DNA of 64,000 nt from Thermoleophilia bacterium SCSIO 60948 (GTDB lineage Bacteria; Actinomycetota; Thermoleophilia; Solirubrobacterales; 70-9). Below the pieces are notes generated by a model. The model did not search any database and had not been told where the DNA came from. It saw only the letters and a list, made by a program, of their open reading frames with translations. This document shows, piece by piece, positions 1-64,000 of the stretch. The first letter of the stretch is position 1; the number at the start of each line of letters is the position of its first letter. The DNA is taken from contig CP053031.1 in assembly GCA_021496505.1 (NCBI GenBank), positions 2,162,001-2,226,000 on the forward strand. Direction: 5' to 3'. A program made the position numbers and the translations under genes.

Positions 1-111
1 CTCGGAGAGGCGCCGCCAGCCGAGCGGACCGAGCAGGGCGTCGTAGAAGCGCCCGCCGGTCTCGAGCGAGGAGACCTCGAAGCTCACGTGGTGGATCACG
101 CGGCTCAACAT
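1..111 (-). CDS. VOC (glyoxalase/bleomycin-resistance) family protein, N-terminal part only
   Basis: Only the first 37 codons lie in the window; the gene runs off base 1. The start is the ATG at 111-109. The visible N-terminus (MLSRVIHHVSFEV, then a short spacer and GRFYDALLGPLGW) has the beta-strand plus helix pattern with which VOC-fold metal-binding domains begin: a histidine in 'HHVSFEV' that is usually a metal ligand, followed by the 'FYDxxLgpLG' helix. Family members are lyases, dioxygenases or resistance proteins, and the substrate cannot be inferred from this fragment. It reads in the same direction as the ABC exporter genes just upstream, 27 bases away. Confidence 0.7.
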   Translation of the reverse strand, partial: MLSRVIHHVSFEVSSLETGGRFYDALLGPLGWRRLSE

Positions 112-138
112 AACCGCGGCCGGGCGGTGAGCCCGATC

Positions 139-909
139 TCAGCTGGCGCGCGGGGTCCAGCGGAAGAAGCGGATCGCGAGCAGGAGCCCACCGAGCCCCC
201 AGGCGGCGACGATCAGCAGATCGAGCGGCTCGAAGCCCGCGCCGCCGTTTCCGACGTAGGCCGCGTAGAACGCCTCGAAGAAGTGGCGGATCGGGAAGAT
301 GTCGGCGATCCGCAGGATCCCGTCCGGGATCTCGGTCTCGGGGATGAACACGCCCGAGAGGAAGTAGAGCGGCAGCGTGACGACGTTGGTGACCGCCGGC
401 GCCGCGTCCTCGTTCGGGCAGATCGCCGTCAGGGCGATGCCGAGCAGGCTGAACGCCGCGGCACCGACCGCGAGCGTCACGAGGACCGCGGGCGCGCGCT
501 CCCACGGGACCTCGACGCCGTAGGCGATCGCGCCGATCGTCGTGATCACGACGAGCATCAGCAGTGAGACGACGATGCCGTTGCCGATCCGCCCGGAGAA
601 GAAGACCCAGCTCGGAAGCGGGGTCGAGCGACCGCGCTTGAGGCGGCCGGACTCGCGGTCGGCGACGAGCGAGATCGCGACGGAGACGGCGGTCGCGCCG
701 ACGACGGCGAGCGTGAGGATCGCGGGGATGTAGTACGTCGTCGTCGACAGGCCGCCGAGCTCCTCGAGCTCGCCGCTGCCGAAGATCGCGCTGAAGATCA
801 GCAGGAAGATAAGCGGCAACGCGACGGTGAAGAAGACCGATGCCGGGTTGCGCCAGAAGATCTTCTGGGCGAAGCGGAACTGGTGAAGCGTCAGCCGGAT
901 CGAGCTCAC
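139..909 (-). CDS. ABC-2 type transporter permease
   Basis: This 256-residue integral membrane protein has six hydrophobic segments, beginning after a short amphipathic N-terminus (WRNPASVFFTVALPLIFLLIF). That opening and the late 'FLSGVFIPE' stretch are typical of ABC-2 membrane domains, which export drugs, lipids or polysaccharides. Its GTG start overlaps the TGA of the upstream ATPase by four bases (GTGA, 906-909), so the two are translationally coupled subunits of one exporter. The substrate is unknown; drug or antibiotic efflux of the DrrAB kind is the usual guess for this pairing. The length is normal for the family, and no accessory membrane-fusion gene is present. Confidence 0.9.
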   Translation of the reverse strand: MSSIRLTLHQFRFAQKIFWRNPASVFFTVALPLIFLLIFSAIFGSGELEELGGLSTTTYYIPAILTLAVVGATAVSVAISLVADRESGRLKRGRSTPLPSWVFFSGRIGNGIVVSLLMLVVITTIGAIAYGVEVPWERAPAVLVTLAVGAAAFSLLGIALTAICPNEDAAPAVTNVVTLPLYFLSGVFIPETEIPDGILRIADIFPIRHFFEAFYAAYVGNGGAGFEPLDLLIVAAWGLGGLLLAIRFFRWTPRAS

Positions 910-1865
910 GAGGCATCCCGGTTCGCGTCGGCGGGAGGCGGGGCGGTCGGGTCGGCGGGGGCCTGGCCGGTCAGCTCGAGGTAGACGTCCTCGAGGCTCG
1001 GTCGCCGCAGCTCGAGCCCGTCGAGCTCGACGCCGCGCCCGGCGGCCCAGCTCGTCAGCTCCGAGAGCGCGGCGGTCGGGTGGTCGAGGACGGCGCTCAC
1101 GTGGCCATTTCGCTGCTCGGCAGACGCGGCGACGACCGGCGGCAGATCGGCGATCGTCGCCCCGGCGGGCAGCGCGAAGCTGACCGTCGGCGCCATCTTC
1201 TCGCGGCCGCCGAGGTCACTCGGGGCGCCCTCGGCGACGACCTCACCGCGGGCGATGATCATCGCGCGGTCGGCCAGCGCCTGGGCCTCGTCCATGTAGT
1301 GGGTGGTCAGGAAGACGGTCGTCCCGAGGTCGCGAAGGCCCGCGAGCACGTGCCAGGTCTGGCGCCGCGCGGTCGGGTCGAAGCCGGTTGTCGGCTCGTC
1401 GAGGAACAGCAGCTCGGGCTTGCCGATCAGCGCCACGGCGACGTCGAGCCGGCGCTGCTGGCCGCCAGAGAGCCTGCCGGCGCGGGCATCGGCCTTCTCT
1501 TCGAGCCCGACGAGGTCGATCGCCTCGTCGACCCCGCGCGGATCGGCGTAGTAGCCGGCGTAGAGCTCGAGCGTTTCGCGGACCGTGAGCTCCGAGGTCA
1601 TCCGGCACTGCTGGAGGACGACCCCGATCCGCTCGCGCCAGCCGCGCCCCGCCTTCGCCGGGTCCTCGCCGAGCACACTGACCTCGCCGGCCGTGCGGTC
1701 GCGAAAGCCCTCGAGAATCTCGGCCGTCGTCGTCTTGCCGGCGCCGTTGGGGCCGAGGAACGCGAGGACCTCTCCCTTCTCGACGCTCAGATCGATGCCG
1801 CGGACGGCTTCGAAATCGCCGTAGGACTTGCGCAGCCCTCGGACTTCGATCGCGGCTTCTGGCAC
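906..1865 (-). CDS. ABC transporter ATP-binding protein (DrrA-like)
   Basis: This 319-residue ATPase energises the permease encoded next to it. Walker A (GPNGAGKTT, about residues 38-46), a Q-loop (VVLQQ), the signature LSGGQQRRLDVA and Walker B (LLFLDEPTTGFDP) followed by the H-loop (TTHYMDEA) are all intact. A C-terminal extension of about 90 residues after the nucleotide-binding domain resembles the regulatory tail of DrrA/CcmA-like multidrug ATPases. The start is GTG at 1865. A TAGACT hexamer eight bases upstream suggests a leaderless transcript. The product should sit on the cytoplasmic face of the membrane as a dimer with the permease. Confidence 0.92.
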   Translation of the reverse strand: MPEAAIEVRGLRKSYGDFEAVRGIDLSVEKGEVLAFLGPNGAGKTTTAEILEGFRDRTAGEVSVLGEDPAKAGRGWRERIGVVLQQCRMTSELTVRETLELYAGYYADPRGVDEAIDLVGLEEKADARAGRLSGGQQRRLDVAVALIGKPELLFLDEPTTGFDPTARRQTWHVLAGLRDLGTTVFLTTHYMDEAQALADRAMIIARGEVVAEGAPSDLGGREKMAPTVSFALPAGATIADLPPVVAASAEQRNGHVSAVLDHPTAALSELTSWAAGRGVELDGLELRRPSLEDVYLELTGQAPADPTAPPPADANRDAS

Positions 1866-1873
1866 GAGAGCGC

Positions 1874-1879
1874 AGTCTA
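1874..1879 (-). promoter_or_regulatory. -10-like TAGACT, leaderless start of the ABC operon
   Basis: On the minus strand TAGACT is followed by 8 bases and then the GTG start of the ABC ATPase. The expected transcription start falls on or next to the start codon. The same hexamer at the same distance precedes hpt. Confidence 0.5.
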
Positions 1880-1916
1880 GGAGTGGCCGTTCCCTGGCCC
1901 GCCCGGCCGCTCCGGC

Positions 1917-2855
1917 CTAGTCGAGCTCGACGTCGCGGTGCGCGATGCGAACCGAGGCGTCGTCTCGACCGGCGAGGTGCGCGGCGATCCGTGCCGCGAC
2001 GGTGACCGAGCGGTGACGGCCGCCGGTGCAGCCGATCGCGATCGTCAGGTGCGACTTGCCCTCGGCGACGTAGGCCGGGATCAACAGGTCGAGCAGGTCG
2101 AGCAGGCGGCCGTAGAACTCGTGCGTCAGCGCGCCCGACTCGACGTAGGCGGCGACGTCCTGGTCGCGCCCGGTCTTCGGCCGCAGCTCGGGCACGTAGT
2201 GCGGGTTCGGCAGGAAGCGGACGTCGAAGACGAGATCGGCCTCGCGCGGCGGGCCGTTCTTGAACCCGAAGGTGAGCAGGGTGATCGCGAGCCGCCCGGC
2301 CTGCGGGGCCATCAGGACCTCGTCGGCGATCCGGCGGCGAAGCGCGTAGGCCGTCAGGTCGCTCGTGTCCATCACGACGTCGGCGCGCTCGCGGAGCTGG
2401 CCCAGGACGAGACGCTCGGCGGCGATCCCCTCTGTCACCTGACCCTCGCGGGCGAGTGGGTGTCGGCGCCTGGTCGCCTTGAAGCGATCGACCAGCGTCT
2501 GCTCGTCGGCCTCGAGGAACAGCACGCGCGGGGCCAGCCCGCCGCGCTGGAGCTCGGCGAGCACCGCGTCGAGCTCACCGAAGTAGTCGCCGCCGCGCAC
2601 GTCGGAGACGACCGCGGCCTTGCGTACCCCGCTGCCCTCGTGACGGAAGAGCTCGCCCAGCGATCCGATCATCCGCGGCGGCAGGTTGTCGACGCAGAAG
2701 TAGCCCGAGTCCTCGAACGCGGCCATCGCCTCGGACTTGCCCGCGCCGGAGTAGCCCGTGATCAGCACGAGGTCCACCGGGTGGCGCGGCGCCCCGGCGT
2801 CGGGCGAGACCGATCCCGGAGCTCCCGGCGCGTTCTCGAGCCGCTCCTCGCTCAC
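1917..2855 (-). CDS. rapZ: RapZ family RNase adapter / nucleotide-binding protein
   Basis: This 312-residue P-loop protein is of the RapZ (YvcJ) family. The Walker A motif is GYSGAGKS near residues 33-40, and the C-terminal domain carries the family hallmark GCTGGRHRSV. In Escherichia coli RapZ steers RNase E to the sRNA GlmZ and so controls glucosamine-6-phosphate synthesis. In Gram-positives the homologue is linked to cell-wall and cell-division physiology. The GTG start overlaps the uvrC stop in a GTGA, so it is the second gene of a uvrC-rapZ operon. This is the usual actinobacterial order, where rapZ, yvcK and whiA follow uvrC; yvcK and whiA are absent from this window. Confidence 0.93.
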   Translation of the reverse strand: MSEERLENAPGAPGSVSPDAGAPRHPVDLVLITGYSGAGKSEAMAAFEDSGYFCVDNLPPRMIGSLGELFRHEGSGVRKAAVVSDVRGGDYFGELDAVLAELQRGGLAPRVLFLEADEQTLVDRFKATRRRHPLAREGQVTEGIAAERLVLGQLRERADVVMDTSDLTAYALRRRIADEVLMAPQAGRLAITLLTFGFKNGPPREADLVFDVRFLPNPHYVPELRPKTGRDQDVAAYVESGALTHEFYGRLLDLLDLLIPAYVAEGKSHLTIAIGCTGGRHRSVTVAARIAAHLAGRDDASVRIAHRDVELD

Positions 2856-4867
2856 CGCCCCGCCTTGTGGAGCTGGCGATGAATGTCGCGGGCGAGCTTG
2901 CCGGGGATGCCGGGCACCGCCTCGAACTCCTCGCGGCTGGCCGCGACCATCCGCTCGGGTGAGCCGAAGTGCTGGAGGAGAGCTCGTTTGCGAGCCGGTC
3001 CGACGCCGCGCATGCCGTCGAGTATCGACCCCGTGACGGACTTGTCGCGGCGTTTGCGGTGGAAGTCGAGCGCGAAGCGGTGCGCCTCGTCGCGCACGCG
3101 CTGGAGCAGACGCGAGGCCTCAGAGTCGGCTGGGATCTCGATCGGCTCGGATCGCCCGGGGACGAAGACCTCCTCCTCGCGCTTGGCGAGACCGATCACC
3201 GCGAGGTCCGCGGCGCCCGGCAGCTCCGAGCGGCGCAGCGGCTCGAGCGCGCGGACCGCGGCCGAGAGCTGGCCCTTGCCGCCGTCGATCAGGATCAGCG
3301 ACGGGACCGACGCGAAGCTCTCGTCGCGCTTCTTGTCGTGCGGCGAGAGGTCGGCCTGCGAGAGCATCCGCGCGACGCGCCGTCCGATCACCTCCTCCAT
3401 CGAGGCGAAGTCGTCCGGTCCGTGCTCCCAGGCCGAGTGGCGGCCGCGGCCGTTGCCCGGCCCCGCGCCGTTGGCTGGGCCACCCCCGTTGCCATCGGGC
3501 GCGCCGGCCTCGGGGACGCCCGCGGGGTCGACATCACCGCGGATCCCGAAGCGCCGGTAGTCCGACTTCTTCGGCGCCCCTCCCTCGAAGACGACCATCG
3601 AGGCGACGGTGTGCTCGCCGCCGAGGTTCGAGATGTCGAAGCCCTCGATCCGGACCGGCAGCTCGGGCAGTTCGAGTGCCTCGGCGAGCGCCGAGAGCGC
3701 GTCGACGCGCTGGCTGCGCCGGCGCTCGGAGCGCAGCTTGTCCTGGGCGAGCGCGAGCTTCGCGTTGCGTGCGGCGAGTTCGCGCAGCCGCCGCTTGTCG
3801 CCACGCTCGGAGACCCGGACCTCGACGGCGGCGCCGCGCTGGCGGCTGAGAGCGTCGGTCAGCAGCTCGGCGCGCTCGCGCATCGCCGGTCCGAGGACGA
3901 TCAGCTTCGGCACGCTCGGGGCGGCCGAGTAGTACTGCGCGAGGAACTCCTCGGTCACCTCGGCCTCGTCGCGCTCGCCGCCGGCGTGCAGGTAGAAGCT
4001 CTGGCGCTCGGCGAGGATGCCGTCGCGAACCTGGAAGACCTGAGCGTTGGCGTCCTCGCCCTCGACCGCGACGGCGATCACGTCGGCGATGTCGAGCTTG
4101 TCCGAGGCGACCGTGCGGCGCTCCATCAGCGAGCGCACACCGGCCAGCCGGTCGCGGAGGATCGACGCGCGCTCGTACTCCTCGGCCGCGGCGGCCTCGG
4201 ACATCTTCGCCTCGAGGTCGCGGACGACGTCGCGGTAGCGGCCGGAGAGGAAGCGCGTGATCGCCTCGATGTTGCGCCGGTACTCCTCCTTGTCGATGTA
4301 GCCGACGCAGGGCGCCCCGCAGCGCTTGATGTAGTAGTCGAGGCACGGCACACCGGAGCGGCGGCCGGGCTCGGGGCCGTCGCAGGTGCGGTACTGGAAC
4401 AGCTTGCCGAGCAGCTCGAGCGTCTCGCGGACCCGCTTGGCGTTCGAGAACGGCCCGAAGTAGGCGCGGTTGGAGCGGTGGCGCTCGCGCGTGAAGTAGA
4501 CCCGCGGGTAGTCCTCGTCGAGCGAGACCGCGATGTAGGGATAGGACTTGTCGTCGCGCAGGCGGATGTTGAACCGCGGCCGGTGGCGCTTGATGAACTG
4601 CTGCTCGGCGAGCAACGCCTCGGCCTCGGTCTCCGTGACGAGGAAGTCGATCGATCGGACCTGCGAGGTCATCTCGACGCCGCGGGTCGACTTGCCGGAG
4701 AAGTGCCCGCCGACGCGCTTTCTGATCGACAGCGCCTTGCCGACGTAGATCACCTCTCCATCGGCCGCGCGAAACAGGTAGACGCCGGGCTGGTCAGGCA
4801 GCTTGCGGCGCTGCTCGCGGACGTCCTCGGAAGGTGAGAGGGTCTCGATCTCGGGAGCCTCGGACAT
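2852..4867 (-). CDS. uvrC: UvrABC system protein C (excinuclease subunit)
   Basis: UvrC makes both incisions in nucleotide excision repair. The 671-residue protein has an N-terminal GIY-YIG nuclease (PGVYLFRAADGEVIYVGKAL), a cysteine-rich stretch (YRTCDGP, RCGAPCVGYI), a UVR helix pair that binds UvrB, the RNase H-like second nuclease (FDISNLGG, IDGGKGQL) and C-terminal helix-hairpin-helix motifs. A glycine/asparagine-rich insert of about 30 residues sits inside the RNase H-like domain. I chose the ATG at 4867 because the upstream frame is unlike UvrC and would overlap the divergent hydratase gene. TAACCT lies ten bases before it, with an AGGTG ribosome-binding site in between. Confidence 0.95.
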   Translation of the reverse strand: MSEAPEIETLSPSEDVREQRRKLPDQPGVYLFRAADGEVIYVGKALSIRKRVGGHFSGKSTRGVEMTSQVRSIDFLVTETEAEALLAEQQFIKRHRPRFNIRLRDDKSYPYIAVSLDEDYPRVYFTRERHRSNRAYFGPFSNAKRVRETLELLGKLFQYRTCDGPEPGRRSGVPCLDYYIKRCGAPCVGYIDKEEYRRNIEAITRFLSGRYRDVVRDLEAKMSEAAAAEEYERASILRDRLAGVRSLMERRTVASDKLDIADVIAVAVEGEDANAQVFQVRDGILAERQSFYLHAGGERDEAEVTEEFLAQYYSAAPSVPKLIVLGPAMRERAELLTDALSRQRGAAVEVRVSERGDKRRLRELAARNAKLALAQDKLRSERRRSQRVDALSALAEALELPELPVRIEGFDISNLGGEHTVASMVVFEGGAPKKSDYRRFGIRGDVDPAGVPEAGAPDGNGGGPANGAGPGNGRGRHSAWEHGPDDFASMEEVIGRRVARMLSQADLSPHDKKRDESFASVPSLILIDGGKGQLSAAVRALEPLRRSELPGAADLAVIGLAKREEEVFVPGRSEPIEIPADSEASRLLQRVRDEAHRFALDFHRKRRDKSVTGSILDGMRGVGPARKRALLQHFGSPERMVAASREEFEAVPGIPGKLARDIHRQLHKAGR

Positions 4868-4943
4868 CGCACCTGAAAGGTTAGGCTCCGGCCCCGTCGA
4901 GCTCGCGCGCTCGGCTCTGTCAAGCCGCAAACGAGGAGCTTTC

Positions 4944-5771
4944 GTGCCCAAGGACTTCACCCAGCCGCCCGAGCTCGAGACGCTTCGGATCGAGATCGAC
5001 GGCGACATCGGGACGCTGACCCTCGACCGCCCCGACGCGCTCAACGCGATGGACCCGACGATGATCGGCGAGCTCGCGGTCGCCGCGCCCTACCTCGCCG
5101 ACCGCGCCCCCATCCGCGCCCTGATCGTGACCGGCGCCGGTGACCGCGCGTTCTCGGCCGGCGGCGACGTGAACTGGTTTCGAAAGGGGGTCGAGGACCC
5201 CGATCAGGACCTGCCGGCGGGGGTCCGCCACGGCGCCGACGTGCTCCACCAGGCGATCGTCGACTTCCACCGCATCCCCTACGCCGTCGTCGGCGCGATC
5301 AACGGCGTCGCGGCCGGTGCGGGGTTCTCGCTCGCGCTGATGTGCGACACGCGGATCGCCTCGAGCGCGTCGGCGTTCACCTGCGCCTACGGGCGGATCG
5401 GTGCCTCGCCCGACGGCGGGATGACCTTCTACCTGCCGCGGATCATCGGCCCGGGGCGCGCGATCGACGTGCTGCTCAACGACCCGCTCATCGGTGCCGA
5501 GCAGGCACTCGAGATGGGCCTCGTCTCGAAGGTCGTCGAGCCGGGCGAGCTCAACGAGGCGGCGCGCTCGCGGGCCGAGAAGCTCGCGGCCAAGGCTCCG
5601 CACTATGTACGGATGTCGAAGCTGCTCGTGAAGCAGAGTCTGGACAATTCACTGGCCGACCATCTCCAGATCGAGCGCCACGGGATCGCCGACTCGATGG
5701 CGACCGAGGATCTCCGGGAGGGTGTCGACGCGTTCTTCTCCGGGCGCCAGGCCGAATTCAAGGGAAGGTGA
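4944..5771 (+). CDS. Enoyl-CoA hydratase/isomerase family protein
   Basis: This 275-residue crotonase-fold protein hydrates or isomerises acyl-CoA thioesters. The oxyanion-hole motif is seen around AFSAGGDVNWF and the second glycine-rich strand around GVAAGAGFSLALMCD. The glutamates common in classical hydratases are not obvious (the active-site stretch reads YGRIGASPDGGMTFYLPR), which fits the PaaG/isomerase side of the family. The start is the GTG at 4944 with GAGGAGCT four to eleven bases upstream; a longer ATG frame overlaps uvrC and is rejected. A cupredoxin lipoprotein gene begins five bases after the stop, and the pair is probably co-transcribed. Confidence 0.88.
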   Translation: MPKDFTQPPELETLRIEIDGDIGTLTLDRPDALNAMDPTMIGELAVAAPYLADRAPIRALIVTGAGDRAFSAGGDVNWFRKGVEDPDQDLPAGVRHGADVLHQAIVDFHRIPYAVVGAINGVAAGAGFSLALMCDTRIASSASAFTCAYGRIGASPDGGMTFYLPRIIGPGRAIDVLLNDPLIGAEQALEMGLVSKVVEPGELNEAARSRAEKLAAKAPHYVRMSKLLVKQSLDNSLADHLQIERHGIADSMATEDLREGVDAFFSGRQAEFKGR

Positions 5772-5776
5772 GGACG

Positions 5777-6247
5777 ATGAAATCGACGCGAGGACCGATC
5801 TCGGCAACGCGGATCCTGCGAGCGCTCTTGCTCGCGCTGGTGGTGGCGCTGCTCGGTACAGGGGCCGTCGCCTGCGGCGGTGACGACGAGGGCGATTCCG
5901 GCTCGGGCACGGAGTCGAGCTCGTCGGACTCGGGTTCGGCGTCGACGGGCGGGTTCGAGAACGGCACGCTGACGATCGTCGCCGACCCCGACGGCGCGCT
6001 CGCCTATACGACGGACACGCTCGAGGCCGAGGCCGGCAAGGTCGAGGTCGTGCTCGAGAACCAGTCCTCGATGGGCCACGACGTGGTCATCGAGACGGAG
6101 GACGGCGAGGAGATCGGCCGGACCGACGTCATCACCGGCGACACGGCCTCCTTCGAAGCCGACCTCGAGCCGGGCACCTACACGTACTACTGCTCGGTCC
6201 CTGGCCACCGCGAGGCCGGGATGGAAGGGACGCTGACCGTCGAGTAG
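5777..6247 (+). CDS. Cupredoxin (plastocyanin-like) lipoprotein
   Basis: This is a 156-residue exported blue-copper protein. The N-terminus is a lipoprotein signal peptide (basic ATRILR, hydrophobic LLLALVVALLG, lipobox AVAC). A serine/glycine/glutamate-rich spacer leads to a single cupredoxin domain. The C-terminal copper loop CSVPGHREAGM gives Cys-x4-His-x4-Met, and an earlier histidine in MGHDVVIE completes a type I site. Such proteins carry electrons at the outer face of the membrane, often to oxidases or nitrite reductases, but no partner is encoded here. The start ATG lies five bases after the enoyl-CoA hydratase stop. The functional link to that neighbour is unknown. Confidence 0.88.
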   Translation: MKSTRGPISATRILRALLLALVVALLGTGAVACGGDDEGDSGSGTESSSSDSGSASTGGFENGTLTIVADPDGALAYTTDTLEAEAGKVEVVLENQSSMGHDVVIETEDGEEIGRTDVITGDTASFEADLEPGTYTYYCSVPGHREAGMEGTLTVE

Positions 6248-6253
6248 TCGGCC

Positions 6254-6286
6254 GGGCCGCGGCGGGCTTCGTGCCCGGCGCGGCCC
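6254..6286. terminator. Bidirectional terminator hairpin between convergent genes
   Basis: A 14-bp GC-rich stem (6254-6267 with 6273-6286) has one mismatch and a TTCGT loop. It lies between the plus-strand cupredoxin gene and the minus-strand MaoC gene and can serve both. No T-tract follows, as is common in high-GC genomes. Confidence 0.65.
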
Positions 6287-6308
6287 TCCCCGGCGCGGGG
6301 GCGCTCGC

Positions 6309-6776
6309 CTAGTCGGCGAGCATCCGCGTGACCGACTGGGCCACGACCGAGGGCTTCTCGGCACCCTCGACGCGGATGTCGAAGTTCGAGACGACGTGGT
6401 ACCAGCCGCCGTCGAGCTCGTCGACCGAGGCGACCTCGATCGTCGCGACGACCTTCGAGTCGACCGGCACCGGCGCGGGGTAGCGGACCTTGTCGAAGCC
6501 GTAGTTGATCCCCATCTTGAACCCGCGCTGCTCGAGCAGCTCGAGCCGGAAGCCCTCGATCAGCGACAGCGTCAGGTTGCCGTGCGCGATCGTCTTGCCG
6601 AACGGGCTCTCGTTCGCGGCTCGCTCGGGGTCGCAGTGGATCCACTGGTGATCGCCGCAGACGTCGGCGTAGGCGTCTATCCGCGCCTGATCGACCACGA
6701 TCGGGTCGCTCGGGCCGAGCTTCTCCCCGACCAGCTGCTTCAGACCATCGACACCGTCTACGACTCTCTTCTCCAT
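6309..6776 (-). CDS. MaoC-like (R)-specific enoyl-CoA hydratase
   Basis: This is a 155-residue single hot-dog-fold dehydratase. The catalytic Asp/His pair is in YADVCGDHQWIHCDPE and is followed by the FGKTIAHGNLTLSL helix, the signature of MaoC/PhaJ/NodN-type hydratases that act on (R)-3-hydroxyacyl-CoA or similar thioesters. The family supplies monomers for polyhydroxyalkanoate or serves fatty-acid metabolism. The ATG at 6776 is preceded by TAGGCT and exactly six bases, a leaderless arrangement. It is monocistronic, separated from the TadE operon by a long hairpin. The full catalytic loop is intact, so activity is expected. Confidence 0.9.
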   Translation of the reverse strand: MEKRVVDGVDGLKQLVGEKLGPSDPIVVDQARIDAYADVCGDHQWIHCDPERAANESPFGKTIAHGNLTLSLIEGFRLELLEQRGFKMGINYGFDKVRYPAPVPVDSKVVATIEVASVDELDGGWYHVVSNFDIRVEGAEKPSVVAQSVTRMLAD

Positions 6777-6782
6777 GCCGCG

Positions 6783-6788
6783 AGCCTA
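6783..6788 (-). promoter_or_regulatory. -10-like TAGGCT, leaderless MaoC start
   Basis: Minus-strand TAGGCT, six bases, then ATG. The identical hexamer and spacing precede the pterin dehydratase and ECF sigma genes (there with GTG). Confidence 0.55.
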
Positions 6789-6821
6789 TGGGACGGGGAG
6801 GGATCGATGGCCCCCCCAGGA

Positions 6822-6873
6822 CGAGGTGGGCCGAGACCCGGTCGCGCCAGCATCAGGTTCTCGGCCCACCTCG
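6822..6873. terminator. Perfect 15-bp inverted repeat after the TadE/hydrolase operon
   Basis: The arms 6822-6836 and 6859-6873 are perfect reverse complements, with a 22-base loop. The element starts 56 bases after the stop of the minus-strand TadG-VanY-SLT gene and ends before the MaoC promoter. Its position fits a transcription terminator. Confidence 0.55.
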
Positions 6874-6928
6874 GCGATCGGCCCCGGTCGCTCGCGACGC
6901 CGGTGCTCCGCTCGGGCCCAGCACGGGC

Positions 6929-9016
6929 TCAGCCCACCAGCCGGACCTCGAGAATCTGCGGCAGGCCGCCCGCGCCGAGCGAGGTCGACGCGCCCGAGCC
7001 GCCCATCAGGCCGAGGATCCGCGTGACGTAATCCTGGGTCTCGGGGTACGGCGGGATGCAGTCGCAGCCCTCGACCGCGCCGGGACCCGCGTTGTAGGCG
7101 GCGAGCGCGAGCTCGACCGAGCCGAACTGGCCGAGCAGGTCGCGCATGAGGCGGGCCTGCGCGTCGATCGCCTGTGCGGCGTCGAACGGATCGCGGAGTC
7201 CCATCGCGGCCGCCGTCCCGGGCATGAACTGGGCGATGCCCTGGGCCCCCGCCGGTGAGGTGGCGTACGGGTTGAAGCCCGACTCGGCCATCAGCTGGGC
7301 CGAGAGCAGCGTCCCTGAGACGTCGTGTCGCGCAGCCGCCCCGGCGATCAGGTCGCGGTAGCGGGCGGGAACGAACTCGGGCAGAGCTCCGCCTCCTCGC
7401 GCGCCCTCGCCCGAACGGCTGCGCGGCGCCGCGGCGCCGCCGGCGTTCTCGCCCGCCGCGGAGCACGGCTGGGGGCCCGCGGTGTAGCCGTAATGCCAGG
7501 CCTCCCAGCTGTATCTCTGGACGAACCCGAACCTGGTCGCGTTCTGAGCCAGCCAGGTGTAGGCGCTCGATGGTCCGAGGTCGAGCTCGGTGGCACAACG
7601 ATGGAGCGACTGGCCCGGCGGCGCGACCATCCTCGGATCGGGATTGGCGTCGAACAGCGCCGCCTGCTCGGCATCGGAGCGAAAGCCAGAGTTGACCATG
7701 AGCGCGATCCCGTCCTCGTCGGCAGCCGCTGCCATACGGTCGAAAGCCGCGGCCACGTCGAGCCGCATCCCCACCCCCTGTCGCATCTCGAGCGGTCCCG
7801 AGTAGCCACCGCCCGAGGCCATCCCGGTGCGGCCGGTCTGCGCCTGGGAGAGCTGGTCACCGAGCTCGGAGAGGATCGCCGCCTCCGCTCGCGCCTCGAC
7901 CTGCTCGCCGGACTCCAGGTCGGCGACCAGCGCGACCTCGACGCGGCTCGGGGCGAACGTCAGCTTCGGGAACTCGACCCGGATCCGCCGTGGATCGGCG
8001 CCGTTTCGCTCCGCGGCCTCATAGGCCGCCGCACGCGCCCGGAGCTTGTAGCGGAGCTTCGATAGATGGAGCGGGTTCGGCAGCCCGCCGATCGTCGCGG
8101 GCACGAACAGGCGCGGCCAATCGGACTTCATCGACCGCGCGGCGGAGATCGCCGCGAGGTCTGCGGCGCGCTGGACCCGGGAGCCACCGGCGAGCGCGCC
8201 GCCGAGCGCCACCGCGGCCGCGGCCGCGAGCATGATCGCCATGACCGCGGCGAGGGCGAGCGGCATGACCTGGCCCCGGTCGTCGCCCGCTCGCCCGAGC
8301 AGGCGTCGCCCCTCCGCCAGCGGCCTCACGACCCGCGCTAGGAGCGGGACCTCGGGCTCTCGCCGCACCGCGGTGCCCCGAGGCGACGCCGTCACCGCCG
8401 GCACCGCGGTGCCGCGCTCGAGCTCGGCCGAGGCACCGAGCACGGATCCGATGTCGCGGGCGACCCGCCGGATGCGCCTGCCGGCCTCGCCCCCGACCTC
8501 GAGGCCGGCGCGGGCCCTGCGGACCGGGACCGCACCGCTGAACGGACGTACGAGCTTCACCAGGCGTCCCGCGGCATGGTGCTCGGCGACCGCGAGGCGC
8601 GCCAACGGACCGCGTGCGTGGTGATCGGCCGCCATCACCACCGCGCCGACTCCGAGTGCGTCGGCCAAGGGTGTCGTCAGGGGCGCGGGTGCCGCGAGGA
8701 CGATCACCCCGACCCCGCGCGCGGCCGCGATCAATTCCTCGAGATCGTCCCCGAGCTCGTCGCCGCCGAGAGCGACCCTGCAGACGCGCCCCCGTGCCGC
8801 GACGCGCTCGGGGCGTTCGAGCGCGGAGATCGCCGTCTCGCACTCGCGCGCGGCTGCGGACGCGAGCATCGTCGGTCCACGTGGCGTCCCGTCGATCGCG
8901 ACGACGAGAGCGCCGTCGCCGGCCCACTCGGACGCGCAGGCGGTCGCCAGGGCGCACGCCAAGGGCTCGGGGTCCTCGCCGGCGCTCAGGCCGCTCGCGA
9001 CGAGAACGGGGATCAC
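6929..9016 (-). CDS. TadG-like / VanY carboxypeptidase / lytic transglycosylase fusion protein
   Basis: This 695-residue protein has three recognisable parts. Residues about 246-292 look like the N-terminus of TadG (DRGQVMPLALAAVMA, one membrane segment, then SRVQRAADLAAISAAR). Residues about 430-512 match a VanY/D-Ala-D-Ala carboxypeptidase (SGFRSDAEQ, HRCATELDLG, WEAWHYGY zinc ligands). Residues about 560-670 are a lytic transglycosylase domain (AESGFNPYATSPAGAQGIAQFMPGT, ALAAYNAGPGAVE). The first 170 residues are an unrecognised alanine-rich domain. The GTG at 9016 overlaps the preceding TadE stop (GTGA); a TTG ten codons further upstream is less likely. It probably cuts peptidoglycan at both peptide and glycan bonds, tethered to the membrane. 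Confidence 0.82.
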   Translation of the reverse strand: MIPVLVASGLSAGEDPEPLACALATACASEWAGDGALVVAIDGTPRGPTMLASAAARECETAISALERPERVAARGRVCRVALGGDELGDDLEELIAAARGVGVIVLAAPAPLTTPLADALGVGAVVMAADHHARGPLARLAVAEHHAAGRLVKLVRPFSGAVPVRRARAGLEVGGEAGRRIRRVARDIGSVLGASAELERGTAVPAVTASPRGTAVRREPEVPLLARVVRPLAEGRRLLGRAGDDRGQVMPLALAAVMAIMLAAAAAVALGGALAGGSRVQRAADLAAISAARSMKSDWPRLFVPATIGGLPNPLHLSKLRYKLRARAAAYEAAERNGADPRRIRVEFPKLTFAPSRVEVALVADLESGEQVEARAEAAILSELGDQLSQAQTGRTGMASGGGYSGPLEMRQGVGMRLDVAAAFDRMAAAADEDGIALMVNSGFRSDAEQAALFDANPDPRMVAPPGQSLHRCATELDLGPSSAYTWLAQNATRFGFVQRYSWEAWHYGYTAGPQPCSAAGENAGGAAAPRSRSGEGARGGGALPEFVPARYRDLIAGAAARHDVSGTLLSAQLMAESGFNPYATSPAGAQGIAQFMPGTAAAMGLRDPFDAAQAIDAQARLMRDLLGQFGSVELALAAYNAGPGAVEGCDCIPPYPETQDYVTRILGLMGGSGASTSLGAGGLPQILEVRLVG

Positions 9017-9378
9017 GGCAGCAGGCTCCCGTCGGGGCGTGCCCAAGCCGTCGCTTCGACGGCCAGGGCGTCACCGAGGCCGGGAACGATCGACGGCGGC
9101 TCGAGCCGCAGCCTCACCTCTCCCCCGTCGGCCTCTATCTCGGCGCCCTCGCGCGCCCACCCGGGGAGCGAGGAGCGCACCGCGGCCTCGGGCTCTCCTC
9201 CGCCCGCCGCGGCGAGCGCGCCCGCCTCGACCGCCGAGTCGGCGTGGCTCCAGGAGAGGCCCGCCAGCGCCATCTGGAGCCCGATCAGCCCGGCGAGCAG
9301 CAGCGCCGGGACGACTGCGATGAGCTCGACGCTGGCCTGACCGCCCTCGCCGCACCGGATCGACACCCGCCCGCTCAC
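9013..9378 (-). CDS. TadE-like pilus assembly protein (second copy)
   Basis: This 121-residue protein has a short N-terminus and then the TadE pattern GEGGQASVELIAVVPALLLAGLIGLQ, where the glutamate inside the hydrophobic helix is the pseudopilin-type hallmark. The rest is an alanine-rich helix and a small beta-rich tail. TadE pseudopilins support assembly or secretion through Tad machineries; no TadA, B or C genes are present in the window. The start is the GTG at 9378, overlapping the stop of the first tadE (GTGA). The longer frame back to 9600 lies inside that gene and is rejected. It is coupled to the hydrolase fusion downstream by another GTGA. Confidence 0.82.
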   Translation of the reverse strand: MSGRVSIRCGEGGQASVELIAVVPALLLAGLIGLQMALAGLSWSHADSAVEAGALAAAGGGEPEAAVRSSLPGWAREGAEIEADGGEVRLRLEPPSIVPGLGDALAVEATAWARPDGSLLP

Positions 9379-9728
9379 AGGCCGGCCCCGGGCGCGAGGC
9401 CCGCCGAGCCGCTGATCGACAGGTCCGGAAGCCCTGGGACGAGCGTCGGGGCCACGACCGTGACATCGACCTGAGCGCCCGAGTCGACCTCGGCCCCGTC
9501 TCGCAGGAGCGTCGGCAGCGCGGCCCGCGCGACGGCCTCCGGATCGTCGCCGACGAGCTGCGCCCGCGCGCCCGCCTTGGCGGCCTCCGATGCGCTCCAC
9601 GCCGTCCAGCCCGCGACCCCGAGCTGGATCGCGACGAGGGTGGCGAGGATCAGCGCCGGGAAGATGGCGACGAACTCGGCTGCTGCCTGTCCTCGCTCCT
9701 CACCCCACGCCGCAGACCGCATAGCCAT
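9375..9728 (-). CDS. TadE-like pilus assembly protein (first copy)
   Basis: This is a 117-residue TadE-like protein with the diagnostic EERGQAAAEFVAIFPALILA segment: glycine, then an acidic residue at the fifth position of the hydrophobic helix, as in type IV pilin-like proteins. It is followed by a helical region and a small domain ending PDLSISGSAGLAPGAGL. It is the first gene of a three-gene operon with a second TadE-like protein and the TadG-VanY-SLT fusion. The ATG at 9728 is preceded by TAGCTT and six bases, so the mRNA is probably leaderless. A second in-frame ATG lies two codons downstream. Confidence 0.82.
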   Translation of the reverse strand: MAMRSAAWGEERGQAAAEFVAIFPALILATLVAIQLGVAGWTAWSASEAAKAGARAQLVGDDPEAVARAALPTLLRDGAEVDSGAQVDVTVVAPTLVPGLPDLSISGSAGLAPGAGL

Positions 9729-9734
9729 GCGGCG

Positions 9735-9740
9735 AAGCTA
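9735..9740 (-). promoter_or_regulatory. -10-like TAGCTT, leaderless start of the tadE operon
   Basis: TAGCTT, six bases, ATG on the minus strand. It matches the spacing seen at many other first genes in the window. Confidence 0.5.
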
Positions 9741-9868
9741 CGTTCGCGCGGCGCGCGCGTGGGACGCGCAGGGCGCCGGAAACGTGCCGGATCAGTTCGC
9801 GAACTCGAACGCCACCATGATCCCCGCCGCCGCGCCAGCGGCCGGCGCGCGGTCGCGGTCCGGGTCGC

Positions 9869-10222
9869 TCAGTAGGACGCTCGCGCCGCCGTCCAGACGC
9901 GATAGAGCGCGTAGACGGCGCCGCCGACCGCGATCAGCCAGAGCAGCAGCCCCGGGCCGGTCGAGAACAGCTGGTCGGTCCCGGCGATCATCAGGACGAG
10001 GACGCCGAGCGCGGTCACGAGCATCGCCCGCTGCCCATCGGTCAGCGTCATCAACGTGAAGCTCTGCTGCCGGTAGAACGTGTACGCCCCCAGCCCGAGC
10101 GCGGCCAGGAAGCCGATCGTGATCAGCGTCAACAACGCGTCGGCGGCGTTGGAGCCTCCCGGCACTACCGCGACGAAGAACGCCAGGACCATGAGGATCG
10201 CGATGTTGCGAGCCGCGCGCAT
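9869..10222 (-). CDS. Small membrane protein of unknown function
   Basis: This 117-residue protein has four predicted membrane helices (ILMVLAFFVAVV; LLTLITIGFLAALGLGAYTFY; MLVTALGVLVLMIAG; LLLWLIAVGGAVYALY) and a short cytoplasmic loop YRQQSFTLMTLTDGQR. I recognise no family. Codon use and third-position GC match the neighbours. The ATG at 10222 has both an upstream TAGCCT nine bases away and a GGAGG ribosome-binding site, so the real leader is ambiguous. It stands alone between the tadE operon and the phosphate transport operon, all on the same strand. Confidence 0.7.
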   Translation of the reverse strand: MRAARNIAILMVLAFFVAVVPGGSNAADALLTLITIGFLAALGLGAYTFYRQQSFTLMTLTDGQRAMLVTALGVLVLMIAGTDQLFSTGPGLLLWLIAVGGAVYALYRVWTAARASY

Positions 10223-10259
10223 CGGCCTCCGAGGCTACCGCCCGCCCGGTCGCGGGTGG

Positions 10260-10505
10260 CTAGCTCGCCATCACGATGACGCCGAAAACGATCGCTGCGA
10301 TCCAGACCGCCGAGGACACGACCCCGATCGCGCCGAACAGGAACGCCTCCGGCAGCCTCTCCTCGCGGCTCAGGTCCGCCATCCTGGTGAAGCCGAGGAT
10401 CGTGATCGAGAAGGCGAGCGTGACGCCGAGCCCCGCGATCACCGCCGCGACGACCGTCTCCCAGAGCGGCTTGATGTCGATCGCGGCTGTCAGCAACGCG
10501 CTCAC
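10260..10505 (-). CDS. 81-residue membrane protein at the end of the phosphate permease operon
   Basis: The GTG at 10505 overlaps the pit stop (GTGA), which fixes both the start and the reading frame within a much longer open frame. The 81-residue product has two hydrophobic segments (VVAAVIAGLGVTLAFSITILGF and AFLFGAIGVVSSAVWIAAIVFGVIVM) separated by a charged loop, DLSREERLPE. I know no named family for it. Tight coupling to pit suggests an accessory or stabilising subunit of the phosphate permease, but that is inference from position only. Similar small coupled membrane proteins occur behind other transporters in this genome segment (see 28679-28837). Confidence 0.75.
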   Translation of the reverse strand: MSALLTAAIDIKPLWETVVAAVIAGLGVTLAFSITILGFTRMADLSREERLPEAFLFGAIGVVSSAVWIAAIVFGVIVMAS

Positions 10506-11602
10506 CTCGCCGGCACCGGTGAGCCCTGGCGCGCACGCCTGACCAGGACGACGAGCAGCGCGGAAAGACCGAGGCCGGCGATCAGGACCGCCCCGATCAC
10601 GCCGCCACCCAGGAGGTCGACGACCTCGTACGACAACGCGCCGATCAGCGCGGCGGCCGGCAGCGTGAGGATCCAGGCCGTGACGATGTTGCCCGCAACG
10701 CCCCAGCGGACCGCCGACAGGCGCTTGCCGGCCCCCGCGCCCATCACGCCGCCCGAGATGACCTGGGTCGTGGAGAGCGGGAACCCGAAGTGGGTCGAGG
10801 CCATGATCACCGCAGCTCCGGCGCCCTGGGCCGAGAACCCCTGGGCGGCATCCATCTTGATGATCCGTGTCCCCATCGTCTTGATGATCCGCCAGCCGCC
10901 GGAGTAGGTGCCGAGCGCGATCGCGGTCGCCGCGCCGACGATGACCCACAGCGGCGGGTCGGACCCCGGCGCGAGGTTGCCGTTGATGATCAGCGCCAGA
11001 GCGATCACCCCCATCGTCTTCTGCGCGTCGTTCGTGCCGTGCGCCAGGGCGAGCAGGCCGCCCGAGACGACCTGGCCCATCCGGAACGAGCGCGTCACCG
11101 GCCCCGGCCGCTGACGACCGAGGACCCGATAGCAGATGACGATCGCCAGGCCGCCGACGATGAACGCGACGACCGGCGCGACGACCGCGGGGATCAGCAC
11201 CTTGCCGAGGATCCCTTCGCCGACGATGGCGCTCGGTCCCGATGCGATCAGGACCGCGCCGACGATGCCACCGATCAGCGCGTGCGACGAGCTCGAGGGC
11301 AGGCCGAAGTACCAGGTCGTCAGGTTCCACGCGATCGCCCCGACGAGCCCGGCGAAGATCACCGTGTTCGACGAGATCGCGCCGGAGTCGACGACGTCGG
11401 AGGCGACTGTCGCGGCTACCTCGAGCGAGATGAACGCCCCGGCGAAGTTGAGGATCGCCGCGTAGGCGACTGCGATCCGCGGCGCCATCGCGCGGGTCGA
11501 GATCGAGGTCGCGACGACGTTCGCGGTGTCGTGGAAACCGTTCGTGAAGTCGAACCCGAGCGCGGTGACGACGACGATCGCGAGCAGTAGCTCCTGTTCC
11601 AA
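10502..11602 (-). CDS. pit: PiT family inorganic phosphate permease
   Basis: This 366-residue transporter moves phosphate, probably as a metal-phosphate complex, in symport with H+ or Na+. Both halves carry the duplicated family signature: GFDFTNGFHDTANVVAT near residue 16 and LALAHGTNDAQKTMG near residue 185. About ten membrane helices are visible. The start is TTG at 11602 with GGGAGAGGG some eleven bases upstream. It lies 33 bases downstream of a DUF47 (PhoU-like) gene, which is the standard partner of low-affinity Pit systems, and it is overlapped by an 81-residue membrane protein gene. No Pho box was identified. Confidence 0.93.
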   Translation of the reverse strand: MEQELLLAIVVVTALGFDFTNGFHDTANVVATSISTRAMAPRIAVAYAAILNFAGAFISLEVAATVASDVVDSGAISSNTVIFAGLVGAIAWNLTTWYFGLPSSSSHALIGGIVGAVLIASGPSAIVGEGILGKVLIPAVVAPVVAFIVGGLAIVICYRVLGRQRPGPVTRSFRMGQVVSGGLLALAHGTNDAQKTMGVIALALIINGNLAPGSDPPLWVIVGAATAIALGTYSGGWRIIKTMGTRIIKMDAAQGFSAQGAGAAVIMASTHFGFPLSTTQVISGGVMGAGAGKRLSAVRWGVAGNIVTAWILTLPAAALIGALSYEVVDLLGGGVIGAVLIAGLGLSALLVVLVRRARQGSPVPAR

Positions 11603-11635
11603 AGCGGCCCGCCCTCTCCCAGCAGCCGCCCGGAC

Positions 11636-12256
11636 CTAGGCGTTCTTGATCACGATCGCTTCGAGGATGTGCGCGGCCGACTCGGTGGCGTCGATGGCAC
11701 GCTCGAGGACCGCGTAGATGTCCTTCCAGCGGATCACGATCATCGGGTCGATTCCGCCCTCGAAGAGCGATGCGACGGCGTCGCGCGAGATCCGGTCGCC
11801 CTCGTTCTCGAGCGAGTGGATCTCGATCCAGTAGGGCTCGAGGTCCTTGAACGTCGAGAGTTTGGTCAGCGCCTCGGAGAGCTGCTCGCAGGACTTGACG
11901 AGTACGCCGGCGAGCTCGAGCGCCTGGGACATCGGCGCCTCGATCTTGTAGAGGCCGAAGAAGTCCGCGCACTCCTCGATCTCGTCGACGACGTCGTCGA
12001 GCGCGGTCGCGAGACCGAAGATGTCCTCGCGGTCGAGCGGCGTGACGAAGGTCGAGTTGAGCCGCTGGGCGATGTCGTGGGTGATCCGGTCGCCCTCCTG
12101 CTCAGCGAGCAGGATCTCGCGTGCGAGGCCCTGCGAGTCGGGCCAGCCGTCGAGCATCTGCTGTAGGAGCCTCGCCGCCCGCAGGCCGTTGCGCCCCGCC
12201 TCCGCGAAGAGCTCGAAGAAGACGCGGTCCTTGGGGACGAGCGAGGGCAGCGGCAC
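11636..12256 (-). CDS. DUF47 family (PhoU-like) phosphate transport accessory protein
   Basis: This 206-residue all-helical protein is of the DUF47/YkaA family, related to PhoU. The two ExxGD(R/x) helices that bind metal are visible as LAEQEGDRITHDI and LENEGDRISRDAV. Proteins of this kind sit next to pit genes across bacteria and are thought to gate or regulate the permease. Gene order here is DUF47, pit, 81-residue membrane protein. The GTG at 12256 is preceded by TAGCTT and seven bases, so it is the first gene of a probably leaderless operon. Length and helical pattern are normal for the family. Confidence 0.9.
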   Translation of the reverse strand: MPLPSLVPKDRVFFELFAEAGRNGLRAARLLQQMLDGWPDSQGLAREILLAEQEGDRITHDIAQRLNSTFVTPLDREDIFGLATALDDVVDEIEECADFFGLYKIEAPMSQALELAGVLVKSCEQLSEALTKLSTFKDLEPYWIEIHSLENEGDRISRDAVASLFEGGIDPMIVIRWKDIYAVLERAIDATESAAHILEAIVIKNA

Positions 12257-12263
12257 GGCGCGG

Positions 12264-12269
12264 AAGCTA
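12264..12269 (-). promoter_or_regulatory. -10-like TAGCTT, leaderless start of the phosphate operon
   Basis: TAGCTT, seven bases, GTG. The expected transcription start is at or next to the start codon of the DUF47 gene. Confidence 0.5.
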
Positions 12270-12314
12270 CCAGCGACACCCGACCCCTTCGGGGCCAGGC
12301 GAACGGCGTCCGGC

Positions 12315-12593
12315 TCAGCCCAGCGCGTCGATCCGGCCGGCGAGCTCGAAGTCGGACGCGGTCAGCCCACCCTCCGAGTGACTCGTGATCCGGACCTCGA
12401 CCGTGCTCCAGGAGATCGACACGTCCGGGTGGTGGCCCATCTCCTCGGCCGGCTCGACGAGCGAGCGCACGAACTCGACCGATCCGACGAAGTCCTCGTT
12501 CTCGAACGCCTTGTGGATCGCGTCGCCGTCGCGCTCCCAGCCGTCGAGCGATCCGAGTCGCTTGCCGATCTCGTTGTCGCTGAGGAGCGCCAC
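12315..12593 (-). CDS. 4a-hydroxytetrahydrobiopterin dehydratase (pterin-4a-carbinolamine dehydratase)
   Basis: This 92-residue protein has the family motif EEMGHHPDVSISWSTVEV (histidines 54 and 55) and the ending GGLTASDFELAGRID. It dehydrates 4a-hydroxy-tetrahydropterin in pterin recycling. In bacteria without phenylalanine hydroxylase, homologues have been connected to folate or molybdopterin metabolism. Folate genes occur elsewhere in the window but not next to it. The GTG at 12593 is preceded by TAGGCT and six bases, back to back with the promoter of the divergent cobalamin-binding-like gene. The 33 bases between the two start codons hold both promoters. Confidence 0.92.
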   Translation of the reverse strand: MALLSDNEIGKRLGSLDGWERDGDAIHKAFENEDFVGSVEFVRSLVEPAEEMGHHPDVSISWSTVEVRITSHSEGGLTASDFELAGRIDALG

Positions 12594-12599
12594 GCGGTC

Positions 12600-12605
12600 A
12601 GCCTA
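12600..12605 (-). promoter_or_regulatory. -10-like TAGGCT, leaderless pterin dehydratase start
   Basis: TAGGCT, six bases, GTG on the minus strand. It lies ten bases from the opposing hexamer of the divergent gene. Confidence 0.55.
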
Positions 12606-12614
12606 GGCCACGCA

Positions 12615-12620
12615 TAAGCT
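12615..12620 (+). promoter_or_regulatory. -10-like TAAGCT, leaderless cobalamin-binding-like gene start
   Basis: TAAGCT, six bases, ATG at 12627 on the plus strand. No ribosome-binding site is visible before the ATG. Confidence 0.55.
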
Positions 12621-12626
12621 CGGTGC

Positions 12627-13541
12627 ATGCGGATCGCCAGCCTCGTCCCGTCGGCGACCGAGATCGTCGCCGAGCTCGGGCTCACCGGCGAGCTCGTCGC
12701 GGTCACCCACGAGTGCGATCACCCGCCCGGGATCGCCGCTCTCCCCCAGCTCACGCGCAGCGTGATCGAGCCCGGTCTGTCGGCCGCCGAGATCGACGCC
12801 CGTGTACTCGAGGTGACGGGTCGCGGCGAAGCGCTCTACGAGCTCGACGAGGCGAAGCTCGCCGAGCTCGAGGTCGAGCTGATCGTGACCCAGGCGCTGT
12901 GCGCGGTCTGCGCCGTGTCCTATGACGACGTCCGCGCGGTCGCCGAGCGGCTGCCGTCGCGGCCGGATGTCCTGTCGCTCGACCCGACGCGACTCGACGA
13001 GGTGTTCGAGGACGTCGTGCGGGTCGCCGACGCCGTCGGACGACGCGAGCACGGCGAGCACGTCCGCGACGTGCTGGCGGGCCGGGTCGCATCCGTCGAG
13101 CGCCCCGCGGATCGGCCGCGCATGCTCGCGCTCGAATGGCTCGACCCGCCGTACCTCGCAGGCCACTGGGTGCCCGAGATGATCTCCGCCGCCGGCGCGA
13201 CCCCGCTCGGACTCGAGCCCGGCGAGCGCTCGCGGACCGCGACCTGGGACGAGCTGCGCGGCCTCGAGCCCGAGATCGTCGTCGTCATGCCGTGCGGCCT
13301 CTACGTCGACGAGGCGACCGCGGAGGCGCGGGCCAATGGGGACCGGCTGCGCTCCCTCGGCGCGGCCGCGATCTTCGCGGTCGATGCCGCGGCCTCGTTC
13401 TCGCGCCCCGGCCCGCGGCTCGCCGACGGGGTCGAGCTGCTCGCGGCGATCGCGCGCGGTGGCGCCGGCGACGTCGCCGGCGGCGACGGGCTCGGCTGCC
13501 GCGACCTCAGCGCCGAGCTCGCTGCCGGCGCCCGCGCCTAG
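12627..13541 (+). CDS. Cobalamin-binding-like (BtuF/periplasmic-binding fold) protein, cytoplasmic
   Basis: This 304-residue protein has the PF01497 fold of vitamin B12 and siderophore binding proteins. The N-terminal pattern RIASLVPSATEIVAELGL is characteristic, followed by HECDHPP, a central CAVCAVSYDDV and a C-terminal lobe with EIVVVMPCGLYVDEA. No signal peptide or lipobox is present, so it is either cytoplasmic or not a classical transport component. Stand-alone forms like this are widespread and functionally undefined. No BtuC or BtuD gene lies nearby and no cobalamin riboswitch fits in the 33-base upstream gap. It ends tail to tail with the rhomboid gene, the two sharing the tetranucleotide CTAG. 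Confidence 0.82.
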   Translation: MRIASLVPSATEIVAELGLTGELVAVTHECDHPPGIAALPQLTRSVIEPGLSAAEIDARVLEVTGRGEALYELDEAKLAELEVELIVTQALCAVCAVSYDDVRAVAERLPSRPDVLSLDPTRLDEVFEDVVRVADAVGRREHGEHVRDVLAGRVASVERPADRPRMLALEWLDPPYLAGHWVPEMISAAGATPLGLEPGERSRTATWDELRGLEPEIVVVMPCGLYVDEATAEARANGDRLRSLGAAAIFAVDAAASFSRPGPRLADGVELLAAIARGGAGDVAGGDGLGCRDLSAELAAGARA

Positions 13542-14386
13542 CCCGCGATCGAGACCGAGACCGCGACCGTCGCCACGGCCGTGGCGACCGCGAGCGCGAT
13601 CAGCAGGGCCGCCTCGATGAGGCCCCGGTTCGGGACCCGCGAGCGCTCGAAATAGAGCAGCAGCATCGCGGCCAGCGCGCCGAGCGCGAGGCCACCGAGA
13701 TGGCCCCCGATACTGATCCCGCGACCGATGAAGGTGAAGCCGAGGTTCAGCAGGAGCAGGAACCCGATCTGCTGCGCGACCATCTCGAGCCCGCGCCGCC
13801 TCGCGATCAGGAAGCCGGCCGCGAGCAGTCCGAAGACGCCGCCCGACGCGCCGGCGGAGAACGACTCGGGCGAGATCAGGGCGACGCCGAGGCTGCCACC
13901 GAGCGCGGCGACGAAGAACAGGCCGACGAAGCGGGCCGTCCCGATGCTCGACTCGAAGTAGGCGCCGAGGAAGTAGAGGACGAGCATGTTGAGCCCGAGA
14001 TGGATGATCCCGTAGTGCAGGAAGGCGTTGGTGATGATCCGGTACCACTCGCCGTCGGCCACCAGACCGGCGTTCATCGCGCCGTTGAAGGTCAGCGTGC
14101 TGTAGCCGTTGAACAGCGTCGAGCCACTGCCGGTGGCGATCTCGCCGAGGAACGCGATGACGCAGATCGCGATCAGCGCGTAGGTACCCGGCATCGACTG
14201 TCGCGACGGGCCGCTCTGGAGACGCCGGACCTGGGTCTTCTCGCGCGCGCACTCCGGGCAGCGCATCCCGACGGGTGTCGGGATCATGCAGTCCGGGCAG
14301 ATCGGCCGGCCGCAGTTCGAGCACGCGACCCGCGTCTCGCGGTCCGGGTGGCGGTAACAGGTGGTCGCGGTCTCGATGTCGGTCAT
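13538..14386 (-). CDS. Rhomboid family intramembrane serine protease with N-terminal zinc-binding segment
   Basis: This is a 282-residue membrane protease. After a cysteine/histidine-rich cytoplasmic N-terminus (CYRHPDRETRVACSNC, then CPDC and CPEC, probably a B-box-like zinc finger), there are six or seven membrane helices. The catalytic serine is S181 in AGASGGVFG and the catalytic histidine H229 in IGGHLGGLALG; the NAFLHYGIIHLGLNM loop is also conserved. Rhomboids cleave single-pass membrane proteins within the bilayer; the substrate is unknown. This zinc-finger plus rhomboid layout is common in actinobacteria. A convergent partner gene ends on the same CTAG. No clear leaderless hexamer was seen before the ATG. 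Confidence 0.93.
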   Translation of the reverse strand: MTDIETATTCYRHPDRETRVACSNCGRPICPDCMIPTPVGMRCPECAREKTQVRRLQSGPSRQSMPGTYALIAICVIAFLGEIATGSGSTLFNGYSTLTFNGAMNAGLVADGEWYRIITNAFLHYGIIHLGLNMLVLYFLGAYFESSIGTARFVGLFFVAALGGSLGVALISPESFSAGASGGVFGLLAAGFLIARRRGLEMVAQQIGFLLLLNLGFTFIGRGISIGGHLGGLALGALAAMLLLYFERSRVPNRGLIEAALLIALAVATAVATVAVSVSIAG

Positions 14387-14441
14387 GGGCGCGAGGGGGT
14401 CCCGATGACGATACCCGGCGCCCTGCGCGGGTCCGGGGCGC

Positions 14442-15191
14442 TCAGGTGCCGATCGGGACCGACGCGAACGCCGCGGTCGTCGGCTGCTCCGACCCGCCGC
14501 GAGGCTCCTCGGTCATCAGGACCGCGTCGGCGCCCTCGAGCGACTGGGTGACGGCCGCCTCGGCACTCCCGTCCTCGCGCGGGACGAAGATGCTCGACGG
14601 CTCGACGCCGCCGTTGCGCTGGACCCACAACTGGTAGACGTGGCCGCGATCGACCGGGGCGATCTCATCGACCCGCAGCGTCCCGCCTTCCGCCGGATCG
14701 CTGACCGCGAGCGTCGCGCCGAACTCGCCGTTGCCGCCGAGATTGCGCGCCTCGAGCGTCGTCGTAGACGTACCGGGCGCCTGCTCGGCGCCCTGCGTGG
14801 CGATCAGCGCGGTCGCCACGCCGGCGAGGACCAGGATCACGGCGCCGAGGGCGATCGCCGGGCGGCGAGCGAGCGGCACCAGCACGCGTTGGGCGAACGA
14901 GGGGCGGCGGTCGGCCTGCGACTCCGGCTGCGTCGCGGGAGTCGTGGCTGCGTCGCGCTCGACCTCGGCCATCAGCGCTCGCTTGAGCCGCTCGGGCGGG
15001 CGGCGTTGTTCGACCGACGCCGGCAGCACGTCGACGGCGGGCCCGAGCCAGCGGAGCTCGGCGCGACAGGCCGCGCATTCGTCGAGATGCGCCTCGACGG
15101 CATCGAGCTCACCGGGCGGCAGCGCGCCCAGCGCGTAGGCCGCGAGGTTCTCGCGTAGCGCTTCGTGGTTCGTCTCGCGCGGCGCGCTCAC
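14442..15191 (-). CDS. RskA-type anti-sigma factor
   Basis: This 249-residue membrane-anchored anti-sigma factor has an N-terminal zinc-binding anti-sigma domain (VEAHLDECAACRAELRWL, the HxxxCxxC motif), one transmembrane helix near residues 105-125 (PAIALGAVILVLAGVATALIA) and an extracytoplasmic RskA_C domain (GHVYQLWVQRNGGVEPSSIF). It should hold the sigma factor encoded just upstream until an envelope signal triggers its proteolysis. The start overlaps the sigma gene stop by four bases. In Mycobacterium the homologue RskA partners SigK and is cut by an intramembrane site-2 protease. A rhomboid gene, a different intramembrane protease, lies directly downstream here, but a role in this pathway is only speculation. 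Confidence 0.92.
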   Translation of the reverse strand: MSAPRETNHEALRENLAAYALGALPPGELDAVEAHLDECAACRAELRWLGPAVDVLPASVEQRRPPERLKRALMAEVERDAATTPATQPESQADRRPSFAQRVLVPLARRPAIALGAVILVLAGVATALIATQGAEQAPGTSTTTLEARNLGGNGEFGATLAVSDPAEGGTLRVDEIAPVDRGHVYQLWVQRNGGVEPSSIFVPREDGSAEAAVTQSLEGADAVLMTEEPRGGSEQPTTAAFASVPIGT

Positions 15192-15829
15192 GGCAGTGCC
15201 TCCTCGGCCTCGGTCACAGACATACCCTCGGCGAGCCCGGCGCGGACCTTCTCGAGACCGAGCCGCATCCGCCCCTTCACGGTGCCGAGCGGAACGTTCA
15301 GCATCGAGGCGATCTCAGAGTGGCTGAACCCGCCGAAATAGGCGAGGCCGATGACCTCGGACTGATCGGACGGAAGCTTGCCGAGCAGCCCGCGCAGGCG
15401 GCCGGCGGTCTCGCGGCGGATCGCCTCGGAATCCGTCTCCTCGACGGCGGCGCGGCTCTCGAGCGCGGCATCGTCGTCGTGGTCGAGTTGTCGCGCGGGC
15501 ACCGCGGCGCGCCGCAGCGTGTCGATCGCGCGGTTGCGGACGATCCCGAGCGCCCACGAGCGCACGCTTCCGCGAGCTGGGTCGTAGCGGGTGCCGTTGC
15601 GCCAGATCGAGATGAACGCCTCCTGGACGACGTCCTCGGCCGTGCCGGCCTCACCGACGATCCGGTAGGCGAGCGAATAGGCGGCGGTGCCGTGGCGGTC
15701 GTAGAGAACCTCGAAGGCGGCCGTCTCGCGACGCTCGCAGAGCAGCATCAGCTCCTCGTCGGCGAGCCGCTCCGCTCCGCTCTTCGTCTTGCCCCTATCG
15801 AGCTTCGGCCGCAAGCCGCCCTCCATCAT
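15188..15829 (-). CDS. ECF sigma factor, SigK/RpoE-like
   Basis: This 213-residue extracytoplasmic-function sigma factor has region 2 at about residues 38-105 (FEVLYDRHGTAAYSLAYRIVG, EDVVQEAFISIWRN, RSWALGIVRNRAID) and region 4 at about 145-200 (LPSDQSEVIGLAYFGGFSHSEIA, VPLGTVKGRMRLGLEKVR). It directs RNA polymerase to stress promoters and is paired with the RskA-type anti-sigma factor translated from the overlapping downstream gene. The ATG start at 15829 is followed by a second ATG. The 141-base divergent region to the DUF4383 gene should hold the autoregulated promoter, but I could not assign its -35/-10 with confidence. Confidence 0.93.
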   Translation of the reverse strand: MMEGGLRPKLDRGKTKSGAERLADEELMLLCERRETAAFEVLYDRHGTAAYSLAYRIVGEAGTAEDVVQEAFISIWRNGTRYDPARGSVRSWALGIVRNRAIDTLRRAAVPARQLDHDDDAALESRAAVEETDSEAIRRETAGRLRGLLGKLPSDQSEVIGLAYFGGFSHSEIASMLNVPLGTVKGRMRLGLEKVRAGLAEGMSVTEAEEALP

Positions 15830-15915
15830 GAGCAGAGTTCACTGCAAGGAGAACGGCCAAACGAGATCTCCGGATCACTCGCGGCCGCGTCGGCGCCCGC
15901 CGCTGGCGGCGGCGG

Positions 15916-15921
15916 TAGGGT
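15916..15921 (+). promoter_or_regulatory. -10-like TAGGGT upstream of the DUF4383 gene
   Basis: Plus-strand TAGGGT would place the transcript start near 15928, giving a leader of about 43 bases that contains the AGGGGAG ribosome-binding site in front of the proposed ATC start at 15971. Confidence 0.35.
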
Positions 15922-15970
15922 CGCGGCCGCACCGTCCGGCGACTTCGGCGGTGGGCAGGGGAGCTAGACG

Positions 15971-16573
15971 ATCGGACCGGAAACCGCAACGCCAGCACGC
16001 CTATATGCGCTCGTCGCGGGCGCCGGCCTGACCCTGCTCGGGATCGCCGGGTTCTTCTACGGCTCGAGCTTCGACACGGGGACGCGCGCGATCCGCGCCG
16101 AGCTCGGCGAGGTCCTCGGGGTCTTCGCCGTCAACGGCTGGACGAACGTGCTCCACCTCGTGACCGGGCTGCTCGCCCTGGCACTCGCGACCCGCTCGGC
16201 GCGCAACCTCGCGCTCGGACTCGGCCTCGCCTACATCCTGCTCGCGATCTGGGGACTGCTCACGATCGACCGCGGCGTCGGTGAGATCCTCGGGGTGTTC
16301 GCCGTCAACAGCGCGACGTGCATCCTCTGGCTCCTCGTCGGGCTCGCGGGCACGGCGGCCGGAGCCGCGAGCGGTGAGCTGCCCGCGATGCCGAAGCGCA
16401 ACCCGAGGGAGCGCCCGCGACTGCGCAGATCGACACGAGAGCGGTCGGAGCCCGCCGCCCAGGACCCGGCGCCGGCCCCCGCCCCGCTCGACCCCGAAGC
16501 CGAGCGCGCGGCGCGGCGCCGCGAGCGGCGCGCGAGGCGCTCGAGCGATCCGGGCGAGACCGGCTCGGCCTAG
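15971..16573 (+). CDS. DUF4383 family membrane protein with apparent ATC start codon
   Basis: About 200 residues with four membrane helices. The DUF4383 core is plain: LYALVAGAGLTLLGIAGFFYG, then EVLGVFAVNGWTNVLHLVTGLLAL and a last helix before a charged, proline/alanine-rich cytoplasmic tail. The open frame begins after a TAG at 15965-15967 and contains no ATG, GTG or TTG until position 16148, which would delete the first helix and the conserved NxxH loop start. ATC at 15971, giving MIGPETATPARLY, is preceded by AGGGGAG about seven bases upstream and matches where family members begin. The function is unknown. It ends convergently with the next gene on a shared CTAG. Confidence 0.72.
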   Translation: MGPETATPARLYALVAGAGLTLLGIAGFFYGSSFDTGTRAIRAELGEVLGVFAVNGWTNVLHLVTGLLALALATRSARNLALGLGLAYILLAIWGLLTIDRGVGEILGVFAVNSATCILWLLVGLAGTAAGAASGELPAMPKRNPRERPRLRRSTRERSEPAAQDPAPAPAPLDPEAERAARRRERRARRSSDPGETGSA

Positions 16574-16890
16574 CGGCGCGGCAGGCGCTCGGCGGCGATC
16601 CGCCTGATGCCCGTGGGCCTGCGTCGGCGGCGCCACTCGAGCACGACCAGCGCGCCGGCGGCCGCGCCCCCCGCGACAGTCGCGGCGACCGGGCGCACCC
16701 AGTTCCGCGGGTCGCGCAGCGCCCTGAGCTCGGCGTCGGAGATGTCGTCCGCCCAGCTCGTCAGCTCGTTGGCGGCCGAGTCGGCGATCGCCTGGAGGCG
16801 GCCCTGGACGCGGTCCATGAGCCGCGGCGGCGGGTCGATCGGCCGCAACGCGTCGGAGAGCAGCGCCTCGAGCGTCCCGCCGTTACTCAT
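16570..16890 (-). CDS. Small membrane protein following an ECF sigma gene (candidate anti-sigma factor)
   Basis: This 106-residue protein has a helical N-terminal half (TLEALLSDALRPIDPPPRLMDRVQGRL) and one membrane segment near residues 68-85 (VAATVAGGAAAGALVVLEW) followed by an arginine-rich end. It overlaps the end of the ECF sigma gene by eight bases. The N-terminal pattern 'L..aL.Pi.PP..L..R...rl' resembles the linker seen in short membrane-bound anti-sigma proteins, and the operon position fits. No zinc-binding HxxxCxxC motif is present, so it is not a canonical ZAS anti-sigma factor. The function remains inferred from context. Confidence 0.65.
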   Translation of the reverse strand: MSNGGTLEALLSDALRPIDPPPRLMDRVQGRLQAIADSAANELTSWADDISDAELRALRDPRNWVRPVAATVAGGAAAGALVVLEWRRRRRPTGIRRIAAERLPRR

Positions 16891-17479
16891 CGCCGGACCC
16901 GCGACTTTCCATCGAGGACTCGAGCTGCTTGATCGCGCGGTGGAGCAGCACCTTCGTCGCGCCGTCCGAGCGATCGAGGACGCGTGCGATCTCGTGGTTC
17001 GACATCCCGAGCGCGAAGCGCATGATCAGCGCCTCGCGGCGATCGTCGGGTAGCTGGGCGACCTTCTCGATCACCTCGCGCAGCTCCTCGCGTCCCTCCG
17101 CGACACGCACCGTCGGGTGCGGGTGCGACGGCGGCTCGACGGCGTCGAGCGCCGCCTCGGGGCGCCGCGCGCGGTCGCGGTGGTGGTTCGAGGCGAGGTT
17201 GTGGGCGATGCGGATCAACCACGGGCGCAGCGGCCTGCCGTCGGACTCGCGCCGCGCCCGCTCGAAATGGCGATAGGCCTGGAGGAACGCCTGCTCGGTC
17301 AGGTCCTCGGCGTCGTGATGGTCGCCGACCCGGTAGTAGGCGTAGGAGTAGACGTCGCGCAGGTGGTCGCGATAGAGCTGCTCGAACGCAGCGTCGAGCG
17401 TCGCCTTCGACTCGCGCGGAGCCTCGGCTCGTACCTCCTCCAGACCATCCGAGGGGGCCTCCCCCTCCCCGACTGCCAC
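16883..17479 (-). CDS. ECF-type RNA polymerase sigma factor
   Basis: This 198-residue protein has sigma region 2 (FEQLYRDHLRDVYSYAYYRVGDHHDAEDLTEQ is the core stretch, about residues 32-65; note RPWLIRIAHNLASNHHRD) and region 4 (LPDDRREALIMRFALGMSNHEIARVL, then DGATKVLLHRAIKQLE). It is more distant from SigK than the factor at 15188-15829. The GTG at 17479 is preceded by TAGGCT and six bases, a housekeeping-type leaderless promoter rather than an ECF promoter. The overlapping downstream gene encodes a small membrane protein that may control it. Confidence 0.9.
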   Translation of the reverse strand: MAVGEGEAPSDGLEEVRAEAPRESKATLDAAFEQLYRDHLRDVYSYAYYRVGDHHDAEDLTEQAFLQAYRHFERARRESDGRPLRPWLIRIAHNLASNHHRDRARRPEAALDAVEPPSHPHPTVRVAEGREELREVIEKVAQLPDDRREALIMRFALGMSNHEIARVLDRSDGATKVLLHRAIKQLESSMESRGSGDE

Positions 17480-17485
17480 GAGGCC

Positions 17486-17491
17486 AGCCTA
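17486..17491 (-). promoter_or_regulatory. -10-like TAGGCT, leaderless ECF sigma start
   Basis: TAGGCT, six bases, GTG at 17479. Hexamer and spacing are identical to those of the MaoC and pterin dehydratase genes. Confidence 0.55.
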
Positions 17492-17515
17492 GTCCCGGTG
17501 CCTCTTTCTCGAAGG

Positions 17516-19243
17516 TCATGCCGCCCGGCGCTCGCGCTCCGCCCGTCGCAGCCCGGCGACCCACTCCTGAGGGTCGATCTCGCCGGCGATCAGGCTCGCC
17601 AGACCCTCGAGGCCCGGAGCGCTGACCCCCGCCCCCGCGACCGTCTCGGCGATCAGCGGCAACGAGTCGAGACCTTCCGAGGCCTGACCGATCCGGCCGG
17701 GGATCCGCTCGGCGGGCACACCCGATCCGAGCAGCTCGCCGGCCCGCCGGTTTCGCGAGCCCGATGCGAGCACGGTCGCGGTGAGATCGCCGACGCCGGC
17801 GAGACCCGAGAAGGTCTCGAGGCTGCCGTTCTTGGCCAACGCGTAGTCGACGCACTCGCGCCAGATCCCGGCCGCGGCGATGCCCGCCGCGTTCATCCCG
17901 TAGCCCTCGGCGGCCGCGGCGGCGAGGGTGGCGGCGTTCTTGGCCACCCCGGCCATCTCCACGCCGACGACGTCGTCCGAGCGCTCGCAGACGAGACCGG
18001 CGCGGTCGAACACCTCGCCGAGCTGGACCCGTAGGTCCGAGTCACGCGAGGCGAGGACGAGCGCCGCCATCCCCGAGACCGCCTCGCGGGCGTGCGCGGG
18101 TCCGCCGAGCGAGGCGATCGCGCGGGCACGGACGCGCTCGGCCACGTAGCTGTGGGGCAGTGCGCCCATCGGGGCGACCATCCCCTTCGAGAGCAGCAGG
18201 ACCGAGGTGCGCTGGCCGATCTGGTCGGCGAGCGAGCCGACGACGGCCGGCAGCGACTTCGAGGGAACCGCGAGGCAGATCAGGTCGAGGCCGGCGAGCT
18301 CGATGTCGCCGGCGCGGCGGACGTCGAGGGTCTCGGGCAGGTCGATGTCGGGCAGGTAGGCGGAGTTGCGACGCGTCTTCCGGATCTCCTCGGCGCGCTC
18401 CTCGGTGCGGGTGCCGAGCTGCACCTCGAGGCCGCCCCGGGCCAGCAGGACGGCGACCGCGGTGCCCCAGCTCCCGGCGCCGATGACCGCCGCCTTTCGC
18501 ATCGACGGCAGACCGCCGAGCCACTCCCACTGGAGCTCGATGTTGGGCCAGATCCGTTCGGTGACCGACGCCGCGAGCGCCGGCGAGGGGCGTTCGGTCT
18601 GCGGGAAGCTCATCGGGCGACCGGCGCGGAGCTTGACCTTGCGCGGGCGGATCCGCCAGCCGTTTCGGACATGCTCGGAGCCCATCACCGCGACCGGCAG
18701 GACCTGGGCACCGGCCTCGAGCGCGAGCCTTCCGACGCCGCGCTTAGGGCGCGCGAGGGCTCCGCTTCGGATTCGCGTCCCCTCGGGGAATATGACGACG
18801 GTCCCACCGCGGCGGACGGCGAGCTCGGCAGTCTTCATCGCCGTCTCGTCGGACTGGCCGCGGCGGATCGGGAACGCCCCCAGACGCGACAGGAACCAGC
18901 CCTGGAGCGGCTTCTCGAACAGCTCGACCTTGGCGACGAACTGGATCTGGCGCCGCCACGGCAGCAGCGCGCCGATCACGAACGGGTCGAGGAAGCTGCG
19001 GTGGTTCGAGGCCACGATCATCCCGCCCTCGACCTTCGCGTGCTCGCGACCCGTGCGCTGGAGCCGGAACCAGATCAGGAAGAACGGGACGAACAGAAGC
19101 CGCACGACGGTGTAGAGGATCCGGTTGACGCCGTGCTCACGCGCGTAGGCGTGGTAGGCGTCGAAGCGCTCCTGGCTGATGACGTCATCGCGGCGCGGCG
19201 GCGCCGAGCGCTTTGGCTCCTCGTCCATCTGGACGAGGTACAC
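17516..19243 (-). CDS. PlsC-GpsA fusion: 1-acylglycerol-3-phosphate acyltransferase joined to glycerol-3-phosphate dehydrogenase
   Basis: One 575-residue open frame joins two enzymes of phosphatidic acid synthesis. Residues about 35-245 are a PlsC acyltransferase with NHRSFLD (H81, D86) and IFPEGTR (151-157). Residues 248-575 are an NAD(P)-dependent glycerol-3-phosphate dehydrogenase with GAGSWGTA at 255-262, a middle LAVPSK, the catalytic-lysine stretch GVAKNAATL and the C-terminal GLAGVGDLTATVLASGSRNRR. GpsA makes sn-glycerol-3-phosphate and PlsC acylates lysophosphatidate, so the fusion joins the first and a later step. An internal ATG at 18502 could start a free GpsA but has no ribosome-binding site. 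Both active sites look intact. Confidence 0.9.
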   Translation of the reverse strand: MYLVQMDEEPKRSAPPRRDDVISQERFDAYHAYAREHGVNRILYTVVRLLFVPFFLIWFRLQRTGREHAKVEGGMIVASNHRSFLDPFVIGALLPWRRQIQFVAKVELFEKPLQGWFLSRLGAFPIRRGQSDETAMKTAELAVRRGGTVVIFPEGTRIRSGALARPKRGVGRLALEAGAQVLPVAVMGSEHVRNGWRIRPRKVKLRAGRPMSFPQTERPSPALAASVTERIWPNIELQWEWLGGLPSMRKAAVIGAGSWGTAVAVLLARGGLEVQLGTRTEERAEEIRKTRRNSAYLPDIDLPETLDVRRAGDIELAGLDLICLAVPSKSLPAVVGSLADQIGQRTSVLLLSKGMVAPMGALPHSYVAERVRARAIASLGGPAHAREAVSGMAALVLASRDSDLRVQLGEVFDRAGLVCERSDDVVGVEMAGVAKNAATLAAAAAEGYGMNAAGIAAAGIWRECVDYALAKNGSLETFSGLAGVGDLTATVLASGSRNRRAGELLGSGVPAERIPGRIGQASEGLDSLPLIAETVAGAGVSAPGLEGLASLIAGEIDPQEWVAGLRRAERERRAA

Positions 19244-19282
19244 GCTCTCGGAGGGCCAGTTACGTCGGCTGCGAAAACCGCG

Positions 19283-20356
19283 TCAGCGACCGCCCGCGGG
19301 GCCGTCGATCGCCCGATCGACCAGCGCTCGCAGCTCCTCCTCGCCGGGCGGATCGGCGATCAGCTCGAGCTGGCGTGAGCGCCCGAGGACGGCCTCGACG
19401 ACGTCCGCCGCGCGGTCGGGCCGTTCGGCGAGCGCGCGAAGTCCCGGCGTCCCCCCGGCGAGCTCGCGGAGCCGGCCCGCAACCGCCTCCGCGGCGCCCG
19501 CGACGCCGAGCGCGTCGCCCAGGGCGTGGATCGCGGCCGGGGCGCGGTCGGCCATCGACTCGACCACCAGCGGCAGGACCACGGCGTTCGTCTCGGCGTG
19601 CGGCGAGCCGACCGTGTGAACGAGGCTCTGGCTGACGACGTGGTGGAACGAAAGCGACGTTCCGTCGAGCGCGTAGCCACACAGCAGCGCGCCGAGGCCG
19701 AGCTCGTCGTGGTCGAAGCCTCCCCCGGCGACGGCATCCAGTCCCGAGGCGATGAACCTGACCCCCTCGGCCGCCGCCAGCGAGGAGACCGGGTTCGCGA
19801 TCCGCACCCAGAGGGCCTCGGCGGCGTGCGCGACCGCGTTCATCGCGCTCGCGCGGAGCGTCGCCTCGGGGGCCGAGTCGAGTGCCGCCGGGTCCCAGAG
19901 GACGAGCCTCGGGCGAACCATCGAGCCGGAGCGGCCCTCCGGCATCCGGTGGACGGCGGTCATCTCGGCGCCCGACAGGGTCGTCGGGAGCGCGGCCGCC
20001 GCGCCACGGCCACGGGCCGCGACGACGGCTTTGGCGGAGTCGATGAGACGCCCGCCGCCGAACGCGACGAGCAGGTCCGGGAGCTCTGATTCGACCAGCG
20101 GCGCCGAGAGCTCGGCGACGGGGCCGGGGCCGAGCTGGACGACCTCGGTCGCGCCCTCGCCGACGCCGGGCGGCAGCGCGGATGCGGCGCGCGGCGAACA
20201 GAGCACCGCGTAAGGCTCGTCCCGGTCGGAGAGGATCTCGGCCGCGCGGTCGTGGCAGGCGCGCCCGAAGACGACCCGCCGCTCGCCGTCTCGCCAGTCG
20301 AACCCACCCGAGGGGTCGAGACCGGGCAGCAGCGCGCGTGTGTCGATGTCGGTCAA
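19283..20356 (-). CDS. Iron-containing alcohol dehydrogenase family protein (maleylacetate reductase-like)
   Basis: This 357-residue protein has the Fe-ADH fold: an NAD-binding half with VAFGGGRLIDSAKAV and LPTTLSGAEMT, and a metal-binding helical half with histidines in MNAVAHAAEALW, SFHHVVSQSLVH and GSPHAETNAVVLP. The LSGAEMT loop and overall pattern are closest to maleylacetate reductases of aromatic ring degradation, but no chlorocatechol or hydroxyquinol genes are nearby. The start is TTG at 20356, only one base beyond the tRNA-Thr 3' end, so the gene is probably processed out of a tRNA-containing transcript. No better in-frame start exists nearby. The true substrate is uncertain. Confidence 0.82.
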   Translation of the reverse strand: MTDIDTRALLPGLDPSGGFDWRDGERRVVFGRACHDRAAEILSDRDEPYAVLCSPRAASALPPGVGEGATEVVQLGPGPVAELSAPLVESELPDLLVAFGGGRLIDSAKAVVAARGRGAAAALPTTLSGAEMTAVHRMPEGRSGSMVRPRLVLWDPAALDSAPEATLRASAMNAVAHAAEALWVRIANPVSSLAAAEGVRFIASGLDAVAGGGFDHDELGLGALLCGYALDGTSLSFHHVVSQSLVHTVGSPHAETNAVVLPLVVESMADRAPAAIHALGDALGVAGAAEAVAGRLRELAGGTPGLRALAERPDRAADVVEAVLGRSRQLELIADPPGEEELRALVDRAIDGPAGGR

Positions 20357-20357
20357 G

Positions 20358-20430
20358 AGCCCGGAGCGGGAGTCGAACCCGCAACCTCCGCTTTACAAGA
20401 GCGGCGCTCTGCCAATTGAGCTATCCGGGC
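20358..20430 (-). tRNA. tRNA-Thr (anticodon UGU)
   Basis: A 73-base tRNA. The acceptor stem is GCCCGGA (20430-20424) with its complement at 20365-20359. The anticodon stem CCGCT/AGCGG encloses a TGT anticodon, the T arm has GGTTCGACTCC-type sequence, and the discriminator is U. CCA is not encoded. The D arm AGCTCAATTGGCAGAGC is canonical. Confidence 0.95.
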
Positions 20431-20496
20431 CGGCGGTCGGGGGCCTGCGCCCCCTCGACCTCACGGCAGCGTACGCACGGGCGGGAGAGGATCGCC

Positions 20497-20522
20497 CGGC
20501 GCTCCGCGCCGCTCGGAGCCGG
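20497..20522. terminator. Hairpin downstream of sigH
   Basis: GCTCCG at 20501-20506 pairs with CGGAGC at 20514-20519. It is extended by CCGG/CCGG pairs with one bulged base. It lies ten bases beyond the sigH stop and before the tRNA gene. Confidence 0.45.
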
Positions 20523-20531
20523 CGCGGTCGC

Positions 20532-21221
20532 TCAGGCGAAGACCGCGCGCGAGCTCAGATGCTGGGAGACCTTGCGCTTGACCCGCTGGAGGGCGTTGTC
20601 GACCGTCTTCGTGTCGCACTCGAGACGCTCCCCGATCAGCTCGTAGGAGAGCCCGTCGAGGTAGAGCGACAGGACGCGGCTCTCGAGGTCGGAGAGGACG
20701 CTCGACAGGCACGAGACGAGTGCACCCAGCTCCTCGCTGGCGATGACCCGCTGCGAGGGCTCCTCGCTCGACGGCCCGGGGAGCAGATCCTCGAGCGTCG
20801 TCTCCGCGTCGGACGAGGCCGCCGGCGTCTGCGCGAACGAAACGCACTGGTTGAGCGGAGCGTGCTTGTTGCGGCTCGCTGTCTTGACCGCGGTGATGAT
20901 CTGGCGTGTCACGCAGAGCTCGGCGAAGTTGCGAAAGCTCGACTCGCGGTCGGGCCGGAAGTCGCGGATCGCCTTGTAGAGCCCGACGAGGCCCTCCTGG
21001 ATCAGGTCCTCCGAGTCGCCCCCGAGCAGGAAGTACGACGAGGCCTTGAGCCGCACGAAGCTGCGGTAACGGCGGACGAGCCGCTCGTAGGCATCGGGAC
21101 TGCCCTGCTTGGCGAGCGTGACCAGATAGTGGTCATCAAGCTCGAGTTGAGGTTCAGCCTGTCTGCGGCTGGGTACTGATGCCGGCGAAGCGGCCATTGT
21201 GGCACGGGAAAATGGGGTCAC
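20532..21221 (-). CDS. sigH: RNA polymerase sigma factor, SigH-like (sporulation sigma-H type)
   Basis: This 229-residue sigma factor closely follows the Bacillus SigH pattern: YRSFVRLKASSYFLLGGDSEDLIQEG, then GLYKAIRDFRPD, FAELCVTRQIITAVKTASR, HAPLN, and region 4 LSDLESRVLSLYLDGLSYELIGE and TVDNALQRVKRK. It has the sigma-H layout (region 2, linker, region 4; no region 1.1 or 3). In Bacillus it drives early-stationary and sporulation genes, while here stationary phase or stress is a reasonable guess. The GTG at 21221 is preceded by GGAGGA five bases away. Its own promoter is a clear TTGACA type with a 110-base leader, unlike the leaderless neighbours. Confidence 0.92.
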   Translation of the reverse strand: MTPFSRATMAASPASVPSRRQAEPQLELDDHYLVTLAKQGSPDAYERLVRRYRSFVRLKASSYFLLGGDSEDLIQEGLVGLYKAIRDFRPDRESSFRNFAELCVTRQIITAVKTASRNKHAPLNQCVSFAQTPAASSDAETTLEDLLPGPSSEEPSQRVIASEELGALVSCLSSVLSDLESRVLSLYLDGLSYELIGERLECDTKTVDNALQRVKRKVSQHLSSRAVFA

Positions 21222-21338
21222 TGGGTCCTCCAGATGGTGGATTATCCGGTGACGCCTCCACCTCCCCTGGCGGGCGTCCTCTCCTCAGGGCGACGCTCGG
21301 TCTCGCTCGACCTTAACTTCACCCTTATGTTCGGCGAG

Positions 21339-21366
21339 ACTATGCCGCAAGGCGTTGTTCTGTCAA
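21339..21366 (-). promoter_or_regulatory. sigma-70 type promoter of sigH
   Basis: A perfect -35 TTGACA (minus strand, 21366-21361), a 16-base spacer, and CATAGT as -10 (21344-21339). The predicted start is near 21332, giving a leader of about 110 bases before the GTG of sigH. Confidence 0.65.
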
Positions 21367-21383
21367 CTCCTGCCCGCGAGAAG

Positions 21384-21399
21384 TGCAACCGCGGTTGCA
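21384..21399. promoter_or_regulatory. 16-bp perfect palindrome upstream of the sigH promoter (candidate activator site)
   Basis: TGCAACCGCGGTTGCA reads identically on both strands. Its centre lies about 60 bases upstream of the predicted sigH transcription start, the place where class I activators bind. The regulator is unknown. Confidence 0.45.
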
Positions 21400-21426
21400 G
21401 ATCTCGGCTTCCGTCCGGGCCCGGAG

Positions 21427-22089
21427 CTACGGGTTCGCGCGCTGGCGCAAGGCTTCGAAAACGAGCGCGGAAGCCGCGGTCGCCAGGTTGAGCGAGTCGA
21501 TGGCCCCACCCCCCGGCAGCGACACGAGTCCGTCGCATCCCTCGCTCACCCGCGGACGCAGCCCGCGCTCCTCGGAGCCGATCACGATCACGGCGCGGCC
21601 GGTGAGGTCGGCCTCCCAGGCCCGCTGGGGGGCATCAGCCGCGGCGCCGAAGACCCATCCGCCGGCGTCGCGGGCCGAGGCGAGCCAGTCGGCGAGGTTG
21701 CGCACGCGAGCAATGGCCAGGTGCTCCACCGCGCCCGCCGAGGCCTTGCACACGGCGGCGGTGACCGACGCCGCGCGCCGCTCGGGGATCACGACCCCGG
21801 CCAGGCCCGCGAACCCCGCCACCCGGCAGGCAGCCCCGAGGTTCTGCGGGTCCTGGACCTCGTCGAGCGCCAGCACCAGGGCATCGGGCGCCTCGAGCAG
21901 CCGCGTGGGGTCTGCGTAGCGGTAGGGGTCGACCTCGGCGACGACCCCCTGGTGGTCGGGCGAGCCCGCGAGGCGTTCGAGCTCGGCGGCCGGCACGTCG
22001 GGTGCCTCCCATGTGCGGTGCACGCGGCGCGGCCCGCGTTCGGCCTCGGCGACGGCGCGGCGCCCGTAGACGCGCTCGAGATCGGCCAC
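21427..22089 (-). CDS. rlmB: TrmH/SpoU family RNA 2'-O-methyltransferase (RlmB-like)
   Basis: This 220-residue SPOUT methyltransferase has an N-terminal substrate-binding domain (YGRRAVAEAERG) and a knotted C-terminal domain with the three SpoU motifs: DEVQDPQNLGAACRVAGFAG, VIVIGSEERGLRP and VSLPGGGAIDSLNLATAASALVFE. The length and the cysS-rlmB order are those of the 23S rRNA Gm2251 methylase of actinobacteria, so RlmB is the best name, although TrmH paralogs share these motifs. It begins nine bases after the cysS stop, in one operon. The N-terminal domain is somewhat shorter than usual. Confidence 0.88.
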   Translation of the reverse strand: MADLERVYGRRAVAEAERGPRRVHRTWEAPDVPAAELERLAGSPDHQGVVAEVDPYRYADPTRLLEAPDALVLALDEVQDPQNLGAACRVAGFAGLAGVVIPERRAASVTAAVCKASAGAVEHLAIARVRNLADWLASARDAGGWVFGAAADAPQRAWEADLTGRAVIVIGSEERGLRPRVSEGCDGLVSLPGGGAIDSLNLATAASALVFEALRQRANP

Positions 22090-22098
22090 GACGTCGCC

Positions 22099-23454
22099 CT
22101 ACAGCGGCCGCAGCTGCGGTCCGTCGGGCGTATCGGTGACCGCCCAGCCGAGCGCCGCGAGCTCGTCGCGGATCTCGTCGGCGCGGGCGAAGTCGCGTTC
22201 GGCTCGGGCGCGGTCACGCTCGGCGGCGAGCTCGGTGGCCCGCGCGTCGGCCTGCGGCGCGTCGACCGGCTCGGCGAGCGAGCCGAGGCCGAGGACGTCG
22301 AGCATCGACGCCACCGCCTCGTGGGCGCGGCCGATGGGCTCGCGTCGCGCCGCGGCGACGAGCGAGTGGATCTCGGCGAGCGCGCGGGGCGTGTTGAAGT
22401 CGTCGGCGAGCGCGGCCCGGAAGCGCTCGAGGTAATCCGCGACCTCCGGGCCCGCGTCCGGCGCCGCCGGCGCGGAGGCGAGGAACCCGCGCAGCCGCTC
22501 GACACGGTTCGCGGTCGCGTCGAGCTCGGCCTCGGAGAACGCGAGTGGCTGGCGGTAGTGGCCGGACAGCAGGAACATCACGATGGTCGCCGCGCCGTAG
22601 CGCTCGACCGCGTTGTGGAGCAGGAAGACGTCGCCCTCGGACTTCGACATCTTGCGCTCGCCGGCCTGGACCATGCCGTTGTGCATCCAGATCCGGGCAA
22701 GCGGGCGCCCGCGCGCGGCGGCGGTCTGCGCCTCCTCGTTCTCGTGGTGGGGAAAGATCAGGTCGGAGCCGCCGCCGTGAATCGAGATCTCGGTGCCGAG
22801 CAGCGCCTCGGCCATCGCCGAGCACTCGATGTGCCACCCCGGCCGGCCCGGCCCCCACGGTGAATCCCAGCTCGTGTCCTCACCGGGCTTCGTCGCCTTC
22901 CAGAGCGCGAAGTCGAGGCGATCGCCCTTGAGCTCCGCCGCGCCCGCCTCCTCGCCCTGGTCCATCTCGTCGGGCGAGCGGTTCGACAGCGCGCCATAGG
23001 CGGGGAAACTGCGGACCTTGAAGTAGACGTCGCCGCTCGACTCGTAGGCGTTGCCGGACTCGATCAGCGCCTCGATCAGCGCGATGATCTCGCCGACCGT
23101 CCGGGTCGCGAGCGGTTCGGCGTCGGGGCGGCCGAGACCGAGCGCGTCGGTGTCGGCGACGTAGCTCGCGGTCATCCGCTCGGCGAACGCGGCCGACCCC
23201 TCCCCCGCCTCGCGCGCCGCGTCGTAGATCTTGTCGTTGACGTCGGTGACGTTGATGACGAGACGGGGTTCGTAGCCCTCGGCCTCGAGGAACCGCCGCA
23301 GGACGCTGAAGACGACGTACGGGCGCGCGTTGCCGATGTGGATCCGGTCGTAGACGGTCGGACCGCAGGCGTAGATCCCTACGGTGCCGTCCGAACCCGG
23401 CTCGAGCACGGCCGGAGCCCCGCTCATCGTGTCCCTGATCCTCACCTCACGCAT
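22099..23454 (-). CDS. cysS: Cysteinyl-tRNA synthetase
   Basis: This 451-residue class I synthetase charges tRNA-Cys. The zinc-binding cysteine C30 and HIGN (39-42) are in GIYACGPTVYDRIHIGNARPY-type sequence; WHIECSAMA and HGGGSDLIFPHHENE supply further zinc and active-site residues; the KMSKS loop is GERKMSKSEGD. The C-terminal DALR-like domain is present (FNTPRALAEIHSL) and ends with the short anticodon-binding tail. The ATG at 23454 has TAGCAT nine bases upstream. It is followed by rlmB, as in many actinobacteria. It is not the MshC paralog of mycothiol synthesis, because the CysS anticodon region is complete. Confidence 0.95.
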   Translation of the reverse strand: MREVRIRDTMSGAPAVLEPGSDGTVGIYACGPTVYDRIHIGNARPYVVFSVLRRFLEAEGYEPRLVINVTDVNDKIYDAAREAGEGSAAFAERMTASYVADTDALGLGRPDAEPLATRTVGEIIALIEALIESGNAYESSGDVYFKVRSFPAYGALSNRSPDEMDQGEEAGAAELKGDRLDFALWKATKPGEDTSWDSPWGPGRPGWHIECSAMAEALLGTEISIHGGGSDLIFPHHENEEAQTAAARGRPLARIWMHNGMVQAGERKMSKSEGDVFLLHNAVERYGAATIVMFLLSGHYRQPLAFSEAELDATANRVERLRGFLASAPAAPDAGPEVADYLERFRAALADDFNTPRALAEIHSLVAAARREPIGRAHEAVASMLDVLGLGSLAEPVDAPQADARATELAAERDRARAERDFARADEIRDELAALGWAVTDTPDGPQLRPL

Positions 23455-23481
23455 CGCCGGGCGATGCTACGCGGAAGCGCG

Positions 23482-25287
23482 TTACGACAGGTCCTTCTTG
23501 AGCACCTTGCCGGTTGTGTTCCTCGGCAGCTCGTCGATGAACTCGACCTCGCGCGGGACCTTGTAGTTCGAGAGGTTCGACTTGACGTGCTGCTTGACGC
23601 CGTCCTCGTCGAGCGACCCGCTCGACGTCAGGACGACGAAGGCCTTGAGGCGCTGGCCGTACTCGTCGTCCTCGACGCCGATCACCGCGACCTCGCTGAC
23701 GTCGTCGTGGTCGGAGAGCAGGTCCTCGACCTCGCGCGGGAAGACGTTCTCGCCGCCCGAGACGATCATCTCGTCGTCGCGACCGTCGATGAACAGCCGC
23801 CCGTCCTCGTCGAAGTGCCCGACGTCGCCCGAGGACAGGAGCCCCTCGAGGTCGTCCTTGTTGCCACCGCCGGTATAGCCCTCGAAGGCCATCTCGTTGC
23901 CGACGAAGATCCGCCCGGTCTCGCCCGACTCGACCTCGTTGTCGTCCTCGTCGACGATCTTGATCACGGTCCCGTGCGGCGGCTTGCCCGATGTCCCGGG
24001 CGCGGCGCGCAGGTCCTCGGGCGTCGCGATCGAGGCCCAGGCGACCTCGGTTGAGCCGTAGAGGTTGTAGAGGTTGTCGCCGAACTGATCCATCCAGCGC
24101 TTCGCGAGCTCGCCCGGGAGCGCGGATCCACTCGCGGCGGTCACCCGGAGCTTCGAGCAGTCGTACTTGTCGAGCGTCTGCGAATCGAGCTCGAGGATCC
24201 GCTGCATCATCACCGGGACGACGACGAGCGCCGTGGCATCGGCCTTGTCGACGAGCTCGACCGTCCCCTCGGGGTCGAAGCGGCGACGCAGGTGGATCGT
24301 CGACTCGAGCGCCATCGCGAGCGAGAAGTGGACGAAGCCCCACGAGTGGAAGAGCGGCGCCGCGATCACGGTCGGCTCGTGCGCCTTCAGCGGGATCTTC
24401 GAGAACAGCGCGGCCAACGGGCTCAGGGACGCCGGCGCCGAGCGCTGTGCGCCCTTCGGCGTCCCGGTCGTGCCTGATGTGAGGATGATGAACCGAGGCG
24501 GCTTGCCCGGAGGCGAGAGGTCGTCGGCCGAGCCGCGCTCGATCAGCTCCTCGAGCGTCGTGTCGGTCTTCGCGTGCTCCTCGGCCTCAGCGACCTCGTC
24601 CTCGGAGGGCTCGTCCTCGCCATCGCCGGCCGCGTCGCCCGAGTCCTCCTCGCCGGGGACGCCGGAGGAGTCCTCCTCGTCATCATCGGTGTCGGTGTCG
24701 GTCGACCCCTCGCCGGAGGCGCCGGAATCGGTGTCGTGATCCGCGTCGCGCCAGGCGATGTAGCGCTTGAGGTCCTTGCTCGCCTCGGCCAGCAGACCGG
24801 CGAACTCCTCGTCGTAGACCAGCGCGACCGGCTCCTCGCGCTCGACCACGCCCTTGAGCTGCGGCGCCGCGAAGCCCGTGTTCATGTAGAGCGCGGTCGC
24901 TCCGAGCTTTGCGATCGCGACCGTCGCCTCGACGAAGCCGCGATGGTTGCGGCACATGATCGCGACGCCATCCCCGGCGCTCACGCCCTCCTCGGCGAGA
25001 GCGTTGGCGAGCTTGTTCGTCCGCTCCTGGACCTCGGCGTAGGTCAGCTCGCCGATCTCGTCGGAGATCATCACGTTGTCGGCGGCCTTGATCGAGCCGA
25101 CCGCGACGCCCGTCGCCGGCGAGGCGCCCCACTGGATCAGGGTCTTCAGGACCCGCAGGTCCTTGCCGGGACCGGCGAGGGTGATGATGCCGGCGTCTCG
25201 TAGCTGCTTGAGGACGAACGGGACCCCAGAGACCGGGCCCAGAGGCCCGAGATTGATTCCGCCAACCGACTTCCCGATCTCGCTCAT
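23482..25287 (-). CDS. Acyl-CoA synthetase (AMP-forming, FadD-like) with a long acidic insertion
   Basis: This 601-residue ANL-superfamily ligase activates a carboxylic acid through an adenylate to the CoA thioester. The P-loop ILTSGTTGTPKG is at residues 268-279. LFHSWGF, NLYGSTEVA, the hinge region FDEDGRLFIDGRDDEMIVSGGENVFP and the catalytic lysine in NTTGKVLKKDLS are all present. Residues about 183-243, just before the P-loop, form an Asp/Glu/Ser/Gly/Thr low-complexity segment that ordinary homologues lack. The start is ATG at 25287 with GAGGGA upstream; a longer frame back to 25383 is not homologous. The substrate is probably a medium- or long-chain fatty acid. It stands alone, next to a perfect inverted repeat in its upstream region. 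Confidence 0.9.
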   Translation of the reverse strand: MSEIGKSVGGINLGPLGPVSGVPFVLKQLRDAGIITLAGPGKDLRVLKTLIQWGASPATGVAVGSIKAADNVMISDEIGELTYAEVQERTNKLANALAEEGVSAGDGVAIMCRNHRGFVEATVAIAKLGATALYMNTGFAAPQLKGVVEREEPVALVYDEEFAGLLAEASKDLKRYIAWRDADHDTDSGASGEGSTDTDTDDDEEDSSGVPGEEDSGDAAGDGEDEPSEDEVAEAEEHAKTDTTLEELIERGSADDLSPPGKPPRFIILTSGTTGTPKGAQRSAPASLSPLAALFSKIPLKAHEPTVIAAPLFHSWGFVHFSLAMALESTIHLRRRFDPEGTVELVDKADATALVVVPVMMQRILELDSQTLDKYDCSKLRVTAASGSALPGELAKRWMDQFGDNLYNLYGSTEVAWASIATPEDLRAAPGTSGKPPHGTVIKIVDEDDNEVESGETGRIFVGNEMAFEGYTGGGNKDDLEGLLSSGDVGHFDEDGRLFIDGRDDEMIVSGGENVFPREVEDLLSDHDDVSEVAVIGVEDDEYGQRLKAFVVLTSSGSLDEDGVKQHVKSNLSNYKVPREVEFIDELPRNTTGKVLKKDLS

Positions 25288-25322
25288 TCCCTCACCGTCT
25301 CTCGCCCGACACCCCGCAGCGT

Positions 25323-25347
25323 CGCGCAGCCTATTCGAGGCTGCGCG
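25323..25347. promoter_or_regulatory. Perfect 10-bp inverted repeat upstream of the acyl-CoA synthetase gene
   Basis: Arms 25323-25332 and 25338-25347 are perfectly complementary around ATTCG. It sits 36 bases before the synthetase start in the divergent region and could be a repressor operator or a leader hairpin. Confidence 0.45.
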
Positions 25348-25479
25348 CCAGATGCGCACTTGTCCGCCGGCCTGGGGTGACATGCGTTCAACCAGCCGTT
25401 CTCATCCCGACTTGCCTCGCGGGTCGATACTGGACTGACGAACGGATCCGGTGGGTGGATACGGATGGGAGGCCCCACG

Positions 25480-26292
25480 ATGGAAGTTTCCGAGATCAGC
25501 GCGCGGCACCGCAGGATGTGGGCGTCCGGCGACTACCCGGAGATGGTCGAGACGTTCCTGTTGCCGCTCGGGCCACAGCTCGTCGACGTCGCGGGGATCG
25601 GCCCGGGAATGAGCGTCCTCGACGTCGCCGCGGGGACCGGGAACGCCTCGCTGCCGGCGGCGGAGACGGGCGCCGAGGTCGTCGCGAGCGACCTCACCCC
25701 GGAGCTGCTCGAGGTCGGCCGACGGCGCGCCGAGGCGGCCGGGCTCGAGCTTCGCTGGGAGGAGGCCGACGCTCAGGACCTGCCGTTCGGCGACTCCGAG
25801 TTCGACGTCGTCATCTCGGCGATCGGGGCGATGTTCGCGCCCTTCCACGAGCAGGTCGCCGACGAGCTCGTCCGCGTTTTGAAGCCCGGCGGGACCCTCG
25901 GTCTGCTCAGCTGGACCCCCGAGGGAATGATCGGCGGCCTGTTTCGGACGATCGGCCAGTTCGCTCCGCCGCCGCCGCCGGGAGCGCAGCCGCCGCCGCT
26001 CTGGGGTGGCGAGGGCCACCTGCGCGAGCTGTTCGGCGATCGCATCGAATGGCGCACGCTCGAGCGCCGGACGCTCGAGGTCGACGCCTTCGGGCAGGCG
26101 CGGGAGTTCGGCGAGCACTTCAAGGCCTACTACGGGCCGACGATCGCGGCGCGCGCGAACGCGGAGGCCAACGGTCGCGCCGAGGAGTTCGATGCGGCGC
26201 TCGACGCGTTCTGCCACGAGTGGAACCGCGGCAGCGACGATTCGGCGCGGTTCGAGATGGAGTTCCTGCTCGCCGTCGGTACGCGGACCTAG
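25480..26292 (+). CDS. Class I SAM-dependent methyltransferase (UbiE/MenG-like fold)
   Basis: This 270-residue protein has motif I VLDVAAGTGNASLPAAETG, the acidic loop VVASDLTPELLEVG, motif II EEADAQDLPFGDSEFDVVISAIGAMFAPF and motif III LKPGGTLGLLSWTPEG. This is the Methyltransf_11 pattern. After the Rossmann core there is a proline-rich segment (APPPPPGAQPPPLW) and a helical C-terminus. I prefer the ATG at 25480 because GGGAGG lies seven bases before it; an in-frame ATG five codons earlier has no ribosome-binding site. The substrate is unknown. It is divergent from the acyl-CoA synthetase gene and shares its control region. Confidence 0.86.
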   Translation: MEVSEISARHRRMWASGDYPEMVETFLLPLGPQLVDVAGIGPGMSVLDVAAGTGNASLPAAETGAEVVASDLTPELLEVGRRRAEAAGLELRWEEADAQDLPFGDSEFDVVISAIGAMFAPFHEQVADELVRVLKPGGTLGLLSWTPEGMIGGLFRTIGQFAPPPPPGAQPPPLWGGEGHLRELFGDRIEWRTLERRTLEVDAFGQAREFGEHFKAYYGPTIAARANAEANGRAEEFDAALDAFCHEWNRGSDDSARFEMEFLLAVGTRT

Positions 26293-26307
26293 ACGGCGCG
26301 GACCGGC

Positions 26308-26778
26308 TCAGCCGCCGACGTCGACCAGCGCGACCGCTATCGCGGCGACCCCCTCGCCGCGCCCGATCCAGCCCATGCCCTCGTTCGTCGTCGCCTTGAC
26401 GGAGACGGGGGCGCCGGTGAGCTCAGACAGCGTCGCCTCGATCCGCCCGCGGTGAGGGCCGAGCTTCGGCTCCTCGGCGACCAGGGTCAGATCGGCGTTG
26501 ACCAGCTCGGCGCCGGCGCAGATCTCCCCGAGCGTGGCCCGGAGCAGGTCGGAAGAGTCGGAGTCGCGCCAGCGCTCGTCGCTCGGCGGGAAGTGGGTGC
26601 CGATGTCGCCCTCGCCGCAGGCGCCGAGGATCGCGTCGATCAGCGCGTGGATCAGGACGTCGGCGTCCGAGTGCCCGGCGAGACCGCGATCGTGCTCGAT
26701 CCGCACGCCGCCGAGCACCAGCGGGCGCCCGGACTCGAAGCGGTGCGAGTCGTAGCCGCTGCCGATCCGAAGGCTCAT
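26308..26778 (-). CDS. ispF: 2-C-methyl-D-erythritol 2,4-cyclodiphosphate synthase
   Basis: This 156-residue IspF catalyses the fifth step of the MEP isoprenoid pathway, closing the cyclic diphosphate and releasing CMP. The metal ligands are in RIGSGYDSHRFESG and AGHSDADVLIHALIDAILGA. THFPPSDERW, DLTLVAEEPKLGPH and the C-terminal VKATTNEGMGWIGRGEGVA are all family-typical. The ATG overlaps the stop of the PHP phosphatase gene (ATGA, 26775-26778). IspD lies two genes away rather than adjacent, with a phosphatase and a DUF389 gene in between. The protein is full length. Confidence 0.95.
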   Translation of the reverse strand: MSLRIGSGYDSHRFESGRPLVLGGVRIEHDRGLAGHSDADVLIHALIDAILGACGEGDIGTHFPPSDERWRDSDSSDLLRATLGEICAGAELVNADLTLVAEEPKLGPHRGRIEATLSELTGAPVSVKATTNEGMGWIGRGEGVAAIAVALVDVGG

Positions 26779-27605
26779 CCGACCGGCTCCGTGCGGCGCT
26801 CGCGACCGCGGAACGTCGCGATCTCCGTGACGCCCCAGCGCTCGAGCGCGGCGAGCCCCTGCTCGTATCCGAAGCCGATCTCCTGCGGGCGATGGGCGTC
26901 GGAGGACAGGCAGAAGACGGCGCCGGCGTCGACCAGCATCTCGCCCAGCGCCTCGCCCGGGTAGATCTCGCCGACCGGCTTCCGCAGCCCGGCCGTCGAG
27001 ATCTCGACCGCGACCCCGGAGTCCGCGACGGCCGCCGCGAACGGCTCGTAGAAGAAGCGCGGGTCGCGTTCGGGGACCGGACGCTTCGCGCCCCACATCT
27101 TGACGAGGTCGGGGTGGGCGATGACGTCGAAGAGGCCTGAGCGCGCGGACTCGGCGAGCAGCTCGAAGTAGCGCGACCAGATCCGCTCCGGATCCGGGTT
27201 CGAGGCCCAGACGTCGTAGTCGCCGTGGTCGAGCGCCTGATCGCCGTCCCCGAGGAAGTGGACGGAGCCGATGACGTAGTCGAGCTCGAGCGAGTCGAGC
27301 AGCGAGCCGATCCGGTCCTCTGCTCCGGCGACGAAGTCCGCCTCGATCCCGGCGAGCAGCTCGCTCTCGTGCAGGAAGTCCACGTAGCGCTCGATGTCGT
27401 CGACCGCCGATTCTCGCCACAGCTCGTGGTCCCAGATCTCGAGCGCGGCGGAGAAGCGGTAGATGTGCTCGGAGACGCCGAGGTCGGTGATGCCGGCGGT
27501 CTCGGCAGCCTCGCGATAGCGCTCGACGTTCGCCGGCGTGAAGTAGCGCTCGGCGGTCGCCGCGCGATCGTCGGCGCGCAGATGGACGTGGAGGTCGGTG
27601 AGCAC
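26775..27605 (-). CDS. PHP-domain phosphatase, histidinol-phosphatase (HisK/HisJ) type
   Basis: This 276-residue PHP-fold metallophosphatase has the first metal motif at the very start (VLTDLHVHL), then GVSEHIYRF, GIEADFV, VIGSVHFLGD, DVIAHPDLVKMWG and LSSDAHRP, the set that coordinates a trinuclear metal centre. Layout and length match the HisK group, which dephosphorylates histidinol phosphate, although other sugar phosphates are possible and no other his gene is present. I take the GTG at 27605 because PHP proteins begin directly before DLHxH; the frame continues upstream but overlaps the divergent gene. It is coupled to ispF by an ATGA overlap. Confidence 0.85.
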   Translation of the reverse strand: MLTDLHVHLRADDRAATAERYFTPANVERYREAAETAGITDLGVSEHIYRFSAALEIWDHELWRESAVDDIERYVDFLHESELLAGIEADFVAGAEDRIGSLLDSLELDYVIGSVHFLGDGDQALDHGDYDVWASNPDPERIWSRYFELLAESARSGLFDVIAHPDLVKMWGAKRPVPERDPRFFYEPFAAAVADSGVAVEISTAGLRKPVGEIYPGEALGEMLVDAGAVFCLSSDAHRPQEIGFGYEQGLAALERWGVTEIATFRGRERRTEPVG

Positions 27606-27663
27606 GCGCCCATCAATAGCGAGTCCGCGCCGGAGTCCGAGCGTCCTGCGCCGCGAGCTCGCG

Positions 27664-27669
27664 TACTCT
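27664..27669 (+). promoter_or_regulatory. -10-like TACTCT, leaderless DUF389 gene start
   Basis: TACTCT, six bases, GTG at 27676 on the plus strand. No ribosome-binding site is visible. Confidence 0.5.
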
Positions 27670-27675
27670 CGCGGC

Positions 27676-28686
27676 GTGATCCATCTCCGGATCGTTTGCC
27701 CCCGGGAGCTCTCCGAGCAGGCCCAGGAGATCCTCTCGGGGTCCGACAGCGCCTGCAACCTCGTCGTGGCCGAGGGCGCTGCGCGCAGACCGGAGGGCGA
27801 CCTGATCCTCTGCGACGTCGCGAGAGAGGACGCGAGCGTGCTGATCGGCGAGCTTCGCGAGCTCGGGATCGGCGAGGACGGCTCGATCGCTCTCGACGAC
27901 ATGACCGCGCAGATCTCGCGCGGGGCCATTGAGGCCGAGAAGGCCGCTCGCGGGATGCCGTCCGACGCGATCGTCTGGGAGGAGATCGAGTCTCACACCT
28001 CCGAGGAGGTCGAGCTCTCGGCGACCTTCCTGGCCTTCATGGTCATCGCGATCTCGATCGCCGCCGTCGGGATCATCACCGACCAGATCGTGCTGATCAT
28101 CGGTGCGATGGTCGTCGGCCCCGAGTTCGGTCCGCTTGCGGCGCTGGCGGTCGCGGTCGTCGAGCGTCGCGGCGACCTCGCCCGCAAGTCGACGTTGGCT
28201 CTCCTCGTCGGATTCCCACTCGGGATCGCCGTCGCGGTCGCCGGGACGCTCGTGCTGGACGCGGTCGGCCTGATCCCGGCGAACTTCGAGTCGTCGACCC
28301 AGGAACAGACCGGCTTCATCGCCCATCCCGACGCCTTCAGCGTCGTCGTCGCATCGCTCGCCGGGATGGCGGGCGTGCTGTCGCTCACCAGCGCGAAGTC
28401 CGGCGCCCTCGTCGGCGTCCTGATCTCGGTCACCACGATCCCGGCGGCCGGGGGCATCGGGGTCGCGCTCGCGCTCGGTGAGGCCGGTGAGCTGGCCGGA
28501 TCGGCGGCGCAGCTCGGCATCAACCTCGGCGCGATCCTCGCGACTAGCATCATCGTCCTGACCGTCGAGCGCATCAACTACGAGCGCCGCCGGCGCCGCC
28601 ACGACGACTCTGGGCCGGTCCGGTCGAAGCCCCCGGAGAAGGCGGCCGAGGGCGACCCGAGCCCGGCGGAGGGAACCGGTGACTGA
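27676..28686 (+). CDS. DUF389 (TIGR00341) family membrane protein
   Basis: This 336-residue protein has a soluble ferredoxin-like N-terminal domain (IHLRIVCPRELSEQAQEIL to about residue 110) and six membrane helices. It carries the DUF389 hallmark IIGAMVVGPEFGPLAALAVAVVERR followed by VASLAGMAGVLSLTSAKSGALVGVLISVTTIPAAGGIGVALA. The C-terminus is charged and proline-rich. Members are widespread and uncharacterised; a transport or channel role is assumed from the re-entrant-like glycine-rich helices. The GTG at 27676 is directly preceded by a leaderless promoter motif. The stop overlaps the start of a 52-residue membrane protein gene that is probably its partner. Confidence 0.9.
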   Translation: MIHLRIVCPRELSEQAQEILSGSDSACNLVVAEGAARRPEGDLILCDVAREDASVLIGELRELGIGEDGSIALDDMTAQISRGAIEAEKAARGMPSDAIVWEEIESHTSEEVELSATFLAFMVIAISIAAVGIITDQIVLIIGAMVVGPEFGPLAALAVAVVERRGDLARKSTLALLVGFPLGIAVAVAGTLVLDAVGLIPANFESSTQEQTGFIAHPDAFSVVVASLAGMAGVLSLTSAKSGALVGVLISVTTIPAAGGIGVALALGEAGELAGSAAQLGINLGAILATSIIVLTVERINYERRRRRHDDSGPVRSKPPEKAAEGDPSPAEGTGD

Positions 28687-28837
28687 CCCGCGCGTTCAGC
28701 TCGCGACGATGCTCGGCGCGTTCGTCGCCGGCACCCTGGTCGCCGAGCTCGCCGGTGCGGCGAACCTCGGGATCGCGCTCAGCTTCGGCAGCCTCGCATT
28801 CGCCGCCGTGCTGCTCGTCAACCTCGCCCGCGGCTGA
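28679..28837 (+). CDS. 52-residue two-helix membrane protein coupled to the DUF389 gene
   Basis: A short open frame begins with GTG at 28679 inside the last codons of the DUF389 gene (8-base overlap) and ends at TGA 28835-28837. The product is VTDPRVQLATMLGAFVAGTL followed by a second hydrophobic run, GIALSFGSLAFAAVLLVNLA, ending RG. Two helices with a short glycine/alanine linker are expected. Third-position GC is very high, as in real genes here, and the overlap argues for translational coupling. I recognise no family; it may be a small subunit or assembly partner of the DUF389 protein. Confidence 0.65.
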   Translation: MTDPRVQLATMLGAFVAGTLVAELAGAANLGIALSFGSLAFAAVLLVNLARG

Positions 28838-28876
28838 GGCGCGCCGCAGAGGCGCGGACCGGGGCTCGCGCTGCGA

Positions 28877-29572
28877 TCAGCCTCCCGCGAGCCGCGCCTC
28901 GGCGAGGCGCAGGTCCGAGGGGGTGGTCAGCTTGGCGTTGGCCGGATCGGCGGCGACGAGCCCGACGCGCCCGCCGGCCGCCTCGATCAGAGCGGCGTCG
29001 TCGGTCGCCGCCGCCAGCTCCTCGGCGCTCGCGCGTTCGATCGCCGATCGCAGCGCGGCGGTCCGAAACGCCTGCGGCGTCTGGATCGCCCACAGTCGGT
29101 CGCGATCGAGCGTCTGCTCGACGTACGGGGTCCCCTCTCCCCCGGTCGGCGCGGCCAGCTTGACCGTGTCCGAGACCCGAGCCGCGGCGACCGCCCCGTC
29201 GAGCGCGGGGTCGGCTCCGAGCGCGCCGAGAACGGCGGTGAACAGCTCGGGCGGGGCGAAGATCCGCGCCGCGTCGTGGACGGCGACGAGCTCCGAGTCG
29301 GCCTCGGCCAGGGCCGCGGCGACCGAGGCCGACCGCGAACCCGCGCCCGGGACGATCGTCACCGCGAACTCCGGACCGAGCCCGGCGGCATCGACCGCCG
29401 CGCGGGTCTCGCCGAGCCACTCCGGCGGTCCGGCCACCACGGCGCCGCGAAGCGACGGGCTCGCGGCCGCGTTTCGCAGCGAGTGGGCCAGCAGCGTCCG
29501 GCCACCGGCCTCGATCAGCGCCTTCGGGCGGCCGGCCCCGAGCCTCTGCCCGGAGCCGGCCGCCGCGATCAG
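28877..29572 (-). CDS. ispD: 2-C-methyl-D-erythritol 4-phosphate cytidylyltransferase, start codon non-standard
   Basis: IspD transfers CMP onto methylerythritol phosphate in the MEP pathway. The glycine-rich nucleotide loop IAAAGSGQRLGAGRPKAL opens the protein, and VHDAARIF, AAARVSDTVK, WAIQTPQAF and TDDAALIEAAGG are the expected later motifs; the end DLRLAEARLAG is normal. The frame has no ATG, GTG or TTG between the carD stop and the glycine-rich loop, so I place the start at CTG 29572 (231 residues), 20 bases after the carD stop. ATC at 29569 is an alternative. It must be translated by coupling to carD or from a rare start codon. Confidence 0.85.
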   Translation of the reverse strand: MIAAAGSGQRLGAGRPKALIEAGGRTLLAHSLRNAAASPSLRGAVVAGPPEWLGETRAAVDAAGLGPEFAVTIVPGAGSRSASVAAALAEADSELVAVHDAARIFAPPELFTAVLGALGADPALDGAVAAARVSDTVKLAAPTGGEGTPYVEQTLDRDRLWAIQTPQAFRTAALRSAIERASAEELAAATDDAALIEAAGGRVGLVAADPANAKLTTPSDLRLAEARLAGG

Positions 29573-29591
29573 CGCGAGGGCGTCGCCTCGT

Positions 29592-30170
29592 TCAGGCGGA
29601 GACGGTCTCAGCGAAGCGCTCGTTGAGCAGCTCGTCGATGTGCGCCTCGGCGCCCTCTTCGTCCTTGTCGAGGGCGTACATGAACTCCGAGGCCAGGATC
29701 TTCTTGGCCCGGGTGTACATCTGCTTCTCGCCGGTCGACAGACCCTTCTCGATCTCGCGGATCGCGAGGTTGCGGACGACCTCCGCGAGCTCGTAGATGT
29801 CACCGGTCTTGATCTTCTCGCGGTTGTACTTGAACCGGCGGTTCCAGTTCTTCGGCATCTCGGAGACCTCGTCGGTCAGGACGCCGATCACGCGCTCGAT
29901 CTGCTCCTCGTCGATGACGCGGCGAAGCCCGGCCACGCCCGCGTTCTCGCACGGGACCATGACGGTCATCTCGTTGTGGAGGATCTTGATCGTCAGGTAC
30001 TCACGGTTCTCACCGAGAAGCTCCTTGGCTTCCTTCTTGAGCACGACACCAGCGCCGTGGTGGGGGTAGACGACGTTGTCGCCGGGCTGGAAGTCGCAGG
30101 CCTCGATCTCAGGCGTGAGGTCGTCGAGATCGATTTCTTCGGTTTGCTCGGGGATCTTGTCCTCCTTCAT
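29592..30170 (-). CDS. carD: CarD family transcriptional regulator
   Basis: This 192-residue CarD has the N-terminal RNA polymerase-interacting Tudor-like domain (FQPGDNVVYPHHGAGVVL, then LTIKILHNEMTVMVPCENA) and a helical C-terminal DNA-binding domain with the conserved MPKNWNRRFKYNREKIKTGD stretch and its wedge tryptophan. CarD stabilises open complexes at rRNA and housekeeping promoters in actinobacteria. An acidic N-terminal extension (EEIDLDDLTPE) of about 28 residues precedes the domain. Gene order disA-carD-ispD is conserved in actinobacteria. It is 25 bases downstream of disA and probably co-transcribed with it. Confidence 0.95.
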   Translation of the reverse strand: MKEDKIPEQTEEIDLDDLTPEIEACDFQPGDNVVYPHHGAGVVLKKEAKELLGENREYLTIKILHNEMTVMVPCENAGVAGLRRVIDEEQIERVIGVLTDEVSEMPKNWNRRFKYNREKIKTGDIYELAEVVRNLAIREIEKGLSTGEKQMYTRAKKILASEFMYALDKDEEGAEAHIDELLNERFAETVSA

Positions 30171-30195
30171 CGGATGGACGCCGCTGGGATCGGCG

Positions 30196-31302
30196 TCATC
30201 GGTAGCGGTCGATCGCGTCGACCTCCTGCAGCCTGCGAAGCCCCTCTCGGATCTCCTTGGCGCGCGCTTCGCCGACGCCGTCGATCTCCGCGAGCTCGTC
30301 CTGGGACGAGTCGAGGATCGCCGGCAGCTCGCCGAAGTGCGCGATCACCTTGTCGATGACGAGCCGCGGCAGGCGCGGGATCACCGACATGGCGCGGAAT
30401 CCGCGCGGGGTCACAGGAAAGTCAAGCGTGTTGGTCTTGCGGTCGTAACCGAGGACCTCGGCGAGCCGGCCGAAGTCGAGCAGCTCGGTGTGCGGGACCG
30501 CCGCGAGCTCGGAGAGCGTCTCCTCGAAGCCCGCCTCGGAGGAGAACGAGCCGTAGTCGCGGACGAGCGCGGCGCGCTCGGTCATGACGCCGATCACGGT
30601 CTCCTCGAGCTGCATCTCGATCAGCCTGCCCTCCGAGCCGAGCTCGATGATCTGGCGCTCGACCTCGCTCGCCATCCGCGTCACGAGCTCGGCGCGCTGG
30701 AGCGCGGAGAGGACGTCGTAGAGGACGGCGCGGCCCTCGAGCTCGTGCTCGGTCAGCAGGACCGAGATCCGATCGAGGCGGGCGCGGTACTTCTCGAGCG
30801 TCTGGAGGCCCTGATTGGCCTTCGAGAGGACGGTCGGGATGTCCTCGAGGATGTACTTGATGCCGTCGACGTAGAGCGAGACGACCTCGCGGCGCTGCGA
30901 GATCGCGATCACGAGCGCCCGGGTCTGCTTGGCGACGCGCTCGGCGGTGCGGTGACGGGTGCCGGTCTCGAGCGAGAGGATCGTCGGGTCGGGCATCAGC
31001 TGGACGTTGGCCCAGTTGATCCGCCGGCCCTCCGGGTCGAGGACGATCGCGCCATCCATCTTCGCCACCTGGTAGAGCAGCGCCGGGCTGTAATCGACGT
31101 CGAGGCGGATGCCGCCGGAGAACAGGAACGAGACGTCCTCGGGCTCGGCGACGACGAGCAGACCGCCCGTCCGGGCGTGGACGATGTTGTCGATCCCCTC
31201 CCGCAGAGCGGTGCCGGGCGCGACGGTGTCCAGGGCCCGCATCAGCCGGGGATCCTGACGTGCCTCTAGCTCGTTCCGATCATCCCCAGAGTGCGGCTTC
31301 AC
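30196..31302 (-). CDS. disA: DNA integrity scanning diadenylate cyclase
   Basis: This 368-residue DisA makes cyclic di-AMP from two ATP and scans DNA for branched structures. The DAC domain has the DGA motif (KMDGAIVLD) and the RHR motif (ETGTRHRTAERVAKQT); after a linker come the helical middle domain and a C-terminal helix-hairpin-helix DNA-binding unit (IDGVGEARAKEIREGL). The start chosen is GTG at 31302; an ATG twenty codons later is also possible. Its neighbours radA, carD and ispD form the usual actinobacterial cluster; RadA and DisA interact functionally in Bacillus. No c-di-AMP riboswitch was found in this window. Confidence 0.94.
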   Translation of the reverse strand: MKPHSGDDRNELEARQDPRLMRALDTVAPGTALREGIDNIVHARTGGLLVVAEPEDVSFLFSGGIRLDVDYSPALLYQVAKMDGAIVLDPEGRRINWANVQLMPDPTILSLETGTRHRTAERVAKQTRALVIAISQRREVVSLYVDGIKYILEDIPTVLSKANQGLQTLEKYRARLDRISVLLTEHELEGRAVLYDVLSALQRAELVTRMASEVERQIIELGSEGRLIEMQLEETVIGVMTERAALVRDYGSFSSEAGFEETLSELAAVPHTELLDFGRLAEVLGYDRKTNTLDFPVTPRGFRAMSVIPRLPRLVIDKVIAHFGELPAILDSSQDELAEIDGVGEARAKEIREGLRRLQEVDAIDRYR

Positions 31303-31354
31303 AGAGCCATATTCTGGCAGATTCGAGCGGTTTTCGCGGAGCAGAACCCATGGT

Positions 31355-31370
31355 CCTACCCGGCGGTAGG
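31355..31370. promoter_or_regulatory. CCTACC-CGGC-GGTAGG inverted repeat between radA and disA
   Basis: A perfect 6-bp repeat with a 4-base spacer, 53-68 bases upstream of the disA start. It could be an operator for disA or the end of the radA transcript. Confidence 0.35.
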
Positions 31371-31431
31371 AAGAACACGCATGACGATGCGGTTTCGGCG
31401 CCGGGAAGCGCCCCGGAGAGGGTCGCTCCGA

Positions 31432-32844
31432 TCAGGCTGCGAGCGCCTCTTCGGCCTCTCCGCCACCCTGCGCACCGGCCTTCGACCGGGCGGCCCTGAG
31501 CGCCTTCCTGAGCGTCGGCTGAGGCTCGATCCCGCGTGGCAGGTCGCGTCCCGGCGGGCCCAGGACCGGCCCCAGACCGAACTTGACCGCCTCGGCGGCG
31601 CGGCGATCGGCGTGACCGACCCCGCGGAGCTCGCCGGTGAGTCCGATCTCGCCGAAGCATGCGAGCGGGCGGCCGTCGGCGGAGGCCAGCGAGCGCCCGG
31701 AATGCGCCGAGGCGATCGCCAGCGCGATCGCGAGGTCGGCGCCCGGCTCGTCGATCCGGACACCACCGGCGACGTTGACGAAGACGTCGGCCGAGGCGAG
31801 GCCAGGCCCTCCACCACGCGCCAGGACCGCGAGGATCATCGCGAGGCGGTTGCGATCGATCCCGTTCGCGATCCGGCGCGGCGGGACGATCTCGGTCGGC
31901 GCGACGAGCGCCTGGACCTCGACCAGCAGCGGCCGCGTCCCCTCCATCGAGGCGAGGACGACCGAGCCCGCCGCGGTGCTCGCCTCGGCGACGAAGCGGG
32001 CCGACGGATCCTCGACCTCGACCAGGCCGCCCGAGCGCATCTCGAAGACACCGACCTCGCTCGTCGCGCCGAAGCGGTTCTTGAGCGCGCGCAGCGTGCG
32101 GAAGCTGCGCTCGCGCTCGCCCTCGAAGAGCAGGACGCAGTCGACGAGGTGCTCGAGGACGCGCGGCCCCGCGACCGCGCCCTCCTTGGTCACGTGGCCG
32201 ACGAGGATCACGGCGCAGTCGATCCGCTTCGCGACCTCCATGATCACGTTCGCCGCCTCGCGCACCTGCCCGACCGAGCCCGGAGCCCCGCTCATCTCCG
32301 CGTTGTGGAGCGTCTGGACGGAGTCGATCACGCAGGCGTCCGGCCGCTCGGCCTCGAGCGTCGCGACGACGCTCGCGAGGTCGGTCTCGGCGATCGCCGG
32401 CACGCGCAGGGCGGCGTCGCCGAGGCGCTCGGCGCGCAGCCGAACCTGAGCCGCCGACTCCTCGCCGGAGACGTAGAGGATGTTGCGGTTCGCGGCCGCG
32501 AGATTGCCGAGCGCCATGCCGGTGAGCGTCGACTTGCCGATGCCCGGCGAGCCGCCGAGCAGGACGAGCGAGCCCGGGACGAGTCCGCCGCCGAGGACGC
32601 GGTCGAACTCCGTGATCCCGGTCTCGAACCGTGGTGTGACCGCGGCGCGGACCTCGCTCAGCCGGGTCGGCTTGACGGCGCGACCGGCGCCGCCGCCGCT
32701 CCGCGCCGCCCGCGCGCTGGGCGCCGGCTGCGGCGCGGTCTCGACGAGCGTGTTCCACTCACCGCAGCCCGAGCACTGGCCCGACCACTTCGCCTGCGAG
32801 TGCCCGCAGTCGGAGCAGACGTAGGTGGTGCGCGGCTTGGCCAT
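31432..32844 (-). CDS. radA: DNA repair protein RadA (Sms)
   Basis: This 470-residue RadA, a RecA-like ATPase, processes recombination intermediates by helping branch migration. It has the N-terminal zinc finger (YVCSDCGHSQAKWSGQCSGCGEW), Walker A LGGSPGIGKSTL, Walker B ACVIDSVQTL, the RadA-specific KNRFG motif (ALKNRFGATSEVG) and the C-terminal Lon-protease-like domain (VFVNVAGGVRIDEPGADLAIALA). The ATG at 32844 starts MAKPRTTYVC, the standard opening; the longer frame is rejected. TAACTT seven bases upstream suggests a leaderless transcript. The gene is followed by disA. Confidence 0.95.
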   Translation of the reverse strand: MAKPRTTYVCSDCGHSQAKWSGQCSGCGEWNTLVETAPQPAPSARAARSGGGAGRAVKPTRLSEVRAAVTPRFETGITEFDRVLGGGLVPGSLVLLGGSPGIGKSTLTGMALGNLAAANRNILYVSGEESAAQVRLRAERLGDAALRVPAIAETDLASVVATLEAERPDACVIDSVQTLHNAEMSGAPGSVGQVREAANVIMEVAKRIDCAVILVGHVTKEGAVAGPRVLEHLVDCVLLFEGERERSFRTLRALKNRFGATSEVGVFEMRSGGLVEVEDPSARFVAEASTAAGSVVLASMEGTRPLLVEVQALVAPTEIVPPRRIANGIDRNRLAMILAVLARGGGPGLASADVFVNVAGGVRIDEPGADLAIALAIASAHSGRSLASADGRPLACFGEIGLTGELRGVGHADRRAAEAVKFGLGPVLGPPGRDLPRGIEPQPTLRKALRAARSKAGAQGGGEAEEALAA

Positions 32845-32851
32845 CCAATGG

Positions 32852-32857
32852 AAGTTA
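32852..32857 (-). promoter_or_regulatory. -10-like TAACTT, leaderless radA start
   Basis: TAACTT, seven bases, ATG. It places the radA promoter at the start codon, so the long upstream gene-free stretch is not a radA leader. Confidence 0.45.
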
Positions 32858-33190
32858 GGAACGAGGGCGGACGCGTTCGGCCCCCGGGGGGCGGGTCGGC
32901 GGCCCGAGCGCGCCGGCGTGCAGCTCTCCACGCCTGTGGCGGGTCTCCGGCGGGGCTGATGGCACCGAGGGGAGTGGGTTCGGGCGGCTGGGGTTGCCCG
33001 CTGGGCGCCCCTCGAGGATCGAACGTCCCGGAAGTGCCCTTATAGGGGCACGTTTGGGACGTTCGGCTTCGATCGGCCGCGCCGAGCGCGACGAAATCGC
33101 CCCGCGCCTCTCGCACGACGACGCTGGGACGATCCATCGCGCTCGGGTGTGTCCCCGGTGCGCCGTTGTTCGCAGTTCCGCGCGTTCCCA
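32858..33190. other. Gene-free stretch upstream of radA
   Basis: No coding region is supported in the gap between the radA promoter and the clpC stop (full gap 32845-33414). This part holds a 44-base inverted repeat (33021-33064) but no open frame with coding-like composition, and I see no tRNA, tmRNA, SRP RNA or RNase P RNA signature. Confidence 0.6.
33021..33064. repeat. 44-bp interrupted palindrome in the radA-clpC gap
   Basis: GAACGTCCC (33021-33029) pairs with GGGACGTTC (33056-33064), and inside it GTGCCC (33034-33039) pairs with GGGCAC (33046-33051), around the AT-rich core TTATAG. The 4-base segments between the arms do not pair. It may be a regulator site or a folded RNA element. Confidence 0.6.
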
Positions 33191-33309
33191 GGGCGGGTGC
33201 TCGGGTTGTCCGCCCGGATGAGCTGTGCGGGCATGGATGCCCGCACCTGCCGGGGCCCCATGGATGGGGTCGGCCCCCTCATCCGGGTGGACTGCCCGAG
33301 CGCCCGCCC
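33191..33309 (+). ncRNA. Candidate structured RNA: 32-bp stem enclosing two hairpins with identical AUGGAU loops
   Basis: Arms 33191-33222 and 33278-33309 pair over 32 positions with one mismatch (33207/33293) and three non-Watson-Crick positions (33198/33302, 33206/33294, 33212/33288). All three are U-G in plus-strand RNA but would be A-C in minus-strand RNA, favouring the plus strand. Inside are hairpin 1 (33225-33246, 8-bp stem, loop AUGGAU) and hairpin 2 (33252-33277, CCCC/GGGG next to the loop AUGGAU, then GGGG/CCCC beyond a 4-base bulge). The result is a three-way junction. No known RNA family was recognised, and transcription has not been shown. Confidence 0.45.
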
Positions 33310-33342
33310 ACGCAGGCGAGCACAAGCTCCGAGAACGCGAAA

Positions 33343-33366
33343 CGCCCCGGCCTTTCGACCGGGGCG
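33343..33366 (-). terminator. Terminator hairpin of clpC
   Basis: CGCCCCGG (33343-33350) pairs with CCGGGGCG (33359-33366) around an 8-base loop. On the minus strand it starts 49 bases after the clpC stop and is followed by TTTCGCGTT. It could also end a plus-strand transcript. Confidence 0.7.
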
Positions 33367-33414
33367 CCTCGTCACGTGAGTTCTCTTGCCGGGATGTCAC
33401 CCGGCGAGCCCCCT

Positions 33415-36060
<2,646 letters not shown>

Positions 36061-36135
36061 GATCTGCTAGCTGCTACTTCCTGACCCGCCAGTCACGGGC
36101 CGATGCCTTGCTGAAACCGCTGCGCACCTCTTCGG

Positions 36136-36176
36136 GTTCTCGAGACCTTTGGTTCCGCCCCGGCGGCTGCGAGAAC
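36136..36176 (-). promoter_or_regulatory. Hairpin in the clpC leader
   Basis: GTTCTCG (36136-36142) pairs with CGAGAAC (36170-36176), enclosing a second CCGCC/GGCGG stem. It lies about midway in the predicted 200-base leader and could affect clpC expression. Confidence 0.4.
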
Positions 36177-36265
36177 GCAGCATCGCCGGAAGCTCATCCA
36201 TACATTCGGCTGCGCGGGGCCGACGGATTAGGAACCTCCGGTCTGTGGTTGACGGCGATGCCTCA

Positions 36266-36293
36266 AGTATAGGACGGGGGATCGGCGGCTCAA
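36266..36293 (-). promoter_or_regulatory. sigma-70 type promoter of clpC
   Basis: TTGAGC (36293-36288) and TATACT (36271-36266) are separated by 16 bases on the minus strand. This predicts a transcript start near 36259 and a leader of about 200 bases. Confidence 0.6.
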
Positions 36294-36371
36294 TCGCCTG
36301 GGAGCAGCCGACCGGACGTGGTTTCTCGCAGCGTCCGGGGTGCCGGTGCGCGGAGGGCCGAAAGCGCCCGC

Positions 36372-37865
36372 TCAGCTGCGCATCGCCGGGAACAGGAGCA
36401 CCTCGCGAAGGCTCCTCGCGCCCGTCAGCAGCATGACCAGGCGGTCGATCCCGAGCCCGACTCCGGCGGTCGGCGGCATGCCCTGCTCGAGCGCCTCGAC
36501 GAACGCCTCGTCGTAGGGGTGGGCGTCCTCGTCGCCGCGTGCGATCTCGGCCGCCTGCTCCTCGAATCGCCGCCGCTGCTCGTCGGGGTCGTTGAGCTCG
36601 GTGAAGGCGTTGGCGATCTCCATCCCGCCGACGAACGCCTCGAAGCGCTCGACGATCCCCTCCTCGGAGCGGTGGCGCTTGGCGAACGGCGAGAGCTCGA
36701 CCGGATAGTCGACGACGAAGGTCGGCCGGATCAGGGTCGGCTCGACGTGCTCCGAGAAGAGCTCGTCGACGAGCTTGCCCCAGCCGGCCGTCGGGTCGAC
36801 CTCGCCGCCGATCGCGGCCGCGAGCGAGTCGCGGTGGGGGTGCTCGGCGAAGTCGATCCCGGCGCGCTCGCGGATCGCCTCGCGCAGGCTGACGCGCTCC
36901 CACGGCGGCGCGAGGTCGATCGTCTCACCGCCGCGCTCGATCTCGGTCGTTCCGTTGACGGCCTGAGCGACGTGGGCGCAGAGCTCGGAGAGCCGGGTCA
37001 TCGCGTCCTCGTAGTCGGCGTAGGCCTCGTACCACTCGACCATCGTGAACTCGGGGTTGTGCTTGTTCGAGACGCCCTCGTTGCGGAAGTCCTTGCCGAG
37101 CTCGTAGACGCGCTCGAGCCCGCCGACGATCAGCCGCTTGAGGTAGAGCTCGGTCGCGATCCGCAGGTAGAGGTCGCGGCCGAGGGCGTTGTGGTGGGTC
37201 GTGAACGGTCGCGCCAGGGCGCCGCCGTAGAGCGGCTGGAGCACCGGCGTCTCGACCTCGAGGAAGCCATCACGGTCGAGCGCCTCGCGGACGGCGGAGA
37301 CGGCCTTCGTGCGCTTGCGAAACAGCTCGCGCGAGGAGGCGTTGGCGATCAGGTCGAGCTCGCGTCGGCGATAGCGCGTCTCCGTGTCCTCGAGCCCGTG
37401 GTACTTGTCGGGCGGCGGGCGAAGCGACTTGGCGAGCAGCGTCCAGTCGGTGAGCTTGAGCGAGAGCTCGCCGCGGCGGGTCTTGAACGCCGTGCCCTCG
37501 ACGCCGACGAGATCGCCGAGGTCGAGGCGGAGCAGCGCCGCGAGCGACTCGGCGCCGAGGACGTCGGCGCGAGCGTGGAGCTGGATCCGGCCGTCGGCGT
37601 CGATCAGGTCGAGGAAGGCGGCCTTGCCCTGCCCGCGGCGGGCCGAGAGCCGGCCGGCGAGCCGGTAGCGCTCCTCGGTCTCCTCCCCGTCCTCGAGGCC
37701 CTCGTGCGCGGCACGCACGGCGCCGCTGCCGACCCGCCCCGGGAACTCGTGCGGGAACGGCTCGACGCCGCCAGCGCGCAGCGCGTCGAGCTTCGCGCGG
37801 CGCTCCGCGAAGACCGCGCCCTCGGGCTCGGCCTCGCCTCGGCTTTCTTCCGGCTCGTCGCTCAC
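36372..37865 (-). CDS. lysS: Lysyl-tRNA synthetase, class II
   Basis: This 497-residue class IIb synthetase has an N-terminal OB-fold anticodon-binding domain (VRAAHEGLED, GRLSARRGQGKAAFLDLIDADGRIQLHA) and the class II catalytic core with motif 1 (FLEVETPVLQPLYGGALARPFTTHHNAL), motif 2 (FRNEGVSNKHNPEFTMVEWYEAYADY) and motif 3 (GMPPTAGVGLGIDRLVMLLTG). It charges tRNA-Lys in the cytoplasm. It follows greA by about 50 bases on the same strand, an order found in many actinobacteria. The gene is complete, with normal length. A weak stem after the stop, 36312-36338, may terminate the transcript. Confidence 0.95.
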   Translation of the reverse strand: MSDEPEESRGEAEPEGAVFAERRAKLDALRAGGVEPFPHEFPGRVGSGAVRAAHEGLEDGEETEERYRLAGRLSARRGQGKAAFLDLIDADGRIQLHARADVLGAESLAALLRLDLGDLVGVEGTAFKTRRGELSLKLTDWTLLAKSLRPPPDKYHGLEDTETRYRRRELDLIANASSRELFRKRTKAVSAVREALDRDGFLEVETPVLQPLYGGALARPFTTHHNALGRDLYLRIATELYLKRLIVGGLERVYELGKDFRNEGVSNKHNPEFTMVEWYEAYADYEDAMTRLSELCAHVAQAVNGTTEIERGGETIDLAPPWERVSLREAIRERAGIDFAEHPHRDSLAAAIGGEVDPTAGWGKLVDELFSEHVEPTLIRPTFVVDYPVELSPFAKRHRSEEGIVERFEAFVGGMEIANAFTELNDPDEQRRRFEEQAAEIARGDEDAHPYDEAFVEALEQGMPPTAGVGLGIDRLVMLLTGARSLREVLLFPAMRS

Positions 37866-37915
37866 CGCTTCCCTTCCTACCTGATCCGGGGCCGGCGGCC
37901 CCGCCTCCGGTGCGG

Positions 37916-38395
37916 TTAAGCGGCCTCGATCTTCGTGATCTTGAGCTTCTTCTCGGGCCCGCGCGGCGTCTCGACGCTGACGACGTCGCCGCGCTTCTTG
38001 CCGAGCAGCGCCTTGCCGATGGGCGACTCGTTGGAGAGCTTCGACTCGGCGGGACTGGCCTCGGCCGATCCGACGATCTGGAACTTGCGCGAGTCGCCCG
38101 AGTCCTGGTCCTTGACGTGGACGAGGACGCCTACGCCGACCTTCGAGCTGTCGATCTCGGAGGCGTCGACCACGCGAGAGCGGCGCACCCGCTCCTCGAG
38201 CTGGGCGATCCGCTGCTCGAGCAGCGCCTGTTCGTTCTTGGCGTCGTCGTACTCGGAGTTCTCGGCGATGTCGCCGAACTCACGCGCTTCCTTGATCCGC
38301 TCCGCGACCTCGCGGCGCTTGACGGTCGAAAGGTGCTCGATCTCGGCCTCGAGCTTCTCTCGGCCTTCCTGGGTGATGACTGACTCACGAGCCAC
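37916..38395 (-). CDS. greA: Transcription elongation factor GreA
   Basis: This 159-residue GreA has an N-terminal antiparallel coiled coil (ITQEGREKLEAEIEHLSTVKRREV, GDIAENSEYDDAKNEQALLEQRIAQLEERV) with the tip acidic residues ENSEYDDAK that reach into the RNA polymerase secondary channel, and a C-terminal FKBP-like domain (FQIVGSAEASPAESKLSNESPIGKALLG). It rescues backtracked polymerase by stimulating RNA cleavage. It is the first gene of a greA-lysS operon. A perfect TATAAT lies about 135 bases upstream, so unlike many neighbours its mRNA has a leader, which opens with a stable hairpin. Confidence 0.95.
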   Translation of the reverse strand: MARESVITQEGREKLEAEIEHLSTVKRREVAERIKEAREFGDIAENSEYDDAKNEQALLEQRIAQLEERVRRSRVVDASEIDSSKVGVGVLVHVKDQDSGDSRKFQIVGSAEASPAESKLSNESPIGKALLGKKRGDVVSVETPRGPEKKLKITKIEAA

Positions 38396-38492
38396 TTTGT
38401 GAATCGACCTTTCGATCTGCGCGCTGGTACCGACTGCCGGTCCCTCGGACGACTTCGGGCGAAGCGGACTCGGGGGGCCTGGATGAGAGAAA

Positions 38493-38523
38493 CCCGAGCG
38501 CTCGCTGGGCGAGCGGGTTCGGG
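38493..38523 (-). promoter_or_regulatory. Hairpin at the 5' end of the greA mRNA
   Basis: GCTCGC/GCGAGC (38500-38505 with 38509-38514), extended by CCCGA/TTCGGG-type pairs (38493-38497 with 38519-38523). It begins about two bases after the predicted transcript start and would stabilise the 5' end. Confidence 0.4.
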
Positions 38524-38531
38524 CGGCGGCG

Positions 38532-38537
38532 ATTATA
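38532..38537 (-). promoter_or_regulatory. Perfect -10 TATAAT of the greA-lysS operon
   Basis: TATAAT on the minus strand with the predicted start near 38525. No clear TTGACA is found at 16-18 bases. Given the rarity of this hexamer in such GC-rich DNA, it is a good promoter candidate. Confidence 0.55.
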
Positions 38538-38604
38538 GCCGTCTGATCGCACCGCTCGGGAGACCTTTACGGAGCCGAAAAGAACGCTCTGACCAGGGAT
38601 TTTC

Positions 38605-39591
38605 TCAGGCCGCGACCGCAGCGCCCCGCTCGAGCCGGCCGAGCAGGGACTCGACCTCGTCGAGGCTCGTCGTCGTCTGGAACGCGTGTGCCTCCGCGCC
38701 GCCGATTCCGATCCGCTCGAGGTACCAGGGGTAGAACTTGCGCAGGTTGCGAGCCGCGCGGACCTCGCCCCAGTGCTCGCGGGCGTTGGCGATGACCCAG
38801 CGAAGCTCGGCGACGACCCGCTCGGGGCCCGGCTCCGGCGTCTCGAAGCCGAGCAGCTCGGAGAAGATCCACGGGTTGCCCATGCCGCCGCGGGCGACCA
38901 TCAGCGCCGCCGCCCCCGACTCCTCCCAGCGCTCGCGGGCGCGTTCGGAGCCGCGCATGCCGCCGGAGATGATCACGGGCACGTCGAGCGACCCGGCGAG
39001 CTCGCGGGCGAGCGCGTAGTCGGCCTTGCCCTTGTGCTGAACCCGCGCCGAGCGCGGGTGGAAGGAGATCGCCGCGACGCCCGCCTCGGCGACGAGCCGC
39101 CGCGCGAGGGTGACGCCCCTGGTGTCGCCGGGCTCGAGGCCCGAGCGCAGCTTCACCGTGACCGGGAGGCCGGAACCCTCACCCGCGGCGCGGGCGACCT
39201 CGACGGCGAGGTCCTGATCGGCCAGCAGCTCGACCCCGGCGCCGCTCTTTCGGATCTTCGGGACCGGGCAGCCCATGTTGAGGTCGATCAGGTCGGGTCG
39301 CGCGCCCTCGGCGGCGATCCGCGCGGCCGAGCGCATGACGTCCGGGTCGGCGCCGAAGAGCTGCAGCGCCAGAGGGCCCTCGTCCGGATGCGTTCGCAGC
39401 ATCTCGACGGTCGTGCGCTCGTTGCCGTGATGGAGGGCGTGGCTCGAGACCATCTCCGAGACGGCCGCGCCGGCGCCGTAGCGGCGCGCCTGGAGGCGGA
39501 CGAACCAGTTGCCGATCCCCGCCAGCGGCGCCAGCAGGACGCGGTTGGGGATCCGGACCCCGCCGATCTCGAAGGGCTCGGTGAGCTGCAT
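38605..39591 (-). CDS. dus: tRNA-dihydrouridine synthase (DusB-like)
   Basis: This 328-residue FMN-dependent TIM-barrel enzyme reduces uridine to dihydrouridine in the D-loop of tRNA. The early motif VLLAPLAGIGNWFVRL, the active-site cysteine in LIDLNMGCPVPKIRKSGAG, the lysine in LPVTVKLRSG, the histidine stretch AISFHPRSARVQHKGKADY and VARGGMGNPWIF (FMN phosphate site) are all present. The C-terminal helical domain ends FYPWYLERIG. The ATG overlaps the coaX stop (ATGA), and the coaX-dus order is common in actinobacteria. The length is normal and the gene complete. Confidence 0.94.
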   Translation of the reverse strand: MQLTEPFEIGGVRIPNRVLLAPLAGIGNWFVRLQARRYGAGAAVSEMVSSHALHHGNERTTVEMLRTHPDEGPLALQLFGADPDVMRSAARIAAEGARPDLIDLNMGCPVPKIRKSGAGVELLADQDLAVEVARAAGEGSGLPVTVKLRSGLEPGDTRGVTLARRLVAEAGVAAISFHPRSARVQHKGKADYALARELAGSLDVPVIISGGMRGSERARERWEESGAAALMVARGGMGNPWIFSELLGFETPEPGPERVVAELRWVIANAREHWGEVRAARNLRKFYPWYLERIGIGGAEAHAFQTTTSLDEVESLLGRLERGAAVAA

Positions 39592-40367
39592 CAGTCGTCC
39601 CGGTTTCGCTCGGCGATCAGCCGCAGCCCGGTCAAGGTGAGGTGGTCGTCGATCGCGTCGATCGTCTCGCAGAGCGGAGCAATCCGGCTCGCGAGCCCCC
39701 CGGTCGCCAGGAACGGGACTCCCTCCCCCAGCTCGTGCTCGATCCGCCGCGCGATCCCGTCGATCAGCCCGGCGAAGCCGTAGACGACGCCCGACTGGAT
39801 CGCCGTGCGGGTCGACTTGCCGATCGCAGTCGCCGGCTCTGCGAGGTCGATCCGCGGGATCCGCGCGCCGCGCTGCGTGAGCGCCGTCAGCGAGATCTCG
39901 ACGCCGGGGGCGATCGCGCCGCCGAGGTACTCGCCGGCGCCGGAGACGGCATCGAAGTTGATCCCCGTGCCGAAGTCGACGACGACGCAGGGCGCGCCGT
40001 AGCGCTCGTAGGCGGCGACGGCGTTGACGAGCCGGTCGGCGCCGACCTCGTAGGGGTTGTCGATCCGGATCGGCATGCCGGTGCGAATCCCCGGACCGAC
40101 CTCGAGGAAGGTCGTCGGCCCGCTCAGGTAGCGCTCGGCCATCAGCTCGTACTGGGCGCCGAGCGGTGGCACGACCGACGAGACGATCACCGTCTCGAAG
40201 GCGTCGAACTCGAGCCCGGAGAGCCGCATGAAGGCCGAGATCCGCTCGGCGAGCTCGTCGCCGGTCATCCCGGCGCGGGTCTGGAAGCGCCAGCTCTCGA
40301 CGTAGCGATCGCCGTCGAACGCGCCGAGATGGGTCTGCGTATTTCCGACGTCGACGGCGAGCAGCAT
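39591..40367 (-). CDS. coaX: Type III pantothenate kinase
   Basis: This 258-residue CoaX of the ASKHA fold phosphorylates pantothenate, the first step of CoA synthesis, and is insensitive to CoA feedback. The motifs are MLLAVDVGNTQTHLGAFDG (phosphate 1), IVSSVVPPL, the pantothenate site RTGMPIRIDNPYEVGADRLVNAVAAY, VVVDFGTGINFDAVS (phosphate 2) and LATGGLASRIA (adenosine). The start is ATG at 40367, confirmed by homology at the very N-terminus and by TATGCT eight bases upstream. The gene is coupled to dus by an ATGA overlap and divergent from a GST-like gene. Confidence 0.95.
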   Translation of the reverse strand: MLLAVDVGNTQTHLGAFDGDRYVESWRFQTRAGMTGDELAERISAFMRLSGLEFDAFETVIVSSVVPPLGAQYELMAERYLSGPTTFLEVGPGIRTGMPIRIDNPYEVGADRLVNAVAAYERYGAPCVVVDFGTGINFDAVSGAGEYLGGAIAPGVEISLTALTQRGARIPRIDLAEPATAIGKSTRTAIQSGVVYGFAGLIDGIARRIEHELGEGVPFLATGGLASRIAPLCETIDAIDDHLTLTGLRLIAERNRDD

Positions 40368-40375
40368 GGCCGCCG

Positions 40376-40403
40376 AGCATACGCCGAGGCGTGCAGGGAT
40401 AAT
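40376..40403. promoter_or_regulatory. Back-to-back leaderless promoters of coaX and the GST-like gene
   Basis: Minus strand: TATGCT (40381-40376), eight bases, coaX ATG. Plus strand: GATAAT (40398-40403), nine bases, GTG of the GST-like gene. The whole divergent region is only 45 bases. Confidence 0.5.
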
Positions 40404-40412
40404 GGGCGCCGC

Positions 40413-41156
40413 GTGGCGGTCAAGCTCTACACGATCCCCGGCTCGCACCCGGTCGTCGCGGTGCGGCGGATGCTGAAGCTCAAGGGCGTCGACTACGACC
40501 GCGTCGACCTGCTGCCCGTCCTCTCGCACGGGATCCTCCGCGCCATGCGCTTCCCGGCGCCGACCGTGCCCGCGCTCAAGCTCGAGGACGGCACGAAGAT
40601 CTCCGGATCGCGGGAGATCGCGCGCGAGCTCGACCGCCGCTACCCCGAACCGCCGCTGCTGCCGAGCGACCCCGCCGAGCGCGAGCGCGTGCTGGCGGCG
40701 GAGAGGTGGGGCGACGTCGAGCTCCAGACCGTCGTCCGGCGCCTGCTCTGGCCGGCGCTCGAGGTCGAGCCCGGAGCGATGATGAGCTTCGCGAAGGGCG
40801 CCAGCCTCGGCGTCCCAGACGCGATGGCGAAGCGGACCGCGGGCATCGTGGTCGCCGCCGAGAAACGGATGCACGGGGTCGACGCCGCCCAGGTCCGCAC
40901 CGACGTCACCGCGCTCCCCGGACTGCTCGACCGCGTCGACGAACTGATCGCCGAGGGGACGCTCGGCGATCCCGACACGGTCGCGGACTCGCCGAACGCG
41001 GCGGACCTGCAGATCGCCGCGTCCGTGCGGCTCGCGCTGTGCCTCGACGAGCTCCACGACGAGCTGATGGCGCGTCCGGCGGGTCGCCACGCGATGGCGC
41101 TCTTCCCGCACTACCCCGGCAAGGTTCCGGCGGGCGGGCTCGCGAAGTACCGCTGA
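40413..41156 (+). CDS. Glutathione S-transferase-like protein
   Basis: This 247-residue protein has a thioredoxin-fold N-terminal domain (VKLYTIPGSHPVVAVRRMLKLKGVDYDRVDL, TVPALKLEDGTKISGSREIARELDRRYP) and an all-helical C-terminal domain (DPAERERVLAAERWGDVEL to the end), the canonical soluble GST layout. The ISGSREI stretch takes the place of the glutathione-binding SxxI motif. Actinobacteria usually make mycothiol rather than glutathione, so the thiol used is uncertain. The GTG at 40413 lacks a ribosome-binding site, and a GATAAT nine bases upstream suggests a leaderless transcript. The product is probably cytoplasmic and its role unknown. Confidence 0.85.
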   Translation: MAVKLYTIPGSHPVVAVRRMLKLKGVDYDRVDLLPVLSHGILRAMRFPAPTVPALKLEDGTKISGSREIARELDRRYPEPPLLPSDPAERERVLAAERWGDVELQTVVRRLLWPALEVEPGAMMSFAKGASLGVPDAMAKRTAGIVVAAEKRMHGVDAAQVRTDVTALPGLLDRVDELIAEGTLGDPDTVADSPNAADLQIAASVRLALCLDELHDELMARPAGRHAMALFPHYPGKVPAGGLAKYR

Positions 41157-41171
41157 TCCGGCGGCGCGGCG

Positions 41172-41672
41172 CTAGCCGACCGGCAGCGGCGGGCCCGCCA
41201 GCTCGACGTCCTGACCCGCCCCGAGGTCGTCGAGCGCGATCACGAGCGAGGTGCCGTCGGGCAGGGTGAGGCCGGGATCGAGCTCGAGCAGCGGAATCAG
41301 TACGAAGCGCCGGCTCGTGACCTCGCGGTGCGGCAGGCGCAGGCGGTCGGTCTCGAGCTCGATCTCGCCGAGCAGCAGCAGGTCGATGTCGAGCGGGCGC
41401 GGCGAGTGGCGCGGCGCCTCGGGGTCGCGGCCGAGATCGAGCTCGATCCGCTTGCAGACGTCGAGCAGCTCCTCCGGCGCGAGCTCGGTCTCGACCTGGA
41501 GCGCGGCGTTCAGGAAGTCGGGCTGGTCGAGGACCTCGCCGACGGGCTCGGTCCTGTAGAGCGACGAGCAGGCGAGGACCTCCACCCCGGCCTCGCGCAG
41601 CGCCGCGATCCCGGCCGCCAGGTTCTCGCGCGGCTCGCCGACGTTCGAGCCGAGCCCGAGGTAGCCGACCAC
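41172..41672 (-). CDS. folK: 2-amino-4-hydroxy-6-hydroxymethyldihydropteridine diphosphokinase
   Basis: This 166-residue FolK moves pyrophosphate from ATP to hydroxymethyl-dihydropterin just before the dihydropteroate synthase step. Its motifs are YLGLGSNVGEPRENL (start), SSLYRTEPVGEVLDQPDFLNAA, the metal and pterin motif RHSPRPLDIDLLLLGE and LRLPHREVTSRRFVLIPLLEL. It lies six bases after folB, the last gene of the ftsH-folP-folB-folK run. A GTG start at 41672 fits the family N-terminus. It ends 15 bases before the convergent GST-like gene. Confidence 0.95.
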   Translation of the reverse strand: MVGYLGLGSNVGEPRENLAAGIAALREAGVEVLACSSLYRTEPVGEVLDQPDFLNAALQVETELAPEELLDVCKRIELDLGRDPEAPRHSPRPLDIDLLLLGEIELETDRLRLPHREVTSRRFVLIPLLELDPGLTLPDGTSLVIALDDLGAGQDVELAGPPLPVG

Positions 41673-41678
41673 GGCCGG

Positions 41679-42116
41679 CTACTCGTCCTCGAGGTCCGAC
41701 TCGTCGAGGGCGTCGTCGAGGTCGGCCTCGACCGCACCCTCGCGCACGACCTCGACGGCGACCGAGCCGATCGCGACCGGCAGCGGTGGCTCGGGCTTCG
41801 TCGCCTTGACGCGCACCTGGACCGTCTCCCAGCGCTCGGCGATCCGCTCGGCGATCACGTGGCAGAGCCGCTCGAGCGTCTTGTAGCTGCGCTCGGTCGC
41901 GGTCAGCGAGACGAGATCGACGACCTCGCCGTAGTCGACCGTGTCCTCGACGCGATCGGTCAGGATCGCGTCGCACGCGGCGACCTCGAAGTCGATGTCG
42001 AGCTCGAGCCGCTGGCCGATCTCGCGCTCGGCCTCGCTGACGCCGTGGTGCGTGTAGAGCGACAGCGCCTCGATCTCGACGCTCACGGTCGTGAAGTCCT
42101 CGTCCGCACCGCTCAC
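41679..42116 (-). CDS. folB: Dihydroneopterin aldolase
   Basis: This 145-residue FolB converts dihydroneopterin to hydroxymethyl-dihydropterin and glycolaldehyde. EIEALSLYTHHGVSEAEREIGQRLELDIDFEV is the diagnostic opening; TVDYGEVVDLV, SYKTLERLCHVIAERI and the catalytic lysine in VRVKATKPEPPLP follow. I start it at the GTG of 42116, which forms a GTGA overlap with the folP stop; an ATG eight codons upstream would lie inside folP. The C-terminal tail after the core is acidic (EADLDDALDESDLEDE) and a little longer than usual. Confidence 0.93.
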   Translation of the reverse strand: MSGADEDFTTVSVEIEALSLYTHHGVSEAEREIGQRLELDIDFEVAACDAILTDRVEDTVDYGEVVDLVSLTATERSYKTLERLCHVIAERIAERWETVQVRVKATKPEPPLPVAIGSVAVEVVREGAVEADLDDALDESDLEDE

Positions 42117-42928
42117 GCGGCCACCCCCTCGTCTCGCCATCTCGCGCCGCCCGAGACGACCGCCGCGACCCGCAGCGCGCGCCTGATCTCGTCCGGCTCG
42201 TGGACCCGCAGGACGTCGGCGCCCGAGAGCGCGGCCGCCACGTTCGAGGCGATCGTCCCGCCGAGCCGGTCGCCCACCTCGCGCCCGGTGATCCTGCCGA
42301 TGAAGCCCTTGCGCGACGTGCCGACCACGAGCGGGACCCCGAGCGAGCGCAGCTCTCCGAGCCGCGACAGCAGCTCGAGGTTGTGGTCGGTCGTCTTGCC
42401 GAACCCGATCCCCGGGTCGGCCATCACCCGTTCGCGCTCGACCCCGGCCGCGACGGCCGCGTCGATTCGCTCGGCGAGGAACTCACCGACCTCGGCGACG
42501 ACGTCGTCGTAGCGCGGGTCGTCCTGCATCGTCCGCGGTTCGCCGAGCATGTGCATCACGATCACCTCGCAGCCCCGCTCGGCGCAGAGCGGCGCCATCT
42601 CAGGGTCGCCGCGCAGCGCGGTGACGTCGTTGACGATCCGGGCCCCCGCATCGAGCGCGGCGCGCGCCACGGCGGCCTTCGAGGTGTCGATCGACACCGT
42701 GTGCCCGGCACCGGAGAGCGCCGCAACGACGGGCTCCGTGCGCGCCAGCTCGGCGGACTCGGAGACGGGGTCGGCGCCGGGACGGGTCGACTCGCCGCCG
42801 ACGTCGAGGATCTCGGCGCCCTGCTCGGCGAGCTCGTCGCCGTGGCGCACGGCGGCCTCACGGTCGAGGTAGAGCCCGCCGTCGGAGAACGAGTCGGGCG
42901 TCGCGTTGAGGATCCCCATCAGCCGCAC
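42113..42928 (-). CDS. folP: Dihydropteroate synthase
   Basis: This 271-residue TIM-barrel enzyme joins hydroxymethyl-dihydropterin pyrophosphate and p-aminobenzoate, the sulfonamide target. MGILNATPDSFSDGG, DVGGESTRPGADPVS, SIDTSKAAVARAALDAGARIVNDVTAL, VIVMHMLGEPRTMQ, DPGIGFGKTTDHNLELL, GTSRKGFIG and VLRVHEPDEIRRALRVAAVV are the full motif series. It is 27 bases downstream of ftsH and coupled to folB by GTGA. The GTG start at 42928 gives MRLMGILN. No p-aminobenzoate synthase genes are in the window. Confidence 0.96.
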   Translation of the reverse strand: MRLMGILNATPDSFSDGGLYLDREAAVRHGDELAEQGAEILDVGGESTRPGADPVSESAELARTEPVVAALSGAGHTVSIDTSKAAVARAALDAGARIVNDVTALRGDPEMAPLCAERGCEVIVMHMLGEPRTMQDDPRYDDVVAEVGEFLAERIDAAVAAGVERERVMADPGIGFGKTTDHNLELLSRLGELRSLGVPLVVGTSRKGFIGRITGREVGDRLGGTIASNVAAALSGADVLRVHEPDEIRRALRVAAVVSGGARWRDEGVAA

Positions 42929-42955
42929 GGGGAATGAGTATGGCCCGGCCGACCG

Positions 42956-44941
<1,986 letters not shown>

Positions 44942-45045
44942 CTATGACACCCCGTTGGGGCCCGGGGTTGAGGCTCTGTGAGCAGGCACGAGAAGAGTCA
45001 GCGTACCAAGGCCGGTCCGCTTGCCATTCGGCTTTAGGGGGCCTT

Positions 45046-45594
45046 TCAGCTCGGCTGATCGCCGTCTTGCACGACGGCGACGTAGGGCAGGTTGCGATGG
45101 CGCTGGGCGTGATCGAGCCCGTAGCCGATCGCGAACTTGTCCGGGATCTCGAAGCCGACGTAGCGAATCGGGATCTCGACCCGCCGCCGCTCGGGCTTGG
45201 TCAGCAGCGCGCAGACCTCGAGCGAGCGCGGCTCTCGGGCCCTCAGGTTCTTCATCAGGTAGTGGAGCGTGAGGCCCGAGTCGATGATGTCCTCGACGAT
45301 CAGCACGTCGCGGTCGTTGATCGCCGCGTCGAGGTCCTTGAGGATCCGCACGACGCCGGAGGAGTCCGTCGCCGAGCCGTAGCTCGAGACCGCCATGAAG
45401 TCGATCTCGACCGGGACCTTGATCTCTCTCATCAGGTCGGCGATGAACAGCACCGCGCCCTTGAGGACGCCGATCAGCAGCAGGTCGCGGCCCGCGTAGT
45501 CGGCCGAGATCTGCGCGCCGAGCTCGGCGGTGCGCTTCGCGAGCTCGGATTCCGAGACGAGGACCTCTCCGACCTGCCCAGGGCCTGCCTCCAC
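45046..45594 (-). CDS. hpt: Hypoxanthine phosphoribosyltransferase
   Basis: This 182-residue purine salvage enzyme converts hypoxanthine or guanine and PRPP to IMP or GMP. The PRPP loop VLIVEDIIDSGLTLHYLM is perfect; LLLIGVLKGAVLFIADLMRE (start of the core), FMAVSSYGSATDSSG and the purine-binding end KFAIGYGLDHAQRHRNLPYVAV confirm the family. The GTG at 45594 is preceded by TAGACT and eight bases, so a leaderless start is likely. It lies between tilS and ftsH, the conserved tilS-hpt-ftsH order. A 6-bp AAGGCC/GGCCTT stem just after the stop (45008-45045) is a weak terminator candidate. Confidence 0.95.
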   Translation of the reverse strand: MEAGPGQVGEVLVSESELAKRTAELGAQISADYAGRDLLLIGVLKGAVLFIADLMREIKVPVEIDFMAVSSYGSATDSSGVVRILKDLDAAINDRDVLIVEDIIDSGLTLHYLMKNLRAREPRSLEVCALLTKPERRRVEIPIRYVGFEIPDKFAIGYGLDHAQRHRNLPYVAVVQDGDQPS

Positions 45595-45602
45595 CGCGCG
45601 GC

Positions 45603-45608
45603 AGTCTA
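45603..45608 (-). promoter_or_regulatory. -10-like TAGACT, leaderless hpt start
   Basis: TAGACT, eight bases, GTG, the same hexamer and distance as before the ABC ATPase gene at 1865. Confidence 0.5.
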
Positions 45609-45652
45609 GGTCCGATGGCTCCGGCGTGCGGAGCGACCCCTCCGGTCGGGCG

Positions 45653-47011
45653 CTAGGCGGCCGGGCGCGCGGTCAGCACGACCGTCTCGCCCCCGGTCAC
45701 GGGGAGCCTGAAGTCGTCGGAGATCGCGACGCCGGCGACCCACGCGATCCGGCCGCCGGCGACGACCACCGGCAGGCTGTCTCGCAGCGAGCGCGGGACG
45801 CCGCGGTCGGTGAACAGGTCGCCTAGCGTCTTCGTGCCGCGCATGCCGAGCGGGCGGATCCGGTCGCCCTCGCGCCAGGTCCGGACCTCGACGCTGCCGC
45901 CGAGCGCGCGGGCGTCGAGCGTCGAGAGCCCGGGCTCGATCCGGTCCGAGACGCCCGCGACCTGGGCTTGGACCTCCCAGTCGCCGACCCGGCAGGCGCC
46001 GGGGACACTCATCGAGACCGCGGGATGGACCGCCGGGGAGGCGTCGAGCGCGCCGGCGACCTCGAAGCGGACCCAACCGCTCTCGCAGACGGCGCGAACG
46101 CCGCCACCGATCTCGACGGTCCCGCCCTCGGGGCTCTGGGAGAGGCGAAGGATCTCGGCCGTCCGGCGGCGGTTCAGGGCCACCGTGCGGCCCGCGGCGC
46201 GCTCGGCGAGCATGCGCATGCAGACGCGGGCGAGCGCCGCGCCGCCCCAGGAGAGCTCGATCGGCCGCACCGCGGTGGCCCCGGCCCCGGCTCCGGCGCG
46301 CTCCAGCGCGTCGAGCGCGACGCGCTCGATCAGCCCGGCCTCCTCGAGCATCTCGGCCTGGGTCTCGGCGATGTTTCGCTGCGCGCGCTCGCCGACGGCC
46401 TCGAGCTCGGGCAGGACGCGGGCGCGGATCCGGTTGCGGGCGTAGCCGAGGTCGGCGTTCGACTCGTCGTCGTCGTAGGCGAGCCCGGACTCGGCGGCGA
46501 AGGCGCGCGAGTCGTCGCGCTCGAGCGCGAGCAGCGGGCGGACCACCCAGCCGTTTCGCGCCCGCATCCCGAGCAGCGAGCGGCTGCCGGGCGAGGCGGC
46601 GAGGCGGTAGATGAATGTCTCGGCGAGGTCGGTGCGCGTGTGGCCGGTCGCGATCCAGTCGCCGGCCGTGCGCTCACGCAGCCGCTCGGCGGCGTCGTAG
46701 CGGGCCTGGCGCGCGGCGTCCTGAAGGTTGCCGGAGGCCGGCAGCCGGACGCGCTCGACGTGGAGGTCGATTCGCAGCGCGGCGCAGAGCCGGCGGCAGG
46801 TCGCCTCGTCGCGGTCCGACGTCGGGCGCAGGCCGTAGTTGACGTGGAGCGCGTGGACGCGCTCGGGTCCGAGCGCGCGTGTCAGCCCCGCGGCGAGGCA
46901 GGCCGAATCGGCGCCGCCGGAGATCATCGCGACGCCGTGCGTCCCGTCCGGGACGAGACGAGAACGGCGCACGACCTCAGACAGGGCTTCGACCGCCTCG
47001 ACTCGCACCAC
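45653..47011 (-). CDS. tilS: tRNA(Ile)-lysidine synthetase
   Basis: This 452-residue N-type ATP pyrophosphatase attaches lysine to C34 of tRNA-Ile2 so that it reads AUA. The PP-loop is VAMISGGADSACLAAGL. GHTRTDLAETFIYRLAASPGSRSLLGM carries the RT-D and lysine-binding features, and the later NADLGYARNRIRARVLPEL stretch is TilS-specific; the C-terminal domain (VEVRTWREGDRIRPLGMRGTKTLGDLFTDRGVP) is complete. It starts with a double GTG at 47011 preceded by TAGCAT and six bases. It is first in the tilS, hpt, ftsH series, although hpt also has its own promoter motif. Confidence 0.95.
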   Translation of the reverse strand: MVRVEAVEALSEVVRRSRLVPDGTHGVAMISGGADSACLAAGLTRALGPERVHALHVNYGLRPTSDRDEATCRRLCAALRIDLHVERVRLPASGNLQDAARQARYDAAERLRERTAGDWIATGHTRTDLAETFIYRLAASPGSRSLLGMRARNGWVVRPLLALERDDSRAFAAESGLAYDDDESNADLGYARNRIRARVLPELEAVGERAQRNIAETQAEMLEEAGLIERVALDALERAGAGAGATAVRPIELSWGGAALARVCMRMLAERAAGRTVALNRRRTAEILRLSQSPEGGTVEIGGGVRAVCESGWVRFEVAGALDASPAVHPAVSMSVPGACRVGDWEVQAQVAGVSDRIEPGLSTLDARALGGSVEVRTWREGDRIRPLGMRGTKTLGDLFTDRGVPRSLRDSLPVVVAGGRIAWVAGVAISDDFRLPVTGGETVVLTARPAA

Positions 47012-47017
47012 GTCGCG

Positions 47018-47023
47018 ATGCTA
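47018..47023 (-). promoter_or_regulatory. -10-like TAGCAT, leaderless tilS start
   Basis: TAGCAT, six bases, GTG-GTG at 47011. The region upstream is the long hairpin at 47065-47123. Confidence 0.5.
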
Positions 47024-47064
47024 CGCGGCGCGAGGACGGATTCCTTCCTGCTCGCACGAGCAAT

Positions 47065-47123
47065 CCGCGTTCGAGCGACGATTCGCCGCCACCTGGTGGC
47101 CGCGGATCGTCGCTCGAGCGTGG
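47065..47123. repeat. Long intergenic hairpin between the adenylate cyclase and tilS genes
   Basis: Arms 47065-47082 and 47106-47123 pair over 18 positions; four more pairs (47083-47086 with 47102-47105), one mismatch and GCCACC/GGTGGC complete an almost continuous stem. The three wobble positions (47067/47121, 47070/47118, 47083/47105) are U-G in plus-strand RNA. It could terminate the cyclase gene, whose stop is 80 bases away, but its fold is better on the opposite strand. Confidence 0.55.
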
Positions 47124-47202
47124 CCCGGGCCGCGGACCGCGAAGGGGCGTGTCGCAGCGGTGCCGCGGCTCCGCGCGCCGGAGCGCCGGCGCCGCCGGAG
47201 CG

Positions 47203-48408
47203 CTACTCGGGGCCGGTCGCCTTGGAGACCGCGGTGAACAGCTCGACCGGGGCCGGGAAGCCCTTCAGCTCGACGGCGCCGATCGGCTCGAACTCGAGGT
47301 AGTCGACCCCGTGGGTCGCCTCGAGGATCGACTCGGTGACCATCACCTCGCCGGCCAGCGCACGGTTGACGATCCGGTGGGCGAGGTTGACCTCGGTCCC
47401 GAAGTAGTCGCCGTCGCGGTAGACGGCGCGGCCGTGGTGGAGCCCGACCCGCGGCTTCGGGCGCTCGGAGAACAGCGTCAGGAAGCCGACGGCCCATTCG
47501 GTCAGCATCGACGCGTCAGGCGAGACGACCATCACCTCGTCGCCGATCGTCTTGACGATCAGAGCCTCGGAGGGCAGCGTCGACTCGACCGTCTCGACGA
47601 AGCGCTCGATCAGACCGATCGCCTCCTCGTCGCCCTCCTCCTCCGTGTAGCGGGTGAAACCGGTCAGGTCGATGAAGCAGAACGTCATCTGGACGTGGCC
47701 GAGGCCCGTCTCGAGGTCGCCGGCGAAGTCCGTCTCCATGTGGCCGACGACGTCCTGCTCCAGGTAGAAGCGCAGGTAGCGCTCGTGGACGTAGCGCATC
47801 AGCGGGGCGGTCGCCGGGAGCAGCGAGCTGACCATGCCCTCCATCTGGGTCGCGATCTCGGCCGCGCCGACGCCGTCTCGGATCATCGGCTCGTGGACGA
47901 AGAGGTGGAACAGCCGCACCTCGGCCTCGGCGATCTTGCGGATCGACTGCGCGTAGACACGGACGAGCTGGAGCACCGCGACGAGCGGCATCCCGTCCTC
48001 GAGCGTCCCCGCGACGAGCTTCATCGCCTCGACGTCCTCGTCGGTCAGCGTCGTCGAGAGCTCCGAGGGGGTGCCGAGCATCACCTGGATGCGCTCGACG
48101 AGCTCGGCCTCGAGGCCGGCGCTCTCGGCCGCGTCGGCGAGGGTGCGGGAGCGCTCGCGACCCGGCAGCAGCTCCTCGACGAACCCGAACGCGAGCCGCC
48201 CGTCGCTGACGGCCTTTCGCAGCTCGTCGAGTGAGTGGCCGCGCTCGCGCATCCGGGCGACGACCCGGGCCTGCGCCGCCGCCGCCCGGGTCCAGTTGTG
48301 GCGACGGACACGCAGCACGCGCCTTCGGACCCAGTCCTCGAGCGTCTCGACGTCGACGCCCGAGATCTCGGCCGCCTCCTCGATGCTTATGTATTCGTCC
48401 CCCGCCAA
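47203..48408 (-). CDS. Class III adenylate cyclase with N-terminal MerR-like domain
   Basis: This 401-residue protein has residues about 5-80 that look like a MerR winged helix (YISIEEAAEISGVDVETLEDWVRRR, then RERGHSLDELRKAVSDGRLAFGF), a helical middle region of about 140 residues, and a class III cyclase domain from about 235. All catalytic positions are present: metal aspartates D247 (FIDLTGF) and D290 (VKTIGDEVMVV), the adenine-selecting pair K286 and D334, and N341/R345 (VNLAHRIVN). So it should make cAMP rather than cGMP. The N-terminus resembles the regulatory part of mycobacterial Rv1264-type cyclases. The start is TTG at 48408. What it senses is unknown. Confidence 0.88.
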   Translation of the reverse strand: MAGDEYISIEEAAEISGVDVETLEDWVRRRVLRVRRHNWTRAAAAQARVVARMRERGHSLDELRKAVSDGRLAFGFVEELLPGRERSRTLADAAESAGLEAELVERIQVMLGTPSELSTTLTDEDVEAMKLVAGTLEDGMPLVAVLQLVRVYAQSIRKIAEAEVRLFHLFVHEPMIRDGVGAAEIATQMEGMVSSLLPATAPLMRYVHERYLRFYLEQDVVGHMETDFAGDLETGLGHVQMTFCFIDLTGFTRYTEEEGDEEAIGLIERFVETVESTLPSEALIVKTIGDEVMVVSPDASMLTEWAVGFLTLFSERPKPRVGLHHGRAVYRDGDYFGTEVNLAHRIVNRALAGEVMVTESILEATHGVDYLEFEPIGAVELKGFPAPVELFTAVSKATGPE

Positions 48409-48420
48409 TCGCGCTTGCGA

Positions 48421-48903
48421 TTACAACGGACGCGTGCGGTCGCCGGCGAGTCCGGGAAAGCTCGTCCCGACGAGCTTGCGGTAGGGCTCGGAGATCAGCC
48501 GCACGGCCGGCAGGGCCGCGAGCGCGGCGCTCGCCCCGCCCGAGACGCGTGCCCGGCCGCGCGCGACCGCGACGGGCAGGCTCTCGCGGCCGAGCAGCCA
48601 GCGGTTGGCGGTCTCGGCTCCCATCGCGAGCTCCAGGGCGCCCTCGCGCGGCGACTCATCCGGAGCGAGGAATCGCCACGCGATGACCTCGTCGGGGTCG
48701 CTCGACGAGCCGATCTCGAGCCGCTCGTCGAACTCGTCGAGGGCGAGGCAGAGGTGGACGCCGACGGCGCGAAGGCGCGCCGCGACGGTCTCGTCGCGAC
48801 GGACCTCCTCGAGCGTCTCGAGCAGAGCGCCGCGAAGCTCGTTCGGGTCGAACCGAGATCCGCGGGCGGCGCGATCCTCGATTTCGGCGCTCGTTGCCTC
48901 CAC
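48421..48903 (-). CDS. SCP2 sterol-transfer-like domain protein
   Basis: This is a 160-residue protein. The second half (LELAMGAETANRWLLGRESLPVAVARGRARVSGGASAALAALPAVRLI) follows the SCP2 pattern, in which a beta sheet and helix form a lipid-binding tunnel with the 'G...g.v.G....l..l' ending. The N-terminal half is helical and acidic. Its partner and ligand are unknown. The GTG at 48903 is preceded by TATCTT and six bases, so it starts a leaderless transcript. The adenylate cyclase TTG start follows 12 bases after its stop, which suggests a two-gene operon with the cyclase second. The family call is moderate. Confidence 0.6.
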   Translation of the reverse strand: MEATSAEIEDRAARGSRFDPNELRGALLETLEEVRRDETVAARLRAVGVHLCLALDEFDERLEIGSSSDPDEVIAWRFLAPDESPREGALELAMGAETANRWLLGRESLPVAVARGRARVSGGASAALAALPAVRLISEPYRKLVGTSFPGLAGDRTRPL

Positions 48904-48909
48904 CGGTCG

Positions 48910-48915
48910 AAGATA
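48910..48915 (-). promoter_or_regulatory. -10-like TATCTT, leaderless start of the SCP2-like/cyclase operon
   Basis: TATCTT, six bases, GTG at 48903 on the minus strand. Confidence 0.5.
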
Positions 48916-48954
48916 GCGCCGCGCCCCAGCGCCCGCGTCGCGGCCCGCGCCGCT

Positions 48955-49268
48955 CTAGGACGCCAGTCCGAGCCCGATGATCCCGGCTGCGATCAGCGCG
49001 ATGCTGGCGATCCGCAGGGCGTCGGCGCTCTCACCGAGCATCGTGATCCCGACGATCGCCGTCCCGACGGCTCCGATGCCGGTCCAGACCGCGTAGCCGG
49101 TGCCGACCGGGAGCTCGCGCAGGGCGAGCGCCAGCAGGACCATGCTGGCGACGAGCGCGACGACGAAGACGACGGTCGCGGGCAGCTTCGAGAACCCGTC
49201 GGAGCCCTTGAGCGCCAACGCCCACACGACCTCGAGCAGACCCGCGCCGATCAACAGCACCCAGGCCA

Positions 49269-49269
<1 letters not shown>
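48955..49269 (-). CDS. Small multidrug resistance (SMR) family transporter, SugE/Gdx-like
   Basis: This 104-residue protein has four membrane helices. The essential glutamate in the first helix is E13 (GAGLLEVVWALALKGSDGFSK), and the third-helix signature is LPVGTGYAVWTGIGAVGTAIVG. The WALALK sequence after the glutamate and the single gene suggest the SugE/Gdx guanidinium exporter subgroup rather than EmrE, but the two overlap. The ATG overlaps the stop of the acyltransferase gene (ATGA). No guanidine riboswitch precedes the operon, so drug or guanidinium export is unresolved. Confidence 0.88.
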
Positions 49270-50215
<946 letters not shown>

Positions 50216-50219
<4 letters not shown>

Positions 50220-51238
50220 TCGCGGGCCTCGCCGAAGCGGCCGGCGAGCTCACCGGGATGGAGCGGCGGCACGAGGCGGCGGCTCGAGGTCTTCTCGACG
50301 AAGTCACGGACCGCCTCCGCGGTGCTGTAGCGCGGTTCGAACCCGACGTCGGTGCGCAGGCGGGAGATGTCGACGCCGCGGCCGTAGCGGAGCAGGCGCA
50401 CTGCGTCGCCGTAGAGCGGACCGGCGCCGAGCGCCTGACCGAGCCGGCGGAGCGCCGGGGCGAACAGCGGATGCGGCAGCGGGGCCGCCGGACGACGCGC
50501 CAGTCGCAGCAGGCGCGAGAGCGAGATGACCCCCTCCGCTCCGACGTTGACCGGTCCGCGAACGTCGGAGTGGATCGAGGCCTCGAGAGCCGCCGTCGCG
50601 TCGTCCTCGTGCAGCAGCTGGAGCCGTGGGTCGTAGCCGAGCTGCGTCGGGACGACCGGCAGCGTCAGGTAGCGGACGAGCGGGGTGTCGATGTCGGCGC
50701 CGATCTCAGCCTGGTAGCGGAGCATGCAGCAGGTCAGACGCGGGTGGCGGGCGGCGAAGTTCTCGAAGTACTGCTCGAGCTCGGAGACGTCGCGCTGGAA
50801 GCGGGTGCGAAGCGGCATCCGTCGCGCGAGGTCCTCGGTGAAGAACGCCGGGCCGGTCGGCTCGACGCCGTAGATCGCCGCTGATCCGCGGACGACGACC
50901 CGGCGCAGGGTCGGCGCTCGCTCGCAGGCCGCCAGCAGCTGGAGCGTGCCGATGACGTTGATCTCGTGCAGCGCCCGCGCCGGCTTGTCGTTCTCCGGGT
51001 AGAGCAGGACGCCGCAATGGACGACGGTGTCGACCTCGGTCGAGGGCAGCAGACGCGCGAGAACGGAGCTGCGGACATCGGCCTCGATGAACTCGGTCCG
51101 GTCGAGGCCGCTGGGTGGCGTCGAGTCGAACCCAGCGACGAACTCGACCTCGGGGTCGCGCTCGAGGCGACGGGCGATCTCGGTCCCCCAGACACTCGAG
51201 ACGCCGATGACGGCGACGCGACGCGCCCTGTGCGCCAC
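50216..51238 (-). CDS. NAD-dependent epimerase/dehydratase (extended SDR)
   Basis: This 340-residue Rossmann-fold protein begins RRVAVIGVSSVWGTEIARRLE, where the usual GxxGxxG loop reads GVSSVWG, a degenerate nucleotide-binding loop. D-V/I-R (FIEADVRSS), the VVHCGVLLYPEN strand and VVVRGSAAIYGVEPTGPAFFTE follow; the YxxxK catalytic motif is replaced by the RDVSELEQYFENF region, so activity may differ from UDP-sugar epimerases. It starts at the GTG of 51238, two bases past the stop of the repeat protein gene. It is paired with the acyltransferase as in mycobacteria (galE2-like), which hints at envelope lipid work. Confidence 0.78.
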
Positions 51239-51239
51239 C

Positions 51240-51860
51240 CTAACCCTCGACTTCAGGCTTAGGCGAGGTGCCCTGATCGCGCTTCGTGGGCGGATCCTCG
51301 GGGTCGGGACGTACTTCGGTCGACGCTGCGGCGTCGATGCCCGGATCGGGCTTGACGTCCGGGGCGGCGGGCGGTGAATCGGCGGTTCCCTCGCCGGCGG
51401 CGCGGTCCTCGGAGCGCCGGAGCAGGTCCTCGATCGAGGCGAGCCGGGTCTCGAAGGCCTCGAAGCGACGCATGAGCTCCTCGCGGGCGTCGCCGCCGCG
51501 GCGGGCGATCTCTCCGCCGGCCTCCTGGCCTCGGCGAGCGATCTCGCCGCCTGCTTCCTGGCCCCGCCGCGCGATCTCACCCGTGGCCTCCTGGCCGAGG
51601 CGAGCGAGGTCGCCGGTGGCCTCCTGGCCCTTGCGGGCGAGCTGCCCGGCCTCCTGGCGCCCGCGCTCGAGCTCGGCGCGACCGCGCCGCACGAGCTCGT
51701 CGATCAGATTGCCGGCCCGGTCGCGGGTGTGGGCGGCCGGCCCTGACGTGGCCGCGAGCGTGTCGCGCACCGCGCTGCGAAGCGCCTCGGTGCGCCCGTG
51801 CTCGCTGCTCGCGGACTCCTGGCCCGGCTCCTGGTCTGGCTTTTCGGGGTTCGGCTCCAT
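51240..51860 (-). CDS. Protein with six 11-residue helical repeats
   Basis: This 206-residue hydrophilic protein has no signal peptide or membrane helix. Residues 67-132 are six tandem 11-residue units of the type GQEA(T/G)G(D/E)(L/I)AR(R/L), forming a long amphipathic helix with an 11-residue period, as in LEA-like and phasin-like proteins. The N-terminus is acidic and Gln/Ser-rich, and the C-terminal 60 residues are Pro/Asp/Glu/Lys-rich and probably disordered. It stands immediately before the epimerase, acyltransferase and SMR genes in one operon. I recognise no family; membrane or lipid-granule surface binding is a structural guess. Confidence 0.72.
   Translation of the reverse strand: MEPNPEKPDQEPGQESASSEHGRTEALRSAVRDTLAATSGPAAHTRDRAGNLIDELVRRGRAELERGRQEAGQLARKGQEATGDLARLGQEATGEIARRGQEAGGEIARRGQEAGGEIARRGGDAREELMRRFEAFETRLASIEDLLRRSEDRAAGEGTADSPPAAPDVKPDPGIDAAASTEVRPDPEDPPTKRDQGTSPKPEVEG
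51465..51662 (-). repeat. Six tandem 33-bp coding repeats
   Basis: Each unit encodes 11 residues. Units 4 and 5 encode identical peptides, units 2 and 3 differ slightly, and the outer units are more diverged. They are coding repeats inside the gene at 51240-51860, not CRISPR, because there are no spacers. Confidence 0.85.
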
Positions 51861-51923
51861 GGGGTCGCGGGGGCGCTCCTACCCGCTCCGGGCAGCCTAT
51901 TGCGGCTAGCTTTGCCCCGCACC

Positions 51924-52673
51924 TTGCCGCGCTACCTCGAGCCCACCGCCCCGATCGCCGCGGCCGCGGTCCTGACCGGCGATCCCAAGCGAGCCATGGA
52001 GCTCGCGACCGCCGCCACCGACCGCCCGCTGATGAGCAATCTCGCGCGCGGACTCTGGGGCTACCACGGCACGACCCCGTCGGGCGCCGAGCTGAGCGTG
52101 CACTCGACCGGGATCGGCGGTCCGTCGACGGCGCTGGTTCTGCGCGAGCTCCACGGGCACGGCATCCGGCGCGCGATCCGGGTCGGGACGGCGACGGGAC
52201 TCGATCCATCGCTCGAGCTCGGATCGGTACATCCGGTCTTCGAGGCCCTGAGCAACGACGGGACGAGCGCGGTGCTGCGTGTACTCCGCTCAGCGCACGA
52301 AGACGGCCCGGTCGAGATCAGCGGTCCGTCCGACGTGGCTGAACCCTCCGCGAACCCAGGGCTGACGAGCGCCCTGACCTCGCGTCTGCGGGCGAACGCG
52401 ATCCGGATATCGAGCCACGACCTGCCGTGGGAGATGTTGTCCAGCGGCTTGGATCAGCTCTCCGGGCGAGATCCGGAGGCGACCGACCTCTCCACCGCGG
52501 CGTTCTTCGCCCAAGCCGACGTCTTGGGGGTCGAAGCCGCCGCGATCGTCGTCATCACCGCCGGGCCCGCCGGCGAGGCCTCCCTCGAGGAAGCCGATGC
52601 CGCGTGCTTGGCCGCGGGCCGGGTCGCCGCCGAGCTCCTGACCGGACCCCTCGGGCACTCGAGCACGATTTGA
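51924..52673 (+). CDS. Nucleoside phosphorylase family protein with altered active site
   Basis: About 249 residues with the NP-I (uridine/purine nucleoside phosphorylase) fold: AVLTGDPKRAMELA (phosphate site), ELSVHSTGIGGPSTALVLREL and AIRVGTATGLDPSLELG are clear. The ribose-binding motif, EMES or DME(T/S) in active enzymes, appears here as TDLSTAAFF, lacking the key glutamate. It may therefore have a changed reaction or be a nucleoside sensor. The start is uncertain: in-frame TTG codons at 51900, 51912 and 51924 are the only options outside the opposing gene, and a TAGCTT lies at 51907-51912. It is divergent from the repeat protein gene. Confidence 0.7.
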   Translation: MPRYLEPTAPIAAAAVLTGDPKRAMELATAATDRPLMSNLARGLWGYHGTTPSGAELSVHSTGIGGPSTALVLRELHGHGIRRAIRVGTATGLDPSLELGSVHPVFEALSNDGTSAVLRVLRSAHEDGPVEISGPSDVAEPSANPGLTSALTSRLRANAIRISSHDLPWEMLSSGLDQLSGRDPEATDLSTAAFFAQADVLGVEAAAIVVITAGPAGEASLEEADAACLAAGRVAAELLTGPLGHSSTI

Positions 52674-52754
52674 CCCTTCCCTGGCCGGGCGAAGTCGTGC
52701 GCGGAGGGCGTCCCACGACCCGATCTCCGGGCCGGAGGGGGCGCGGGCCGGTGC

Positions 52755-53072
52755 TCAGGAACCGCCGCTGGAGGTCTTCTCGCGCCGCAGCGCCTCGACC
52801 CCGGCGGCGATGTCGTCGAGGCGATCCTCGACGGCCTCGAGTCGCAGCGAGAGCGACCTCAACCTCTGCTCGAGTCTTTCCACATCAACACTCGACGCGA
52901 AGTTGAGAGTTGACATAGCGCCGCGCTGAGCGTTCGACGCCCGCTCGCCGGCGCTCAGGGCCCTGCTGAGGGCCCCGGAGAACAGCGGATTCTCCAGCAG
53001 TGCCGTCGCCAGGTCGCCAAGCGCTTCTTCGCCGCGGGCGCGGAAGCCCGCCTGTCGGTCTTCTTCACTCAT
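52755..53072 (-). CDS. Small coiled-coil protein (UbiK/BMFP- or phasin-like)
   Basis: This 105-residue soluble protein has an amphipathic helical N-terminus (ARGEEALGDLATALLENPLFSGALSRALSAGERA), a short loop and a C-terminal coiled coil with regular leucines (VERLEQRLRSLSLRLEAVEDRLDDIAAGVEAL). The shape recalls BMFP/UbiK accessory proteins and polyhydroxyalkanoate-associated proteins, which bind membranes or form trimers, but sequence identity cannot be judged by eye. The ATG at 53072 opens MSEEDRQAG. It is monocistronic, facing the nucleoside phosphorylase-like gene tail to tail. The role is unknown. Confidence 0.65.
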   Translation of the reverse strand: MSEEDRQAGFRARGEEALGDLATALLENPLFSGALSRALSAGERASNAQRGAMSTLNFASSVDVERLEQRLRSLSLRLEAVEDRLDDIAAGVEALRREKTSSGGS

Positions 53073-53453
53073 GCTCCGCTCACGCTACCCGTCGCGGACG
53101 GTCGCGATCCACCAGTTCGCCCAACGCCCGGTTCGAGCGGCCGCGGAACCGCGTGCAAAGAGCTCCGCAACCTGCGGATTTGCAGGTGTTTAACCGGACC
53201 CGCGAGCGACACAAGTGACACCGGGTCAAGCACTCCGCCACCCCTGCCGATGGGGACTTCGAATGTCCGTCCACGCGACCCTGCGCAGCCCACGATTCGA
53301 TTGGGATACGGTTAACCCATCCTTCGCAGATTGCGGGGGGTTGGCGGAACCTCTAGGTTCCTCCAGGTCGACGGGTGGGAGGCCCGGTTGGCCCGCAGGG
53401 AGCGGGGTATCAACCGGCATCGCGCGCGCAGCACGAGCAGCACTTATTCGGGG
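53073..53453. other. 381-base divergent regulatory region
   Basis: No gene is supported here. The stretch contains a 6-bp ACCTGC/GCAGGT hairpin (53170-53187), a TACGGT that could be the -10 of the hydrolase gene (53307-53312, predicted leader about 135 bases) and a 16-base inverted repeat GGAACCT-CT-AGGTTCC (53346-53361). I looked for the ydaO c-di-AMP riboswitch and did not find its conserved blocks. Confidence 0.5.
53346..53361. promoter_or_regulatory. Inverted repeat in the leader of the cell-wall hydrolase gene
   Basis: A perfect 7-bp repeat, GGAACCT and AGGTTCC, with a 2-base centre, 93 bases before the ATG. It could be an operator or a leader hairpin. Confidence 0.4.
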
Positions 53454-56063
53454 ATGAAGAGAACTTTCCTACTTACCTTCGCTCTGGCGATCCTGGGGCT
53501 TGCCGTCGCAGCGGGTGCCTCCCAGGCGGGCGGAGGCCTGCTCGGAACGGGCGTGGGCCCGGTCGACGTCAACGTTCCCGGCGGCCAGAACCTCCCCGAG
53601 GCTCCGGTCCCCCAGTGCGCCAACCTCGCCGATGAGGACGGGGACGGCCTGATCGACCTCGCCGACCCGGATTGCTCGAGCGCCCTCGACAACTCCGAGT
53701 CCGGCAGCGCGGGCGTGCCGACCACGACCGTCCCGACCAACCCTGAAGTTCCGGTTGACCCCACCAACCCGATCCCGGACACCTCGGTCCCGCCGACCAC
53801 GACCATCCCCCCGACGACCACCACGCCGACCGGTCCCGAGGGTCCGACCGGCGGCGGCGGACTCGGCGAGGGGCCGCGCGGCAGCGGCGGAACCTACGAC
53901 GCCGGGGGTGATCGCGACCAGGATCGCGACGAGCCCGAGCCCGACATCGGCTCCGACGCCCCCCGTGAGCCGATGGACCAGCCCGATCTGCGCAGGCCCG
54001 ACGGCTCGCCGACCGCGACAAACCCGACCGTGACTCAGGCCGATTTCGGCCCGGCGTCGATCGGGGTCCCGAACTTCATGATCGATGACTTCTCGATCCC
54101 GCCCTTCCTGCTCCCGATCTACCAGGCCTGCGGCACCCAGTACAACGTGCCGTGGGAGGTGCTCGCATCGATCAATCGGATCGAGACGAACTTCGGCGAG
54201 CTCGCCACCGTGACCTCCTACGCGGGCGCGGTCGGCTGGATGCAGTTCATGCCGGCGACCTGGGAGGCCTACGGGGTCGACGCCAACGGCGACGGCAAGC
54301 GCGACCCCTACAACCCCGTCGACGCGATCTGTGGCGCTGCGAACTACCTCGACGCGTCGGGCGCCTCTGACGACCTGCGCTCGGCGATCTTCGCCTACAA
54401 CCACGCCGACTGGTACGTCGACGAGGTCATCCTCTACGCCGAGCAGTACGGCGACCTGCCCGACGATCTCGTCGGTTCGCTCACCGGCCTGACCGAGAAC
54501 GCTCGATTCCCGGTCGCCGCTGATGCCCGCTACGCCGACGACCTCTCCGAGCGCGAGCTGATGATGCGCGCGTCGGGCAAGGTTGACCCGAACGCCGGCT
54601 CACAGCTGATCAAGAGCTCGCCGACCCGCCGCGGCATAAATATCTACTCCCGCGACAACGCGCCCGTCGTCGCGGTCAACGACGGGACCGTCACCAAGAT
54701 CGGCAAGTCGAAGAGACTCGGCAGGTTCATCGTCCTGACCGACAACTACGGGAACCGCTTCACCTACTCGAACCTCGGTGAGATCGCGCCGGCCTACCCG
54801 GTACCTAAGGAGCGCAAGCTGAAGGCCTCGGACTTCGCGATCGACGGCAAGAAGGGTGAGCTCCCGGAGCCGGAGCAGCCGGCGAGCGTCACGAGGGAGC
54901 CAGCCGAGAAGAAGAGCCTCGGCGGTGGCACCCGCAAGAACATCAAGCAGCCCAAAGCGGCCAAGGCGAAGGGCGGCGGTTCCGCGGCGAAGCCGGGATC
55001 GAAGCGCCTCACCAACACCGAGGACATGCGCGACCGTCTCTTCGCCTATCCGGAGCGCGAGCGAAACAAGGCGCGTGCCGACCTGACGGGCCAGCTCGAC
55101 GGGCTGATGCGCAACCGGATGCCCGGCTACGAGAACTTCAAGGACTACCTCGGCGGCGTGATGCGCTTCGATCAGAAGACGATGCGCCTCGAGAAGCTCC
55201 GCAAGGGCTCGAAGGTGACGGGCGGGACGGTACTCGGCCGGCTGACCGAGGGGGCCGACGCCTCCCCGTACCTCCACTTCACGATCCGCCCCGCGGGCCG
55301 CGGGGCGCCGAAGATCGACCCGAAGCCGATCCTCGACGGATGGAAGCTGCTCGAGGCGACCGCGATCTACCGCGCCGCCGGCAAGAACCCGTTCGAACAG
55401 TCGGAAGCCGACACGGGCCAGATCCTGCTGATGAGCAAGGAGCAGCTGATCAAGCAGGTCACCTCCGACCCCGGGATCGAGATCTACTCCTGCGGCGTCG
55501 ACGACATCCGCAGCGGCCAGATCGATCGCCGAATCCTGGCGCTGCTCGCCTACCTCTCCGAGCGCGGCCTCGACCCCACGGTCACCTCTCTGCGTTGCGG
55601 TCGCAGCAGCATCTACACCTCGTCGGGCGGCATCTCTCAACACTCGTTCGGCGGAGCCGTCGACATCGCGCAGATCAACGGGATCTCGATGCTCGGAAAC
55701 CAGGGTCCAGGCACGATCACCGAGTCGACGATCGAAGAGATCCTCAAGCTCCAGGGCCCGATGGTCCCCGACCAGGTGATCTCGCTGATGGAGATGGGCG
55801 GGCCGACGTTCTCGCTGCCTGATCACAACGACCACATCCATGTCGGTTATGCCGCGACGACCGAATCGACGATCGGCGGCGAGCCGAGCGCCCGTGAGTC
55901 CTCGGTACTCAAGCCCGACCAGTGGGACCGCCTGATCGACCAGCTTGGGAAGATCGATAACCCCGACGTTCTCTCGCGACCATCGCGCTTCGCGCTGCCG
56001 GCTGAGCAGGGCAAGAGCAAGCGGTTGAAGGGCCGCGCCTCCTCCGCCCACATCGCCGAGTAG
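53454..56063 (+). CDS. Secreted multi-domain peptidoglycan hydrolase (lytic transglycosylase + LytM-like + M15-like)
   Basis: This 869-residue exported protein has a Sec signal peptide at 1-25 (MKRTFLLTFALAILGLAVAAG) and then a cysteine-bounded DEDGDGLIDLADPD calcium-type motif (55-74). A Pro/Thr-rich linker leads to a lytic transglycosylase domain at about 220-340 (catalytic E244 in NRIETNFGE, then GWMQFMPATWEAYG). Next is a LytM/M23-like domain split by a lysine-rich insert (394-440 and 585-612), which lacks the usual first zinc ligands. The C-terminus at about 675-800 is M15-like with H730, D737 and HNDHIHVGY (H794/H796). It should remodel the cell wall outside the membrane. The ATG at 53454 precedes a canonical signal peptide. 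Confidence 0.85.
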   Translation: MKRTFLLTFALAILGLAVAAGASQAGGGLLGTGVGPVDVNVPGGQNLPEAPVPQCANLADEDGDGLIDLADPDCSSALDNSESGSAGVPTTTVPTNPEVPVDPTNPIPDTSVPPTTTIPPTTTTPTGPEGPTGGGGLGEGPRGSGGTYDAGGDRDQDRDEPEPDIGSDAPREPMDQPDLRRPDGSPTATNPTVTQADFGPASIGVPNFMIDDFSIPPFLLPIYQACGTQYNVPWEVLASINRIETNFGELATVTSYAGAVGWMQFMPATWEAYGVDANGDGKRDPYNPVDAICGAANYLDASGASDDLRSAIFAYNHADWYVDEVILYAEQYGDLPDDLVGSLTGLTENARFPVAADARYADDLSERELMMRASGKVDPNAGSQLIKSSPTRRGINIYSRDNAPVVAVNDGTVTKIGKSKRLGRFIVLTDNYGNRFTYSNLGEIAPAYPVPKERKLKASDFAIDGKKGELPEPEQPASVTREPAEKKSLGGGTRKNIKQPKAAKAKGGGSAAKPGSKRLTNTEDMRDRLFAYPERERNKARADLTGQLDGLMRNRMPGYENFKDYLGGVMRFDQKTMRLEKLRKGSKVTGGTVLGRLTEGADASPYLHFTIRPAGRGAPKIDPKPILDGWKLLEATAIYRAAGKNPFEQSEADTGQILLMSKEQLIKQVTSDPGIEIYSCGVDDIRSGQIDRRILALLAYLSERGLDPTVTSLRCGRSSIYTSSGGISQHSFGGAVDIAQINGISMLGNQGPGTITESTIEEILKLQGPMVPDQVISLMEMGGPTFSLPDHNDHIHVGYAATTESTIGGEPSARESSVLKPDQWDRLIDQLGKIDNPDVLSRPSRFALPAEQGKSKRLKGRASSAHIAE

Positions 56064-56093
56064 CCGACGGCCCCACCGGGCGCGGGGTTTGCG

Positions 56094-56930
56094 ATGGCGA
56101 GACGACTGGGGATCGTTCAGCTCGAGGTCGCCGGGCCTCCCCCGATCGATGTCGGTCGCTACCTGATCGCCGAGCCGAAGACCGTCGTCGTGGTCACCAC
56201 ACCGGGTGCCCGTGCCGAACGGGTCAAGCCGCGGCGGCGGGTGCGCCGTGAGAAGCCACGGCGCGCGGACGAGCCGAGCGGCGCAGCCGACGTCTGGACG
56301 ACCCGCTGGACCGCGGTCGACCCCACCCCACTCGGCGACAGCCCGCAGGACTGGCTCGACCGGATGACCGCCGACGGGTCGGCGGCGGCAGAACGTCTCA
56401 GCGAGGGGGTGCGGTTGATCAACCACGTGATGCGCGCCCACCGCGACGCGACCCTCGATCCGTCGCTCGCCGAGCTCTTCCCCGACGAAGCGCTGACACG
56501 ACGGATCGGCTACGCGAGCCCCGAGGGCGCCGCCGAAGGCCGCTGGGAGGCCGCGTACGAGCTCCCGGCCGACCCGCGCATCTCGCACGAACGCCGCGAG
56601 GCCCTGAACGCACGCGAGCGGGTCGCCGACCTGCTCGCTGGGCGGTCGGACCTCGATCCCGCGGCGCCGGCGGCGCTCCGGGCGCGCGAGGACCTCGACG
56701 CCGGTCGGGTCGCCGAGGCGGCGGCCCAGCTCGACATCGCGCTGCGCTTCCTGGGTCCGGAGGCGGTGCGTGCCGACGCCGAGCTCGCCGACGCGAGCGA
56801 GCCGGTGGCGGAGGCCGCGAAGCGGCTGGTCCACCCCGATGCGGTCGCGTCGGACGCGGACGGCGAGCGGGTCGGGGCCTGCCTGGGGTTGCTCGAGCGA
56901 CAGCTGCGGCGCCGGCGGGCGAAGGGCTAG
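56094..56930 (+). CDS. Hypothetical protein following the cell-wall hydrolase gene
   Basis: A 278-residue soluble protein without signal peptide or membrane helix. A short beta-rich N-terminus (RRLGIVQLEVAGPPPIDVGRYL) leads into a basic segment (VKPRRRVRREKPRRA), a tryptophan-rich stretch (VWTTRWTAVDPTPLGDSPQDWLDRM) and a long alanine/arginine-rich helical C-terminus. I recognise no family. It starts 30 bases after the hydrolase stop on the same strand, so it is probably in that operon. Codon usage is like its neighbours. The basic N-terminal segment could bind nucleic acid, but there is no motif to support this. Confidence 0.65.
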   Translation: MARRLGIVQLEVAGPPPIDVGRYLIAEPKTVVVVTTPGARAERVKPRRRVRREKPRRADEPSGAADVWTTRWTAVDPTPLGDSPQDWLDRMTADGSAAAERLSEGVRLINHVMRAHRDATLDPSLAELFPDEALTRRIGYASPEGAAEGRWEAAYELPADPRISHERREALNARERVADLLAGRSDLDPAAPAALRAREDLDAGRVAEAAAQLDIALRFLGPEAVRADAELADASEPVAEAAKRLVHPDAVASDADGERVGACLGLLERQLRRRRAKG

Positions 56931-56932
56931 GC

Positions 56933-56971
56933 TCGGGTCGTGGGTTTCGTCGGGCAGCTCCCACGCCCCGA
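56933..56971. terminator. Bidirectional terminator hairpin between convergent genes
   Basis: A 12-position stem (56933-56944 with 56960-56971) has one mismatch. It is placed between the hypothetical gene (plus) and the sirtuin gene (minus). Confidence 0.55.
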
Positions 56972-56992
56972 ACGGAGGCCCGGGCTCACCGT

Positions 56993-57781
56993 CTAGCTCA
57001 GAGCCCCCGCGAGCGCCCGCATCTCCTCCGCGACATCGCCGTCGAGCTTGACCATCGCGACGTCGTCGAACGGCGTCTCGCCCTGGGTCACGAGCGCGAC
57101 CTGCCCCCCGTTGCCGAGCACCGCCTGCGGCAGGCCGGCGACCGGGTAGACCTCGAGCGAGGAGCCGACGCAGATCATGAGGTCGGCGCCGAGCGTCAGC
57201 CGCTCCGCGCGCTCGATAGCGCCCATGTCGAGCATCTCGCCGAACAGGACGACGTCGGGCTTGACCCGCCCACCGCACTCCGCGCAGTAGGCGACACCGT
57301 CGTCGGCGAACAGCGCGTCGACGGCCTCGAGCTCATACCGGGACCCGCACGACAGGCAGCTCGAGGTCGCGATCGAGCCGTGCATCTCGACGATCTCGCG
57401 GCTGCCCGCCATCCGGTGCAACCGGTCGATGTTCTGCGTGATCACGCCGTCGATGTGCCCAGCGGCCTCGAGCTCGGCGATCGCGACGTGAGCCGGGTTC
57501 GGCTGCTTGTCGCCGAGCATGTGGAAGCGCGGCCGGTAGAAGCTCCAGAAGCGCTCGCTGTCGCGGTGGAACGCGTCGATGTGGGCGACCTCGAACGGGT
57601 TGACGTTCTCCCACATCCCCGTCCCCGGCGAGCGGAAGTCCGGGATCCCGGACGGCACCGAGACCCCGGCGCCGGTCAGAACGACGGTCGAGCCCGCCCC
57701 GCGGACGAGCTCTGCGAGCTCGGCGACGCGCGCGGGGTCGGAGCCCGCTGACCCCTCCCCCGCGCTCGCGCCGGCGCTCAT
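56993..57781 (-). CDS. cobB: NAD-dependent protein deacylase (sirtuin)
   Basis: This 262-residue Sir2 family enzyme removes acyl groups from lysines using NAD. GAGVSVPSGIPDFRSPGTGMW is the NAD-binding start; ITQNIDRLHRMAGSREIVEMHGS holds the catalytic histidine; the zinc site is CLSCGSRYELE...YCAECGGRVKPDVVLFGE; and ICVGSSLEVYPVAGLP and ALVTQGETPFDDVAMVKL complete the fold. The catalytic and zinc residues are intact. The residues that mark desuccinylases (Y and R in the acyl pocket) are not obvious, so ordinary deacetylation, for example of acyl-CoA synthetases, is likely. It is followed by the beta-oxidation fusion gene on the same strand. Confidence 0.94.
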   Translation of the reverse strand: MSAGASAGEGSAGSDPARVAELAELVRGAGSTVVLTGAGVSVPSGIPDFRSPGTGMWENVNPFEVAHIDAFHRDSERFWSFYRPRFHMLGDKQPNPAHVAIAELEAAGHIDGVITQNIDRLHRMAGSREIVEMHGSIATSSCLSCGSRYELEAVDALFADDGVAYCAECGGRVKPDVVLFGEMLDMGAIERAERLTLGADLMICVGSSLEVYPVAGLPQAVLGNGGQVALVTQGETPFDDVAMVKLDGDVAEEMRALAGALS

Positions 57782-57788
57782 CCTCTGC

Positions 57789-59789
57789 CTACTTCCCTTT
57801 CCAGTTCGCGCTCCGCTTGCCGAGGAAGGCGGAGATGCCCTCCTTGGCGTCCTCGGTCGCGAACGCGTCGGCGAAGCCCTGCTTCTCGTCCTCGATCCCG
57901 TCGGCGAGCTCGGAACCGCCCGAGACCCGCTTGATCCCGGCCATCGCGAGCGGTGCCTGCGCGGCGAGCTTGCGGGCCCACGCGACGGCGGTGTCGAACA
58001 GCTCGTGGTCGGGCACGACCCGGGTCACGAGGCCGATCTCGTAGGCCGACTCCGCGGTGATCGCATCGCCGGTCAGGTTCATCTCGAGCGCGCGCTCGGC
58101 GCCGACCAGGCGCGGCAGGCGCTGCGTGCCGCCGAGGCCCGGGATCAGGCCGAGCTTGATCTCGGGCTGACCGAACATCGCCGACTCGGCGGCGATCCGG
58201 AAGTCGCACGCCATCGCGAGCTCGCAACCGCCGCCGTAGGCGATCGCGTTGACCGCCGCGATCGTCGCCAGACGGCCCTCGCCGAGCTCGCGGAAAAGCG
58301 CGTGGCCTGTGTCGATCATCTCGGCGCCCGAGGACTCGTCCATCTGGGTGAAGCCCTTGATGTCGGCCCCGGCCGAGAACACGACCGGGATCGCCGAGGC
58401 GATCACGAGCGCGCGGATCGACTCGTCGTCCTCGAGCTGGTGGTAGATGCCGTGGAGATCGGAGATCACCTGCGGCGAGATCGAGTTCATCGGCGCGTTG
58501 GCGAGCCAGGCGATCGCGTAGCCGTCGCGGCGCTCGAGCTTGATCGTCTCGCGGTCGTGCTCCGGATCGGACTGCGGATAGGCGTAGAAGCCCTGTCCGG
58601 ACTTCGTCCCGAGCCGGCCCTGCTGGACCAGCCGCCGCAGCGTGATCGGCGGAGCGAAGCGCTCGCCGTCGGACTCCTCGTAGGCCTCGAGCTTCTCGAG
58701 CACGACGTCGAGCCCGGTGATGTCGGCCTTCATGAACGGCGGGAACAGGCCGCGGCGCGGGTCCATGCCGGCGCCGGCCATCATCCCGAGGTCGATCTCA
58801 CGCGCGCCCGCGACGCCCTCCTCGATCAGCGAGCAGGCCTCGACGAGCGACTTCAGCCACATCAACTCGACGACGCGCTCCTTGTCGGGCTCGGCGTCGC
58901 CCGGGATCTGCGCCTCGCCGTTCTCGAAGAACCCCGAGCCGCCGGACTTGGCGCCGAGCTTGCCCTCCGAGACGAGCTTCTGGAGCCCGGTGTGGACGTA
59001 GAACGAGTCGCCGTAGGACTCGTTGAGGTGCTCGGCGACGTGGCAGACGGTGTCGAGGCCGAGCAGGTCGTTGAGGAAGAACGGCCCCATCGGCGCCGCC
59101 TTCGCCTCGGAGATCGCGTGATCGATCTTCGCGATCGAGAGCCCCTTGGTCTCCTGCTCGCGCATCACCTCGCCGAGCGCCGAGATCAGGATCCGGTTGA
59201 CGACGAAGCCCGGGACCTCGTTGCAGGTGATCGGCTGCTTGCGGATCGCCTGGGCGAAGTTGAGCGCCGTGGCGACCGTCTCGGGCGAGGTCTCGAGCCC
59301 CTCGATGATCTCGAGCAGAGGCATGACCGAGGCCGGATAGAAGAAGTGGAAGCCGACGACCTTGTCGGGCCGGAGCGTCGCGTCGGCCATCTCGGTGATC
59401 GACAGCGACGAGGTGTTCGACGCGAGGATCGCGTGGCCCGGGGTGACCGCGTCGAGCTCCTTGAAGACGGTCTCCTTGATCTGGATCCGCTCCGGTGCGG
59501 CCTCGATCACGAAGTCGACGTCGCCGAAGCTGTCGTAGGAGGTCGTGCCCTCGATCCGGCCCATGACCGCCTCGAGCTGGGCGTCGGCCTGCTCCTGGGT
59601 CAGCTTCTCCTTCTTGACCAGGCGGGCGAGCTGGCCCTGGGTGACCTCGCGGGCCTTCTCTAGGCCCTGGTCGACGAACTTCTGGTCGATGTCCTTGAGC
59701 ACGACGGGGATGTCGGCCGCGGCGACCGCCTGAGCGATCTCTCCGCCCATCGTGCCGGCGCCGACGACGGCGGCCTTGAAGACGAACAT
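57789..59789 (-). CDS. 3-hydroxyacyl-CoA dehydrogenase / enoyl-CoA hydratase bifunctional enzyme (FadN-like order)
   Basis: This 666-residue beta-oxidation protein has the dehydrogenase first: NAD-binding [33 protein letters not shown], the catalytic histidine in [19 protein letters not shown] and the C-terminal 3HCDH domains. An enoyl-CoA hydratase follows from about residue 410 ([70 protein letters not shown] with both catalytic glutamates). The order is opposite to FadB/FadJ and like Bacillus FadN. The ATG at 59789 has AAGGAG about twelve bases upstream and a TAGCCT at 59838-59843, giving a leader of about 45 bases. No thiolase gene is adjacent. Confidence 0.93.
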
Positions 59790-59837
59790 GTGTGGTCTCA
59801 GCTCCTTGGTTTCGGGTGGCCTGAGAGTGGCCGGGGG

Positions 59838-59843
59838 AGGCTA
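59838..59843 (-). promoter_or_regulatory. -10-like TAGCCT of the beta-oxidation fusion gene
   Basis: TAGCCT on the minus strand lies 48 bases before the ATG. Here the mRNA would have a leader containing AAGGAG, in contrast to the leaderless genes. Confidence 0.35.
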
Positions 59844-59922
59844 TCTGGAAGAGGCGTGTGTCAGTTCGCGGACGGAGCGCCTGGCCTCTCGCTTCTGTGG
59901 AGGATCAGGCGCCGTCGCTCGC

Positions 59923-60513
59923 TCACGAGACCACCCGGTAGCGGATGTGCGTGACGCCCGGCGCCTCGAGTACGCGCACGACCTCGAGGTCGATGTGCTG
60001 GGGACCGAGCCCGTCGAACAGTCGCCGGCCCTCGCCGAGCAGGACCGGCACGAGGTGTATCTCGAGCTCGTCGAGGACCCCTGCGCGGAGCAGCGACTGC
60101 GTGAGCTCGGCGCCGTGGACCATCACATCGCGCCCGCCGGCCGACTCCTTGGCCTGTCGCATCGCGCTCTCGACCCCGTCGGTCACGTAGTGGACGTTCT
60201 CCCACTCGTGCTCGGGCGGCTCGTCACGGGTCGGGACGTAGATCTGGACGCCGTCGTGGTGATCTCCGTCCCAGTGACCACCGTGGTCGAACGTTCGGCG
60301 GCCGGTCAGGACCGCGCCGGTCGACATCATCTCGTCGAATATCCGGCGGCTCTCACCCTCCGGCGCGAAGCTCAGGTCGGTGCCCGAGCCTGAGAGGTTG
60401 AGCCAATCGTGGAGCACCATTCCGTCGGTGCCCAGGCCCTGGGCCTCGGTGTCGTTCGGACCGGCGATGAAGCCGTCGAGCGACATCGACATGTAGAGGA
60501 TCGACTTGGACAT
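59923..60513 (-). CDS. Dihydrofolate reductase family protein (RibD C-terminal type)
   Basis: This 196-residue protein has a single DHFR/RibD-C domain. MSMSLDGFIAGPNDTEAQGLG is the standard opening, followed by GAVLTGRRTFDHGGHWDG, VYVP-type strand IYVPTRDEPP, VMVHGAELTQSLLRAGVLDELEIHLVPVLLGEGRRLFDGL and a last strand VTHIRYRV. Members of this group are NADPH-dependent reductases of unknown substrate, not true folate reductases. The ATG at 60513 has GGGAGA just upstream. It is third in an ArsR, SRPBCC, DHFR-like operon, a combination seen repeatedly in actinobacteria. Confidence 0.88.
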   Translation of the reverse strand: MSKSILYMSMSLDGFIAGPNDTEAQGLGTDGMVLHDWLNLSGSGTDLSFAPEGESRRIFDEMMSTGAVLTGRRTFDHGGHWDGDHHDGVQIYVPTRDEPPEHEWENVHYVTDGVESAMRQAKESAGGRDVMVHGAELTQSLLRAGVLDELEIHLVPVLLGEGRRLFDGLGPQHIDLEVVRVLEAPGVTHIRYRVVS

Positions 60514-60527
60514 GGGTCTCCCTTTCG

Positions 60528-60989
60528 TCAGGACTCCGCGCCGGGCTCGCCGCCGGTACCGAGCACGCGCTCGATGCGGTCGAACGCGTGCGGGACGCCG
60601 ATCGTGTGCTCGTGGCGCAGGTATTCGGTCGGGAAGCCCGACTGGACCATCGTCATCAGCGTGCCGCCGTCGCGGTCCTCGAACGTGTACTCGAGCCGGG
60701 TCGCGAAGCTCGAACCGTCGAGCCGCGTCTCGGTCGACGCGATCAGGATCCGGTTCGGAGGCTCGATCGCCTCGAAGACGTGGTCGTGGCGATAGAGCTC
60801 ATCCGGCGATGGGCCGAAGCGGATCGACCAGCGGCCCCCGACCCGCAGATCGCACTTCGACTCGACGACCCACCCATCCCAGTCCTTCCCATAGAGCTCG
60901 CGTTGGCCCTCCGGGCTCGTGAAGACCTCGAAGACGCGCTCGGCTGGGGCCGCGATCAGCCGCTCGTATCTCGCCTCACGTTCGGTCAC
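60528..60989 (-). CDS. SRPBCC (AHSA1/activator of Hsp90 ATPase) domain protein
   Basis: This 153-residue START/Bet v1-like protein opens YERLIAAPAERVFEVFTSPEGQRELYG, the signature of the AHSA1 group, with DLRVGGRWSIRFGPS and the closing LVxT-type strands TRLEYTFEDRDGGTLMTMVQSGFP. These proteins hold hydrophobic ligands in a deep cavity. It is co-transcribed with an ArsR regulator whose stop overlaps its GTG start (GTGA, 60986-60989). ArsR plus SRPBCC pairs are widespread, and the regulator usually controls the pair. The ligand is unknown. Confidence 0.9.
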   Translation of the reverse strand: MTEREARYERLIAAPAERVFEVFTSPEGQRELYGKDWDGWVVESKCDLRVGGRWSIRFGPSPDELYRHDHVFEAIEPPNRILIASTETRLDGSSFATRLEYTFEDRDGGTLMTMVQSGFPTEYLRHEHTIGVPHAFDRIERVLGTGGEPGAES

Positions 60990-61321
60990 GACTCCTCCGC
61001 ACCGCGCTCGACATAGGCGCCGAACCGATCGAGGCGCGACTCCCAGGCGCGCCGGTACTCGGCCATCCAGCGCTCGGCGTCGTCGAGGCTCGCCGCGCCG
61101 AGCCGGCAGTGGCGAGAGCGCCCCACCTTCTCGGTCGCCACGAGGTCGGCTCGCTCGAGGATCGCGACATGCTTCTTGACGCCGTTCAGGGTCAGCCCGT
61201 AGGGCTCGGCGAGCTCGCTGATCGTCGCCGAGTCGGAGCCGAGCGACTTGAGGATCCCGCGCCGGGTCGGGTCCGACAGGGCGAAGAAGGTGGCGTCGAG
61301 GTCTGTTGTTACTGCACCGAT
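60986..61321 (-). CDS. ArsR family transcriptional regulator with apparent ATC start codon
   Basis: The predicted 111-residue protein has a winged helix: LDATFFALSDPTRRGILKSLG, the recognition segment TISELAEPYGLTLNGVKKHVAILERADLV and the wing TEKVGRSRHCRLG, ending in a helix with ERWMAEYRRAWESRLDRF. No metal-binding cysteine pair is present. The frame is bounded by TAA at 61334-61332 and contains no ATG, GTG or TTG before the first helix. ATC at 61321 (then GGT GCA GTA) is preceded both by AAGGTGA (ribosome-binding-like) and by TAAGGT six bases upstream, the same geometry as the ATG/GTG leaderless genes here. It is first in the operon with the SRPBCC and DHFR-like genes. Confidence 0.8.
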   Translation of the reverse strand: MGAVTTDLDATFFALSDPTRRGILKSLGSDSATISELAEPYGLTLNGVKKHVAILERADLVATEKVGRSRHCRLGAASLDDAERWMAEYRRAWESRLDRFGAYVERGAEES

Positions 61322-61327
61322 CGGTTC

Positions 61328-61333
61328 ACCTTA
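61328..61333 (-). promoter_or_regulatory. -10-like TAAGGT in front of the ArsR gene
   Basis: TAAGGT, six bases, ATC at 61321 on the minus strand. It is the one member of the leaderless set that lacks a standard start codon. Confidence 0.45.
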
Positions 61334-61434
61334 GCAGCATCGAGCCCCCGCAACGCGGATCGCTTGCGCAGGCCCCCGGCCCGGGGTTTGATGGACGCGA
61401 GGGATCGAACCTGTCCGTCCACGGGAGGGATGAG

Positions 61435-62097
61435 ATGATCAGGAGGTACTCGCTGGCGCTGGTGGTCGTGCTGCTGGTGGCCCTGCCGGTAGGGATCGCG
61501 GTGGCGCGCGGACCGGCGAGCGTCGACTGCGCGGCCAACCCGAAGCCCGCCTGCAAGGGGACGCTCGGGCCCGACTCGATCAGCGGTGAGAACGTGGTCG
61601 ACGGGGACCGGGGCTCGCGTGACGAGATCAGCGGCCTCGCGGGGCCGGACTCGGTCTACGCCAACGGCGGCAAGGACGTCGTCCACGGCGACGGCGGCAA
61701 CGACGAGGTCAACGGCGGCGAGGGTGACGACGAGGTCTATGGCGACGCCGGGAACGACACCGGGATCGAGGGCGCAGGCGGCAACGACAAGGTCTACGGC
61801 GGCCCCGGCGACGACGGCGTCGTCTCCGACGACGAGGGCGAGCTCGAGGGCGGCTTCGGCGACAACCTCGTGAGCGGCGGTGAGGGCGACGACGAGATCG
61901 ACGCCAACGCAAGCGAACCGGGTGACGTCGAGAAGCTGTTCGGCGGCCAGGGACGCGATGAGATCGCCGCCGACGACGGTCAGCGAGACATCATCGACTG
62001 CGGCAAGGGCACCGATCGGGTCGACTTCGACCCTGGCGTCGACACGCTCAAGCGCGGGACCTGCGAGAACCGCAACCCGGTTCTGCCGGGGCGCTAG
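61435..62097 (+). CDS. Secreted RTX-like calcium-binding repeat protein, copy 1
   Basis: This 220-residue exported protein has a signal peptide at about 1-25 (MIRRYSLALVVVLLVALPVGIAVARG), a short cysteine-containing segment (DCAANPKPACKGT), then glycine/aspartate repeats of the hemolysin type: GGKDVVHGDGGNDEVNGGEGDDEVYGD, GGNDKVYGGPGDDG, GGEGDDEIDAN. RTX nonapeptides bind calcium and form a beta roll. It ends with the motif IIDCGKGTDRVDFDPGVDTLKRGTCE, which is shared by the next two genes. No type I secretion signal or exporter is seen; export is Sec-dependent. The ATG at 61435 has GGGAGGG just upstream. The role is unknown, possibly a cell-surface protein. Confidence 0.85.
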   Translation: MIRRYSLALVVVLLVALPVGIAVARGPASVDCAANPKPACKGTLGPDSISGENVVDGDRGSRDEISGLAGPDSVYANGGKDVVHGDGGNDEVNGGEGDDEVYGDAGNDTGIEGAGGNDKVYGGPGDDGVVSDDEGELEGGFGDNLVSGGEGDDEIDANASEPGDVEKLFGGQGRDEIAADDGQRDIIDCGKGTDRVDFDPGVDTLKRGTCENRNPVLPGR

Positions 62098-62148
62098 GGA
62101 CCGGCCGGATCGCTTGTCCCCTCCGGGGGGCCGTGGTTGGATTGCCGG

Positions 62149-62796
62149 ATGCGGGGGATCACGATTCTCGCGGCGCTGGTGATCGTCGCGACGAGCGCGG
62201 GCGTCGCGGTGTCGGGTCCCGTCGCGGCCATCGACTGCTCCGCGGATCCGAACCCCGAGTGCGAGGGAACGCCGAGCCCTGACGTGATCACGGGCGAAGA
62301 CGTCGACGACGGTGTCGACGGAGCCGATGACGAGATCGACGCCCTCGGCGGGCGCGATCAGGTCGACGCCCGAAGCGGGGACGACGTCATCCGCGGCGGC
62401 GACAGCGGCGACTCGATCCTGGGCGGCGAGGGCGACGACAGGATCCTCGGCGGCGGCGGCGAGGACGTCAAGCTGAGTGGCGGTGGCGGCGACGACGTCG
62501 TCCTCGGCGGCGCCACGAACGACGGGATCCTCGACGACCCCGAGGGCGACCTCGAGGGTGGAATCGGCGACAACGTCGTCAAGGGCGGTCGAAACAACGA
62601 CGCGATCGACGCCAACGAGAGCGGGCCGGGCGACGTGGAGCGACTCTTCGGCGGCAACCGCCCCGACCAGATCACGGCCGCCGACGGTCAGCGCGACGTG
62701 ATCGACTGCGGTAGGGGGACCGACTCGGTCCAGTTCGACCTCGGGATCGACAAGTTGAAGAGCTGCGAGTTCAAGGATCCGGTGTCGGACGGTTGA
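62149..62796 (+). CDS. Secreted RTX-like calcium-binding repeat protein, copy 2
   Basis: A 215-residue paralog of the preceding protein. It has a signal peptide (MRGITILAALVIVATSAGVAVSG), the pair of cysteines in DCSADPNPECEGT, RTX-like repeats (GGDSGDSILGGEGDDRILGGGGED, GGGGDDVVLGG) and the same ending DVIDCGRGTDSVQFDLGIDKLKSCE. The repeat region is the most regular of the three. I chose the ATG at 62149; an in-frame ATG four codons earlier at 62137 is less like the paralogs. It is 51 bases after copy 1. The long frame on the opposite strand here is a composition shadow. Confidence 0.83.
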   Translation: MRGITILAALVIVATSAGVAVSGPVAAIDCSADPNPECEGTPSPDVITGEDVDDGVDGADDEIDALGGRDQVDARSGDDVIRGGDSGDSILGGEGDDRILGGGGEDVKLSGGGGDDVVLGGATNDGILDDPEGDLEGGIGDNVVKGGRNNDAIDANESGPGDVERLFGGNRPDQITAADGQRDVIDCGRGTDSVQFDLGIDKLKSCEFKDPVSDG

Positions 62797-62835
62797 TCCG
62801 CCGGGAAGCGCCAGGACAGACATGGGAGTGGAGAG

Positions 62836-63483
62836 ATGAAACGTAGGTCGACGCTGCTGATCGTCGCGGCACTTCTCGTGTCGCTGCCCGTCGGGGTCGC
62901 GGTCGCGCGAGGGATCGTCAACGCAAAGGACTGCACGGCCAACCCGAAGGCCGTCTGCAAGGGCACCGACGGCCGGGACGACATCACCGGCGAGGACGTC
63001 GCCGACGGCGTCGAGGGGAACCGCGACAAGATCGACGCGCGCAAGGGTGGCGATCTCGTCGACGGCAACAACGGCAAGGACATCGTCCACGGCGACGGCG
63101 GCAACGACAACGTCAACGGCGACGAGGGCAATGACGAGGTCTACGGCGACCGCGGCAACGACTCCGACGTCGAGGGCGACGACGGCGACGACAAGGTCTC
63201 GGGCGGCCCCGGTGACGACGGAGGCAACGAAGGCGGCGAGGGCGAGCTCGAGGGCGGTCTCGGCAGCAACGTCGTCAGAGGCAACGCCGGCGATGACCAC
63301 ATCGACGCCAACGCCAGCGAGCCCGGCGACGTCGAGGAGATCTTCGGCGGCCCCGACGACGACGTCATCTACGCCAACGACGGCGTTCTCGATCGGATCA
63401 ACTGCGGGAAGGGCGACGACCTGGTCGCCGCCGATCCAGTGCTCGACGAGTTGATCAGCTGCGAGAACCTGATCACCCGCTAG
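62836..63483 (+). CDS. Secreted RTX-like calcium-binding repeat protein, copy 3
   Basis: A 215-residue third member with signal peptide MKRRSTLLIVAALLVSLPVGVAVARG and cysteine segment DCTANPKAVCKGT. Repeats such as GGDLVDGNNGKDIVHGDGGNDNVNGD, GNDEVYGDRGNDSD and AGDDHIDANASEPGDVEEIFGG closely follow copy 1, and it ends INCGKGDDLVAADPVLDELISCE. Copies 1 and 3 share more sequence with each other (HGDGGND, DANASEPGDVE) than with copy 2. The ATG has GGAGAG directly upstream. The calcium-binding Asp/Gly positions are kept. The three genes form a tandem array on the plus strand. Confidence 0.84.
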   Translation: MKRRSTLLIVAALLVSLPVGVAVARGIVNAKDCTANPKAVCKGTDGRDDITGEDVADGVEGNRDKIDARKGGDLVDGNNGKDIVHGDGGNDNVNGDEGNDEVYGDRGNDSDVEGDDGDDKVSGGPGDDGGNEGGEGELEGGLGSNVVRGNAGDDHIDANASEPGDVEEIFGGPDDDVIYANDGVLDRINCGKGDDLVAADPVLDELISCENLITR

Positions 63484-63504
63484 CGGCGATCCTCCCGGCT
63501 TCGC

Positions 63505-64000
63505 TTAGGGCGTCGGCGTCGCCGAGCCGATCGCCTGCGAACCGACGACCGAGAGCAGCCTGAGCTTGTCGTGGTCCTCGGTGCCGGGGGTCGCGGTGTA
63601 GACGAGCAGCGACTGGCCGTCGTCCTCTGAGACGAGCGCCTGGCAGTCGAGCTCGATCCGCCCGACGCTCGGGTGGATCAGCCGCTTGCGATGCGAGGCG
63701 CGCATCATCACCTCGTGCTCGCTCCAGATCCGCGCGAACTCCTCGCTGTCTGCGCGTAGCCGCTCGAGGAGCTCCTCGACCTCGGGGTCGTCGGGGTACC
63801 GGGAGGCCAGCATCCGCCCGCCGGCGACGAAGCCGCGGGTCATCGGCTCGCGGTCCTCGGGCGCATAGCGCTCGCGCTCGGCGGGGTCGCAGAACCAGCG
63901 ATAGACGTGGTAGCGGTGCGGTCCGGTGAACCGCATCTGGTCGCCGAGCAGCGCGAGCGCGAACTCGTTCTGCGCCAGGGTCTCGGTGAGCGCGGAGAGG
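63505..64000 (-). CDS. MmyB-type transcriptional regulator, C-terminal part
   Basis: The gene runs off the end of the window; about 165 C-terminal residues are seen. They match the MmyB-like ligand-binding domain attached to XRE helix-turn-helix regulators: LLGDQMRFTGPHRYHVYRWFCDPAERERY, then a helical block (EVEELLERLRADSEEFARIWSEHEVMMRASHRKRLIHPSVGRIELDCQAL) and a last strand DGQSLLVYTATPGTEDHDKLRLLSVVG. In this family the domain binds a fatty acid-like ligand, and the DNA-binding domain should lie beyond base 64000. Its target genes are unknown. The stop is TAA at 63507-63505. Confidence 0.85.
   Translation of the reverse strand, partial: LSALTETLAQNEFALALLGDQMRFTGPHRYHVYRWFCDPAERERYAPEDREPMTRGFVAGGRMLASRYPDDPEVEELLERLRADSEEFARIWSEHEVMMRASHRKRLIHPSVGRIELDCQALVSEDDGQSLLVYTATPGTEDHDKLRLLSVVGSQAIGSATPTP

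Follow-up and report, generated by a model that had tools for sequence, protein, structure and literature searches.

The minus-strand genes radA and clpC are separated by a spacer that holds a long branched inverted repeat, and the question is what kind of element this is, and on which strand and in which form it acts. The arms of the repeat stand at the top of the inverted-repeat list of the window (the whole 64-kb stretch of DNA that was analysed); coordinates are given in Table 1.

Structure and genomic copies of the element

Of the outer-stem positions, 28 form Watson-Crick pairs and three are wobbles; the remaining one is a T-T mismatch. The sequence of arms and loops, the inverted-repeat list and the predicted fold bore out the stem of 32 positions with one mismatch and the two AUGGAU hexaloop hairpins described in the first-pass annotation. 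The three wobbles that it had reported are also present (two U-G and one G-U), and all of them become A-C when read on the minus strand. The plus-strand RNA was folded at -107.6 kcal/mol (z = -7.41; none of 200 shuffles equally good) and the minus-strand RNA at -98.5 kcal/mol (z = -7.17). A search near the element turned up neither a sigma-70-type promoter nor a U-tract site resembling a terminator. Immediately beyond clpC, a GC-rich hairpin with a short minus-strand T run (33344-33368) is likely the clpC terminator.

Table 1. Features of the element in the window
Feature	Position	Strand	Basis
Branched TwoAYGGAY-like structure, one of ten genomic copies	33191..33309	+	fold, genome search, model R1
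Outer-stem arms, 32 positions	33191-33222 with 33278-33309	+	inverted-repeat listing
Hairpin 1, loop AUGGAU at 33233-33238	33225..33246	+	sequence, fold, model R1
Hairpin 2, loop AUGGAU at 33260-33265	33250..33275	+	sequence, fold, model R1
Longer repeat unit of ~400 bp, branched structure at its 3' end	32915..33316	+	comparison of copies
46-bp palindrome within the longer unit	33020..33065	no strand	kept in five long copies

The genome (a single 3.42 Mb contig) was searched with a 131-base query, and ten copies were obtained, seven of which were 90-98% identical to the window copy and two 80-81%. The longer unit is common to five of the ten, with about 60 bp extra inside in three of these five; the remaining five are the branched structure alone. 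The 46-bp palindrome (CGAACGTCCC...GGGACGTTCG) also stands alone elsewhere (G000:C1:3087513-3087557, 2537157-2537204) and is possibly a separate repeat in its own right. Partial tandem arm repeats (GGGGACTGCCCGAGC.CCCGCC) follow the 3' arm in several copies, and a GCGTTCGGGGGACCGGGCGC module is common to several flanks (both in L003/L047, L009/L052, L004 and L005); the spacer is thus a mosaic of small repeats. The neighbours of the copies are unrelated (IMPDH and PfkB kinase; Hsp20 and phosphoglycerate mutase; DJ-1 and LysR regulator; ABC ATPase and glutaredoxin-like protein; sigma-70 factor and PHP protein; EF-Ts and amino acid kinase), and no transposase was found among the flanking genes. 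G004 belongs to the same family; there radA and clpC adjoin each other, and the spacer between them lacks the element. An RNA specific to this locus, as first supposed, does not agree with ten copies at unrelated loci. Copies elsewhere had been named as a sign of a mobile palindrome, and nine further copies do exist; yet the same copies supply the covariation described below.

Relation to TwoAYGGAY

The Rfam scan at the gathering score gave no family at the element; sub-threshold matches to CRISPR-DR29, DUF3800-IV and miRNA families were judged to be chance matches to GC-rich stems. The RF01731 model (TwoAYGGAY, clan CL00106) aligned both hairpins to its core and gave the element 21.0 bits, short of the cut-off of 43. 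A public-genome scan for two hairpins with these loops gave at least 120 stretches, nearly all of those listed being gammaproteobacterial, and three of the 14 tested sources, all gammaproteobacterial, exceeded the Rfam cut-off for TwoAYGGAY. The Rfam model is considered narrow, since three xanthomonad-type loci (L059, L069 and L082) likewise failed to appear at its cut-off. The copy in L082, from a record titled Bacillus subtilis SK7B5, is of this xanthomonad type and has a long GC-rich stem; its contig looks like contamination.

An independent covariance model (R1) was constructed from 15 gammaproteobacterial copies with a short hairpin 2; it matched the window at 33206-33296 on the plus strand (52.0 bits, E = 2.3e-10 per genome). 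Of 61 genomes searched with R1, the genome under study gave all ten of its copies and its congener G001 five; the 59 other genomes of the order gave nothing convincing, with no other match above about 23 bits. The RF01731 model gave no match over the 61 genomes, but as the controls likewise gave none, this does not speak for absence. A sample of 349 genomes of the class, examined with strict filters, held the element in the genome under study, G271 and G279 only, the latter two being members of one other genus. Phage and plasmid records were searched and gave no match to the element.

The first-pass annotation, which knew no RNA family with this shape, must accordingly be amended: as judged from the profiles, the element is a TwoAYGGAY-like variant, which matches by an independent profile and fails the Rfam score. 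In both, an outer stem encloses a pair of neighbouring hairpins with A[Y]GGA[Y] loops. The element differs from TwoAYGGAY in its score below the Rfam cut-off (21 versus 43 bits), its short hairpin 2 with a 3' bulge, its 32-position outer stem, absent from the Rfam consensus sequence, the embedding of five copies in the ~400-bp repeat, and its host lineage, which the 2010 listing (human gut, gammaproteobacteria and Clostridiales; PMC2864571) does not include. Gene content suggests that the host is a high-GC Gram-positive. The shared architecture, together with the patchy occurrence, suggests transfer or convergent reuse.

Selection on stem, strand and loops

Pairing was compared with controls in which the partners were slid. 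In the gammaproteobacterial alignment, both-sided changes were found in 17 of 17 modelled outer-stem pairs, and 76% of cells paired versus 36-47% with partners slid. For the class (genome under study, G001, G271 and G279), double changes were found in 24 of 33 pairs, 89.9% of cells paired versus 35-45% when slid, and the covariation score was 0.587 versus at most 0.126 for the slid controls; this alignment was fitted to the model and leans toward structure, and many of the ten copies are near-identical, yet the difference from the slid controls stays large. Covariation, for which a check had been proposed at first reading, was found in both datasets, and in the class the slid controls collapsed. 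In several gammaproteobacterial genera, each copy has a long near-perfect stem that differs in sequence from those of the other copies.

With a scoring that treated G-U and A-C alike, the outer-stem GU:AC counts were 129:33 in non-Pseudomonas gammaproteobacteria, 24:6 in Pseudomonas, 18:1 in the ten copies (which are non-independent) and 6:2 in G001/G271/G279. From this excess of G-U the AUGGAU strand is the structured one, in agreement with the plus strand first proposed. The simple reading is that this strand acts as RNA; were single-stranded DNA the structured form, G-T over A-C would likewise be expected.

The first search pattern fixed the loops; the loop tally used 36 further copies found with R1 without a loop filter (R1 was trained on AUGGAU, and therefore favours AUGGAU loops). 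In these copies position 1 was A, positions 3-5 were nearly always GGA, and positions 2 and 6 varied. Conservation among the copies compared was much higher in the loops than in the stems; G271 and G279 have an altered loop, with GGA retained within it. In the literature, the sites of CsrA, RsmA and RsmE are named ANGGA or CANGGANG, and by resemblance of the motif the loops of the element are putative CsrA-type sites. The earlier suggestion of CsrA/RsmA-binding loops is in accord with the ANGGAN form and the near-invariant GGA.

The search for csrA that had been suggested gave one CsrA in the genome (PF02599, E = 2.5e-23, MLVLTRK...APREVPVYRKE). As read from the translation, it retains L4, R6 and R44, which we take to be the RNA-binding residues of CsrA. 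CsrA was found in 16 of 19 carrier genomes, the exceptions being G001 (54% complete), G271 (78%) and one draft. It was also found in 45 of 61 genomes of the order, where the element is not common; therefore CsrA does not need the element. Binding of TwoAYGGAY to CsrA was proposed in 2014 on motif grounds (PMC4333381). In Pseudomonas putida, an Rsm pull-down recovered ISPpu8-adjacent spacers and a 'long palindromic region', the latter downstream of PP_3547 in strain KT2440 (PMC7937890), and these Rsm-bound spacers and palindrome may be TwoAYGGAY copies. RNAs of the CsrB/RsmY/RsmZ type, known from the literature, likewise present GGA in hairpin loops with more than one site per molecule; they carry many sites on one or two sRNA genes, whereas the element has two sites in each of many dispersed copies, and they sequester CsrA, whereas sequestration by the element is only predicted.

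The genome thus has ten copies, a structure on the AUGGAU strand under selection, near-invariant GGA loops and a host CsrA gene. With modest confidence, we favour the reading that the element is a dispersed REP-like intergenic repeat of the TwoAYGGAY kind, whose RNA would offer CsrA two GGA loops. The unrelated loci, the finding of only these ten in the genome by the independent R1 model, and the covariation make this somewhat probable; the GU/AC asymmetry, the GGA loops, the CsrA residues, the 16 of 19 carriers and the proposal of PMC4333381 point in the same direction, as would the P. putida pull-down if its palindromes are copies of this element. Against it stand the negative search for a sigma-70-type promoter near the element, where both neighbours are on the minus strand and a plus transcript needs its own promoter; the expectation of G-T over A-C for single-stranded DNA as well; and the wide distribution of CsrA, but not of the element, in the order. 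Transcription would cross the spacer in the AUGGAU direction, in most cases toward a convergent gene's tail, and the resulting RNA would fold into a long stem presenting two GGA loops side by side, on which we infer that a CsrA dimer docks. Jointly the ten copies would form a CsrA reservoir (sponge), and locally each might serve as a protected 3' end or halt readthrough or antisense RNA; the element would spread like REP/BIME repeats.

Placement of the copies and competing readings

Ten gammaproteobacterial carriers had 21-147 R1 copies per genome among at most 150 candidates scored in each. Neighbouring copies within 600 bp were 28 divergent, 7 convergent and 4 tandem at the pattern-selected loci, and pairs within 1000 bp were 15 divergent, none convergent and 1 tandem among the 150 model matches listed; the genome under study has one divergent pair (L048, 2157-2272 minus and 2345-2461 plus). 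We know of no report, in the open-access literature, of TwoAYGGAY pairing or of such copy number. The open reading frames of L084 and L126 showed no obvious transposase between the paired Pseudomonas copies. One antisense structure per gene tail was considered as an explanation of the divergent pairs and not borne out, most non-Pseudomonas pairs being called in co-directional spacers (by crude gene calls). Eight of the ten copies have a convergent gene on their 3' side, its tail 7-131 bp away, and in the other two the next gene 3' runs in the same direction; of 86 gammaproteobacterial cases scored (crude gene calls), 60 had a convergent 3' neighbour. Pseudomonas repeats are known for a tail-to-tail bias (PMC2718517), and such a general bias can explain much of this 3' placement.

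Selfish DNA (REP/BIME or MITE), whose single-stranded hairpins are recognised by a trans-acting transposase with the loops as the recognition motif and RNA as incidental, is a possible but rather unlikely alternative. The copy number (ten here and 21-147 in gammaproteobacteria), divergent inverted doublets like BIME-1 (PMC2817692), the patchy distribution with lineage-specific presence at radA-clpC, and a tail-to-tail placement shared with other Pseudomonas repeats (PMC2718517) are all consistent with it. With REP/BIME and RAYT-mobilised REPINs the element has in common that its copies are dispersed intergenic palindromes, with inverted doublets and tail-to-tail bias (PMC2817692, PMC2718517); unlike them, it is about 120 bp long and branched, with conserved tips and variable stems. 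REPs have a fixed sequence, whereas here stem sequence is freely exchanged with complementarity kept; the loops vary exactly where CsrA sites vary; and the ten copies adjoin no transposase. The Y1 (IS200/RAYT) transposase (PF01797) was detected in none of the four carriers of the class, including the genome under study, with control genomes positive. The element is not a RAYT-type REP. The selfish-repeat and CsrA readings are the main rivals, and the two can hold together.

As for what the CsrA-binding repeat would mean, TwoAYGGAY has been an orphan motif since 2010, with CsrA binding proposed in 2014. Here it emerges as a high-copy dispersed repeat with a strand-specific structure, exchanged stems, fixed GGA loops and divergent pairing, which a distant lineage that possesses CsrA also has; copy number, layout and strand bias make the old CsrA guess testable. 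If CsrA binds the copies, global Csr regulation gains a repeat-borne layer, which would be missed both by the present Rfam model and by any search aimed at single sponge genes. A bolder version, for which we would claim little probability, is a CsrA system that spans the genome and works in two directions, made up of divergent pairs and of single copies facing gene tails, and found also in the distant lineage: RNA crossing a spacer would end in two CsrA-occupied GGA loops before running antisense into the next gene, and at as many as a hundred sites or more CsrA would set 3' ends or silence antisense RNA.

Unlikely, too, is a reading in which the stem alone blocks transcription in both directions or stabilises RNA 3' ends, the loops serving another protein or none: the fold is very stable on both strands and the 3' side is turned toward a convergent tail in the proportions given above, but no terminator-like U-tract site was found, clpC appears to own the terminator-like hairpin at 33344-33368, and a plain roadblock needs no loops much better conserved than its stems. 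A stand-alone small RNA gene peculiar to radA-clpC, for which the stable structure there might speak, is scarcely tenable, being already contradicted by the ten copies beside unrelated genes and by the G004 spacer. Clusters of six and four copies (L089, 4881-5803, and L133, 5990-6953), each within 1 kb, were also observed on gammaproteobacterial contigs, one of the two with a 539-bp period.
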